Of a stretch of 30,866 bases of DNA, positions 1 through 30,866 are shown one piece after another. This DNA is from a virus: the IMG/VR virus record IMGVR_UViG_3300019756_000002, positions 1 to 30,866 of that record. The stretch is one strand, 5' to 3'. The number at the start of each line of letters is the position of its first letter. The stretch's first letter is position 1. The notes under the pieces are model-generated. The model was not told where the DNA came from. It did not search any database and saw only the letters and a program-made list of their open reading frames with translations. The position numbers were made by a program, and so were the translations under genes.

Positions 1-123
1 CAGCCGATTTTATTGGTAATATTTGTGCAATTGAGGAGGTTTGCAATAAAATCAACATAGACAAGGCTGACGCATCTGGCGTTTTAAATTATTTATTTGA
101 TTGCGATTATGTAAACGAGTTAA
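1..123. repeat. Terminal direct repeat, left copy (assembly overlap)
   Basis: These 123 bases are identical to 30744-30866. Joining the copies restores one uninterrupted reading frame (30455 to 242). I infer that this is the end overlap of a circularly closed contig, not a packaged terminal repeat. The unit genome is 30743 bp. A circular map fits a headful-packaging P22-like phage. Confidence 0.95.
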
Positions 124-242
124 ACAGGATATGTTGTCAAATAGGTGAGGCGGCAAAAAAAGTGTTTGCAAAGGAAAGGGGGAAATATTTTAATGCTGAC
201 GAATCGTTGTGTGAAATTTTAAACGGAATTAATATGGGGTAG
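1..242 (+). CDS. 3' part of junction-spanning hypothetical protein (176 aa in full)
   Basis: This is the C-terminal 79 codons, stop TAG at 240-242, of the gene that starts at 30455 at the other end of the window. Bases 1-2 complete a codon begun before the junction. The whole product is about 176 residues with no domain I recognise. Its C-terminal part has a pattern (FDCDYVNELNR..C) that resembles CDVDFLNESRN..DFC in the next gene, at a similar distance from its end, so the two are probably diverged tandem paralogues. The next gene starts 42 bases downstream. Its place in the cassette between the small and large terminase genes, behind an operator-bearing promoter, suggests an accessory role, not a structural one. 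Confidence 0.85.
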   Translation, partial: ADFIGNICAIEEVCNKINIDKADASGVLNYLFDCDYVNELNRICCQIGEAAKKVFAKERGKYFNADESLCEILNGINMG

Positions 243-284
243 ATGAGTGGTAATCTCGTATAAAATATTAAAAGGTGATTAAAA

Positions 285-818
285 ATGATTGAAATAAAGC
301 GGATAGCAGAATATAGTTTTGCGGCATTAAGCAATAATTTTGTCGGTGAAGCGATTGTTTTTTCTGATAAAATTCACGGAATTTGTGCTGATTTTTATTT
401 TAAAAACAAATCATTGCAGCAAGCTACTCTGGCTAGAATATTTACACGGCGTTATAAAATAGCTGGGAATGTAGGTAGGGTTAAAATTTTTGATTACGAG
501 GATGTGATAGATTTTTCATCGTTTCAAGAGGCAGCAGACAGCCTAAAAAATTTCACCGTAGACAAATTCCACCAAGAATTAATATGTGATGTTGATTTTC
601 TAAATGAATCAAGGAATGTGGACGATTTTTGCGGGCGGTTGCTTGCAAATTCAAAATTATTCTATGAGAAAGTTTTGGACTATTCTACGGAAAAAACAAA
701 TAAATTTGCAGAAGATGCGGCAAACGAGATTTGCGGGTCGTCACCAAATGAATTTGATTTTGCAATATCATACGACGATACCCTGAATATGGAGCGGGAC
801 GAGAGGGCTGACAAATGA
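285..818 (+). CDS. Hypothetical protein, likely paralogue of the junction-spanning gene
   Basis: A 177-residue soluble-looking protein with an AAGGTG ribosome-binding site about 8 bases before ATG. It has no signal peptide, membrane segment or family signature that I recognise. A middle stretch (residues roughly 95-130, CDVDFLNESRN..DFC) resembles the C-terminal region of the preceding gene, and the lengths are almost equal (176 and 177), which supports an old tandem duplication. It is the third gene after the operator-bearing promoter at 29792-29820, following the pentapeptide-repeat gene and the junction-spanning gene. Function unknown. Confidence 0.85.
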   Translation: MIEIKRIAEYSFAALSNNFVGEAIVFSDKIHGICADFYFKNKSLQQATLARIFTRRYKIAGNVGRVKIFDYEDVIDFSSFQEAADSLKNFTVDKFHQELICDVDFLNESRNVDDFCGRLLANSKLFYEKVLDYSTEKTNKFAEDAANEICGSSPNEFDFAISYDDTLNMERDERADK

Positions 819-864
819 TTGTTGCGCACGTAATTTTTTCTGTATTTTACGTTGAGAGGTTGCT

Positions 865-1089
865 ATGATATTTTTGCATCTATTGGCGTTTACATTTTTG
901 TTAATTATATTGATGTCAGGTGTTTTTTTCACAATTACAATTTTATTTATTTTTATGAGATTGGAAAGAAAAATAGGGGGGGGTATTGGCAAATATGTAT
1001 TCTCTATTTTTTTATGTGTTTCGTCATGCATTATGACGCTAGTTGTAATGATAAACCAACTATATCTTTTCGCAAAAGGCCTGTCATGA
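865..1089 (+). CDS. Small membrane protein
   Basis: A 74-residue protein with two strongly hydrophobic segments, roughly residues 3-30 (LLAFTFLLIILMSGVFFTIT and following) and 45-65 (YVFSIFLCVSSCIMTLVVM), joined by a short basic loop (RLERKIGGG). I chose this start because GAGAGG lies five bases before the ATG. A longer overlapping frame beginning at 852 lacks such a site and runs through this gene out of frame. The stop overlaps the next start (ATGA, 1086-1089), so the two are probably translationally coupled. A two-segment membrane protein in an accessory cassette could act in superinfection exclusion or lysis control, but nothing in the sequence decides this. Confidence 0.72.
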   Translation: MIFLHLLAFTFLLIILMSGVFFTITILFIFMRLERKIGGGIGKYVFSIFLCVSSCIMTLVVMINQLYLFAKGLS

Positions 1090-1454
1090 GATTAACAAAA
1101 ACAGAAATAGTAGTAAGCGAAAATCTTGGCTCGCTAATTGTTAACGTGTTAATGGATGTGGCAAATAGAAAAATAATTGCTTTCGGTGCTCCAATTGAAA
1201 TTGTTTGCAGTAAATCTAGCCCAAAATACTACGCGTTTAACGGGTATCTTTTTAATTTCCATGGGATTAAAAACCTTTGGATTGGAGATGATGGAGATTT
1301 CATTTTTAAAATGCATTCTATTTTTTTTGATGACGATGAGAAATTTAATCTATTGTTTTCATCAAAATCATGCGAGTATTTGAGTGACACAGACATACCA
1401 GATAAAATAAAACGCATATGTTTGGATTTAAAGAGCATCGTGGCTGATGTCTAA
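1086..1454 (+). CDS. Hypothetical protein upstream of large terminase
   Basis: A 122-residue protein that starts within the ATGA overlap with the membrane-protein gene and ends 8 bases inside the large terminase gene. Residues about 20-80 alternate polar and hydrophobic positions (SLIVNVLMDVANRKIIAFGA, then YYAFNGYLFNFHGIKNLWIG), which suggests a beta-rich fold. The C-terminal third is acidic and ends in a likely helix (DIPDKIKRICLDLKSIV). I recognise no family. The tight overlaps on both sides argue that it is a real gene transcribed with the large terminase. Confidence 0.78.
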   Translation: MRLTKTEIVVSENLGSLIVNVLMDVANRKIIAFGAPIEIVCSKSSPKYYAFNGYLFNFHGIKNLWIGDDGDFIFKMHSIFFDDDEKFNLLFSSKSCEYLSDTDIPDKIKRICLDLKSIVADV

Positions 1455-2961
1455 TACAGTATATAAAGCTCAAATTGGGGCGCAACAAAAATTTTTGTCA
1501 TCCACAGCTGACATTGTATTTTACGGCGGAGCTGCTGGAGGCGGGAAAACGTACGGTTTGTTGCTTGATGTCGTTAGCTGGGCAAATCTGCCAGAATTTC
1601 ACGGTGTTATTTTCCGCAGAAAATCTACAGATCTCATAAAACCCGGAGGAATTTGGACTGAATCAAAACGTATGTTTTCTGACTGCGGCGGCAAGGCTAA
1701 TAATGTTCAATTATCGTGGACATTTAAACATACCGGTAAAAATGATTATATAAAATACAGGAATAAAGAAACAGGAGAAATAATAAAGTTTGATGCAAAA
1801 AATAAAAATGTTGATATTAAATTCGCCGGACTCCAATATGATGAAACGGTAAAAGATTGGCAGGGCACTCAAATGGATTATATAGGTTTTGATGAAGTTA
1901 CCCATTTTTCATCTTATCAGTTTTGGTATTTAGTGTCGCGGCTTCGTTCAACATCTGGTAATATACGGCCATACATCCGAGCAACATGCAACCCAGAGCC
2001 AAATTGGGTTTTAGATTTAATTGATTGGTGGATAAGCCCTGATGGGTTTGCAATAAAAGAGCGGTCAGGTGTAATCAGATGGATTGCTCGGTGTGGAGAT
2101 GATATAGTTTGGTTTGACGATAGAGAGGAAGCCTGCAAGTATCTCCGAAGCATTGGCGAACCGCCAGAAAACACGCCTATTTCATTCACATTCATCCCAT
2201 CTACAATCGAGGATAACCCTGAATTAATCAGAAAAAATCCAAATTATGTTGCGTCTTTGCATGCTTTGCCTGAAGAAGAGAAGCAACGTTTATTAATGGG
2301 GAATTGGAGAATCGTTCCATCTGGCAAATTGTTCAAAATTGAGTGGTTTCAGTTTTATAATGTGACGCCTGATTTTGAAACAAAAATAATAACTGTAGAT
2401 ACGGCACAAGAAACAGGAAATGCTAATGATTATACTGTTGCTCAGGTGTGGGGGCTAAGCAAAAACAGAATTTTCTTAATAAAACAATTCCGTGGAAAAG
2501 TTGAATATACAGAGCAATTTGAAGTTATATCAAATATGTGTATTGCAAATGGCGTAAAAAAAATATACATAGAAAAAAAGAGTAATGGACATGCATTGAT
2601 ACAGGGGTTGAGACGAAGATTAGCAGACCTAGGATATCCAATAGGTGTTGTTGATGTCCCCCGTTACAAGGATAAATATACCCGAGCACGTGAGTGTTCT
2701 GAATACATACAGCATGGTTTTGTATATTTAAACAAATATGCAGATTATTACATGGATCTTGTTTCAGAAGTGGTTCAATTTGCGCCAGAAAATAAAAACA
2801 AGAGAAAAATACACGATGACCAAGTCGACTGCATGATGGACGCAATTGAAATACTATTGCGCAATAACAAAAAAGATGATACAGTCATATCACAAGATAA
2901 TCGTGTAAAAAACTATGCAAAGTTACAGCAGAGAGGAGCAATTACATTCAAAGGGTACTAA
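1447..2961 (+). CDS. terL: Terminase large subunit (P22/Sf6-type packaging ATPase-nuclease)
   Basis: The 504-residue motor protein docks on the portal, pumps DNA into the prohead and cuts the concatemer. The ATPase P-loop is GGAAGGGKT (residues 27-35) and the Walker B motif is DYIGFDE (144-150), with E150 as catalytic glutamate. The RNase H-fold nuclease shows its acidic set at D318 (ITVDTA), E376 (YIEKKS) and D457/D458 (HDDQVD). Length and motif spacing fit headful-packaging terminases. It overlaps the preceding gene by 8 bases and the portal gene by 47. Unusually, the small subunit lies about 2.4 kb upstream, beyond the circular junction, with a separately promoted accessory cassette in between. 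Confidence 0.97.
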   Translation: MSNTVYKAQIGAQQKFLSSTADIVFYGGAAGGGKTYGLLLDVVSWANLPEFHGVIFRRKSTDLIKPGGIWTESKRMFSDCGGKANNVQLSWTFKHTGKNDYIKYRNKETGEIIKFDAKNKNVDIKFAGLQYDETVKDWQGTQMDYIGFDEVTHFSSYQFWYLVSRLRSTSGNIRPYIRATCNPEPNWVLDLIDWWISPDGFAIKERSGVIRWIARCGDDIVWFDDREEACKYLRSIGEPPENTPISFTFIPSTIEDNPELIRKNPNYVASLHALPEEEKQRLLMGNWRIVPSGKLFKIEWFQFYNVTPDFETKIITVDTAQETGNANDYTVAQVWGLSKNRIFLIKQFRGKVEYTEQFEVISNMCIANGVKKIYIEKKSNGHALIQGLRRRLADLGYPIGVVDVPRYKDKYTRARECSEYIQHGFVYLNKYADYYMDLVSEVVQFAPENKNKRKIHDDQVDCMMDAIEILLRNNKKDDTVISQDNRVKNYAKLQQRGAITFKGY

Positions 2962-4900
2962 AAATAAAATAGGGGCAGATATATGCGACAATATTAGAAA
3001 CGCATATGACTATGCAAAGGATTTGAATGAGACATACACGAAAAACTTGAAAATGGTTTTTTGTCGCTCGCTTACAGATGCTGACGTTGGCACACTAGAG
3101 GGAACAGACAGGCCAACGCTAACATTTTCAATAATCTCTCCGATATTAAAACACCAGTTAAAAAATATAACTGAGAGTATTCCTGAATCGTCTGTAATTC
3201 CAGTTGAAAGCGATACTGACCCAAATGATGACCAAACTGCTAAGGCATTAACAGCAAAGCTGCAATCAATTTACGAGTATAACAGATATCCTGATATTGT
3301 CGGCGAAGCTGCTGAACTAGCTGGAACTGGCGGCAGAGCTGTTTTTAAACTGTACACGGACTACATTAACAATGTTGGGTTTGAACAGTGTGTAAAAATT
3401 AAATCAGTCGAAGACCCGACAATGATTTTTTTTGACCCGTGCGCAATAAAAATGACAAAAGAAGATGCTGACTATGTGTATGAGTTGTCATATATAAGTG
3501 TCGATGCATTTAAAAGGGATTATAAGCATATAAACATTGAGGATGTCGAGGCGTACTCTAGAAAATATGCCGGCGTCGGAATTAGCTGGGTTCGTGAGCG
3601 GGAAGGGCAAAAAACAGTTGCTATTATAGACTATTGCTACAAGTCATATACTGAAAAAAATCTTTATCTAGTTAGAGGGGATTTCGGTGATGAAATAACC
3701 GAAGAAAAGCCAGAGGATGAAAGCTTAATTCTAGCAGAACGAACTACCAATGATGTTGAAATAAAACATATGAGGATTTGTGGTGATTTAATTATTGAGC
3801 AAGAAACCACATTGAATTTCAAATGCCTGCCATATGTTGCATTCTATTCAGATAGGAAAATAATTGCTGGTAAAGAAGTTGTCACACCATTTGCAGAAGC
3901 TGCAATTGATGCTCAAAGAGCAAAAAACATAGCATTCAATTCATTGTTTTTTGAGATGATAAATAACTCAACCGGAAGGTTTATGGTTGCTCAGGAAAGC
4001 ATGACTGACTCACTAGAAGATGTAGTTGCAAATCCAGCCAGCAAAAAAAACTTGGTGTGGAAGTCTCGTGATGATGTTGAAGGCGTTCCCGTAAATAACC
4101 CGCCACCAGAATGGATGCCTCAGCCACCCATACCAGATTCGTTACTTGAGGTTTTCCAAAGCATGGACACGACAATCAATACAATTTTGGGGTCTCAATA
4201 TTATTCCCTAGACCAGACAAACATGTCTGGCAAAGCTCTTTATAATTTAGCTGATTTCATGAATGCGTCCATATCAACGTTAATGAAAAATTTAATAATC
4301 ACCACTGCTCAAATTGGCAGGGTAATATTAAGTGCGCTCCCGTTTTTGTATGAGCAGCAAGAAATTGATATATCAAGCAGCAATCAAGAAAAAAATAATG
4401 TTACAATAGATTATAATGAAACGGATATTGAAAGATTTTCAATTCAAGTTACTAAAGGAGCTAATTATGCTCTACAGCAACAAGTTACTGTTGAAAGTAT
4501 GTTGGAGTATGCTAAAGCGTCGCCAGCGTTTGCTCAGTGGTTAAATACGGCTGGGATTCCTATTTTGCTAGAGAATACGCCGTTAAATGGGAAAAATAAA
4601 ATCATTGAGTCGTATGAGGAATTTACTCAGAAGGCCATGGCGGCCAGCCAAAACCAGCCAAATCCTGAGCAAATTAAAATACAGGCAATGCAAGCTGAGC
4701 TGCAATTAAAAATGCATGAGTTGTCATTGAAGGAACAGGAGCTGGCGCTAAAGGCAAAACAGGCTGCTGCTGATTCTGCAATTGATCTCAACAAGGCTCA
4801 AATTCAGCGAGAACAGGGCAGTAGCAAAATGGCTGTTGATGTTTATCAGCAGCAAAGTGAAAACCAAAGAGAACTATTAAGGCATTATAAAGAGGTATAA
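2915..4900 (+). CDS. Portal protein, P22 gp1-like
   Basis: A 661-residue protein. It should form the dodecameric ring at the packaging vertex, bind the terminase during filling and bind head-closure proteins afterwards. Recognition rests on length, on its place directly after the large terminase and on P22-portal-like stretches (DRPTLTFSIISPILKHQLKN near residue 66, then PESSVIPVESD). The last 90 residues are a glutamine- and alanine-rich likely coiled coil (PEQIKIQAMQAELQLKMHEL), as in the barrel end of P22 portals. The ATG at 2915 lies inside the terminase gene and has no clear ribosome-binding site, so coupling to terminase translation is likely. No later ATG gives a sensible N-terminus. 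Confidence 0.93.
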   Translation: MQSYSREEQLHSKGTKNKIGADICDNIRNAYDYAKDLNETYTKNLKMVFCRSLTDADVGTLEGTDRPTLTFSIISPILKHQLKNITESIPESSVIPVESDTDPNDDQTAKALTAKLQSIYEYNRYPDIVGEAAELAGTGGRAVFKLYTDYINNVGFEQCVKIKSVEDPTMIFFDPCAIKMTKEDADYVYELSYISVDAFKRDYKHINIEDVEAYSRKYAGVGISWVREREGQKTVAIIDYCYKSYTEKNLYLVRGDFGDEITEEKPEDESLILAERTTNDVEIKHMRICGDLIIEQETTLNFKCLPYVAFYSDRKIIAGKEVVTPFAEAAIDAQRAKNIAFNSLFFEMINNSTGRFMVAQESMTDSLEDVVANPASKKNLVWKSRDDVEGVPVNNPPPEWMPQPPIPDSLLEVFQSMDTTINTILGSQYYSLDQTNMSGKALYNLADFMNASISTLMKNLIITTAQIGRVILSALPFLYEQQEIDISSSNQEKNNVTIDYNETDIERFSIQVTKGANYALQQQVTVESMLEYAKASPAFAQWLNTAGIPILLENTPLNGKNKIIESYEEFTQKAMAASQNQPNPEQIKIQAMQAELQLKMHELSLKEQELALKAKQAAADSAIDLNKAQIQREQGSSKMAVDVYQQQSENQRELLRHYKEV

Positions 4901-4902
4901 TT

Positions 4903-5214
4903 ATGTATGTTATTGGCGATAAAGTTGAAGTTTCTAATGAATATGGAATGCAAGTTTCGGGCGTTGTTACGCATGTAGATAAAAATTTGCCTTCAAGAGT
5001 AATTTATACTGTTCTTACAAAAAACAAGACAAACATTAAGTCTGAGTCTCAAAACATGTCCATGATTGAGTCAAAAGCAGAGCAGAATGCAAAAAAAGAT
5101 GCTGAAAAAATAAAATTTATTGCCGAAAGTGCAAGTGTTGCCAAGGAAAATCAAGGTTCAGTTGAAGAGAAAAAAAGGGGGCGTCCCGCAAAAATTACAA
5201 ACATTAACGAGTAA
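4903..5214 (+). CDS. Hypothetical protein, SH3-like N-terminus plus AT-hook-like tail
   Basis: A 103-residue protein with an AAGAGG site before ATG, two bases after the portal stop. Residues 1-40 have the glycine spacing of a small SH3-like barrel (GDKVEV, then SGVVTHVD and YTVLTK). A charged, probably helical linker follows. The C-terminus carries KRGRPAK (residues 91-97), an AT-hook-type minor-groove motif. It might bind packaged DNA or the portal/head interior. That is inference from the motif and location. I recognise no named family. Confidence 0.8.
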   Translation: MYVIGDKVEVSNEYGMQVSGVVTHVDKNLPSRVIYTVLTKNKTNIKSESQNMSMIESKAEQNAKKDAEKIKFIAESASVAKENQGSVEEKKRGRPAKITNINE

Positions 5215-5236
5215 TTTTTTTTATTAGGAGGTTTAT

Positions 5237-5698
5237 ATGCCTGTTTTTAACACAGAAAAACCCGTTGGAATGATGCGAGACGGGGATTCATACAATTATT
5301 TAACCAATAAAGGCATTGAGAAGCCGGTATTTAATGAGTTAATATTTAACGATGGAGTCAACTCTGATTTTGAGCGTCCAAGTGCAGGTGTTGCAGAGCC
5401 GTTAAATTTCACTATTTTGCCAAGCGGGCTAGTTTATGTTAGTGGCGCATTTAAAACTAAAAGTGCAACTACTGGAAACGACAAAACTGTAGGGGTGATC
5501 CCACTCAAATATAGGCCTAGACGATTTATGACGTTTCCAGCCATCTCGTTTCTTAACGGCGTGATAACAACGTGGTATATGGTTTATCTTGGAGACGGGA
5601 TTTTAAATGCATTTGTTGCCGGCGCAAATCCTGCCCCGCCGCCTGTCAGCGAAAATGTTTTTTTAGAGGGGATGACCTACATCCCTGTTAAGTTATAA
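5237..5698 (+). CDS. Head-fibre or decoration-like protein, copy 1
   Basis: A 153-residue protein with AGGAGG before ATG. It is clearly paralogous to the next gene. They share an N-terminal signature (VGM-R-DGDSY--LTN) and a core (LNFTILPSGLVY-SG, then a VGxIP--YRPRR motif). The core looks like the beta-sandwich tip domains of phage fibres, where a 'P--YRP' turn is frequent. A free-standing tip-like protein between portal and scaffold suggests a capsid decoration or head-fibre protein. Tail association is possible. There are no enzyme motifs. Confidence 0.8.
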   Translation: MPVFNTEKPVGMMRDGDSYNYLTNKGIEKPVFNELIFNDGVNSDFERPSAGVAEPLNFTILPSGLVYVSGAFKTKSATTGNDKTVGVIPLKYRPRRFMTFPAISFLNGVITTWYMVYLGDGILNAFVAGANPAPPPVSENVFLEGMTYIPVKL

Positions 5699-5715
5699 TT
5701 ATTGAGGAAAATAAA

Positions 5716-6171
5716 ATGCCAGTTAACAATACAGTAAGATCGGTTGGGATGCTCCGCGATGGAGATTCGTATAGATTTTTGACCAATAGAGAAGTTCAAA
5801 AGCCAATATTTAAAACTCTTGTATTTAATGATTCTGCTGTAAGCTTTGAAGAGCCGTTGGGAAATCAATTAAATTTTACTATACTCCCGTCTGGTCTTGT
5901 ATATATGTCAGGTCTTGTTCAAACATCTCCTTCGCCTACTTCTGGGCTTGAGATTGTAGGAACAATACCAGAGCTATATAGACCAAGAAGAGCATTGGCA
6001 TTAGTTAAATATGGAGTTGCCGCAGGAAATATTCAGCATGCATTTACTGTTTTTATTACCCAAGAAGGCAGCCTTACTATGGGTGTTGATGCAGGAGGAA
6101 CGCCTCCAGTTAGTACTAAAATTGATTTTGAAGGTACTATGTATATACCGTCATATACAAATATAGTATAG
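5716..6171 (+). CDS. Head-fibre or decoration-like protein, copy 2
   Basis: A 151-residue paralogue of the preceding gene, 17 bases downstream, with GAGGA upstream of ATG. It keeps the N-terminal VGMLRDGDSY and the core LNFTILPSGLVYMSG, then TIPELYRPRR. It diverges in the loop and strand region around residues 95-130, which would be surface-exposed in a fibre-tip fold. That pattern, conserved framework with a variable middle, is typical of receptor-binding or decoration proteins. It ends just before the promoter at 6179. Confidence 0.8.
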   Translation: MPVNNTVRSVGMLRDGDSYRFLTNREVQKPIFKTLVFNDSAVSFEEPLGNQLNFTILPSGLVYMSGLVQTSPSPTSGLEIVGTIPELYRPRRALALVKYGVAAGNIQHAFTVFITQEGSLTMGVDAGGTPPVSTKIDFEGTMYIPSYTNIV

Positions 6172-6178
6172 AATATAT

Positions 6179-6207
6179 TTGACATATATTTGTTTTTTTG
6201 TTATAAA
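6179..6207 (+). promoter_or_regulatory. Strong sigma70-type promoter for scaffold and coat genes
   Basis: TTGACA at 6179-6184, a 17-base spacer, then TATAAA at 6202-6207. The -35 is perfect and the -10 matches five of six. It lies in the 150-base gap before the scaffold gene, with no TCAGAACA operator nearby. Together with the terminator after the coat gene it would make a short high-output scaffold-coat mRNA. Confidence 0.8.
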
Positions 6208-6220
6208 ATAAGTTAAGAGT

Positions 6221-6237
6221 CATTGGCTTAACCAATG
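6221..6237. promoter_or_regulatory. Inverted repeat in scaffold leader
   Basis: CATTGG CTTAA CCAATG is a perfect 6-bp inverted repeat with a 5-base loop, about 10-25 bases after the predicted transcription start. No T-run follows, so it is not a terminator. It may be an operator or a leader hairpin. Confidence 0.4.
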
Positions 6238-6321
6238 GTATGTTGTTATTTATCAGTTAAAAATATCGGTGCTTCCGCCTTAAGGTAGGTACGTGAAAAA
6301 ACACGGTAAAAAAGAGGTGTT

Positions 6322-7119
6322 ATGAATTCTGAAAAAGATGATGCTTTAGAAAATAAAGTTGAAACTGAAATTGGTGAAAATGCTATTGAAAATGGCGTAG
6401 TTGAGGATTCTTCTGGCGATGCTAGTGATGCTAGTGATGCTAGTGATCTTAGTGAGACTGAAGGTTTTGACGATGAGCCTGATGAGGATGATGAAGGCTT
6501 TGACGATGAAACTGAGGAAAGTGCTGAAGAGCAGCATAAAAATTATGCTGGAGTCCGAAAAGGGGCTATAGAAAAAGGCATTATGATTGGTGAGGAAAGA
6601 GCTTATAAGCGTGCTTATGCGGAAATCATGGCACAGCAACAGCAACAGCAACAGCAACAATTGCAAGGTAATCAGCAAGGTAACCAAAACAATTTTGCGA
6701 CTTCACCTCATGGTGTTCATAGTGATAATGTTCAAGCATTGCAATATGCTGATAACGAAGGGCGATCCCGTTATAAAGATTGGGATTATGTCACAGAGCG
6801 GTTGACCAGACAGGCTCAAGTAGAGGCTGGATATGGCGATACTTCTCTTGCTCTTCTTGTCACTAAAGCAGCAGCTCTAAAAGATGGCGAAAAGATAATT
6901 TACAATTTGGCTAAGAGTCCAAAAACTCTATCTAGGTTGAAAGCTATGCCGTCATATAGACAAGCTGCAGAAATGTCCTCTCTTCTTGAGTCTAAAACTA
7001 AGCCTAAAGTAGCTAATAAACCAGTTAAAGAAGTCAAAACACCACCTGCTAATGGCGGTGGCAAAGAGACTGATGCTGAACGAAACGCGAGAATAATGAG
7101 GAAATTTTACTCGCGTTAA
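6322..7119 (+). CDS. Scaffolding protein
   Basis: A 265-residue protein with AGAGGTG before ATG, directly upstream of the coat gene, the usual scaffold position. The N-terminal third is extremely acidic (SDASDASDLSETEGFDDEPD near residues 33-52). A glutamine run follows at about 104-113, and the C-terminal region is basic (TKPKVANKPVKEVKTPP), as expected for a scaffold that binds coat through a positively charged C-terminus. Two low-complexity DNA tracts lie in it: three GATGCTAGT units near 6418-6446 and a CAGCAA-type tract near 6634-6660. Both could vary in length by slippage. Confidence 0.85.
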   Translation: MNSEKDDALENKVETEIGENAIENGVVEDSSGDASDASDASDLSETEGFDDEPDEDDEGFDDETEESAEEQHKNYAGVRKGAIEKGIMIGEERAYKRAYAEIMAQQQQQQQQQLQGNQQGNQNNFATSPHGVHSDNVQALQYADNEGRSRYKDWDYVTERLTRQAQVEAGYGDTSLALLVTKAAALKDGEKIIYNLAKSPKTLSRLKAMPSYRQAAEMSSLLESKTKPKVANKPVKEVKTPPANGGGKETDAERNARIMRKFYSR

Positions 7120-7172
7120 ATTTCAAGTAGTTGTTTTTGCTGCCAATTATTAATTTTTAATTGGAGTTATAA

Positions 7173-8519
7173 ATGGCTAATCAATTAGTTAGTGTTGAAG
7201 CGTATGCAAAAGAAACGCTAGGGCACTTGAATGCACATCTTACCTATGGTGGCGAGGCTGAAAAAGATTTTGAGGGTTGGGACTCTGTGGTGCCCGGTCT
7301 TCGTGGCGACAGTGTGCAATATCGCTTGTCTTCTGTTTTCAATGTTCGCGACCAATTGGCGTTTGATGTTGATACTGATGGTGATTTTAAAGAGCGGTTT
7401 GGTGTGTTAACTATTAACACAGAAAAAAACGTTGTTCAGAATATTACAGATCAGGAATGGCAAACACACAACTTAGAATCCTTGATGGACGCATTTGGTT
7501 CAGATATGGCGGCAAGCCTTGCAGGTCAGGTTGACCAAGATTTGGCTAGTGTTGCTTGTTTTGGTGGCTATCGTTGGGCAGGGAATGTTGATGCAAATGC
7601 AAATAGCTTGGGCGACTTCCAGCAATTGCGCTTAGCAAATACACTATTCCGTAATTTCGGTGGTAGTCAGATGGCTAAATGTGTGCTGCCTGATATTGAT
7701 ACAACCAGAATCATCAACACAGGGTTGCAAGAATTTGTGCCAACTTCAAATGAAAAATTGGTTAAAAATTGGGAATTAGGTTCTATTCGTGGAACTGTAA
7801 ATACAAAATATTTCCAAAGTCAATTAAATCCAATCCATTTTTCTGGTACTCTTTCTGAAGATGGCACTGGCGAGCATGTGATTACTTCCATTACTAGCTC
7901 TACAACAATTCTACCTGGCACCAGCACGCCAATTCCTGCTTCTATTATCACCGTAGAAAACGTAACAAATGGCGTTACTGTTGTCGATAACGACTTGGGT
8001 GACATTGGAACAGCTACTCAAGGTGGCGGTAAATTTAACGAGCAAAATCCATTGAAATTCTTGCGGATTCAAGACAAAACTTTAACTGCTAACAATGCTC
8101 AATTTAAAGTAGTTGAAGGTGGAGCAACTGCTGCTGGTGGTAGCATTACGTTCAAAGTTATTCCTGAACTGGTATTTGATGGTACTGGGCAAGATACAGC
8201 TCGAAATCTAAATCGATTGATTTCTGTTGGCGCTGGCGCAACAACTGATAGATTGCGTATTGTTAAAACGCACAAATCTGGTGTTATCTGGCAAGGAAAG
8301 GCGTTCCGTTTTGCTTCTCCTAAATTACCATCGGTTGAGCCGTTCCCAAGTGCATCTATTGTTGACAAGGATACTAAAATTGGTTATCGCGTTTATCGTG
8401 GTGCTGTTCTTGGTAAGGCAAAAAGTGTTGTATCACATGATATCCGTTATGGAGCAGTCATGGAGCCAGAGTATGCTATGCGTCTAATCTTTCCTGTAGA
8501 GGGTACAGGTTTCTTCTAA
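7173..8519 (+). CDS. Major capsid (coat) protein, P22 gp5-like
   Basis: A 448-residue shell subunit expected to have an HK97-type fold. Family assignment rests on position after the scaffold gene, length close to P22 gp5 (430) and the N-terminal pattern (ETLGHLNAHL, VVPGLRGDSV, YRLSSVFNVRDQLAFDVDTD). A glycine/threonine-rich section (residues about 225-285) probably corresponds to the surface-inserted domain region of P22-like coats. GGAG lies 8 bases before ATG. A strong terminator follows immediately, suggesting that this is the end of a high-expression transcript. Confidence 0.92.
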   Translation: MANQLVSVEAYAKETLGHLNAHLTYGGEAEKDFEGWDSVVPGLRGDSVQYRLSSVFNVRDQLAFDVDTDGDFKERFGVLTINTEKNVVQNITDQEWQTHNLESLMDAFGSDMAASLAGQVDQDLASVACFGGYRWAGNVDANANSLGDFQQLRLANTLFRNFGGSQMAKCVLPDIDTTRIINTGLQEFVPTSNEKLVKNWELGSIRGTVNTKYFQSQLNPIHFSGTLSEDGTGEHVITSITSSTTILPGTSTPIPASIITVENVTNGVTVVDNDLGDIGTATQGGGKFNEQNPLKFLRIQDKTLTANNAQFKVVEGGATAAGGSITFKVIPELVFDGTGQDTARNLNRLISVGAGATTDRLRIVKTHKSGVIWQGKAFRFASPKLPSVEPFPSASIVDKDTKIGYRVYRGAVLGKAKSVVSHDIRYGAVMEPEYAMRLIFPVEGTGFF

Positions 8520-8533
8520 TTTAGAAGATATCC

Positions 8534-8569
8534 ATTGCCCCGCCTCCGCAATGGCGGGGCAATATTTTT
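8534..8569 (+). terminator. Rho-independent terminator after coat gene
   Basis: An 11-bp perfect stem (ATTGCCCCGCC / GGCGGGGCAAT, 8534-8544 with 8553-8563) has an 8-base loop and is followed by ATTTTT. It lies 14 bases after the coat stop. The downstream head-completion genes must be reached by read-through, which would keep them at lower levels. Confidence 0.92.
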
Positions 8570-8583
8570 GAAATAGGTCTTGT

Positions 8584-9297
8584 ATGAAAGCTTCTGTATT
8601 AATTAATGATGCGTATCGGTTTGGAAATATCATAGCTGAAGAAGGCCAAACCCTAACTGCTACACAGCTTTTTGATGGCGCAAGGCTATTAAATTATATT
8701 ATCGATGATATAAATAAAAATGGAAATGAAATATCATTGAATGCTCAGGAAGTATTTACACTTCCGTCGGGGCAACAAACGTTTACTCTAAACGATTACA
8801 TTAAAATAAATAAAATGCAATTTAATATCAGTACAATATGGATTGATGTTGAGCTGCTAAGTACGGAAGATTTTTATAATTTTGCTGTAATTGATAACGT
8901 AAAATCTCTCCCATTTTCTGGTTATGCAAAACGAACAGCTACTGGGATAGAAATGTTTTTTTATTTTATTCCTGATAGAGATTTCCCAGTTAGAATAGTA
9001 TCTGGGCTTAAAAAGATAGTGAATCTTCAACCCGATGATGATCTTTCTGACGAATCATTATTTTATAAAACTTTGCTTGTGTGGACTCTTGCTAACGACT
9101 TGAGAGTAAGAAACCAAATGGGGCGAGACCCAGAAATAAGCAAAAAAATTAATGAAATAAAAAATAGGCTTAAAGATATCAAGCCTATTAATCACAATAT
9201 TAATACAGTGAAAATTGGCATTACTGGAGAAAGCGCATCACAAAAATCAATGCGCCTTTCTGCCGAAGGCAGCTTATTGCGTGGGTATAGGCCTTGA
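8584..9297 (+). CDS. Head-completion/tail accessory protein, P22 gp4-like
   Basis: A 237-residue protein expected to bind beneath the portal and seal the filled head. The opening motif (ASVLINDAYRFGNIIAEEGQ, then LTATQLFDGARLLNYIIDDI) is characteristic of the gp4 family of packaged-DNA stabilisation proteins. P22 gp4 has 166 residues, so this one carries about 70 extra, much of it in a long C-terminal helix (PEISKKINEIKNRLKDIK) and tail. AGG lies nine bases before ATG. Its stop overlaps the next start. Confidence 0.88.
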   Translation: MKASVLINDAYRFGNIIAEEGQTLTATQLFDGARLLNYIIDDINKNGNEISLNAQEVFTLPSGQQTFTLNDYIKINKMQFNISTIWIDVELLSTEDFYNFAVIDNVKSLPFSGYAKRTATGIEMFFYFIPDRDFPVRIVSGLKKIVNLQPDDDLSDESLFYKTLLVWTLANDLRVRNQMGRDPEISKKINEIKNRLKDIKPINHNINTVKIGITGESASQKSMRLSAEGSLLRGYRP

Positions 9298-10748
9298 TTT
9301 TTAATCATAATATCGATATATCTCGTGGGTATAGCCCATCAAAATTTCCACAGTTGGATAATAGCCAGCTGTATAATTTTTATATTTCTGCTGCATCTGG
9401 CAAACCTGCTTTGTACCCCACTGCTGGACATGAGAAGGTAGGTGATTTTTCTTACGGGACTTTTGCAAGGGGAATTTTTAAGAGCAATATTCTTAATAAG
9501 CTAGTTGTTGTATTTAATGATAATGTTTTTTTAGTGGATGAACAGGGAAACCATTTTTTGCTCAACCAAACAGAACCACTTAGCACTTCAAACACCAAGG
9601 TTTATATACAGGAAAACAATGTAAATCAAATAGCTTTTTCAGATGGCACGAGCGTCTATGTATTCAACACTCAGACATCTGCATTTTCAAAAGCTGTTTT
9701 GCCTGATGGCGTCGTGCCTGGTATTATAGATTATAAGGATGATAGATTTATTTTAAATAATAAATCAAATAATGAGTGGCATTTAAGCGATTTCAATAAT
9801 GCACTAGTTTGGGATGCTTTGTTGAAAACAACAATAGATAGTAAAACGGTAGGTGTTGTTTCATTTAAGCGGCAGGTTATTGTTTTTGGCGATAATAATG
9901 CAACGATATTTTATGATGCAGGCACAGTTGGATTCCCATACCAGAGAAGCAATACAATATTTTTTGAATACGGGTGCGTAAATGCGGACAGTATAGCAGT
10001 TAGCAGTAATTATGTTTTTTGGCTGGGTCAAAATAATGATTCATCTCCTCAAATTATGGTTAGTGATGGTGGCGAACCAAAAATTCTTACCCAAGGAGAT
10101 ATCAGTTTTATCATTAACCAGCTAAAATTTGTTGAAGAATGTCAGGCGTTTTCTTATCAGGTAGATAGCCATATTTTTTATCAAATAAATTGGATTAAAG
10201 ATGAGGTTTCTTTGCTTTATGACCTATCTACAAATCGATTTTCTATTGTGACAGGAGCTTCATCAAGCCTACATCCTATCCGGTATGTTACTAGATTCAA
10301 TAACACACAATATGCTCTATCGAGCATGGATGGAAACCTATATAAATTTGATGTTGACCTATACTCAGAAAATGGAAAGGCTATTACTAGAACATTTTTT
10401 TCAAAAAATTACAGCCATGCCAATGATGAAAGAATTAAATTTGTTGTTTCAAAGCTGAAGCTTGATATGGAGCAAGGCATGGCAAATGTCCCAGACACGG
10501 CATGTGACCCATCTTGCCGTCCCTGTAGAGATGCTGAATGCTACATGTCTATTTCACATGATAAAGGCGTTACATTTCCAATTACAATGATAAGGCAGCT
10601 AGCAAAACAAGGGAATCGAATTGATACATTAGATTTTTATAATTTGGGTTCTGGGAGATTTTGGGCGTTCAAATTTAGGTTTGTATCGCCAGATAGGGTT
10701 GCTATTTTCGATATCAACTTCGATGCAACTGAGGAGAATATTGAATGA
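9294..10748 (+). CDS. Packaged-DNA stabilisation protein, P22 gp10-like tail hub
   Basis: A 484-residue protein, start TTG in a TTGA overlap with the gp4-like gene; no ATG lies near the conserved N-terminus. YSPSKFPQLDNSQLYNFY followed by SAASGKPALYPTAG is the gp10 signature, and length is close to P22 gp10 (472). It should form the hexameric beta-propeller-like collar below the gp4 ring, to which fibres or spikes attach. An unusual cysteine cluster C-x3-C-x2-C-x4-C (C404, C408, C411, C416) sits late in the protein and may bind a metal. The stop overlaps the next ATG (ATGA). Confidence 0.9.
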   Translation: MIFNHNIDISRGYSPSKFPQLDNSQLYNFYISAASGKPALYPTAGHEKVGDFSYGTFARGIFKSNILNKLVVVFNDNVFLVDEQGNHFLLNQTEPLSTSNTKVYIQENNVNQIAFSDGTSVYVFNTQTSAFSKAVLPDGVVPGIIDYKDDRFILNNKSNNEWHLSDFNNALVWDALLKTTIDSKTVGVVSFKRQVIVFGDNNATIFYDAGTVGFPYQRSNTIFFEYGCVNADSIAVSSNYVFWLGQNNDSSPQIMVSDGGEPKILTQGDISFIINQLKFVEECQAFSYQVDSHIFYQINWIKDEVSLLYDLSTNRFSIVTGASSSLHPIRYVTRFNNTQYALSSMDGNLYKFDVDLYSENGKAITRTFFSKNYSHANDERIKFVVSKLKLDMEQGMANVPDTACDPSCRPCRDAECYMSISHDKGVTFPITMIRQLAKQGNRIDTLDFYNLGSGRFWAFKFRFVSPDRVAIFDINFDATEENIE

Positions 10749-11047
10749 GAACAGTAATAGCTCCAACAAAATCTCGCGTTGTCGATGAGAATGGAATGCT
10801 TACCCCAGAGTGGGTTCAATATTTTGCCGATTTTGAGCACCAGCAAACATTCCATTTTCCAGATGACGGCAACATACAGGCAACTGTTAGTTCTTCTGAT
10901 ATAGCAGAGATGGAAAAAGAATTTCTTGACACTGGAAATACTATTAGAAATCCAAAGTTTAAACAAACAAAACTTGTATATAATAGTGATACAAAAACAT
11001 ATTTATTGAATGTCGATGGCACATTTAAAACAGTAAACGTTACATAG
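10745..11047 (+). CDS. Small conserved tail-module protein
   Basis: A 100-residue protein translationally coupled to the gp10-like gene by ATGA. The segment VDENGMLTPEWVQYFADFEHQQ resembles a short motif common in small phage tail-module proteins (G-(L/M)-T-x-x-W-x-x-(Y/F)(F)), often found just after head-closure genes in podoviruses. The C-terminal 40 residues alternate as beta strands (KLVYNSDTKTYLLNVDGTFK). It could be a fibre adaptor or connector. I have no firm name. Confidence 0.78.
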   Translation: MRTVIAPTKSRVVDENGMLTPEWVQYFADFEHQQTFHFPDDGNIQATVSSSDIAEMEKEFLDTGNTIRNPKFKQTKLVYNSDTKTYLLNVDGTFKTVNVT

Positions 11048-11056
11048 GTGAATATT

Positions 11057-11770
11057 ATGGCAGATGGCGGCGGATTTGGGATGATGTCCCAAGGGGTTCA
11101 TGAAGGCATTGGTGGATTAACAGATTTATTTGGTTCATTTTTTCAAAAAAATCCATATTCTAAAATGCTCGATGAATATGGGAAAATGCAAGGTTATATT
11201 ACCCCGTATACTGATGCTGGTAAACAAGGCCTTAGCGGATTACAGGCATTGTTGTCAGGCCCTCTAGCCGACTTGGTAAAAAATCCAACTGGCCTTGAGG
11301 ATAAAATTATGGGCCAATATTCTGAAAGCCCATATGCAAAAGAACAAACTAGGCAGCTTCAAGAGGCAATGGGAAATCAAGCTGCCGCTGCTGGTAACTT
11401 GGGAACTCCGCAGGCTCAGCAAGAGCTTGCTCAGAGGCTTCAAGGCGTTGTTAGTGGAGATCAGCAGAAGTATTTGCAAAATGCTATGCAGCCATTTGAG
11501 TTTGGCCTTGGTCAGCAGCAACAAGGCTATGGCCAGCAAATAGGTGCTGGTGAATTTGGCACAAATATGCAGAACCAGTTTTTAGAAAGCATGGCTAATC
11601 TGATAGGCGGCAAGGATCAGTGGAGAAATCAGCGCACCCAGTCACAATTTGGTGATATTGGCTCTATGCTTGAAAGCCCATTTGATATTGGAATTGGCGG
11701 GGCTGAGGAATTTACGGGCGATGGCGGCAGCGGCGGCATGGGTCTTGGTATGTTAGCGGGGTTATTATAA
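11057..11770 (+). CDS. Internal virion/ejection-type protein 1
   Basis: About 237 residues. I place the start at ATG 11057, because AGGTG (11046-11050) is spaced six bases from it; an in-frame GTG at 11048 would add only three residues. The protein is rich in Gly, Gln and Ala, with an N-terminal glycine-rich segment and an amphipathic region (YITPYTDAGKQGLSGLQALL, then NQAAAAGNLGTPQAQQELAQ). This composition is typical of small ejection or DNA-transfer proteins that leave the podovirus capsid before the genome. It heads three consecutive genes joined by TAATG overlaps. Confidence 0.75.
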   Translation: MADGGGFGMMSQGVHEGIGGLTDLFGSFFQKNPYSKMLDEYGKMQGYITPYTDAGKQGLSGLQALLSGPLADLVKNPTGLEDKIMGQYSESPYAKEQTRQLQEAMGNQAAAAGNLGTPQAQQELAQRLQGVVSGDQQKYLQNAMQPFEFGLGQQQQGYGQQIGAGEFGTNMQNQFLESMANLIGGKDQWRNQRTQSQFGDIGSMLESPFDIGIGGAEEFTGDGGSGGMGLGMLAGLL

Positions 11771-13098
11771 TGGCATTAGATACAAGAATAGGTGAAATGC
11801 GCATCCCATTCGATGGCGCATTGCAAAAGATGGCTGAAATTACTAATCTGGCACATGCTCAGGCTATGGCGCCATATCAGTTTCAAGCTGCTGCCCTTGC
11901 AAACCAACGTCAACAACAGGCATTGGATTTAGCAAATAAATTAGCTCCATATCAAACACAAGGCGCATCGCTTGCTAACAAAAGACAGCAACAAGCATTA
12001 AATTTGGCTTCACAGATGAACCCTTTGGAAGTTCAAAAAGCGCGCTTGATGGCACAATATCCATTGTTAAATTTACCCGGTGTTGCAGGGCAAGTTGGGG
12101 CTGCGCTATATGCTCAGAATAATCCTCAATTAATGCAAAATGTTGCTCAAACACAGCGACAATTGCCATTGCAACCAGTTCAGCAACAAGCGCAACAGTT
12201 ACAACCAAGACCAGTTATGAATCAGCAGCCTAGTGGACTTCTTGGGCTGACAAAACTTCCGCAGCAGGGTCAGCAGCCTCAGCAATCGTTGCCGCTTAAG
12301 CCTGTGCTTACGCCAAGTCAAAATGGAATGAGAGGGCAGCAATCCCCATCACCAAGTGATTTAATTATGCGTGGGATTCAGAATGCACAAGATTTGCAAG
12401 AGGCAAAATCGAAATTTTACACTCAAAGGGTGTCTGGCGCAGGCTGGTTTAGCTTGAACCCAGATAGGAGAGAGCAAGATTTAGCTGTTGCTCAGGCAAT
12501 GGGGTATCAGCCAGAAGAAGCGGCAAATTTATTTGCTAAGGGAAATACGCTACAAGACCTAGCAAATGCAAAAGGACTTGATTTAAAGAAAATCGACCCA
12601 TCTGGCAGTTATGCTGCAACTTCTAAAACCAGAAGCTTTACACAGGCCCAACAAATGGCGATAGATTCATTGAGCGCATTAAGCAAGCATGTTGTTCCTG
12701 CGCTTGCTAACTATGCACAGCAAATAGATGGAATAAGCCCATTGCTATTGAAACAAGAATTGTCTGGCCAAAACCCTGATGACCAAGCAAGATACATTGC
12801 TGCACGGGCATTGCAGCCTGAAATAGCAGCAGCTCGAATAAGGGCTGCTGGTGGTAATGTGGGCGAGAAATTGCTTGCTGATGTCCAACGTAAGACGGTC
12901 GGCAGATTGGGCAATTTCCAATCTCTTGTATCTCCAGAGGTGTTTGCTGCGGCTCAAAAATATATTGACCAATGGCTTGGTGAAGCCGCTCAAGCTGGCC
13001 GCAGAGGTGTTTTGAATCCAGCTCAAGCATCTTCTCAAGGTGGTGCGGATCAAAATGGGGCTGAAGATTTAATTGAGCAATTCAGGAGTAATCGTTAA
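11770..13098 (+). CDS. Internal virion/ejection-type protein 2
   Basis: A 442-residue protein starting in a TAATG overlap. It is very rich in Gln and Ala. Residues 34-58 and 59-83 are two copies of a 25-residue unit (APYQxQxAxLANxRQQQALxLA), with a degenerate third copy after them. The middle (about 125-205) is a proline/glutamine linker. The C-terminal part is helical (LLADVQRKTVGRLGNFQSLV). By position and composition it is likely one of the P22-type proteins injected with DNA to build the trans-envelope conduit. There is no catalytic motif. Confidence 0.75.
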   Translation: MALDTRIGEMRIPFDGALQKMAEITNLAHAQAMAPYQFQAAALANQRQQQALDLANKLAPYQTQGASLANKRQQQALNLASQMNPLEVQKARLMAQYPLLNLPGVAGQVGAALYAQNNPQLMQNVAQTQRQLPLQPVQQQAQQLQPRPVMNQQPSGLLGLTKLPQQGQQPQQSLPLKPVLTPSQNGMRGQQSPSPSDLIMRGIQNAQDLQEAKSKFYTQRVSGAGWFSLNPDRREQDLAVAQAMGYQPEEAANLFAKGNTLQDLANAKGLDLKKIDPSGSYAATSKTRSFTQAQQMAIDSLSALSKHVVPALANYAQQIDGISPLLLKQELSGQNPDDQARYIAARALQPEIAAARIRAAGGNVGEKLLADVQRKTVGRLGNFQSLVSPEVFAAAQKYIDQWLGEAAQAGRRGVLNPAQASSQGGADQNGAEDLIEQFRSNR

Positions 13099-14984
13099 TG
13101 GGAAAAGTTACGCGATACTTGATGGACAATGTCCCTCATGATTCATTAAAAAACATGTATTCACGCTTATCTAGCGATGATATAGAGGCATTAGCAAACG
13201 ATAAGCTAAATGATTTGTCAGATGATGGCGCTAATGCTTTGCTTACTGCTAGGGATTATATTCACTCTAAAAGGCTGATGGGGGATTTAAAGGCTCAGCA
13301 GCAAGAATTGCAAAATCCAACTCAAGGGTGGCGTGGCGCAGCTAGAAACGTTGCTGGAGTACCATTATCATTGTTGACGGGGATTGCTCGCGGAACTACT
13401 GGGATAGCAAATCTTCCGGCAAATATAGTTAACCAACTTACAGGTAAGCAGTCTGTTCCAACAATTCCAAAACCAGCTGATTTGGCATCAGCAATTGGAG
13501 ATGAGCCAAGCGGTGTGGCAGAATCACTAGGCTCATTTGTCCCCTCTGTAATTGGCGGCGAGGCTTTAGCTGGCGCAAAAGGTCTTGGCAAGCTTGGGGA
13601 ATTATTCGGCATAGAAAAGCCAACTGGAGCATTGGGGCGTCTAGTTTCACCAACTGTACGTTCTCAGGCTGCTTCTGGTGCTCTTTATGGTGCGAGTCAA
13701 AATCCTCAAGATATGAAATCTAGTGCTATCGAAGGGGCTTTACTTGGTGGCGGCCTTGGGGCTGCCACTGAATATGGGATTCCCGCTATTTCTCGCGGAT
13801 TAATTTCATTGACACCTAATGTTCTTGCTAGAAAAGCTGGCCAAATGATGGGCTCTCCTCAGGGTGCAGGAGCAATTCAATCGGCTTTGGGCGATGCGTT
13901 CAAAGAGGCTTCTGATAAAGCAAAAGATTGGGAGAAAACTTTATTGCCGGTTGCAAAAGGAGCTGACATGTCTGGTGTTCCGTTTGACTCTAGTTATTTT
14001 GTTAATAAGGCAAAAAAAATGCTAGAAAAAATGCAGCCAAAAATAAAGGATATACCAGAAAAATATAAAGACGCTAAAAAAGAGCTGGAAGATATGATAA
14101 ATAACCCGCCTACATCTTATGAGCATGCAACTCGCTATAATGAGAAAATAAACTCTATTCCCAAGAGATGGAGTCATACAAATGACGCCAGTCAAGAGGT
14201 TTTGCAGAGGCTGTCATCTAAAATGGGCAAGGCTTTAAAGCAACAGGTAGATATAAATGCACAAAATAGCCCTGTGGCAACTTATTTCTCTAACCTATGG
14301 AGAGAGCAGAGGGAAAACTACAAAAGGCTTAAAAGTTTTTCTAGTGCAGCTAGTAAAATGAAAGATGATGGAACGCCTGAGCTTCAATATTCTGCAGCTC
14401 AGGCAAAAAAAATTGGTGTAAACCCTGATGCTGATATCGACAATCATTTTTTGCCTGCTTCAAAATCGAAAAAAAGTACTGCTCAAATGTACCATTTGGC
14501 AAATCTTCTTGGCAACAAAGAAAAAGCTGCGCAAGCACTTAAGCAAGATTATATGGCCGAAGCATTTAAAGATGGTGATTTTAATCCAAAAATAGCGCTT
14601 AATAAGTATGATAGGTTAAGCGATGAGCAAAGGAAGTTTATGTTTACACCGTCTGAAAATAGAATGTTTTCATCCGCATTAAGAGCAAAAAATATCGCTA
14701 ATAATAGCAGCATTATTAATTTTCTTAAGAACCAATCTGCTGGGGCAGTTTTAGGAGCAAGCATAGGTTCGTTATCTGCGCACGAAAGAGGAGAGAGTCC
14801 AATTGCAGGGGCAGCAATTGGCGCAATAGGGCTGCCTGCTCTTGGTGCTATGCTGGCTAGATCAACAGCATCCCCAGAGATGATAGCTAAACTAGAGCGA
14901 GAAATCCAGCCTGGCAATAAGCCCAGAAGAGCGACTTACCCTGCTTTGGCTGGATTATCATCGGCCTTACTTGGAGGCAAATAG
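13098..14984 (+). CDS. Internal virion/DNA-transfer protein 3
   Basis: A 628-residue protein starting in a TAATG overlap. It has glycine/alanine-rich segments able to enter membranes near residues 155-180 (GGEALAGAKGLGKLGELFG), 205-230 and 550-585 (AGAVLGASIGSLSAHERG, AGAAIGAIGLPALGAMLA). Between them lies a long charged helical region (MLEKMQPKIKDIPEKYKDAK). This mix resembles the largest P22-type ejection proteins, which associate with membranes and help DNA cross the envelope. It is the last gene before a 280-base gap holding an opposite-strand gene. Confidence 0.75.
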   Translation: MGKVTRYLMDNVPHDSLKNMYSRLSSDDIEALANDKLNDLSDDGANALLTARDYIHSKRLMGDLKAQQQELQNPTQGWRGAARNVAGVPLSLLTGIARGTTGIANLPANIVNQLTGKQSVPTIPKPADLASAIGDEPSGVAESLGSFVPSVIGGEALAGAKGLGKLGELFGIEKPTGALGRLVSPTVRSQAASGALYGASQNPQDMKSSAIEGALLGGGLGAATEYGIPAISRGLISLTPNVLARKAGQMMGSPQGAGAIQSALGDAFKEASDKAKDWEKTLLPVAKGADMSGVPFDSSYFVNKAKKMLEKMQPKIKDIPEKYKDAKKELEDMINNPPTSYEHATRYNEKINSIPKRWSHTNDASQEVLQRLSSKMGKALKQQVDINAQNSPVATYFSNLWREQRENYKRLKSFSSAASKMKDDGTPELQYSAAQAKKIGVNPDADIDNHFLPASKSKKSTAQMYHLANLLGNKEKAAQALKQDYMAEAFKDGDFNPKIALNKYDRLSDEQRKFMFTPSENRMFSSALRAKNIANNSSIINFLKNQSAGAVLGASIGSLSAHERGESPIAGAAIGAIGLPALGAMLARSTASPEMIAKLEREIQPGNKPRRATYPALAGLSSALLGGK

Positions 14985-14995
14985 TTGCAAATGAA

Positions 14996-15175
14996 TTATT
15001 GTGCGTCCTCAGCTTTGTTTAAACGGAAAATTCCAATTGAACATATTATAGAAAGACAGGCAATCCATGTTATGTTGTCTGCTTTGCTTTGCATCAAGAC
15101 AATAACCATTGTAAAGACATTGTTAAGTGCCATTTGCAAATATAATTCAACAACTCTTTTTTTTATCGTATTCAT
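14996..15175 (-). CDS. Hidden small membrane protein, opposite strand to late genes
   Basis: A 59-residue protein in the 280-base gap between the ejection and tail-fibre genes, read against them. GAGG (15183-15186) is spaced seven bases from the ATG at 15173-15175. The sequence shows a short basic N-terminus (NTIKKRVVE), a hydrophobic segment (VFTMVIVLM), a polar turn (QSKADN) and a second one (ITWIACLSIICSIGIF). No plus-strand frame here has a ribosome-binding site. Upstream on the same strand lies a copy of the phage operator in the promoter register (15224-15252). A regulated membrane protein inside a late operon suggests a moron, such as superinfection exclusion; that role is inference. 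Confidence 0.68.
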   Translation of the reverse strand: MNTIKKRVVELYLQMALNNVFTMVIVLMQSKADNITWIACLSIICSIGIFRLNKAEDAQ

Positions 15176-15223
15176 AATTAAACCTCATTATTTTATGTTA
15201 AAATTAAGACAACCAAAATTTAC

Positions 15224-15252
15224 ACTGTTCAGTATATCAGAACAGCAAACAA
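15224..15252 (-). promoter_or_regulatory. Operator-bearing promoter-like site for the hidden membrane gene
   Basis: The dyad TGTTCAGTATATCAGAACA (15226-15244) is the most symmetric of the six phage operators (TGTTC...GAACA). On the minus strand it sits in the same register as in three other promoters: a -35-like TTGTTT (15252-15247), a 17-base spacer and a -10-like AACAGT (15229-15224). These boxes are poor, so the promoter is weak or degenerate, but the operator is clear. The tail-fibre ribosome-binding site lies about 12 bases beyond it on the plus strand. Confidence 0.6.
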
Positions 15253-15264
15253 AAAGGTAGCCCC

Positions 15265-17643
15265 ATGGCCGTTAATTTCGATAAACTTGTTCTGTCTCCA
15301 CCAATTCAGCAAAATATTATTGACCCGGTGACTCGTGAACCAACAATTGGGAAGATATTTTTTTTCAAGGCTGGCTGCTTGGGTTGCCCAAAACCTATAT
15401 ATCACCAATCTGGCGACCCGCAAAATCCATTTGTCCCCGCAACTGAGCTTGATTTAGATGGTGCAGGTGCATTGCCATTTGATATATGGTTTTACCCATT
15501 TAATGAAGATGATGAGACAGAAGCTGAGCTATATGATATCCAAGTTATTGCAACGGCAGATAATAGGCTAGTTTTGGAGCGTCTTTCTTGGCCGCCAACG
15601 ACTGAGTTTGACCCAACCCCAGATGAGGTTGGGAATAATCTTAATCTTTGCCCTAACTTTGAATTTCATAGTATGGTTAATGAGGCCATATATAGCATCC
15701 AGCCAATAAAAGTTAAAGAGGTAGTTTTTGCGTGGGGAACGTACACTATCGCCATAGAAAACCCAGCTGCATCAGACATAACCTACTCATCGACATTGCT
15801 CAATGAGGGGAGCGCAACCACGATTGAGCAAACACCACTAAATGTTGTAACATTTAGGGCTACCAATACCGCAGGCGTAAGCGGATTTAGACGAATAAGC
15901 TTCCCCCTTGGGCATTACAATGCGTTTCAAGGTAAGTTTATTTATATATCGCATTTCCTAGCTAATATTAGCAATACGCCAACTTTGACTGTAAAACTTC
16001 AAAGAACGAAAGGAAGTGATAACATTTTTGATTCAACTCCGATAAACATTGGGGTGTTAACAATACCGTCAAATAATCTTGAGAAAGTTGAGACTACGGT
16101 AACCATACCTGACATTACTGAAACTGGATTTAATTTAGATGACAGAGTTTACATTACTCTTGAACCGCCAGAAAATGTTGATTTCCAATTTTCAATGACT
16201 GCTAACTGGTATCAGATTGTCGATGCTGCTGATGCAAAAGGGATTGTGTCAAGATATCCGTTTGGGCTTTCTCTGGCTAATGCTTTTTTTAACACAGGAA
16301 ATTTAAATTGCCCAACACCAGTTCCGTCTAAGATTTATTCGAATAATAAAAACCAAGCCTGCGATGGCATGGCAATTACTCAAAGTGCTGGGTTTGTTCA
16401 ATCGATACATAGAACTGGGATGGTTGAAAGGGTTATGTCGGGTAGTGTTCATCAAGCTAACTGGGGGTTATTGCTTTCACAGTCAGAAGATAATTTGATT
16501 TATGCTAATGAAGTTCCTGTGGATACTGGCGAGACAGTAGTTAAACTTGCTCCATCCAATCGTTTAATATCGGTATTGCGAGATTCAGCCGTCAATAACA
16601 AACATGCATTTTCTGCACATAAAAAAAATTCATCCAGCTTTGAAGTCAGCGTTTTAAATAGCGGGACATTTAAGACCGACTGGGTTGCTAGTAATATAGC
16701 TTCATTGACGCTTACTAAAAATGGTACTGCATTTCCATTTGGACTAGAGGCAATAAAAACTAGCCCAACCACTATGACATTACAGTATGTAAACAATTTT
16801 ACTGTAGTAAATGGGTTTAGTAATCAATACCCATTTAGAGATTTGGAGCCTGGTCAACAAGGATTCCCAATCCCCCCTGTAGCTAACATGGGGAATTGGT
16901 TTGGTCAGGATTATACTGGCGGGGCTGGAAATGCACCACCATACGGAACTGGAGCAATAACATCTACAACAATCCCAGCCGGTGGCGGCAAAGGTGTAGG
17001 GTTAACGCTGACATATACAACTGCAACCTTGGCAAACTATGTTGCCAAATTTAGCAAGTATGCAGTTACTAGTGGTTCTAATGTCACTACATTTACAAGG
17101 TATCATGACTTCATTGAAGTACCTACAGTATCATCAAACATAAGAGCCATTCCATGGGGTGAAAATACAAACACCGGAGGCGTTGTTGGCGTTCCTACAG
17201 CCGGAGCATTTCATATTATTTATTCAGTGAAAACGCCGTCATCTCAATACCTCACTGGAAGAGAAAAAACGCTCATAATTGAAATACCACCATCCGTAAC
17301 AACTAGAGAAGAACTAATAGATCTTACCGTTAACAAACTTAGTGGTACAGAGTCATACACGGTTCAAGTAAATACGCTCCCTACTCACGGTGATTTTGTT
17401 ACATTTTCTAATGATATTTTTGATTATGCCGTTGTGTTTGTTCAGAAAGGTCAGGGGACTCCAAACATTCCGGCTGGAAATTTTGAAAGAACCTTTTTCC
17501 TTGAGTTCCCATCTGGAGAAACAATAGACAGCTTCAACAACAAATTTATTATATTTTTTGATTTTTTATTGCGTGCGCTTCCATCATTATCAGAGCTATC
17601 ATTGCCAAATGATACGCACTCATCATTCATGATTAACTTATAG
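15265..17643 (+). CDS. Tail fibre protein
   Basis: A 792-residue protein with AAGGT before ATG. The N-terminal 110 residues (LSPPIQQNIIDPVTREPTIG, KIFFFKAG..., then FDIWFYPFNEDDETEAELYD) match the virion-anchoring domain found at the start of many podovirus tail fibres and spikes. The rest is beta-rich, with Thr/Asn-rich strands and glycine-rich turns, as expected for a receptor-binding fibre. No endosialidase or lyase motif is visible. The last 80 residues (HGDFVTFSND, ERTFFLEFPSGETIDSFNNK) have a paralogue in the minus-strand gene at 21326-21679. The next gene starts 12 bases after the stop. Confidence 0.85.
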   Translation: MAVNFDKLVLSPPIQQNIIDPVTREPTIGKIFFFKAGCLGCPKPIYHQSGDPQNPFVPATELDLDGAGALPFDIWFYPFNEDDETEAELYDIQVIATADNRLVLERLSWPPTTEFDPTPDEVGNNLNLCPNFEFHSMVNEAIYSIQPIKVKEVVFAWGTYTIAIENPAASDITYSSTLLNEGSATTIEQTPLNVVTFRATNTAGVSGFRRISFPLGHYNAFQGKFIYISHFLANISNTPTLTVKLQRTKGSDNIFDSTPINIGVLTIPSNNLEKVETTVTIPDITETGFNLDDRVYITLEPPENVDFQFSMTANWYQIVDAADAKGIVSRYPFGLSLANAFFNTGNLNCPTPVPSKIYSNNKNQACDGMAITQSAGFVQSIHRTGMVERVMSGSVHQANWGLLLSQSEDNLIYANEVPVDTGETVVKLAPSNRLISVLRDSAVNNKHAFSAHKKNSSSFEVSVLNSGTFKTDWVASNIASLTLTKNGTAFPFGLEAIKTSPTTMTLQYVNNFTVVNGFSNQYPFRDLEPGQQGFPIPPVANMGNWFGQDYTGGAGNAPPYGTGAITSTTIPAGGGKGVGLTLTYTTATLANYVAKFSKYAVTSGSNVTTFTRYHDFIEVPTVSSNIRAIPWGENTNTGGVVGVPTAGAFHIIYSVKTPSSQYLTGREKTLIIEIPPSVTTREELIDLTVNKLSGTESYTVQVNTLPTHGDFVTFSNDIFDYAVVFVQKGQGTPNIPAGNFERTFFLEFPSGETIDSFNNKFIIFFDFLLRALPSLSELSLPNDTHSSFMINL

Positions 17644-17655
17644 GAGTAAAATAAA

Positions 17656-18006
17656 ATGCCAGCTCAACAATTAGTAATCGGCGTATCTGCAAATAACCAA
17701 ATACCAACTTGGTCTTTACCTCTTCCAAAGAAGTCTGGTGAATCAGTTCACTATCTTTCTGCTAGTGAACAAAATGTTTCCATAGATGTTCCGCCTTATG
17801 CAACTGATGCATTAATTGATACTGGCGGTGTAACATACTATGTTAGTGAAGATATTATTGAGCCTCTACCTCTTAATGTCCCTACTGATACAAAGCAAGT
17901 TCAAAATAGACAAATGGTGCAAGTTGCTGGTTTAGCACAAATAAATATTTTGACAGAAGACGCCGCATCAGTAAATATACAGTGGTTTAATAATTCCATA
18001 TTGTAA
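17656..18006 (+). CDS. Hypothetical tail-module protein
   Basis: A 116-residue protein with TAGGAG before ATG. It is probably all-beta, with no membrane segment or cysteine. Residues 19-38 (WSLPLPKKSGESVHYLSA) closely resemble the C-terminal end of the minus-strand gene at 21326-21679 (WLLPPSKKPGESVSYVA), and the leader AGGAGTAAAATAAAATG is the same in both. It is a likely minor tail or fibre-associated component by position. I recognise no family. Confidence 0.75.
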   Translation: MPAQQLVIGVSANNQIPTWSLPLPKKSGESVHYLSASEQNVSIDVPPYATDALIDTGGVTYYVSEDIIEPLPLNVPTDTKQVQNRQMVQVAGLAQINILTEDAASVNIQWFNNSIL

Positions 18007-18024
18007 AAATAAGGTGTTAAGTTA

Positions 18025-18204
18025 ATGTATTATAAAAACAAAAATCAGCTTAAAGGTTACAAGATGTCATTTAATAAATTTTCATCTGGTGACATGTATT
18101 CTCAATTTAAAGAAACTGGTGCACAACCTCAGCCGCCAGAAATATGGGTGGATGAATTTGGAGACCCATGGGTCGATGAATTAGGAAATCAGTGGTTAAC
18201 ATAA
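18025..18204 (+). CDS. Short protein with W-V-D-E repeat
   Basis: A 59-residue gene with AAGGTG nine bases before ATG. It fills the gap between two tail-module genes with 18- and 16-base spacers. Its C-terminus is an eight-residue tandem repeat: WVDEFGDP (41-48), WVDELGNQ (49-56), then W57. Before it is a proline/glutamine stretch (QPQPPE). The good ribosome-binding site and close packing argue that it is real. It could be a short linear adaptor peptide in the tail or a fibre chaperone. Function unknown. Confidence 0.7.
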   Translation: MYYKNKNQLKGYKMSFNKFSSGDMYSQFKETGAQPQPPEIWVDEFGDPWVDELGNQWLT

Positions 18205-18220
18205 AATAAAAGGTGAAAAT

Positions 18221-18766
18221 ATGCCAACAATGACACAAGCAGAAAAAAATAATTACGATTTAATCGTAACGCAGGGACTTAGGAAAGGAAATGAAAGAAG
18301 CGTATCAATAACTGCAGGAGATTTGATACCATCGCTTGGTAATGAGCCTGACAAAATATTTATATCGCCCGGTCAAATTGCTTTTAAATACCCAATTTTC
18401 TCCACTGTATCATGCTCTTACACTCTTCCAATCCCCCCAGATGCAGATTTAAATACATTAAAAATGAATATTCTTTTTTCATATGATTCTGCTACAGCTG
18501 GAGAGACATATAAAATTGGTGTTGATATACAACAGGTAACTGATGGTTCTATAGCTAATCCTGCGTTAACAACAAATGAAATATCGGAAGTCACAATAGA
18601 TACTGGGGGGCAACTTATATTTTTTGAGAAAGTATTGCCTTTTGGCGGGATAAATCCAAATTCAACAGTAACGTTTATAATAAAGCGTCCAACTAGTTCG
18701 CCAACTAGATTTTCAGGAGATATAAATATAGTTGGTATTAATTTTTTATACGACATAGCTCAATAG
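18221..18766 (+). CDS. Beta-rich tail-module protein
   Basis: A 181-residue protein with AAAGGTG before ATG. A short N-terminal helix (MTQAEKNNYDLIVTQGL) precedes alternating strands (KMNILFSYDSATAGETYKIG, then INIVGINFLYDIA at the end), in the manner of a jelly-roll carbohydrate-binding or fibre-tip domain. It lies between tail fibre and lysis genes with the next gene nine bases downstream. It is probably a receptor-binding or fibre-accessory subunit; the name is inference from fold pattern and context. Confidence 0.75.
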   Translation: MPTMTQAEKNNYDLIVTQGLRKGNERSVSITAGDLIPSLGNEPDKIFISPGQIAFKYPIFSTVSCSYTLPIPPDADLNTLKMNILFSYDSATAGETYKIGVDIQQVTDGSIANPALTTNEISEVTIDTGGQLIFFEKVLPFGGINPNSTVTFIIKRPTSSPTRFSGDINIVGINFLYDIAQ

Positions 18767-18775
18767 GAGAAAATA

Positions 18776-19366
18776 ATGTCATTATCATTAAAAAATACCG
18801 TTTCATCTGGTGCAAATACAGTCCAATCTGATTTTAGCCTTAAAGATGCACTTCCTGTTTATGGAAGCTTGGTTTTTCAACCTGTTTTATCGGCAAGCGA
18901 TCCATTTTTTACAACGTCTCTTACTATTCCTCTAGGTTCATTTGCTCAAGGGACATGGGTTAGAGTTTCTGGCCTTTCTGATGGTGATCTAAATGGAATA
19001 ACGACTTCTGGGGATAGCTTAATAGTTGGCACTTCAGGAATATATGAAGTTTCATTAAGCGGAGGTGTCGCCGAGCAAACAGACGGAAATAACAGAACGA
19101 TGGGGTTTAGTTTTTCTGTAAATGACACGGCAACAAATATTCCTCTTGGTTCGTTAGATTTTTATGGGGGAAATTTTGGCATATCAAATGGACGGCCTCT
19201 TCCATTTGACGGGAGTAAAATATTTAGTTTAAATGCGTTTGATAAAATAGGTTTGTATTTTATTGGTGTAAGAGACAGTGGCACAAACCCAGTGGATTTT
19301 ATTGCAAGCTATATTAATTTCTCAATTAAGCGGCTTAATGGTTCTTTTGCACCTAATGAAGTTTAA
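18776..19366 (+). CDS. C1q/TNF-like jelly-roll tail-module protein
   Basis: A 196-residue protein with TAGGAG eight bases before ATG. The order GTWVRVSGL, then GTSGIYEVSLSGGV, then MGFSFSVNDTATN, then IFSLNAFDKIGLYFIG and a final YINFSIKRL follows the strand pattern of C1q/TNF-like trimeric jelly rolls, in which 'G-Y-V' and a 'L-A-D-I-L' turn are characteristic. Phages use such domains as fibre or capsid tips. It is the last morphogenesis gene before the endolysin. Confidence 0.75.
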   Translation: MSLSLKNTVSSGANTVQSDFSLKDALPVYGSLVFQPVLSASDPFFTTSLTIPLGSFAQGTWVRVSGLSDGDLNGITTSGDSLIVGTSGIYEVSLSGGVAEQTDGNNRTMGFSFSVNDTATNIPLGSLDFYGGNFGISNGRPLPFDGSKIFSLNAFDKIGLYFIGVRDSGTNPVDFIASYINFSIKRLNGSFAPNEV

Positions 19367-19394
19367 TAAATAAATATCTGTATTAAATTTAATC

Positions 19395-19781
19395 ATGTTT
19401 AAACTTTCAGAAAATTCTAAATTGCGCCGTGACGGTGTCGACAATCGACTAATAGAAATTAGTAATTTGGCATTGAAAATTTCTACGATTGATTTTGGAC
19501 ACCCTGCCGACGCAGGCATCAGAACAGCTGAGCGGCAAAATGAATTGTTTAAAATGGGAAAATCATTGTGCGACGGTTATAAAATAAAGAGCAAACATCA
19601 AAGTGGAAAAGCTTTGGATTTTTATGCCTATGTCGATGGTAAGGCAAGCTGGAAAATTGAGCATTTAACGTTGGTTGCTGCTGCATTCCTGCAAGCTGCG
19701 TCAGTTTTGAGTTACAAATTGCATTGGGGTGGTTTTTGGAAAACATTCCAAGATTATCCTCATGTTGAACTTGTAGACTAA
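19395..19781 (+). CDS. Endolysin, M15-family (VanY/T5-type) zinc peptidase
   Basis: A 128-residue peptidase predicted to cut the peptide stems of peptidoglycan at lysis. Zinc ligands of the M15 fold are visible: H68 in SKHQSGKALDF, D75 in the same motif, and H123 in YPHVEL near the C-terminus. The substrate-binding arginine motif is GIRTAERQNELF (41-52). Length matches single-domain enzymes such as T5-type L-alanyl-D-glutamate peptidases. There is no signal peptide, so exit needs the holin nearby. The ATG lacks a clear ribosome-binding site. Confidence 0.9.
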   Translation: MFKLSENSKLRRDGVDNRLIEISNLALKISTIDFGHPADAGIRTAERQNELFKMGKSLCDGYKIKSKHQSGKALDFYAYVDGKASWKIEHLTLVAAAFLQAASVLSYKLHWGGFWKTFQDYPHVELVD

Positions 19782-19829
19782 ATTTAGTTATAAATATATA
19801 ATTTAACTTTTAAAAAAATTGGCAACATA

Positions 19830-20261
19830 ATGAACAAATCAGATATAAATAAAAATGTAGCATTAGTAAGCGGCATAATTTCAATATTATTTATTTTAAT
19901 GACTGGAGTAAGTTTTCACGAGAAAACTATGGCTGAACTAGAAGTTCTCAAGTCTCAACAAACAAAAGAAAAGGCTAGAATTAATGGAATTGAGGAAAGA
20001 TCCACTGAAAATTCAACGAACGTTAATGCACTACGTGCGAATTTTCAAGAAAATTCGAGAGCAATAATTACCAATGCTCAGAAAATTTCAAAATTGAAAG
20101 ATGCCAGTTCGCAATATGTTTTGCTTAGTCAGTTTCGCGGGTCGATGGATATAATCCATAAGGACCATCAAGATAGCATAAAATCACGACAGAAAGATAA
20201 TTTACACGTTAGTTCGGAATTTTCAAACGTCTATAGAACAATATTGAATCTTTACAAATGA
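19830..20261 (+). CDS. Membrane-anchored coiled-coil protein in lysis cassette
   Basis: A 143-residue protein with one N-terminal membrane segment (residues about 11-29, ALVSGIISILFILMTGVSF), followed by a long heptad-patterned coil (EKTMAELEVLKSQQTKEKAR, then NVNALRANFQENSRAI). Its place between endolysin and holin suggests a lysis-timing or antiholin-like role, or an envelope-spanning helper. Two spanin-like genes are already present further on, so it is unlikely to be Rz. Its stop overlaps the holin start. Confidence 0.72.
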   Translation: MNKSDINKNVALVSGIISILFILMTGVSFHEKTMAELEVLKSQQTKEKARINGIEERSTENSTNVNALRANFQENSRAIITNAQKISKLKDASSQYVLLSQFRGSMDIIHKDHQDSIKSRQKDNLHVSSEFSNVYRTILNLYK

Positions 20262-20503
20262 TGAAAAACGGTTTTTTAAAAGATGACGACAGTAGAAACA
20301 GTTCGAAAAGATTGTTAGGTTCAACACTGCTATTTACTGCGGCATTCGTCGGTGCAACGATATGCTATTTCGGAATATTCTTTGTTATAAAAGATGCTGA
20401 ATTTATAAAATTTTACATTAATGCTAGCTATTTATCAGGCTCATTTTTACTGGGCGTCGGTATTGCTGAAAAATTTGCACAAAGGAAGAAGCCGAGTGAA
20501 TAA
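20258..20503 (+). CDS. Holin
   Basis: An 81-residue protein; two adjacent ATGs (20258, 20261) are possible starts, both in an overlap with the preceding stop. The N-terminal pattern with SSKRL (KDDDSRNSSKRLLG), followed by two membrane segments (LLFTAAFVGATICYFGIFFV and SYLSGSFLLGVGIAEKF) and a basic tail (AQRKKPSE), is typical of a small holin family found beside endolysins. It should make the lesion that lets the cytoplasmic endolysin reach the wall. The end overlaps the spanin gene by 8 bases. Confidence 0.8.
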   Translation: MMKNGFLKDDDSRNSSKRLLGSTLLFTAAFVGATICYFGIFFVIKDAEFIKFYINASYLSGSFLLGVGIAEKFAQRKKPSE

Positions 20504-20717
20504 AATTAAATTAATAATAGCATCTGTTTCTGCTGCAATATTTTCGTTAGCAGGGGTGTTTTTTTACGGCTTATCAAAAGGCAAGAGAGAGAAAGAATAT
20601 GAGATACTTAAAAAAAATGCAGAAGATGCACTTGAAACTAATAAGCGTGAAGAGGCTCGCAGGAATGACAGCATTGACGATGTTGTTAAGCGGATGCGCG
20701 ACTACACCGATAAATAA
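20496..20717 (+). CDS. Inner-membrane spanin (Rz-type)
   Basis: About 73 residues from GTG 20496, which lies inside the holin stop region (GTGAATAA). This start gives a clean N-terminal membrane anchor (IKLIIASVSAAIFSLAGVFF) after two lysines, followed by a charged periplasmic helix (KGKREKEYEILKKNAEDALE, ending KRMRDYTDK). That is the classic i-spanin design. The next gene is embedded in another frame and encodes a lipoprotein, as in Rz/Rz1 pairs. Confidence 0.82.
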   Translation: MNKIKLIIASVSAAIFSLAGVFFYGLSKGKREKEYEILKKNAEDALETNKREEARRNDSIDDVVKRMRDYTDK

Positions 20718-20850
20718 TTATTGCTTGTGGGGTAAGCCGATAACGCTTACAAAATACCAGCTCAGCCAAATGTATAATGATGAAAGCATGCATAGTTTGC
20801 TAAGGCAAATAGATGGGCAGCAGCAAGAATGGAAAGCGCGTTGCGCGTAA
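20599..20850 (+). CDS. Outer-membrane spanin lipoprotein (Rz1-type), nested in Rz
   Basis: An 83-residue ORF in the frame overlapping the Rz-type gene. The lipobox LLSGC gives cysteine 33 as lipidation site after a basic, hydrophobic signal (KRLAGMTALTML). The mature part begins ATTPINNYCLWGKPITLT and ends in a helix with DGQQQEWKARC, resembling Rz1-like proteins that carry a Cys-Leu-...-Pro-I motif. With Rz it should fuse inner and outer membranes. GAGAGAAAG before 20599 supports that start. Confidence 0.82.
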   Translation: MRYLKKMQKMHLKLISVKRLAGMTALTMLLSGCATTPINNYCLWGKPITLTKYQLSQMYNDESMHSLLRQIDGQQQEWKARCA

Positions 20851-20956
20851 CTTATTTTTTTGATATTATATTTATGCGCATGGCGTAAGCCGCATATTGA
20901 AATGTTTCCCTAAGTTCGTTTTGGTAAGCGGTTTACCCTTTAAACAAAATATAAAC

Positions 20957-21157
20957 ATGAAAAAAACATCGAAAAAAAAATGGATTCAAGATATGGACAT
21001 GGATGAAGGTGCTTTCACTAGGCAGGCAAAAAGGGCTAAAAAAACCGTCGCTCAGTTTCGTGAAGAAGTTCTTGACAACCCCAAAAAATACGCTAAAACA
21101 ACCGTTAAAAGGGCTAATTTAGCCAAAACTTTTAGCAAAATGAAAAAGAAAAAATAA
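20957..21157 (+). CDS. Small basic phage protein
   Basis: A 66-residue protein from ATG 20957. A longer version from TTG 20897 is unlikely because the added residues look non-coding. About a third of the residues are Lys/Arg, with the order KKWIQDMDMDEGAFTRQAK and a final TTVKRANLAKTFSKMKKKK. It resembles a widespread group of short basic phage proteins (K-W-I-Q-x..GA..., then AR-LA-T) found in virion or lysis regions, whose role is unsettled. There is no clear ribosome-binding site. The stretch before it (20851-20956) contains small inverted repeats. Confidence 0.7.
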   Translation: MKKTSKKKWIQDMDMDEGAFTRQAKRAKKTVAQFREEVLDNPKKYAKTTVKRANLAKTFSKMKKKK

Positions 21158-21201
21158 CACACCCGTCACGCCTATTTAAATGCGTAAATTTGGCTGGTAT
21201 T

Positions 21202-21321
21202 TTATTTTGAAATTTTATTCATTAAAAGCTTTACTATCAATATAGTAACCATAACCACAACCCCTGCACACAGCAGTGCAATAAACGCGACACAAATAAA
21301 TGCCAAGAAATTGCGAATCAT
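21202..21321 (-). CDS. Single-span membrane peptide
   Basis: A 39-residue peptide starting four bases after the stop of the upstream minus-strand gene. It is almost entirely one membrane helix (FLAFICVAFIALLCAGVVVM and on to VTILIVKLL) with a short basic C-terminus (NKISK). A longer in-frame extension upstream overlaps the previous gene and adds no plausible sequence. It is the last gene of the minus-strand early operon, facing the lysis genes. Function unknown. Confidence 0.55.
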   Translation of the reverse strand: MIRNFLAFICVAFIALLCAGVVVMVTILIVKLLMNKISK

Positions 21322-21325
21322 AAAA

Positions 21326-21679
21326 TCATCCGCTAAACGCAACATAACTAACTGATTCACCAGGCTTCTTTGATGGAGGCAAAAGCCAAGGATCAAGCGA
21401 TGAATAATCAGAAAACGATTTAAGCATTAAATTTCGCAAATTTTTAGTTTGACGCCGTAACTTTCTGTTGATTCGCTCCCGCTGGTCCAAAAATACATTC
21501 AATTTTTTATTAAAGCTGTCTATTGTTTCTCCAGCTGTTAACTCAAAAAAAAAGGTTCTTTCTAAATCTCCTGATGGCGGTGCTGGTGTCTCTTTCCCTT
21601 TCTGAAAAAAAACAAGATAAAAATCAGAATCATCATCGGAAAATGTAACAAAGTCACCATGGGAAAATGGGAATTGCAT
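21326..21679 (-). CDS. Inverted paralogue of tail-fibre C-terminus fused to next-gene N-terminus
   Basis: A 117-residue protein with AGGAG before ATG. Residues 5-60 (HGDFVTFSDD, ERTFFFEL, AGETIDSFNKK) parallel the end of the tail fibre encoded near 17384-17560. The C-terminal 20 residues (WLLPPSKKPGESVSYVA) parallel residues 19-36 of the protein at 17656. A basic helix (REMINRKL-like: RERINRKLRRQTKNLRNL) joins them. It therefore looks like a compressed, inverted relic or alternative version of a fibre-end locus that keeps its own ribosome-binding site. It may be expressed with RecT as a small virion or accessory protein. Confidence 0.72.
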   Translation of the reverse strand: MQFPFSHGDFVTFSDDDSDFYLVFFQKGKETPAPPSGDLERTFFFELTAGETIDSFNKKLNVFLDQRERINRKLRRQTKNLRNLMLKSFSDYSSLDPWLLPPSKKPGESVSYVAFSG

Positions 21680-21707
21680 TTTATTTTACTCCTAATTTTG
21701 TTAAAAG

Positions 21708-21783
21708 TTAAGGCCACTAGCTTCCCCTTGGGAAACAACAAGGGGAGGAAGCGAGAAAGAGAAACAAAGCTAGTGACCTTAAT
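21708..21783 (-). ncRNA. Long structured hairpin between recT and the fibre paralogue
   Basis: Arms 21708-21723 and 21768-21783 are 16 bases each and pair at 15 of 16 positions (TTAAGGCCACTAGCTT against AAGCTAGTGACCTTAA). Inside, CCCCTTG (21724-21730) pairs with CAAGGGG (21739-21745). About 22 bases on one side stay unpaired. On the minus strand it begins just after the recT stop and is followed by CTTTTAAC, so it may be a leaky terminator, an mRNA stabiliser or a processed RNA. Its type is inferred; the pairing is visible. Confidence 0.6.
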
Positions 21784-21785
21784 TT

Positions 21786-22604
21786 TTAACTTTCTTCTAT
21801 TTCCTCTAATTGAAACTCTATGTATTGATCCCCACCATCTGATGTTCCTTCAATAAAATTTTGAGCATCATTATTTTTTATTTTATTTTTTTCTTCTGAA
21901 AAATCATCTGAAAATATTTCATTAAATTTTTCTTCTAGTTCAATCCCGCTGTTTGATATCCAGCTTTTTGAAGCATATTTTATTACTGTCTTAATGCACA
22001 TTTGGTCGTACCATTTATTCCAAATTGAATGCTCACCTTTATTCATTGATAAAGCTTTGCGTTTTTCTATTTCTGCTAAATCCATAACATGAGTCATAAA
22101 TGATCCATCAGGCATTTTTGCAACGCAATATGCCCCAACTGTTTTTTTCTGACTTCTGCTTGGATTTATGGCGAATATGTCCGCAATATCATGCTCAGGC
22201 ATGTCATACATGCCTTTGTAAATAAAGTGGTCGCCTTCTTTTACGATATCTCCCATGGCATGACGTATGAAGCCATTTTTAACAGCAATTTTTACTAATC
22301 CTTTATAACTTGGATCTAAACATATTTTCCCTTTTCTTGGGACGAGATAAGCATATCCCAATGAAGGATTTAATGAAAGCCCCATGTTCGCAACATTGCA
22401 TAATGCATCTTGAAATCCTTTTACATCATTGCGTATTGCATTTGCTAGATGATGGTTAGATTCGAATGCTTGTCTAGCAAAAGAAGCTTCTTTTGCAAAC
22501 GTCATTTGCCCTGCTGCAGATTTGTCTATTAGAGCATTAAATTTTGGCTCAACAGCCACAATGGCTTTTACAATATTTGTTCCTGTATTCATAATTTGTA
22601 CCAT
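21786..22604 (-). CDS. recT: RecT-family single-strand annealing protein
   Basis: A 272-residue protein that should coat ssDNA and anneal complementary strands in phage recombination. RecT hallmarks are present: an N-terminal region with NAIRNDVKGFQDALCNVANM, then LSLNPSLGYAYLVPRKGKI, then LDPSYKGLVKIAVKNG, followed by HSIWNKWYDQMCIKTVIKYA. The acidic C-terminal tail resembles tails that modulate DNA binding. It overlaps the upstream exonuclease gene by 16 bases, so the pair is coupled. A second ATG four codons later is an alternative start. Confidence 0.95.
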   Translation of the reverse strand: MVQIMNTGTNIVKAIVAVEPKFNALIDKSAAGQMTFAKEASFARQAFESNHHLANAIRNDVKGFQDALCNVANMGLSLNPSLGYAYLVPRKGKICLDPSYKGLVKIAVKNGFIRHAMGDIVKEGDHFIYKGMYDMPEHDIADIFAINPSRSQKKTVGAYCVAKMPDGSFMTHVMDLAEIEKRKALSMNKGEHSIWNKWYDQMCIKTVIKYASKSWISNSGIELEEKFNEIFSDDFSEEKNKIKNNDAQNFIEGTSDGGDQYIEFQLEEIEES

Positions 22605-23434
22605 TTTGGAAGGCCTATTCTAGGCATTCCCTTGTTTATTACGCCACTAAAAATTTGAACGTCAGATATAAAATCCTCTGCATTAATTTTCTCTTTATAT
22701 TTATCAATATTATTTACTGCCAAGTCAATTTCCGACATACCAACCTCTATTGAATCTTCCGGCATTAAGCTGCACACACACTCTGATTCTAAATTGCCAG
22801 ATGGTTCGCTAACAAATATATTGACAAAATATACTTCATCCGTGTCAAGTAATTGCTTTAAGCCATAGGTATATAATGCCGCTTGGATATGGCATCCAAA
22901 TTTTCCTATATACGATTCAATAGAGTCTATATCAAGCACGCCAGATTTTGGGGATATTTTTTTTAAGTCGCAACAAAAGAGCGCGCTTCCGATTCGCTTC
23001 ACGTAATCGAAGCGCGCTTTACAATTTACCCCTTTGTAATCAAATTCAATGCTTGATTCAGCTATGCCATCGCAAAGCAGTTTTTTTGCAAATTTAGATT
23101 TATTAAAAATTGACTCTTTCATCTCGTTGATTTTTTCAAAATCTTTTGAAGAAATCCACTCGACTCCATTGTCAGCACAGCATTGAATTTCATCTTTAGC
23201 TGCTTTCAACCTCTTATCGGGTTGTTCGCTCACAAAAAATTGTTTTTCAAAAAGCTCTGGCTCAAGAACTAAACAATGCAATGCAGAGCCTATCACCATA
23301 GCGTTAGTTTTTTTTATCTCTCCAACATGGTAAGGATGTCTTGCATAATGCTTTATAGCAGTAGAACCAAGAGCTGGTATTTTCAAATACTCATCAAATG
23401 AAATCTTTTTGCATACATCTTTATAGCTTTTCAT
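22589..23434 (-). CDS. RecE-like PD-(D/E)XK exonuclease
   Basis: A 281-residue nuclease, partner of RecT, expected to resect duplex ends 5'-3'. Visible motifs: GSALHCLVLEPELF (49-62, with the family histidine H53), E126, D143 in CKARFDYV, D156 and K158 in CDLKK, and the downstream Q184 of HIQAALY. These are the landmarks of the RecE C-terminal/DUF3799 nuclease domain, with almost nothing added at the N-terminus. It starts 3 bases after the csrA stop. Confidence 0.9.
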   Translation of the reverse strand: MKSYKDVCKKISFDEYLKIPALGSTAIKHYARHPYHVGEIKKTNAMVIGSALHCLVLEPELFEKQFFVSEQPDKRLKAAKDEIQCCADNGVEWISSKDFEKINEMKESIFNKSKFAKKLLCDGIAESSIEFDYKGVNCKARFDYVKRIGSALFCCDLKKISPKSGVLDIDSIESYIGKFGCHIQAALYTYGLKQLLDTDEVYFVNIFVSEPSGNLESECVCSLMPEDSIEVGMSEIDLAVNNIDKYKEKINAEDFISDVQIFSGVINKGMPRIGLPKWYKL

Positions 23435-23437
23435 GTC

Positions 23438-23641
23438 TTACTTGTTCCCATTTAATTCATGATTAACATCAAGCTCAGCATCTTGCCTTGCTTTAACCTC
23501 ATCTCGAAGAATTACAACATCTTTTGGCGCATCGATGCCTACTCGTGCAATACCGCTTTTTTTGCTTATTTCTAAAAATGTAATTACGATGTCGTCGCCA
23601 ATTAATATTTTCTGGCTATCTTTTCTTGTTAGAACTAACAT
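23438..23641 (-). CDS. csrA: CsrA/RsmA-family RNA-binding regulator
   Basis: A 67-residue homologue of the host post-transcriptional regulator that binds GGA motifs in mRNA leaders. The opening MLVLTRK keeps L4 and R6, IGDD follows at 14-17, APKDV at 38-42, and R46 in ILRDE corresponds to the RNA-binding R44 of E. coli CsrA. Compared with E. coli it has a two-residue insertion (KKSG) in the strand 2-3 turn. I chose the second ATG (23641), which matches the family N-terminus and overlaps the previous stop (TAATG). GGGAGG lies about 10 bases upstream. It is encoded in the early operon between an unknown gene and RecE/RecT. Confidence 0.93.
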   Translation of the reverse strand: MLVLTRKDSQKILIGDDIVITFLEISKKSGIARVGIDAPKDVVILRDEVKARQDAELDVNHELNGNK

Positions 23642-23979
23642 TATGCCGCTGCCTCCCATCTGCCGTGATTATAGTACTCAGAAATTTTCCGCTTATAAGC
23701 TTCTATTTGTTTGTAGTAAATCTCGTGCAGTTCATGAGCTATGAAATCATTAACATCATCAAATGCGGCAGTGAAAAGGTTTTCTTTTTTTTGCATCAGG
23801 TCTGCAATGACGTCAGAGTTGTCATTGATAATTCTATAAACATGATCTTCATTTGCTTCTTCAATTAGAACGTTAGATATTGTTTTATAGCTGAACCCAT
23901 TAAGATTGCTTAACATAGCTTGTCTTGCAATAGCCATTGCGGTTTTTGGCATTTTGTCCTCTAGTGAAAATACATTCAT
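23641..23979 (-). CDS. Hypothetical early protein heading the csrA-recET operon
   Basis: A 112-residue soluble protein with AGAGGA about 8 bases before ATG. It is predicted mostly helical (MAIARQAMLSNLNGFSYKTI, then FIAHELHEIYYKQIEAYKRK), acidic in the middle, with no cysteine pairs or membrane segments. It is the first gene after the operator-bearing promoter at 24015-24043 and is coupled to csrA by a TAATG overlap. I recognise no family. Candidates would be a nuclease inhibitor or regulator, but nothing supports one over another. Confidence 0.8.
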   Translation of the reverse strand: MNVFSLEDKMPKTAMAIARQAMLSNLNGFSYKTISNVLIEEANEDHVYRIINDNSDVIADLMQKKENLFTAAFDDVNDFIAHELHEIYYKQIEAYKRKISEYYNHGRWEAAA

Positions 23980-24014
23980 ATTTTTGTCCTCTTAATTTGT
24001 TAGTTTGTAAATAC

Positions 24015-24043
24015 AGTGTACTGCAAACCAGAACAATTGTAAA
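24015..24043 (-). promoter_or_regulatory. Operator-bearing promoter of the csrA-recET operon
   Basis: Read on the minus strand: TTTACA (24043-24038), a 17-base spacer, TACACT (24020-24015). The dyad TGTACTGCAAACCAGAACA (24017-24035, plus-strand reading) fills the spacer and reaches into the -10, so a bound protein would block polymerase. Predicted transcription starts about 30 bases before the first gene. Confidence 0.78.
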
Positions 24044-24074
24044 GCAAATTTGAGCAATTTTTTTGTAAAGATTT

Positions 24075-24093
24075 TGTAAATCTTACCAGAACA
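24075..24093. promoter_or_regulatory. Additional operator copy next to the repressor stop
   Basis: TGTAAATCTTACCAGAACA matches the right half of the other operators (AcCAGAACA) and the leading TGT, but not the rest of the left half. It is 58 bases from the copy at 24017 and two bases past the repressor stop. An auxiliary or looping site is possible. A partial hairpin (24065-24086) overlaps it. Confidence 0.5.
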
Positions 24094-24095
24094 TT

Positions 24096-24365
24096 TTAGA
24101 GCAAATCTTTTTTCTTTAGATAAATTCCCTCAGCTTCACCAAGAGCTTTTATTCTGCTCCAATAATTTGTTTTTCTAGTGTAGTCGCTGTAAGGGAGTTT
24201 TCCATTTTTAGCCCAAGATGAAACCGCAGATGGTGCTATTTCCACTTCTCTTGCTATTTTCCTAACCCCAATCATCAAGATTATTTCCCTCAGATTTGAT
24301 GGTTTTCTAATCCGACTATCTTCTTTCACTTTGGCCGTATGTTTTATTTTTACTATTGTTTGCAT
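24096..24365 (-). CDS. Cro/CI-like HTH repressor
   Basis: An 89-residue basic protein with a helix-turn-helix at about 36-53 (VRKIAREVEIAPSAVSSWAK), followed by GKLPYSDY, in the style of small Cro-like phage regulators. No S24 peptidase or dimerisation domain follows, so it lacks the SOS-cleavable part of lambda CI. The gene has no ribosome-binding site. Its promoter would start transcription at or one base before the ATG, implying leaderless mRNA, as known for lambda cI. It is divergent from the replication gene and flanked by operators, so it is the prime candidate to bind TGTwC...CAGAACA. Confidence 0.82.
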   Translation of the reverse strand: MQTIVKIKHTAKVKEDSRIRKPSNLREIILMIGVRKIAREVEIAPSAVSSWAKNGKLPYSDYTRKTNYWSRIKALGEAEGIYLKKKDLL

Positions 24366-24372
24366 AGATGTA

Positions 24373-24402
24373 ATGATAACATGCTAAACTTTTTTTTGTC
24401 AA
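24373..24402 (-). promoter_or_regulatory. Repressor promoter, apparently leaderless
   Basis: Read on the minus strand: TTGACA (24402-24397), 18-base spacer containing an A-run, TATCAT (24378-24373). Only seven bases separate the -10 from the ATG, so the transcript should begin at about the start codon. The -35 is seven bases from the -35 of the divergent replication promoter. Confidence 0.68.
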
Positions 24403-24409
24403 TATTTTG

Positions 24410-24438
24410 TTGACATAATCAGAACACTGAGTTAGTAT
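24410..24438 (+). promoter_or_regulatory. Replication-gene promoter with operator
   Basis: TTGACA (24410-24415), 17-base spacer, TAGTAT (24433-24438). The operator TGTTGACATAATCAGAACA (24408-24426) covers the -35 and half the spacer, shifted compared with the other promoters. Binding would exclude polymerase here and could touch the neighbouring repressor promoter. Confidence 0.78.
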
Positions 24439-24467
24439 TTTTGAAGAAGGAAAAATGGAGGATTTTT

Positions 24468-25292
24468 ATGTTAGATTTTGATACTTTTTTTGAAAACTAT
24501 CCGGCAACGCCATACAAAATAAGATCGTATGCTAAAGCCAAAGAGGAATTTGATAGAATAAACCCTAGCAAGCAGGAGTTATTAGAGATAATAGCGTCTT
24601 GTGCTAGGGAAAATGAGATTAGGCAGTTTGCTATTGATAACAATAGAGATTATGCCCAAACACCTGACCCATATTTATATTTGAGCGAGCGGCAATACAA
24701 GGCAAAAATACCCACAAAAGAAGAAGTATTGTCATTTCCTCGGACAAAGAAAAGAAACAAACTTGAAAAAGAGGCGATAATGCGCTCGACATTGGCGCAT
24801 GCTGAAAAAGTCATGTTGAGATTCATATTGTCTCTATCAATTAGAGTTGGCAATACGTTTTGGAATTACAATAGCAATAGTATTTTTTTTGAAAAAGGCG
24901 TTGCTCGTGTCAGCGATGAATGGAAGGATGTGTTGAGAAAATATAGTGTTGACGTGATGAGCAATGCCATACATCGACTATCTATCTATAAAGATGCGCC
25001 GCTTAGTAAGCCAATCGAGCTGCCGTTTATTGCGTTTGTGTTGGAAGAAGAGCATAAGTCAAAGCAATTTGTTAAGCTTTCCCCTTCAAAAAAAATGTCA
25101 CCAGTTGATGAGTCTTTGACTTTAATGCGAAGTAAATTTCCGGATTACGATGAGATTATACGGAAGCAAAAAACAGCAAAAGACAAGCTTAGAGCGCATA
25201 TGCAAATGCAGCGGCAGTTAGGCATGTCTCAAAGTAACGAGGAAAAATGCATGCAGATAGCCGACATAATAGACAGAAAAATAGCATCATAG
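24468..25292 (+). CDS. Replication protein (O/DnaT-like, helicase-loader type), tentative
   Basis: A 274-residue protein from ATG 24468 with GGAGG spaced six bases away; an upstream in-frame TTG at 24441 would overlap that site. The N-terminal 80 residues (FDTFFENYPATPYKIRSYAK, then YAQTPDPYLYLSERQY) follow the 'F-YP-(K)-(A)...P-TYL' pattern found in phage replication-initiation proteins and helicase loaders. The remainder is helical and charged, ending in a coil (KQKTAKDKLRAHMQMQRQ). No helicase or polymerase gene occurs elsewhere, so it probably recruits host machinery. Its leader has several GGA triplets around the ribosome-binding site, a possible CsrA target. Confidence 0.6.
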   Translation: MLDFDTFFENYPATPYKIRSYAKAKEEFDRINPSKQELLEIIASCARENEIRQFAIDNNRDYAQTPDPYLYLSERQYKAKIPTKEEVLSFPRTKKRNKLEKEAIMRSTLAHAEKVMLRFILSLSIRVGNTFWNYNSNSIFFEKGVARVSDEWKDVLRKYSVDVMSNAIHRLSIYKDAPLSKPIELPFIAFVLEEEHKSKQFVKLSPSKKMSPVDESLTLMRSKFPDYDEIIRKQKTAKDKLRAHMQMQRQLGMSQSNEEKCMQIADIIDRKIAS

Positions 25293-25531
25293 AAATTAAA
25301 ATGTTCAATTGTAAAGAAATCTTAAAGAAATTTACAAAACATTTACACTTTTCCGCCCCGTATATGTTTGACATGGTTTTTCGAAGTGTGGTACATTAGT
25401 GACTTACCCGTGTCCTGTGGTAGTAAGTTCAATTATATTTAATTTTGTCTGTGTCTTCTGTTGCTTCTGTAAATTAGTTAAGATTAATTCTTATTATTTT
25501 TTGTGTTAGTTCTACGGCTTTTAAAAATATC
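25293..25531 (+). other. Intergenic leader and possible origin region
   Basis: 239 bases without a gene. It begins with an AT-rich section of GTAAAGAAAT/TTACAAAACATTTACA-type near-repeats (25309-25348), continues with a promoter (25368-25397) and a leader hairpin (ACTTAC 25402-25407 with GTAAGT 25423-25428), and holds a 24-base segment (25452-25475) repeated with two changes at the start of the next gene (25533-25556). Its place after the replication gene would suit an origin, but no DnaA box was found. Confidence 0.45.
25368..25397 (+). promoter_or_regulatory. Promoter for the VRR-NUC gene
   Basis: TTGACA (25368-25373), 18-base spacer, TACATT (25392-25397). It would give a leader of about 130 bases before the ATG at 25532. 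No copy of the phage operator is present. Confidence 0.65.
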
Positions 25532-25894
25532 ATGTCCTCTGTTGCTTCTGAAAATTTTAAAGAGTTTGATATACAGTGTATATATAAGCAGTGGTTTGAT
25601 ATTCAATATCCGCTGTGTCTTATGTGGCATACTCCGAATGGTGGTTACAGACGTAAATTCGAAGGCTTAAGGCTAAAAAGAAGTGGGGTTGTTGCTGGAG
25701 TCCCAGATATATTTGTGGCTGAACCAAAAGGTGAGAAAAGCGGTCTTTTTATTGAGTTAAAGACAAAAAAAGGGAAACCAACAAAATCACAACAATCAAT
25801 GCTTGATGCGTTAAATAGCCGTGGATACAAGGCTGTTGTTTGTCATTCTATAGATGAGGCAATGGGTGAAACAAAAAAATATCTTGACTCTTAA
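25532..25894 (+). CDS. VRR-NUC domain nuclease
   Basis: A 120-residue single-domain nuclease of the VRR-NUC branch of the PD-(D/E)XK superfamily. Catalytic pattern: D59 in AGVPDIFV, E75-x-K77 in GLFIELKTKKG, then Q87 in KPTKSQ. The HTPNGGYR motif (33-40) is also typical of phage stand-alone VRR-NUC proteins, some of which act on flap or branched DNA, including Holliday-junction-like substrates. Placed after the replication gene, it may process replication or recombination intermediates before packaging. The start has no ribosome-binding site. A terminator lies about 50 bases after the stop. Confidence 0.9.
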   Translation: MSSVASENFKEFDIQCIYKQWFDIQYPLCLMWHTPNGGYRRKFEGLRLKRSGVVAGVPDIFVAEPKGEKSGLFIELKTKKGKPTKSQQSMLDALNSRGYKAVVCHSIDEAMGETKKYLDS

Positions 25895-25946
25895 TGTGTA
25901 TCTAAATAAAATATCACCACAACCAACTCGTTAGGCCAATGGCCAT

Positions 25947-25994
25947 GCCTCCTCAGCATCCAACTTTATCCCAAAAGGCTGGGGAGGGCTTTTT
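25947..25994 (+). terminator. Rho-independent terminator after VRR-NUC
   Basis: GCCTCCTCAGC (25947-25957) pairs with GCTGGGGAGGGC (25978-25989) through eleven pairs with one bulged G and one G-U, around a 20-base loop, and is followed by TTTTT (25990-25994). It separates the plus-strand replication unit from the converging minus-strand accessory operon, whose last stop is at 25998. Confidence 0.82.
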
Positions 25995-25997
25995 AAT

Positions 25998-26228
25998 TTA
26001 TTTTGATTTTTGAGGCTCAACATAGCACTCATCACAAATACACCCAATAACATCACCACCCAGAAACGTAATGTAAAGTTGTTTTCGCATAATTCCTAGA
26101 TATGCTGGTATTGTCAAACCACAACTTTCGCATTCAAGCATCTCATCCACGGTTTTAATGAATTCAAAATCTTCATTGTCGCTGTTTTTAACAACGATGC
26201 CTACGTTGCAATAACCTTCACCTAACAT
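25998..26228 (-). CDS. Small zinc-ribbon-like protein
   Basis: A 76-residue protein with AGGAG before ATG. Two cysteine pairs, CESC (about 33-36) and CDEC (about 65-68, preceded by C63), are about 30 residues apart and could bind one zinc ion. Between them is a hydrophobic strand region (KQLYITFLGGDVIGCI). No nucleic-acid-binding basic patch is obvious, so protein binding is as likely. It is the last gene of the minus-strand accessory operon. Confidence 0.75.
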   Translation of the reverse strand: MLGEGYCNVGIVVKNSDNEDFEFIKTVDEMLECESCGLTIPAYLGIMRKQLYITFLGGDVIGCICDECYVEPQKSK

Positions 26229-26248
26229 TTTAATTTCTCCTGTTTTAT

Positions 26249-26890
26249 TTATTTTGCATTATACTGCGATAGCCCTTTCAATATTACTCCGTATAGTTCT
26301 ATTTCAGATTTACTGTAACGATGTTTTCTACCTAACTTTTCATAGCTTTCTATCCAATCATCTATTTCCATTCCTTCACATCCTATTTGACAATATCTGT
26401 TATGAGGAGTATAGAATCCAAATCCTTTCCCAAGGGAAAAATACATTATTCCCTTTGTGTCTTTAAATGTTGCTGTTGATAGTCTTGCGCCTCTTAAATC
26501 AGCTCCAGTTAAGTCAGCTCCACTTAAATCAGCTAAATGAAAATTTGCTTTGCTTAGATTTGCATATCTAAGATTAGCATGCCATAAATGAGAGCCCCAT
26601 AAATCAGCTCCCGATAAATTAGCTCTTCTTAAATTAGCGTAGATTAAATTTGTTGAAAATAAATCAGCCCCATCAAGATTGCAATTTGATAAATCAGCAT
26701 TTTTTAACCTTGCATGCTTTAAATTAGACCCTGTTAAATTTGCATATTTTAAATTTACACAACTTAGGTATGAGTTATTAAGATCATATCCGCTTAATAA
26801 TGCTTGTTTTCCTGATTTCCTGTTTGATTCAAGCCATTTTTCATGTGAAATAAGTATTTTACTTAGTTTATTTAATGGTATTTTTTTCAT
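26249..26890 (-). CDS. Pentapeptide-repeat protein A
   Basis: A 213-residue protein. An N-terminal cap (SHEKWLESNRKSGKQALLSG) leads into about twenty A(D/N)Lxx units between residues 35 and 145 (NLKYANLTGSNLKHARLKNA, NLSGADLWGS, ADLTGADLRGA), predicted to form a right-handed four-sided beta helix. The C-terminal 65 residues form a separate conserved domain (GFYTPHNRYCQIGCE, then IDDWIESYEKLG and YSKSEIELYG). Some pentapeptide proteins mimic DNA and act on gyrase; whether this one does cannot be seen. It overlaps its paralogue by 23 bases. Confidence 0.92.
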   Translation of the reverse strand: MKKIPLNKLSKILISHEKWLESNRKSGKQALLSGYDLNNSYLSCVNLKYANLTGSNLKHARLKNADLSNCNLDGADLFSTNLIYANLRRANLSGADLWGSHLWHANLRYANLSKANFHLADLSGADLTGADLRGARLSTATFKDTKGIMYFSLGKGFGFYTPHNRYCQIGCEGMEIDDWIESYEKLGRKHRYSKSEIELYGVILKGLSQYNAK

Positions 26891-27434
26891 TTTCCACTCG
26901 CCATGGTTTATGTTTAGATAATGCTTTTAATATTTTGCCGTATAATTTTATTTCAAATTTGCTGTAGTCATAATATTTTCCTATTTCTTTATAACGCTTA
27001 ACCCATTTGTCTATTCTCATGTATTCACATCCTATCTGGCAATACCTGTTGTGTGGGGTGTAAAACCCAGAGTGATTGCCGAGAAAAAAACACAAAATCC
27101 CTTTTGTGTGATGAAATTTTGCCCCCCTTAAATCAGCCCCCCTTAAATTAACACCAGTTAAATTAGCAAAACTTAGGTCAGCATTGCTTAAATTTGCATA
27201 ACTTAAATCAGTTCCTTTCAAGTCAGCATAAGACAAATTGGAATTTGATAAATCAGAGAAATTTAATTTTACATTTATTACGTCTGCATATCTCAAATCA
27301 ACCCCTTTTAAGTTAGCAGAATTTAAATCATATTTGTTTAAATTTACGCAAGATCCTAACTTTTCATTTTCATCAAGCCATTTTGTATGTAGCTCTATTA
27401 TTGCGTCTAGTTTTTCTTGTGTTATTTTTATCAT
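26868..27434 (-). CDS. Pentapeptide-repeat protein B
   Basis: A 188-residue paralogue of the next gene in the operon: the same N-cap (IELHTKWLDENEKLGSCVNL), about sixteen repeats (NLSYADLKGTDLSYANLSNA, NLRGADLRGAKF) and the same C-terminal domain (GFYTPHNRYCQIGCE, IDKWVKRYKEIG, YSKFEIKLYG). The C-terminal domain is conserved better than the repeats, so it probably has a specific partner or activity. It starts in an ATGA overlap with the preceding gene and has AAGGA upstream. The regular 15-base DNA periodicity is a consequence of the protein repeats. Confidence 0.92.
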   Translation of the reverse strand: MIKITQEKLDAIIELHTKWLDENEKLGSCVNLNKYDLNSANLKGVDLRYADVINVKLNFSDLSNSNLSYADLKGTDLSYANLSNADLSFANLTGVNLRGADLRGAKFHHTKGILCFFLGNHSGFYTPHNRYCQIGCEYMRIDKWVKRYKEIGKYYDYSKFEIKLYGKILKALSKHKPWRVENEKNTIK

Positions 27435-27700
27435 AATGTTTTCCTTAAAATATAATTGGTTATGTCAGAGCAAGAGTCAGTTGTGCATGGTGAAAAATTG
27501 TGATCATAAGTTGAATTATCTGTGTAATGATAAGCCGGCAATGAGTAGCCATCAGGCATATTTATTTTCATCATCTCTACAGTACAAGCTCCAAACATGT
27601 TTACTTTTTTCCCATATGCCCGCGGCATTTTTCTTTTTACTGCCCTGTAAACTCTTAATCTCTCTATATCAGAAATTTTATCTATATTTTCGTGTGTCAT
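27431..27700 (-). CDS. Hypothetical accessory protein
   Basis: An 89-residue protein overlapping the preceding gene by 23 bases and the following start by ATGA. It begins with an acidic helical stretch (ENIDKISDIERLRVYRAVKR), then a basic patch and a cysteine/histidine-containing C-terminus (HYTDNSTYDHNFSPCTTDSC). I recognise no family. The tight overlaps support a real gene. Confidence 0.75.
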   Translation of the reverse strand: MTHENIDKISDIERLRVYRAVKRKMPRAYGKKVNMFGACTVEMMKINMPDGYSLPAYHYTDNSTYDHNFSPCTTDSCSDITNYILRKTL

Positions 27701-28097
27701 ATTTTTCTCCGGTTATTGGGTTTAAATTAAACAGGTCTGTAGTTAAAGCTACGTATTTTTCAAAAAATCTTGGAGATAATTTATCTATTACTAACCAGAT
27801 GTCACTCATTACCTGAAAATTTGTGAAGTTACCTTTGTATTCGTAAGCTCTTGTTAAGCATACGTTTATTATTCTTCCGGCATCATAAATACACTCGTCA
27901 ATGTTCGACAAATCTAATTCTACATCTGTGGGCAATCTTTCTGAAATTTCTATCAAAAAATCAATGTCTTCTTTCGACAAATCTAAGTCTATATGCTGGC
28001 AATCTTTTTCTAAAATTTTTATCAAAAAATTAATGTCTTCTACTGCCCTCTCTGCCATAATTAATTGTAAATAGTAAAATTCTTTTAGTTTTATCAT
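27678..28097 (-). CDS. Hypothetical protein with 23-residue tandem duplication
   Basis: A 139-residue acidic, helical protein starting in an ATGA overlap with the HTH gene. An in-frame 69-base duplication (27907-27975 and 27976-28044) gives two copies of a DxxFLIxIxE...D(L/V)(D/E)LDLS unit (DINFLIKILEKDCQHIDLDL and DIDFLIEISERLPTDVELDL). The copies have diverged at the protein level, so the duplication is not brand-new. No known domain. Confidence 0.78.
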   Translation of the reverse strand: MIKLKEFYYLQLIMAERAVEDINFLIKILEKDCQHIDLDLSKEDIDFLIEISERLPTDVELDLSNIDECIYDAGRIINVCLTRAYEYKGNFTNFQVMSDIWLVIDKLSPRFFEKYVALTTDLFNLNPITGEKYDTRKYR

Positions 28098-28330
28098 TTT
28101 TTATTCCCCATTGTTGATTCTGATGTTGTTTTGTATGTTGGTTTGTTTTTTACCCATTCATCGAGTTCAATTCGGCGATATCTTACTGCGCGACCTATTT
28201 TTATGAAAGGTGGCGATTCAATTTTTCCGCCTTTCACGCCAAGAACTCGCAATTGGTTCAAATATGATGCGCTTAATCCTAAATAGTTTGCTGCCTCTGC
28301 AGTAGTTAATAATTTTTTGTGATCACTCAT
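28094..28330 (-). CDS. AlpA/excisionase-like winged-HTH DNA-binding protein
   Basis: A 78-residue protein with the MerR-type HTH_17 signature: LLTTAEAANYLGLSASYLNQ (7-26), then a wing containing PPFIKIGRAVRYRRIELDEW (40-59). Such proteins serve as excisionases or as transcription regulators. As no integrase is recognisable in this genome, a regulatory role is likelier here. It lies in the operon controlled by the operator-bearing promoter at 29095-29123 and is downstream of the disturbed region at 28368-28587, which may affect its transcription. Confidence 0.85.
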   Translation of the reverse strand: MSDHKKLLTTAEAANYLGLSASYLNQLRVLGVKGGKIESPPFIKIGRAVRYRRIELDEWVKNKPTYKTTSESTMGNKK

Positions 28331-28367
28331 TGTTTTCTCTTTTGGTTAATAGATTAATTAATTATAA

Positions 28368-28394
28368 TTGGCCTAGTGATAAGGTTCGCCCGAT
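28368..28394. repeat. 27-bp direct repeat, copy 1
   Basis: Exact 27-base match to 28561-28587, period 193. It begins TTGGCCTAGTGATAAGG and ends TTCGCCCGAT. Here it encodes the start of the holin-like fragment (DKVRPI). The repeat flanks foreign-looking, GC-richer DNA. Confidence 0.95.
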
Positions 28395-28569
28395 CATCAC
28401 CTATGCGTTTTTCATTCTGTTCGCCACGGTCAAAACTGCTGCACTGTTCAAGCTATTGGATCAGGGTGTCGGAATTACCGACGGACTGATTGCCGTTTGG
28501 GACGCTGAAACGCAGGCGTTATTTGCCGCTGTCATGTCCTTCTGGTTCGGTCAACGCGCCTTGGCCTAG
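28378..28569 (+). pseudogene. Fragment of a GTA/3TM-type holin gene, foreign composition
   Basis: In frame from 28378 to the TAG at 28567-28569 this encodes 63 residues (DKVRPIITYAFFILFATVKT, then LKLLDQ-type loop, ALFAAVMSFWFGQRALA). It matches the C-terminal two-thirds of three-membrane-segment holins of the GTA_holin_3TM type ('RPxITYAF' and 'FWFGxRAL'). The N-terminal part, a ribosome-binding site and a start are missing. By hand count 87 of 166 inner bases (28395-28560) are G or C, far above its surroundings. The stop is followed at once by TGA and TAA. It is either a recent patch of foreign DNA or an assembly chimera, and probably not functional. Confidence 0.7.
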
Positions 28570-29049
28570 TGATAAGGTTCGCCCGATATACGGCCAGCTC
28601 TCCTCTAATTTACGTTCATAAAGTTCAATTTCCATTTTTATTTCATCCATTTTTAGGTTTTTAGTAGCATTATGCAATTCTTTTTCTGTTAATTTAACGT
28701 TTTCCATTTTTGAAATCGTTTTAAATAAGCTCCATTCATCCATTAATTTCCCATTATCGTCAGTAACTTCAAAATCAAGATCAAATTTCCAGAGACAGTT
28801 TAGCCAAAAATAGCTGCTGTCTAGGTCGAAATCAAATTTTGCGTTTGTTATACACCCTAACCATACTATTTTTGCATCTATGTGTAAATTAACTATCTTA
28901 TTGTCTATTTTAAACATTAAATTTTTTATTAAATGTCCACTTCCTACTTTTATTGTTTGGCTTTTATATTCAAGTCGATAATTTAATTCAATCGATGTTT
29001 TTGCAGACTCTAACGCTTCTACTAGGTCGTTTATTTTGACGTTTCTCAT
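28519..29049 (-). CDS. Hypothetical protein, first gene of accessory operon, altered C-terminus
   Basis: A 176-residue protein from the ATG at 29049 with AGGAG spaced seven bases away; an upstream in-frame ATG (29103) would precede the predicted transcript start. The body (VEALESAKTSIELNYRLEYK, then FDLDSSYFWLNCLWKFDLDF) looks alpha/beta, without a known family. The last 13 residues (GALTEPEGHDSGK) are encoded by the inserted holin fragment read antisense. If the 193-base unit is removed, the gene ends at once ...LSLGQL-stop, which is likely the ancestral C-terminus. Confidence 0.75.
   Translation of the reverse strand: MRNVKINDLVEALESAKTSIELNYRLEYKSQTIKVGSGHLIKNLMFKIDNKIVNLHIDAKIVWLGCITNAKFDFDLDSSYFWLNCLWKFDLDFEVTDDNGKLMDEWSLFKTISKMENVKLTEKELHNATKNLKMDEIKMEIELYERKLEESWPYIGRTLSLGQGALTEPEGHDSGK
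28561..28587. repeat. 27-bp direct repeat, copy 2
   Basis: Second copy of the 28368-28394 repeat. On the minus strand it encodes residues near the C-terminus of the operon's first gene (IGRTLSLGQ). On the plus strand it carries the holin fragment's terminal ALA codons and consecutive TAG, TGA and TAA stops. Confidence 0.95.
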
Positions 29050-29094
29050 TTTTGCTTCTCCTGTCTTGTTTTGTTTTGTTGTTTCAGTGTTTGT

Positions 29095-29123
29095 AGTGTA
29101 CACACAATCAGAACAGGCGTAAA
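29095..29123 (-). promoter_or_regulatory. Operator-bearing promoter of the minus-strand accessory operon
   Basis: Read on the minus strand: TTTACG (29123-29118), 17-base spacer, TACACT (29100-29095). The dyad TGTACACACAATCAGAACA (29097-29115) lies in exactly the same register as in the csrA-recET promoter, and the -10 hexamers are identical. Confidence 0.78.
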
Positions 29124-29188
29124 CTCCTTTTTGTTGTTTAATTTTGCTTTTTTGAAAATATTTTTCGACTTTTGGTGTTCACTCGTTG

Positions 29189-29217
29189 TTGACACTTGAG
29201 TTATCGTTTGTTATATT
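29189..29217 (+). promoter_or_regulatory. Promoter of the small terminase gene
   Basis: TTGACA (29189-29194), 17-base spacer, TATATT (29212-29217), a near-consensus sigma70 site about 90 bases before the ATG. It is divergent from the accessory promoter at 29095 and has no CAGAACA operator, so it may be independent of the repressor. Confidence 0.75.
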
Positions 29218-29307
29218 AATTTACGCTCACAGCTAAATTTGCTGACTCCACTCCTGACGGTATGTTGATAAACTAGTTGTGGGCTCATAAATAAAGTATA
29301 AAAACAA

Positions 29308-29784
29308 ATGAAAATGAAGCCTAGGCCAGTTGATACGTTATTAATTCTTAACGAGAAAGAAGAAGCATTTGTTCAAGAATATGCCCGAACCGGCGTCGGG
29401 AGTAAATCGTATATTGCAACTGTAAATCCTGAAATTTCCTTGCGTTCAGCAGAAGCGAGCGCGCGCAATTATTTGGCTAAACCACGTGTTAAAAAACGGC
29501 TGGAGCAGGTTTTGAAAATCAAAAAACAAATTAGCAACGAATCTATTAAGAAAAAATTTAAATTGAGTATTGATGAGGTTGTCGAGGATGTTTACAACAT
29601 TGCAAAAACATCAACAGAGACTACAAACAATAGATTAAAGGCATACGATATGTTGTTTAGAAAGCTTGGTCTTTATCAAGACAAATCTGTCAATATCAAT
29701 TTAGACACAAACACAGTCACAGTAAATCACGTCAGCGTTGAGCGCCCCTCAAACGACAGAGCTGCTATTGAGATATTAGAATAG
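29308..29784 (+). CDS. terS: Terminase small subunit
   Basis: A 158-residue protein that should recognise the packaging site and stimulate TerL. The N-terminal half has the Terminase_2-type pattern (LNEKEEAFVQEYARTGVGSK, then SAEASARNYLAKPRVKKRLE) forming an HTH DNA-binding domain. A central oligomerisation helix follows (IDEVVEDVYNIAKTSTETTN), with a beta-strand tail (VNINLDTNTVTVNHVSVE) that would contact the large subunit. In P22-type phages the pac site often lies within this gene. It has its own promoter and no strong ribosome-binding site. Confidence 0.88.
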   Translation: MKMKPRPVDTLLILNEKEEAFVQEYARTGVGSKSYIATVNPEISLRSAEASARNYLAKPRVKKRLEQVLKIKKQISNESIKKKFKLSIDEVVEDVYNIAKTSTETTNNRLKAYDMLFRKLGLYQDKSVNINLDTNTVTVNHVSVERPSNDRAAIEILE

Positions 29785-29791
29785 ATATTAG

Positions 29792-29820
29792 TTGACTGGC
29801 GTTCTGATTTTCAGTACAAT
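29792..29820 (+). promoter_or_regulatory. Operator-bearing promoter of the terS-terL accessory cassette
   Basis: TTGACT (29792-29797), 17-base spacer, TACAAT (29815-29820). The dyad at 29800-29818, read on the minus strand as TGTACTGAAAATCAGAACG, is the best left-half match of the set and sits in the same register as the minus-strand sites. It starts 8 bases after the terS stop. Confidence 0.8.
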
Positions 29821-29898
29821 ACAGCAACAATAAAAATTACGAAAATATTTCTCAGATTTTTTTTGTTAATTTTAGATTAATTGTTAATTAGGTGGTTA

Positions 29899-29997
29899 TT
29901 GATTTCTGAAAAAACAAAAATTGAATCGCCATCGTCTGTTTTGTCATGCGAGCAACTTGACAGGCTCAAGGGCTGGACATTTAAAAATGACAAATAA
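29899..29997 (+). CDS. Possible short ORF with TTG start
   Basis: Thirty-two codons from TTG 29899, preceded by AGGTGG three bases away, encoding a protein-like sequence with SPSSVLSCEQLDRLKGWTF. It lies in the 195-base gap between the operator-bearing promoter and the pentapeptide gene. The short spacing and the rare start keep it doubtful; it may be a remnant or a leader peptide. Confidence 0.3.
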   Translation: MISEKTKIESPSSVLSCEQLDRLKGWTFKNDK

Positions 29998-30015
29998 ACT
30001 TTAAGGTTATTAAAA

Positions 30016-30465
30016 ATGTTTGATCGCGCAGATTCAGAATACCATAAGTTACCGTTTGTGACTGATGTTGTACTGAGTAGGCGCAAATTTGCAAAATCAT
30101 TAATCGACCACCACCATTGGTTAGTTGGCAAAGGTGGTGCTAAGGCTAGTTTTAAAGGTGAATACATCAGAAGTTTTCCCAGGGTTGTTAATAATTTGTC
30201 AGGTATTGACTTTAGAGATGCGTACATGAAGGATTTATGTTGGAAGTCTATAATTATGCTTTATTCTGATTTGCGTGGCGCGTACATTGTAGATTGTGAC
30301 CTAAGCAGAACTGATTTTAGTTTTTCAAAAATGTGTGGTGCATATTTCAGGAATTGCAATTTAGATTATGCTAATTTTAGGGGTTGCGATATAAGATGCA
30401 CCACGTTTGTTGGTATCGATATGACATTCACAAAACTAGAAAGGGAATATAAAAATGATTCCTGA
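30016..30465 (+). CDS. Pentapeptide-repeat protein C
   Basis: A 149-residue protein with AAGG before ATG. It shares the N-terminal cap style of proteins A and B (SLIDHHHWLVGKGGAKASFK) and has about a dozen repeats between residues 65 and 140 (GIDFRDAYMKDLCWKS, DLRGAYIVDCDLSRTDFSFS, NCNLDYANFRGCDI). It lacks their C-terminal domain. Repeats are F- and C-rich. It overlaps the next gene by 11 bases and is the first well-supported gene after the operator-bearing promoter. Confidence 0.85.
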   Translation: MFDRADSEYHKLPFVTDVVLSRRKFAKSLIDHHHWLVGKGGAKASFKGEYIRSFPRVVNNLSGIDFRDAYMKDLCWKSIIMLYSDLRGAYIVDCDLSRTDFSFSKMCGAYFRNCNLDYANFRGCDIRCTTFVGIDMTFTKLEREYKNDS

Positions 30466-30866
30466 AAAAAACTGCTATGAAATACAATATAGAACAAACG
30501 ACAGAGAGGCTGATGAAAAAGATATGATTGAGTTAAATAATGATTTTTCTGGGGGAATACTTGAAAAGCGCCGGCTAGATTTTTGCCGAGACGACGGGCA
30601 AATTTCCCGTATTTTTATACATTTTAATTACGTACGGGCTGAGTTGCGTCACAAAACAGTTTGCTTAGGTGAATTAAATATTTTAAATAGAGTTTATAGA
30701 GAGGATTTCAGGGGGATTTTTATCTGTTGTGAAAATTCAATATCAGCCGATTTTATTGGTAATATTTGTGCAATTGAGGAGGTTTGCAATAAAATCAACA
30801 TAGACAAGGCTGACGCATCTGGCGTTTTAAATTATTTATTTGATTGCGATTATGTAAACGAGTTAA
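30455..30866 (+). CDS. 5' part of junction-spanning hypothetical protein
   Basis: It begins at ATG 30455, with GGGAA upstream, inside the end of pentapeptide gene C, and runs off the window. The frame continues at base 1 when the 123-base overlap is collapsed, ending at 242. The N-terminal half is charged (YRTNDREADEKDMIELNNDF), followed by strands (RIFIHFNYVRAELRHKTVCL). No family recognised. See the other part at 1-242 for its likely paralogue. Confidence 0.85.
   Translation, partial: MIPEKNCYEIQYRTNDREADEKDMIELNNDFSGGILEKRRLDFCRDDGQISRIFIHFNYVRAELRHKTVCLGELNILNRVYREDFRGIFICCENSISADFIGNICAIEEVCNKINIDKADASGVLNYLFDCDYVNEL
30744..30866. repeat. Terminal direct repeat, right copy (assembly overlap)
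   Basis: Identical to bases 1-123. It shows that the contig closes on itself. One copy is redundant, and the circular genome is 30743 bp. Confidence 0.95.

Follow-up and report, generated by a model that had tools for sequence, protein, structure and literature searches.

The locus described here raises the question of why a short open reading frame beside the recT gene of a small phage resembles, in reverse orientation, the end of that phage's own tail fibre gene. The window, by which we mean the whole stretch of DNA analysed, is a virus record 30,866 bases long that begins and ends with the same 123 bases (1–123 and 30744–30866), so that it probably represents a small, apparently complete genome of about 30.74 kb that is either circular or terminally redundant. 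Pfam and PHROGs matches in it identify a terminase, a portal protein (phrog_156), the head-closure protein Hc3, an M15 endolysin, RecT and an exonuclease VIII-like protein, and the matches of Hc3 to annotated packaged-DNA stabilization proteins suggest that the phage is a P22-like podophage. None of 50,697 phage records matches the 7.6 kb region from 15.0 to 22.6 kb at the DNA level, indicating that the phage is far from characterised phages. Its terminase has only distant kin (L004 and L005), and its portal protein has no relative among the viral contigs searched. The head genes match those of L006 (61–63% identical in three proteins), a 5.4-kb fragment that lacks the fibre region, and also have relatives in L007 (29%) and L027. 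Between the portal and scaffold genes lie tandem paralogues (5237–5698 and 5716–6171) that are 46% identical, and L006 likewise carries two tandem genes of that kind (at 76–915). Elsewhere, the gene at 25532–25894 (+) encodes a VRR-NUC nuclease domain protein (PF08774, E 1e-9), and pentapeptide-repeat-like proteins are encoded at 26249–26890 (-), 26868–27434 (-) and 30016–30465 (+), the last of these by Pfam match and the first two by a 15-bp DNA periodicity and repeats common to L021 and L024.

The short open reading frame, here called q, and the features that bear on its origin are as follows.

15265–17643, plus strand: tail fibre gene (792 aa), which stops 26 residues past its last module
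17386–17561, plus strand: source-type block, the final fibre module (fibre residues 708–766)
17656–18006, plus strand: gene 17656, directly after the fibre, encoding a 116-aa protein
17562–21485, no strand assigned: segment between the arms, with small tail genes, the M15 endolysin and other late genes
21326–21679, minus strand: q, 117 aa with an ATG start, composed of a fibre-end module, a basic helical linker and an N-terminal scrap of the 17656 type
21486–21661, minus strand: fibre-module block of q, 134/176 bases identical to 17386–17561 with no gaps
21341–21390, minus strand: block of q that matches gene 17656, 39/50 bases identical to 17708–17757
21786–22604, minus strand: RecT-family annealing protein (PF03837, E 4e-27; phrog_148)
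22589–23434, minus strand: exonuclease VIII-like partner of RecT (PF12684; phrog_412)

Also on this early strand, the gene at 23438–23659 (-) encodes a CsrA-family regulator (PF02599, E 6e-19).

Both ends of q have a recognisable counterpart at the fibre locus. Residues 6–65 of q are identical to fibre residues 707–766 at 36 of 60 positions (BLASTP E 2e-22), with a score of 193 that none of 1000 shuffles reached (their maximum was 62), and at the DNA level 17386–17561 and the inverted 21486–21661 are 76% identical (E 6e-34 in a two-sequence comparison). The longest run of identity is a 22-bp block at 17513–17534 that contains GAAACAATAGACAGCTT, one of the short identical blocks noted previously; an identical block of such length is mildly unexpected (P 0.047 under shuffling of codon columns). 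Residues 93–116 of q match residues 14–37 of the 17656 protein at 11 of 24 positions (E 5e-5), a score reached by no shuffle of the q tail and by one shuffle of whole q in 1000 each, and the shared bases fall in codons 18–34 of gene 17656. The two pieces lie in one frame; the linker between them has no homology to the corresponding main-locus stretch (547 of 1000 shuffles were as good), and a search of the whole record found q and its two partner blocks only. The preliminary description had reported both matches in a single frame, and this holds, with alignment statistics far above random, except that the second match begins at residue 14 of the 17656 protein and not at its start. The alternative that unrelated short proteins are alike here by chance or convergence, to which we assign a negligible probability, is ruled out by 76% DNA identity over 176 bp at such an E value and by the shuffles. 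By these alignments q is a real, inverted and diverged partial copy of the junction between the fibre end and the next gene.

The copy extends to the translation start signals, which are these.

17641–17659, plus strand: leader of gene 17656, with the same letters as that of q
21676–21694, minus strand: leader and ribosome-binding site of q, TAGGAGTAAAATAAAATGC, identical to 17641–17659 at 19 of 19 bases

When the 15 bases before the start codon were compared among 36 starts (630 pairs), this pair agreed at 15 of 15 and the other 629 at no more than 12, so the leader has been copied, converted or held by selection; its identity in spite of the divergence of the genes is what one would predict for a start site that is used. 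The shared leader had been assigned to the fibre, and it belongs to gene 17656. It precedes the fibre piece in q and lies between the fibre and 17656 pieces in the main locus, which means that q is permuted and not simply colinear, a point on which the order described earlier has to be amended. The order found in q would result from a tandem duplication and a subsequent deletion. The most economical route that we can infer would have three steps: a short tandem duplication would join the 17656 leader to an extra copy of the terminal fibre module, a deletion would then fuse that module to codon 14 onward of a 17656-type gene, and the fused piece would finally be inserted in reverse beside recT by phage recombination. 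We count the position of q next to exo and recT in favour of a recombinational origin, by analogy with Red/RecT-type systems, which join diverged sequences in the experiments described in PMC2327257 and PMC3945230.

Whether q is still a gene is a closer question. The reading we favour, at about even confidence, is that q is a captured, inverted fragment of the fibre end and next gene that has become a small open gene of its own on the exo-recT strand. Its main and close rival, to which we give a somewhat smaller though still substantial weight, is that a fibre-end fragment of this or a related phage was reversed into the space between the late operon and the recT terminator, where it lies unexpressed and decaying, its divergence having mostly accrued earlier, when it still belonged to a functioning foreign fibre. 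The fibre-module block of q has dN 0.23 and dS 0.66 (ratio 0.35), its mismatches fall 15, 8 and 22 on the three codon positions, and there is no indel in its 176 bp; the frame is open through all 117 codons, and q's own frame has the best codon-usage score of the six. The open frame that joins both pieces, the identical leader and the indel-free, codon-biased module all argue against a dead relic. The truncated, permuted, hybrid structure of q argues for one, as does the rest of its sequence, since the linker has no codon-position bias (score -0.04) and the 17656 block differs by 12, 7 and 9 over 24 codons with no coding-like pattern. The module thus looks kept and the tail looks drifting. In simulations of a neutral q branch of at least 0.2 substitutions per site, no more than 14% of runs ended with no stop and at most eight second-position changes, and no more than 0.4% did so when an assumed indel rate was included; neutral drift of that length is disfavoured, but shorter neutral spans are not. 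The constraint could also predate capture, having built up in the fibre of another phage. On balance it is likely that the module is retained as a translated protein, while the linker and tail look relic-like. The earlier proposal of a rearrangement relic stands as regards a rearranged, inverted partial copy, and for the module the evidence leans to retained rather than dead.

The surroundings of q on its own strand include two further features.

21700–21790, no strand assigned: long nested hairpin of 91 bases that separates recT from q and overlaps the stop codon of recT; its outer arms exceed 20 bp
21202–21321, minus strand: possible 39-aa membrane ORF that starts 4 nt after the q stop (peak hydropathy 3.0)

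The hairpin has a predicted stability of -41.3 kcal/mol on the plus strand and -40.7 on the minus strand (z -5.8 and -4.9), equalled by none of 200 shuffles on either strand, and probably serves as a terminator in both directions. Neither the Rfam scan nor the tRNA scan gave a match. With so strong a hairpin between recT and q, expression of q from the exo-recT operon needs read-through, and this position beyond the hairpin on its own strand is a further point for the relic. The codon score of the 39-aa ORF (-0.135) does not favour coding. The late strand may run as far as the hairpin, and late read-through transcripts would then bear q antisense, able to pair with the fibre message, for which 141 of the 176 positions could pair if G-U is included; such pairing is automatic for any inverted copy and leaves the coding constraint on the module unexplained, and we consider an RNA role of this sort very improbable.

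An AlphaFold2 model of q (25 rows) has a mean pLDDT of 83, with strands at residues 10–14, 19–26 and 42–47 and a helix at 53–92. Residues 11–70 reach about 88–94 and the low-confidence part is the 17656-derived tail, so the module is modelled with confidence as beta-beta-beta-helix. The copy in q starts at the first strand of the module and retains the helix, which has a net charge of +8 in q versus 0 in the fibre. The model of the fibre end is poor overall (pLDDT 62.6). Foldseek gave no PDB or BFVD match at E ≤0.001 for either model (the top BFVD row for both was a baseplate J-like phage protein, E 0.22 and 0.035), and a VIA structure comparison with the PDB was uninformative (best Z 3.2). 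The putative function that we consider most likely is that q would act as a free fibre module, binding or capping either the end of the fibre or a partner in the tail. A more specific version, that the fibre's own terminal module is run as a separate early-strand gene whose predicted free product binds the fibre end or a partner and controls assembly or adsorption, we hold to be rather unlikely; under it, the long basic helix might perhaps be coupled to the 39-aa membrane peptide.

The preliminary description also suggested that q is a parked receptor-binding cassette. Invertible tail-fibre ends are a feature of the Mu G segment, with Gin, and of the P1 C segment, with Cin. The present locus is like them in having alternative fibre-end sequence in inverted orientation, but segments of the Gin/Cin type have an invertase nearby and contain only fibre ends and their companions, whereas no site-specific recombinase or invertase was found here among the window proteins scanned (20 with Pfam and 20 with PHROGs), the arms are diverged, and they enclose lysis and other late genes. 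A diversity-generating retroelement would need a reverse transcriptase together with near-identical template and variable repeats, and the Pfam and PHROGs matches listed include no reverse transcriptase. That the inverted pair flanks tail and lysis genes was correctly noted: nine ORFs, among them small tail genes and the M15 endolysin, lie between the arms, and the late genes so enclosed span 17656–20850. A simple inversion would therefore remove them from the late operon.

RecT-mediated inversion or, more plausibly, conversion could still move the q module into the fibre and so vary the fibre end. In principle RecT-type annealing could act on diverged inverted copies, and q might convert the fibre end, by analogy with other phages: PMC2327257 describes how lambda Red inverted the DNA flanked by copies of about 800 bp that were 22% diverged, and PMC3945230 reports that deleting the RecT of phage phi80 had a pronounced effect on exchange between more diverged sequences. 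Such homeologous Red/RecT recombination is a source of phage mosaics (PMC2327257, PMC3945230), and here likewise exo and recT adjoin a diverged duplicate, though exchange between the copies is demonstrated by experiment there and nothing at our locus points to it. The inverted arms with their 22-bp identical block and the adjacent exo-recT pair thus speak for a parked donor. Against it, there is a single donor, the arms measure only 176 bp and differ by 24%, and in PMC3945230 phi80 gave no detectable recombinants when identity was 67% over 500 bp; in addition, inversion would put the endolysin and other late genes in the opposite orientation, q has no tip domain, and the scanned proteins include no invertase. 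We therefore consider a parked donor improbable, and the cassette claim is not upheld.

What q carries from the fibre is probably a single tandem fibre module, about 70 residues in length. The phage contig L007, from a Paraglaciecola MAG, matches five window proteins at 22–30%; its fibre is 30% identical to the N-terminus of the window fibre over 125 aa and terminates in two modules that are collinear with the window fibre end (weakly, E 0.035). This alignment, together with eight tandem module pairs, points weakly to one more module in the window fibre.

17176–17382, plus strand: probable preceding, more diverged module copy in the fibre (approximate bounds)

A pattern search with the L007 motif found 17 viral contigs (IMG/VR), and a profile gathered 26 module copies in long fibre-like proteins once near-identical contigs had been dropped; the alignment of the tandem module is here called A6. 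These better-preserved copies come from podophage fibres of the IMG/VR contigs and the Paraglaciecola-MAG phage, and their consensus is roughly YYVWYxxDGxGTDPxxxGxTGIxVxxxSTDTAxxVAxKTxxAIN. We found no Pfam name for the module, no PHROGs family was matched by more than one of 16 members, and PDB sequence matches were weak, mostly to antibody light chains, and were taken as chance. Among 44 window rows the fibre and q ranked first and second with a first HMMER profile (E 0.11 and 0.43), first and third with a second (E 0.39 and 0.69), and first and second singly in hhalign; the fibre and q pair aligned to the family with a score of 22.8 and a probability of 47%, equalled by 1 of 200 column shuffles. 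A six-frame search of the window with A6 returned nothing at E 10. Neither q nor the window fibre has the YVWYxxDGxGTDP core, q having FYLVFFQKGKETP and the window fibre YAVVFVQKGQGTP at that place, but they share with A6 the length of about 70 aa, in alignment the G-D-F/Y-F start and GxGT-like turn, and, for the window fibre block, the C-terminal place in the fibre. The link of q and the window fibre to this family is therefore probable, but it is only suggestive, which counts against the reading of q that we favour.

When A6 was compared with 19 whole records, 17 matched, and the clear copies were all in ORFs of at least 280 aa; q, by contrast, is a free 117-aa protein. Weak partial matches were found in 136-aa ORFs of four near-identical records, and G101 has one stop-ridden match. 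There is thus no clear second orphan module in this search, which was not exhaustive. Several module-bearing fibres run on into a tail with endings such as ESRPxNxYVNYVIKY. The tail that ends most full-length module fibres (often ...RPxN...) is missing from the window fibre and from q, so q stores no fibre tip of that kind. In several relatives the gene after the fibre often encodes a protein of 100–130 aa, as does gene 17656. At 18025–18204 (+) the window encodes a 59-aa protein with a terminal WVDEFGDPWVDELGNQW repeat, and in some relatives short LLEDG/TEDG-repeat proteins are encoded soon after the fibre.

Relatives of q itself were found neither in phage records (tblastn at E 10) nor in the viral and genome contigs searched, which also counts for the relic. 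The fibre protein has no match in phage records at E 0.1. The L007 modules have none there either, and among 94 genomes from the class of the L007 genome they matched that genome only. A literature search of titles and abstract starts, which was not exhaustive, yielded no account of this arrangement that we recognised.

The locus is a clear case in which a copy of a fibre-end module has been turned round and re-wired next to the recombination genes of the phage itself, and the A6 alignment may aid annotation of podophage fibres that are otherwise unnamed. If q is expressed, as in the small-gene reading that we favour, it shows how fibre modules can turn into free-standing phage genes; otherwise it is a scar left by the recombination through which fibres are reshaped.

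Follow-up and report, generated by a model that had tools for sequence, protein, structure and literature searches.

Results

The phage and its lysis and recombination genes

The stretch of DNA that was analysed (the window) is an IMG/VR virus record of 30.9 kb, the ends of which overlap exactly by 123 bp (1-123 = 30744-30866). Given this exact terminal repeat, the contig is circular or terminally redundant, and is complete as assembled. Profile searches identified a phage with a P22-type portal (P22-like portal PF16510, E=9.9e-70), along with genes for the terminase large subunit, the terminase small subunit, and a major head protein. A lysis module of the phage's own, as well as a RecT-like annealing protein and its exonuclease VIII-like partner, are also encoded (Table 1). 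Additionally, a CsrA-family regulator is present at 23438-23659 (PF02599, E=6.1e-19).

Two further duplications were detected in the window. (i) Within the gene at 27678-28097, positions 27904-28041 form a tandem duplication with a period of 69 bp, the units being ~91% alike over their matched stretches. (ii) Positions 17386-17757, covering the start of one gene and the end of the large gene before it (15265-17643, which resembles a tail-fibre gene in its position), recur as an inverted, diverged copy at 21341-21661 (76-78% over 176 and 50 nt), in which the copied sequence is encoded on the minus strand; this copy may be a spare tip for the tail fibre or what is left of an inverted duplication.

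Table 1. Positions of the insert, its joints and the associated phage genes in the window
Feature	Position	Strand	Evidence
Endolysin and Rz/Rz1-like spanins (the phage's own lysis module)	19395-20850	+	phrog_465, E=4.6e-40; phrog_1026; phrog_1275
RecT-like single-strand annealing protein (candidate agent)	21786-22604	-	PF03837, E=4.3e-27; phrog_148, E=1e-48
Exonuclease VIII-like partner of RecT	22589-23434	-	phrog_412, E=3.2e-38; PF12684, E=2.2e-17
HTH_17 DNA-binding protein (intact neighbour gene)	28094-28330	-	PF12728, E=1.2e-9
Repeat copy 1, 27 bp: TTGGCC + TAGTGATAA + GGTTCGCCCGAT	28368-28394		exact repeat
Joint 1 microhomology, phage to donor: CGCCCGAT, 8 bp contiguous	28387-28394		donor relatives L002, L013, L077
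Foreign insert, 166 bp, 52.4% GC	28395-28560	+	94.1% DNA identity to L077 (28384-28570); phrog_6637, E=7.4e-15
Phage gene of unknown function, likely start 29049	28519-29103	-	no Pfam, PHROG or phage relative
Repeat copy 2, 27 bp	28561-28587		exact repeat
Joint 2 microhomology, donor to phage: TTGGCC, 6 bp	28561-28566		donor relatives
Repeat core TAGTGATAA, 9 bp, antisense of Leu-Ser-Leu codons	28567-28575		missing from donors at this place

A GC-rich insert between exact direct repeats

A preliminary description of this DNA had reported a GC-rich holin fragment between two 27-bp direct repeats, and these measurements held: the repeats are exact and spaced 193 bp apart, and 87 of the 166 bases between them are G or C, compared to 31.6% and 29.8% GC in the 500 bp on either side (given there as roughly 30%). 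Insert-level GC is also found elsewhere in the contig, with 0.4% of its 166-bp windows reaching 52.4% and the richest attaining 53.6%. No third copy of the repeat exists elsewhere in the window at up to 3 mismatches (shuffled sequences also yield zero), nor does the exact 27-mer have another match in IMG/VR, in which the right flank is likewise unmatched. The region does not fold better than its shuffles (z=-0.10), and contains no Rfam family or tRNA.

The insert encodes an internal piece of a holin-like protein

The match to a holin-like gene was borne out at 75 IMG/VR loci and 36 genome loci. Together with the repeat edges, the insert encodes residues ~86-146 of a 152-amino-acid protein, so that the truncation first described as N-terminal is real (~85 residues are absent) but is not confined to that end, 6 C-terminal residues being absent as well. 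The source gene family belongs to prophage/GTA-like lysis cassettes, mainly of Alphaproteobacteria. Over positions 28384-28570, the best DNA matches were L077 (94.1%) and L002 (93.0%). The former is a locus of Pseudovibrio exalbescens in which the intact gene is preceded by a tail-tip J-like gene and has a gene for a phage lysozyme downstream. Across 59 codons, the insert differs from this relative at nine codons synonymously and at none nonsynonymously; the piece was thus taken from a functional gene either not long ago or in the tube.

The fragment matches phrog_6637, a family listed in PHROGs as of unknown function, over profile positions 99-154 of 160; the full-length P. exalbescens relative matches the same profile with E=1.3e-38. 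Against GTA_holin_3TM (PF11351), this relative attains 17.4 bits (E=0.0063), below the gathering cut-off of 24.8, and the fragment itself gives no Pfam match. As such, "holin" is a reasonable reading from context, with no formal assignment.

The insert region is the only stretch of the window with a DNA-level match to the donor loci. A DNA search with the insert returned only a 26-bp chance match in INPHARED and nothing among plasmids. A host common to phage and donor is not shown, given that the search for a donor identical to the insert yielded nothing above 94% and that no relative of the phage terminase was seen in six records containing the donor gene.

The donor cassette was also encountered in other settings. 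At L091:4878-5335, in a PVC-group symbiont of Bugula neritina, an isolated 458-bp piece of the donor gene and its neighbour (~50% GC amid 32-40% GC) contains an in-frame stop and has no flanking repeats; this is a second case of the donor cassette in scraps. In Bartonella rattimassiliensis, a Solemya symbiont, a Rhizobiaceae MAG, and Pseudovibrio (L086, L084, L079, and L077, respectively), the lysis cassette occurs at ~90% DNA identity, with unrelated flanks in some of the four. Either the lysis module seems to travel widely between phages or the MAGs are affected by mis-binning.

Both edges of the repeat match the donor gene

In the donor genes, the segment corresponding to the insert is preceded by GT(G/T)CGCCCGAT and followed by CGCGCC-TTGGCC-AAGTTCCGC. 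The right 8-12 bp of the repeat are thus the donor bases preceding the insert, with 11 of 12 positions matching at joint 1 when the bases ahead of CGCCCGAT are counted, while the left 6 bp of the repeat are the donor bases following it. The middle 9 bp were matched in no donor relative at either place. At random phage/donor joints, overlaps of at least 8 bp and at least 6 bp would occur by chance with frequencies of 1.25e-5 and 3.4e-4, respectively. The locus combines an identifiable foreign template (94.1% to L077 across 187 bp) with microhomology at both joints, as in microhomology-templated insertion. Since shared stretches of 6-12 bp are too short for an assembler to join on, the joints would have existed in DNA molecules; of the "assembly or library chimera" proposed at first, a pure assembler error is thus unlikely, while a chimeric library molecule is possible.

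The insertion alters the end of one minus-strand gene

Located at the 3' end of a minus-strand gene, the insertion leaves all other genes intact; only 12-15% of positions would be equally harmless. This gene now runs into the insert, such that 13 foreign residues (GALTEPEGHDSGK) replace its last leucine, and this altered end is the only visible effect. As proposed in the preliminary description, removal of one 193-bp unit restores a stop (...ESWPYIGRTLSLGQL-stop); this by itself does not show the repeat to be native, however, as removal of the insert plus both repeats also gives a proper ending (...ESWPYL-stop). The suggestion drawn from it in that description, that one repeat copy is probably native, finds support in the repeat anatomy: the 27-bp sequence is probably phage DNA that was duplicated by the return jump, considering that its core is AT-rich, is missing from the donors here, and reads Leu-Ser-Leu in the phage gene. 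The triplets TAG TGA TAA are indeed present in the holin frame; instead of closing the fragment as a gene-end feature, however, they are the opposite strand of those Leu-Ser-Leu codons. An engineered triple-stop cassette was ruled out on the same grounds, all nine bases fitting the minus-strand gene.

Close relatives of the disrupted gene, the capsid, and the portal were not found in IMG/VR, where a terminase search returned only two distant contigs (L113, 38%; L114, 37%), neither with the relevant gene. No close phage relative or empty site was found in IMG/VR or INPHARED, collections that may omit near relatives by design.

Discussion

The anatomy of this locus very probably reflects two template switches, whether these took place in a cell or in a tube, and the two explanations offered at the outset (illegitimate recombination with a prophage/GTA-like locus, or a library chimera) were the right pair to consider. 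Between them, we favour a templated-insertion scar made in the living phage, with a probability of about 0.5. While the phage genome was being replicated or repaired, a strand copying 28368-28394 would quit the phage template and pair by 8-12 bases (..CGCCCGAT) with single-stranded donor DNA from a holin-like gene, the donor being a resident prophage or GTA-like element. After 166 bases had been copied, return pairing through TTGGCC would bring the strand back to the phage template 27 bases upstream of its exit point, and a second copying of these 27 bases would generate the flanking repeats. Such an exchange could plausibly be carried out by the RecT and exonuclease VIII that the phage encodes; for RecET, recombination between homologies of 5-13 bp at about 1e-8 is reported in PMC2327257, citing Shiraishi 2002. 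The sequence itself shows the repeat, the donor family, the microhomology at the two joints, the repeat core missing from the donors, and the recombinase genes; the order of the two switches, their occurrence in vivo, the part played by RecT, and the absence of function for the insert are what we infer.

An origin in the living phage is favoured by the presence of both the annealing protein and its partner exonuclease, and by the fact that the insertion damages no gene. The harmless landing place and a contig with closing ends were both counted in its support, with the landing-place odds of 12-15% constituting only moderate evidence. The event was probably recent, to judge from the identity of the repeats and the purely synonymous differences between the fragment and its intact relative.

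It is possible, if rather doubtful, that the same two switches were instead made in the tube, with DNA of the phage and of a donor-bearing organism from one sample being joined in MDA or library PCR, early enough for the chimera to dominate the assembly. At 6 and 8-12 nt, the overlaps at the joints agree with the spectrum of MDA chimeras, for which the commonest overlap is 7 nt, over 95% span 3-13 nt, and the strongest preference is for 12-13 nt (PMC5372508); joint microhomology thus cannot separate an in vivo event from a tube chimera. The undecayed state of the fragment and the lack of similar sequence at the insertion site in other IMG/VR records also suit this origin. Conversely, two direct inter-organism switches would be needed in one molecule, while 85% of MDA chimeras were inverted, and mostly intramolecular, in PMC1855051, a difference that is not decisive. 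The landing spot, moreover, breaks no gene, the contig holds no other donor matches, and the assembled consensus, the ends of which close, includes the insert, which suggests that the inserted form was the majority form assembled.

A different history, in which the whole 220 bp would be foreign, is improbable. Here, a 193-bp circle composed of the holin fragment and TAGTGATAA would have been copied 1.14 times and inserted into a gene that once ended ESWPYL-stop, an ending as proper as the alternative. The repeat does have 52% GC, and its codon use is unusual for this phage, ranking among the lowest 1.7% of nine-codon windows. As a sign of foreign origin, however, this codon bias is ambiguous, because the repeat matches a GC-rich donor and atypical codons are to be expected if such a match was needed. 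The circle would further require two blunt joints lacking any microhomology and would leave 9 bases unaccounted for; these bases are AT-rich and, in the frame of the phage gene, encode Leu-Ser-Leu.

Most improbable is a partly lost ancestral or functional holin gene of the phage, or a mobile element with a 27-bp target-site duplication: the fragment does retain an open plus-strand frame of 79 codons (28330-28569) and a predicted membrane segment, and its direct repeats superficially resemble a target-site duplication, but the phage's own endolysin and spanins sit elsewhere, insert GC is sharply unlike that of the surroundings, both gene ends are absent, the repeat edges belong to the donor gene, and there are neither inverted repeats at the ends nor element ends common to other loci, the 27-mer and its joints being absent from all other loci compared.

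Returning to the scar proposed for the living phage, a function for the insert is unlikely, as the phage has an endolysin and spanins of its own; the plus-strand frame starts in the intergenic region, lacks the N-terminal half of the protein, and contains one predicted membrane segment. The feature would thus be an ordinary recombination scar, or possibly a laboratory chimera. If made in the living phage, it would constitute an unusually readable and recent case of illegitimate recombination; the two joints, the family of the donor, the duplicated target, and a candidate recombinase can all be seen in it. More tentatively, phages encoding RecT and exonuclease VIII might in nature capture short patches of resident prophages by means of paired microhomologies. 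If so, capture scars would show a target duplication with both edges matching the donor, providing a searchable signature of phage mosaicism in progress. If made in the tube, the locus would instead caution that what looks like horizontal transfer on this scale, when seen in a single viral contig, can be a chimera.

Comparison with known systems

The insert is a piece of a gene of the type found in GTA_holin_3TM (PF11351)/phrog_6637 lysis cassettes; the phage differs in having only residues ~86-146, and the full-length relative is itself sub-threshold in Pfam. With MDA chimeras (PMC1855051, PMC5372508), the locus shares two-template overlaps of 6 and 8-12 nt at its joints, but it differs in requiring two direct-orientation inter-organism switches in one molecule, in being part of an assembled consensus, and in occupying a harmless site. 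In the Acinetobacter transformation studies of de Vries and Wackernagel 2002 and Hulter and Wackernagel 2008, as presented in PMC4437187, short foreign DNA is likewise integrated, and the ends formed by homology-facilitated and double illegitimate recombination similarly display microhomology or no homology. Compared to the system described there, the recipient in our case is a phage, the target is duplicated, and there is no sign of transformation. Relative to RecET/Red and other illegitimate phage recombination (PMC2327257), the event is read from sequence, and a 166-bp internal gene scrap lies within a duplicated target in place of a functional-module exchange; the likeness consists in a phage-encoded annealing recombinase, very short homologies, and the capture of foreign phage DNA with a mosaic result.
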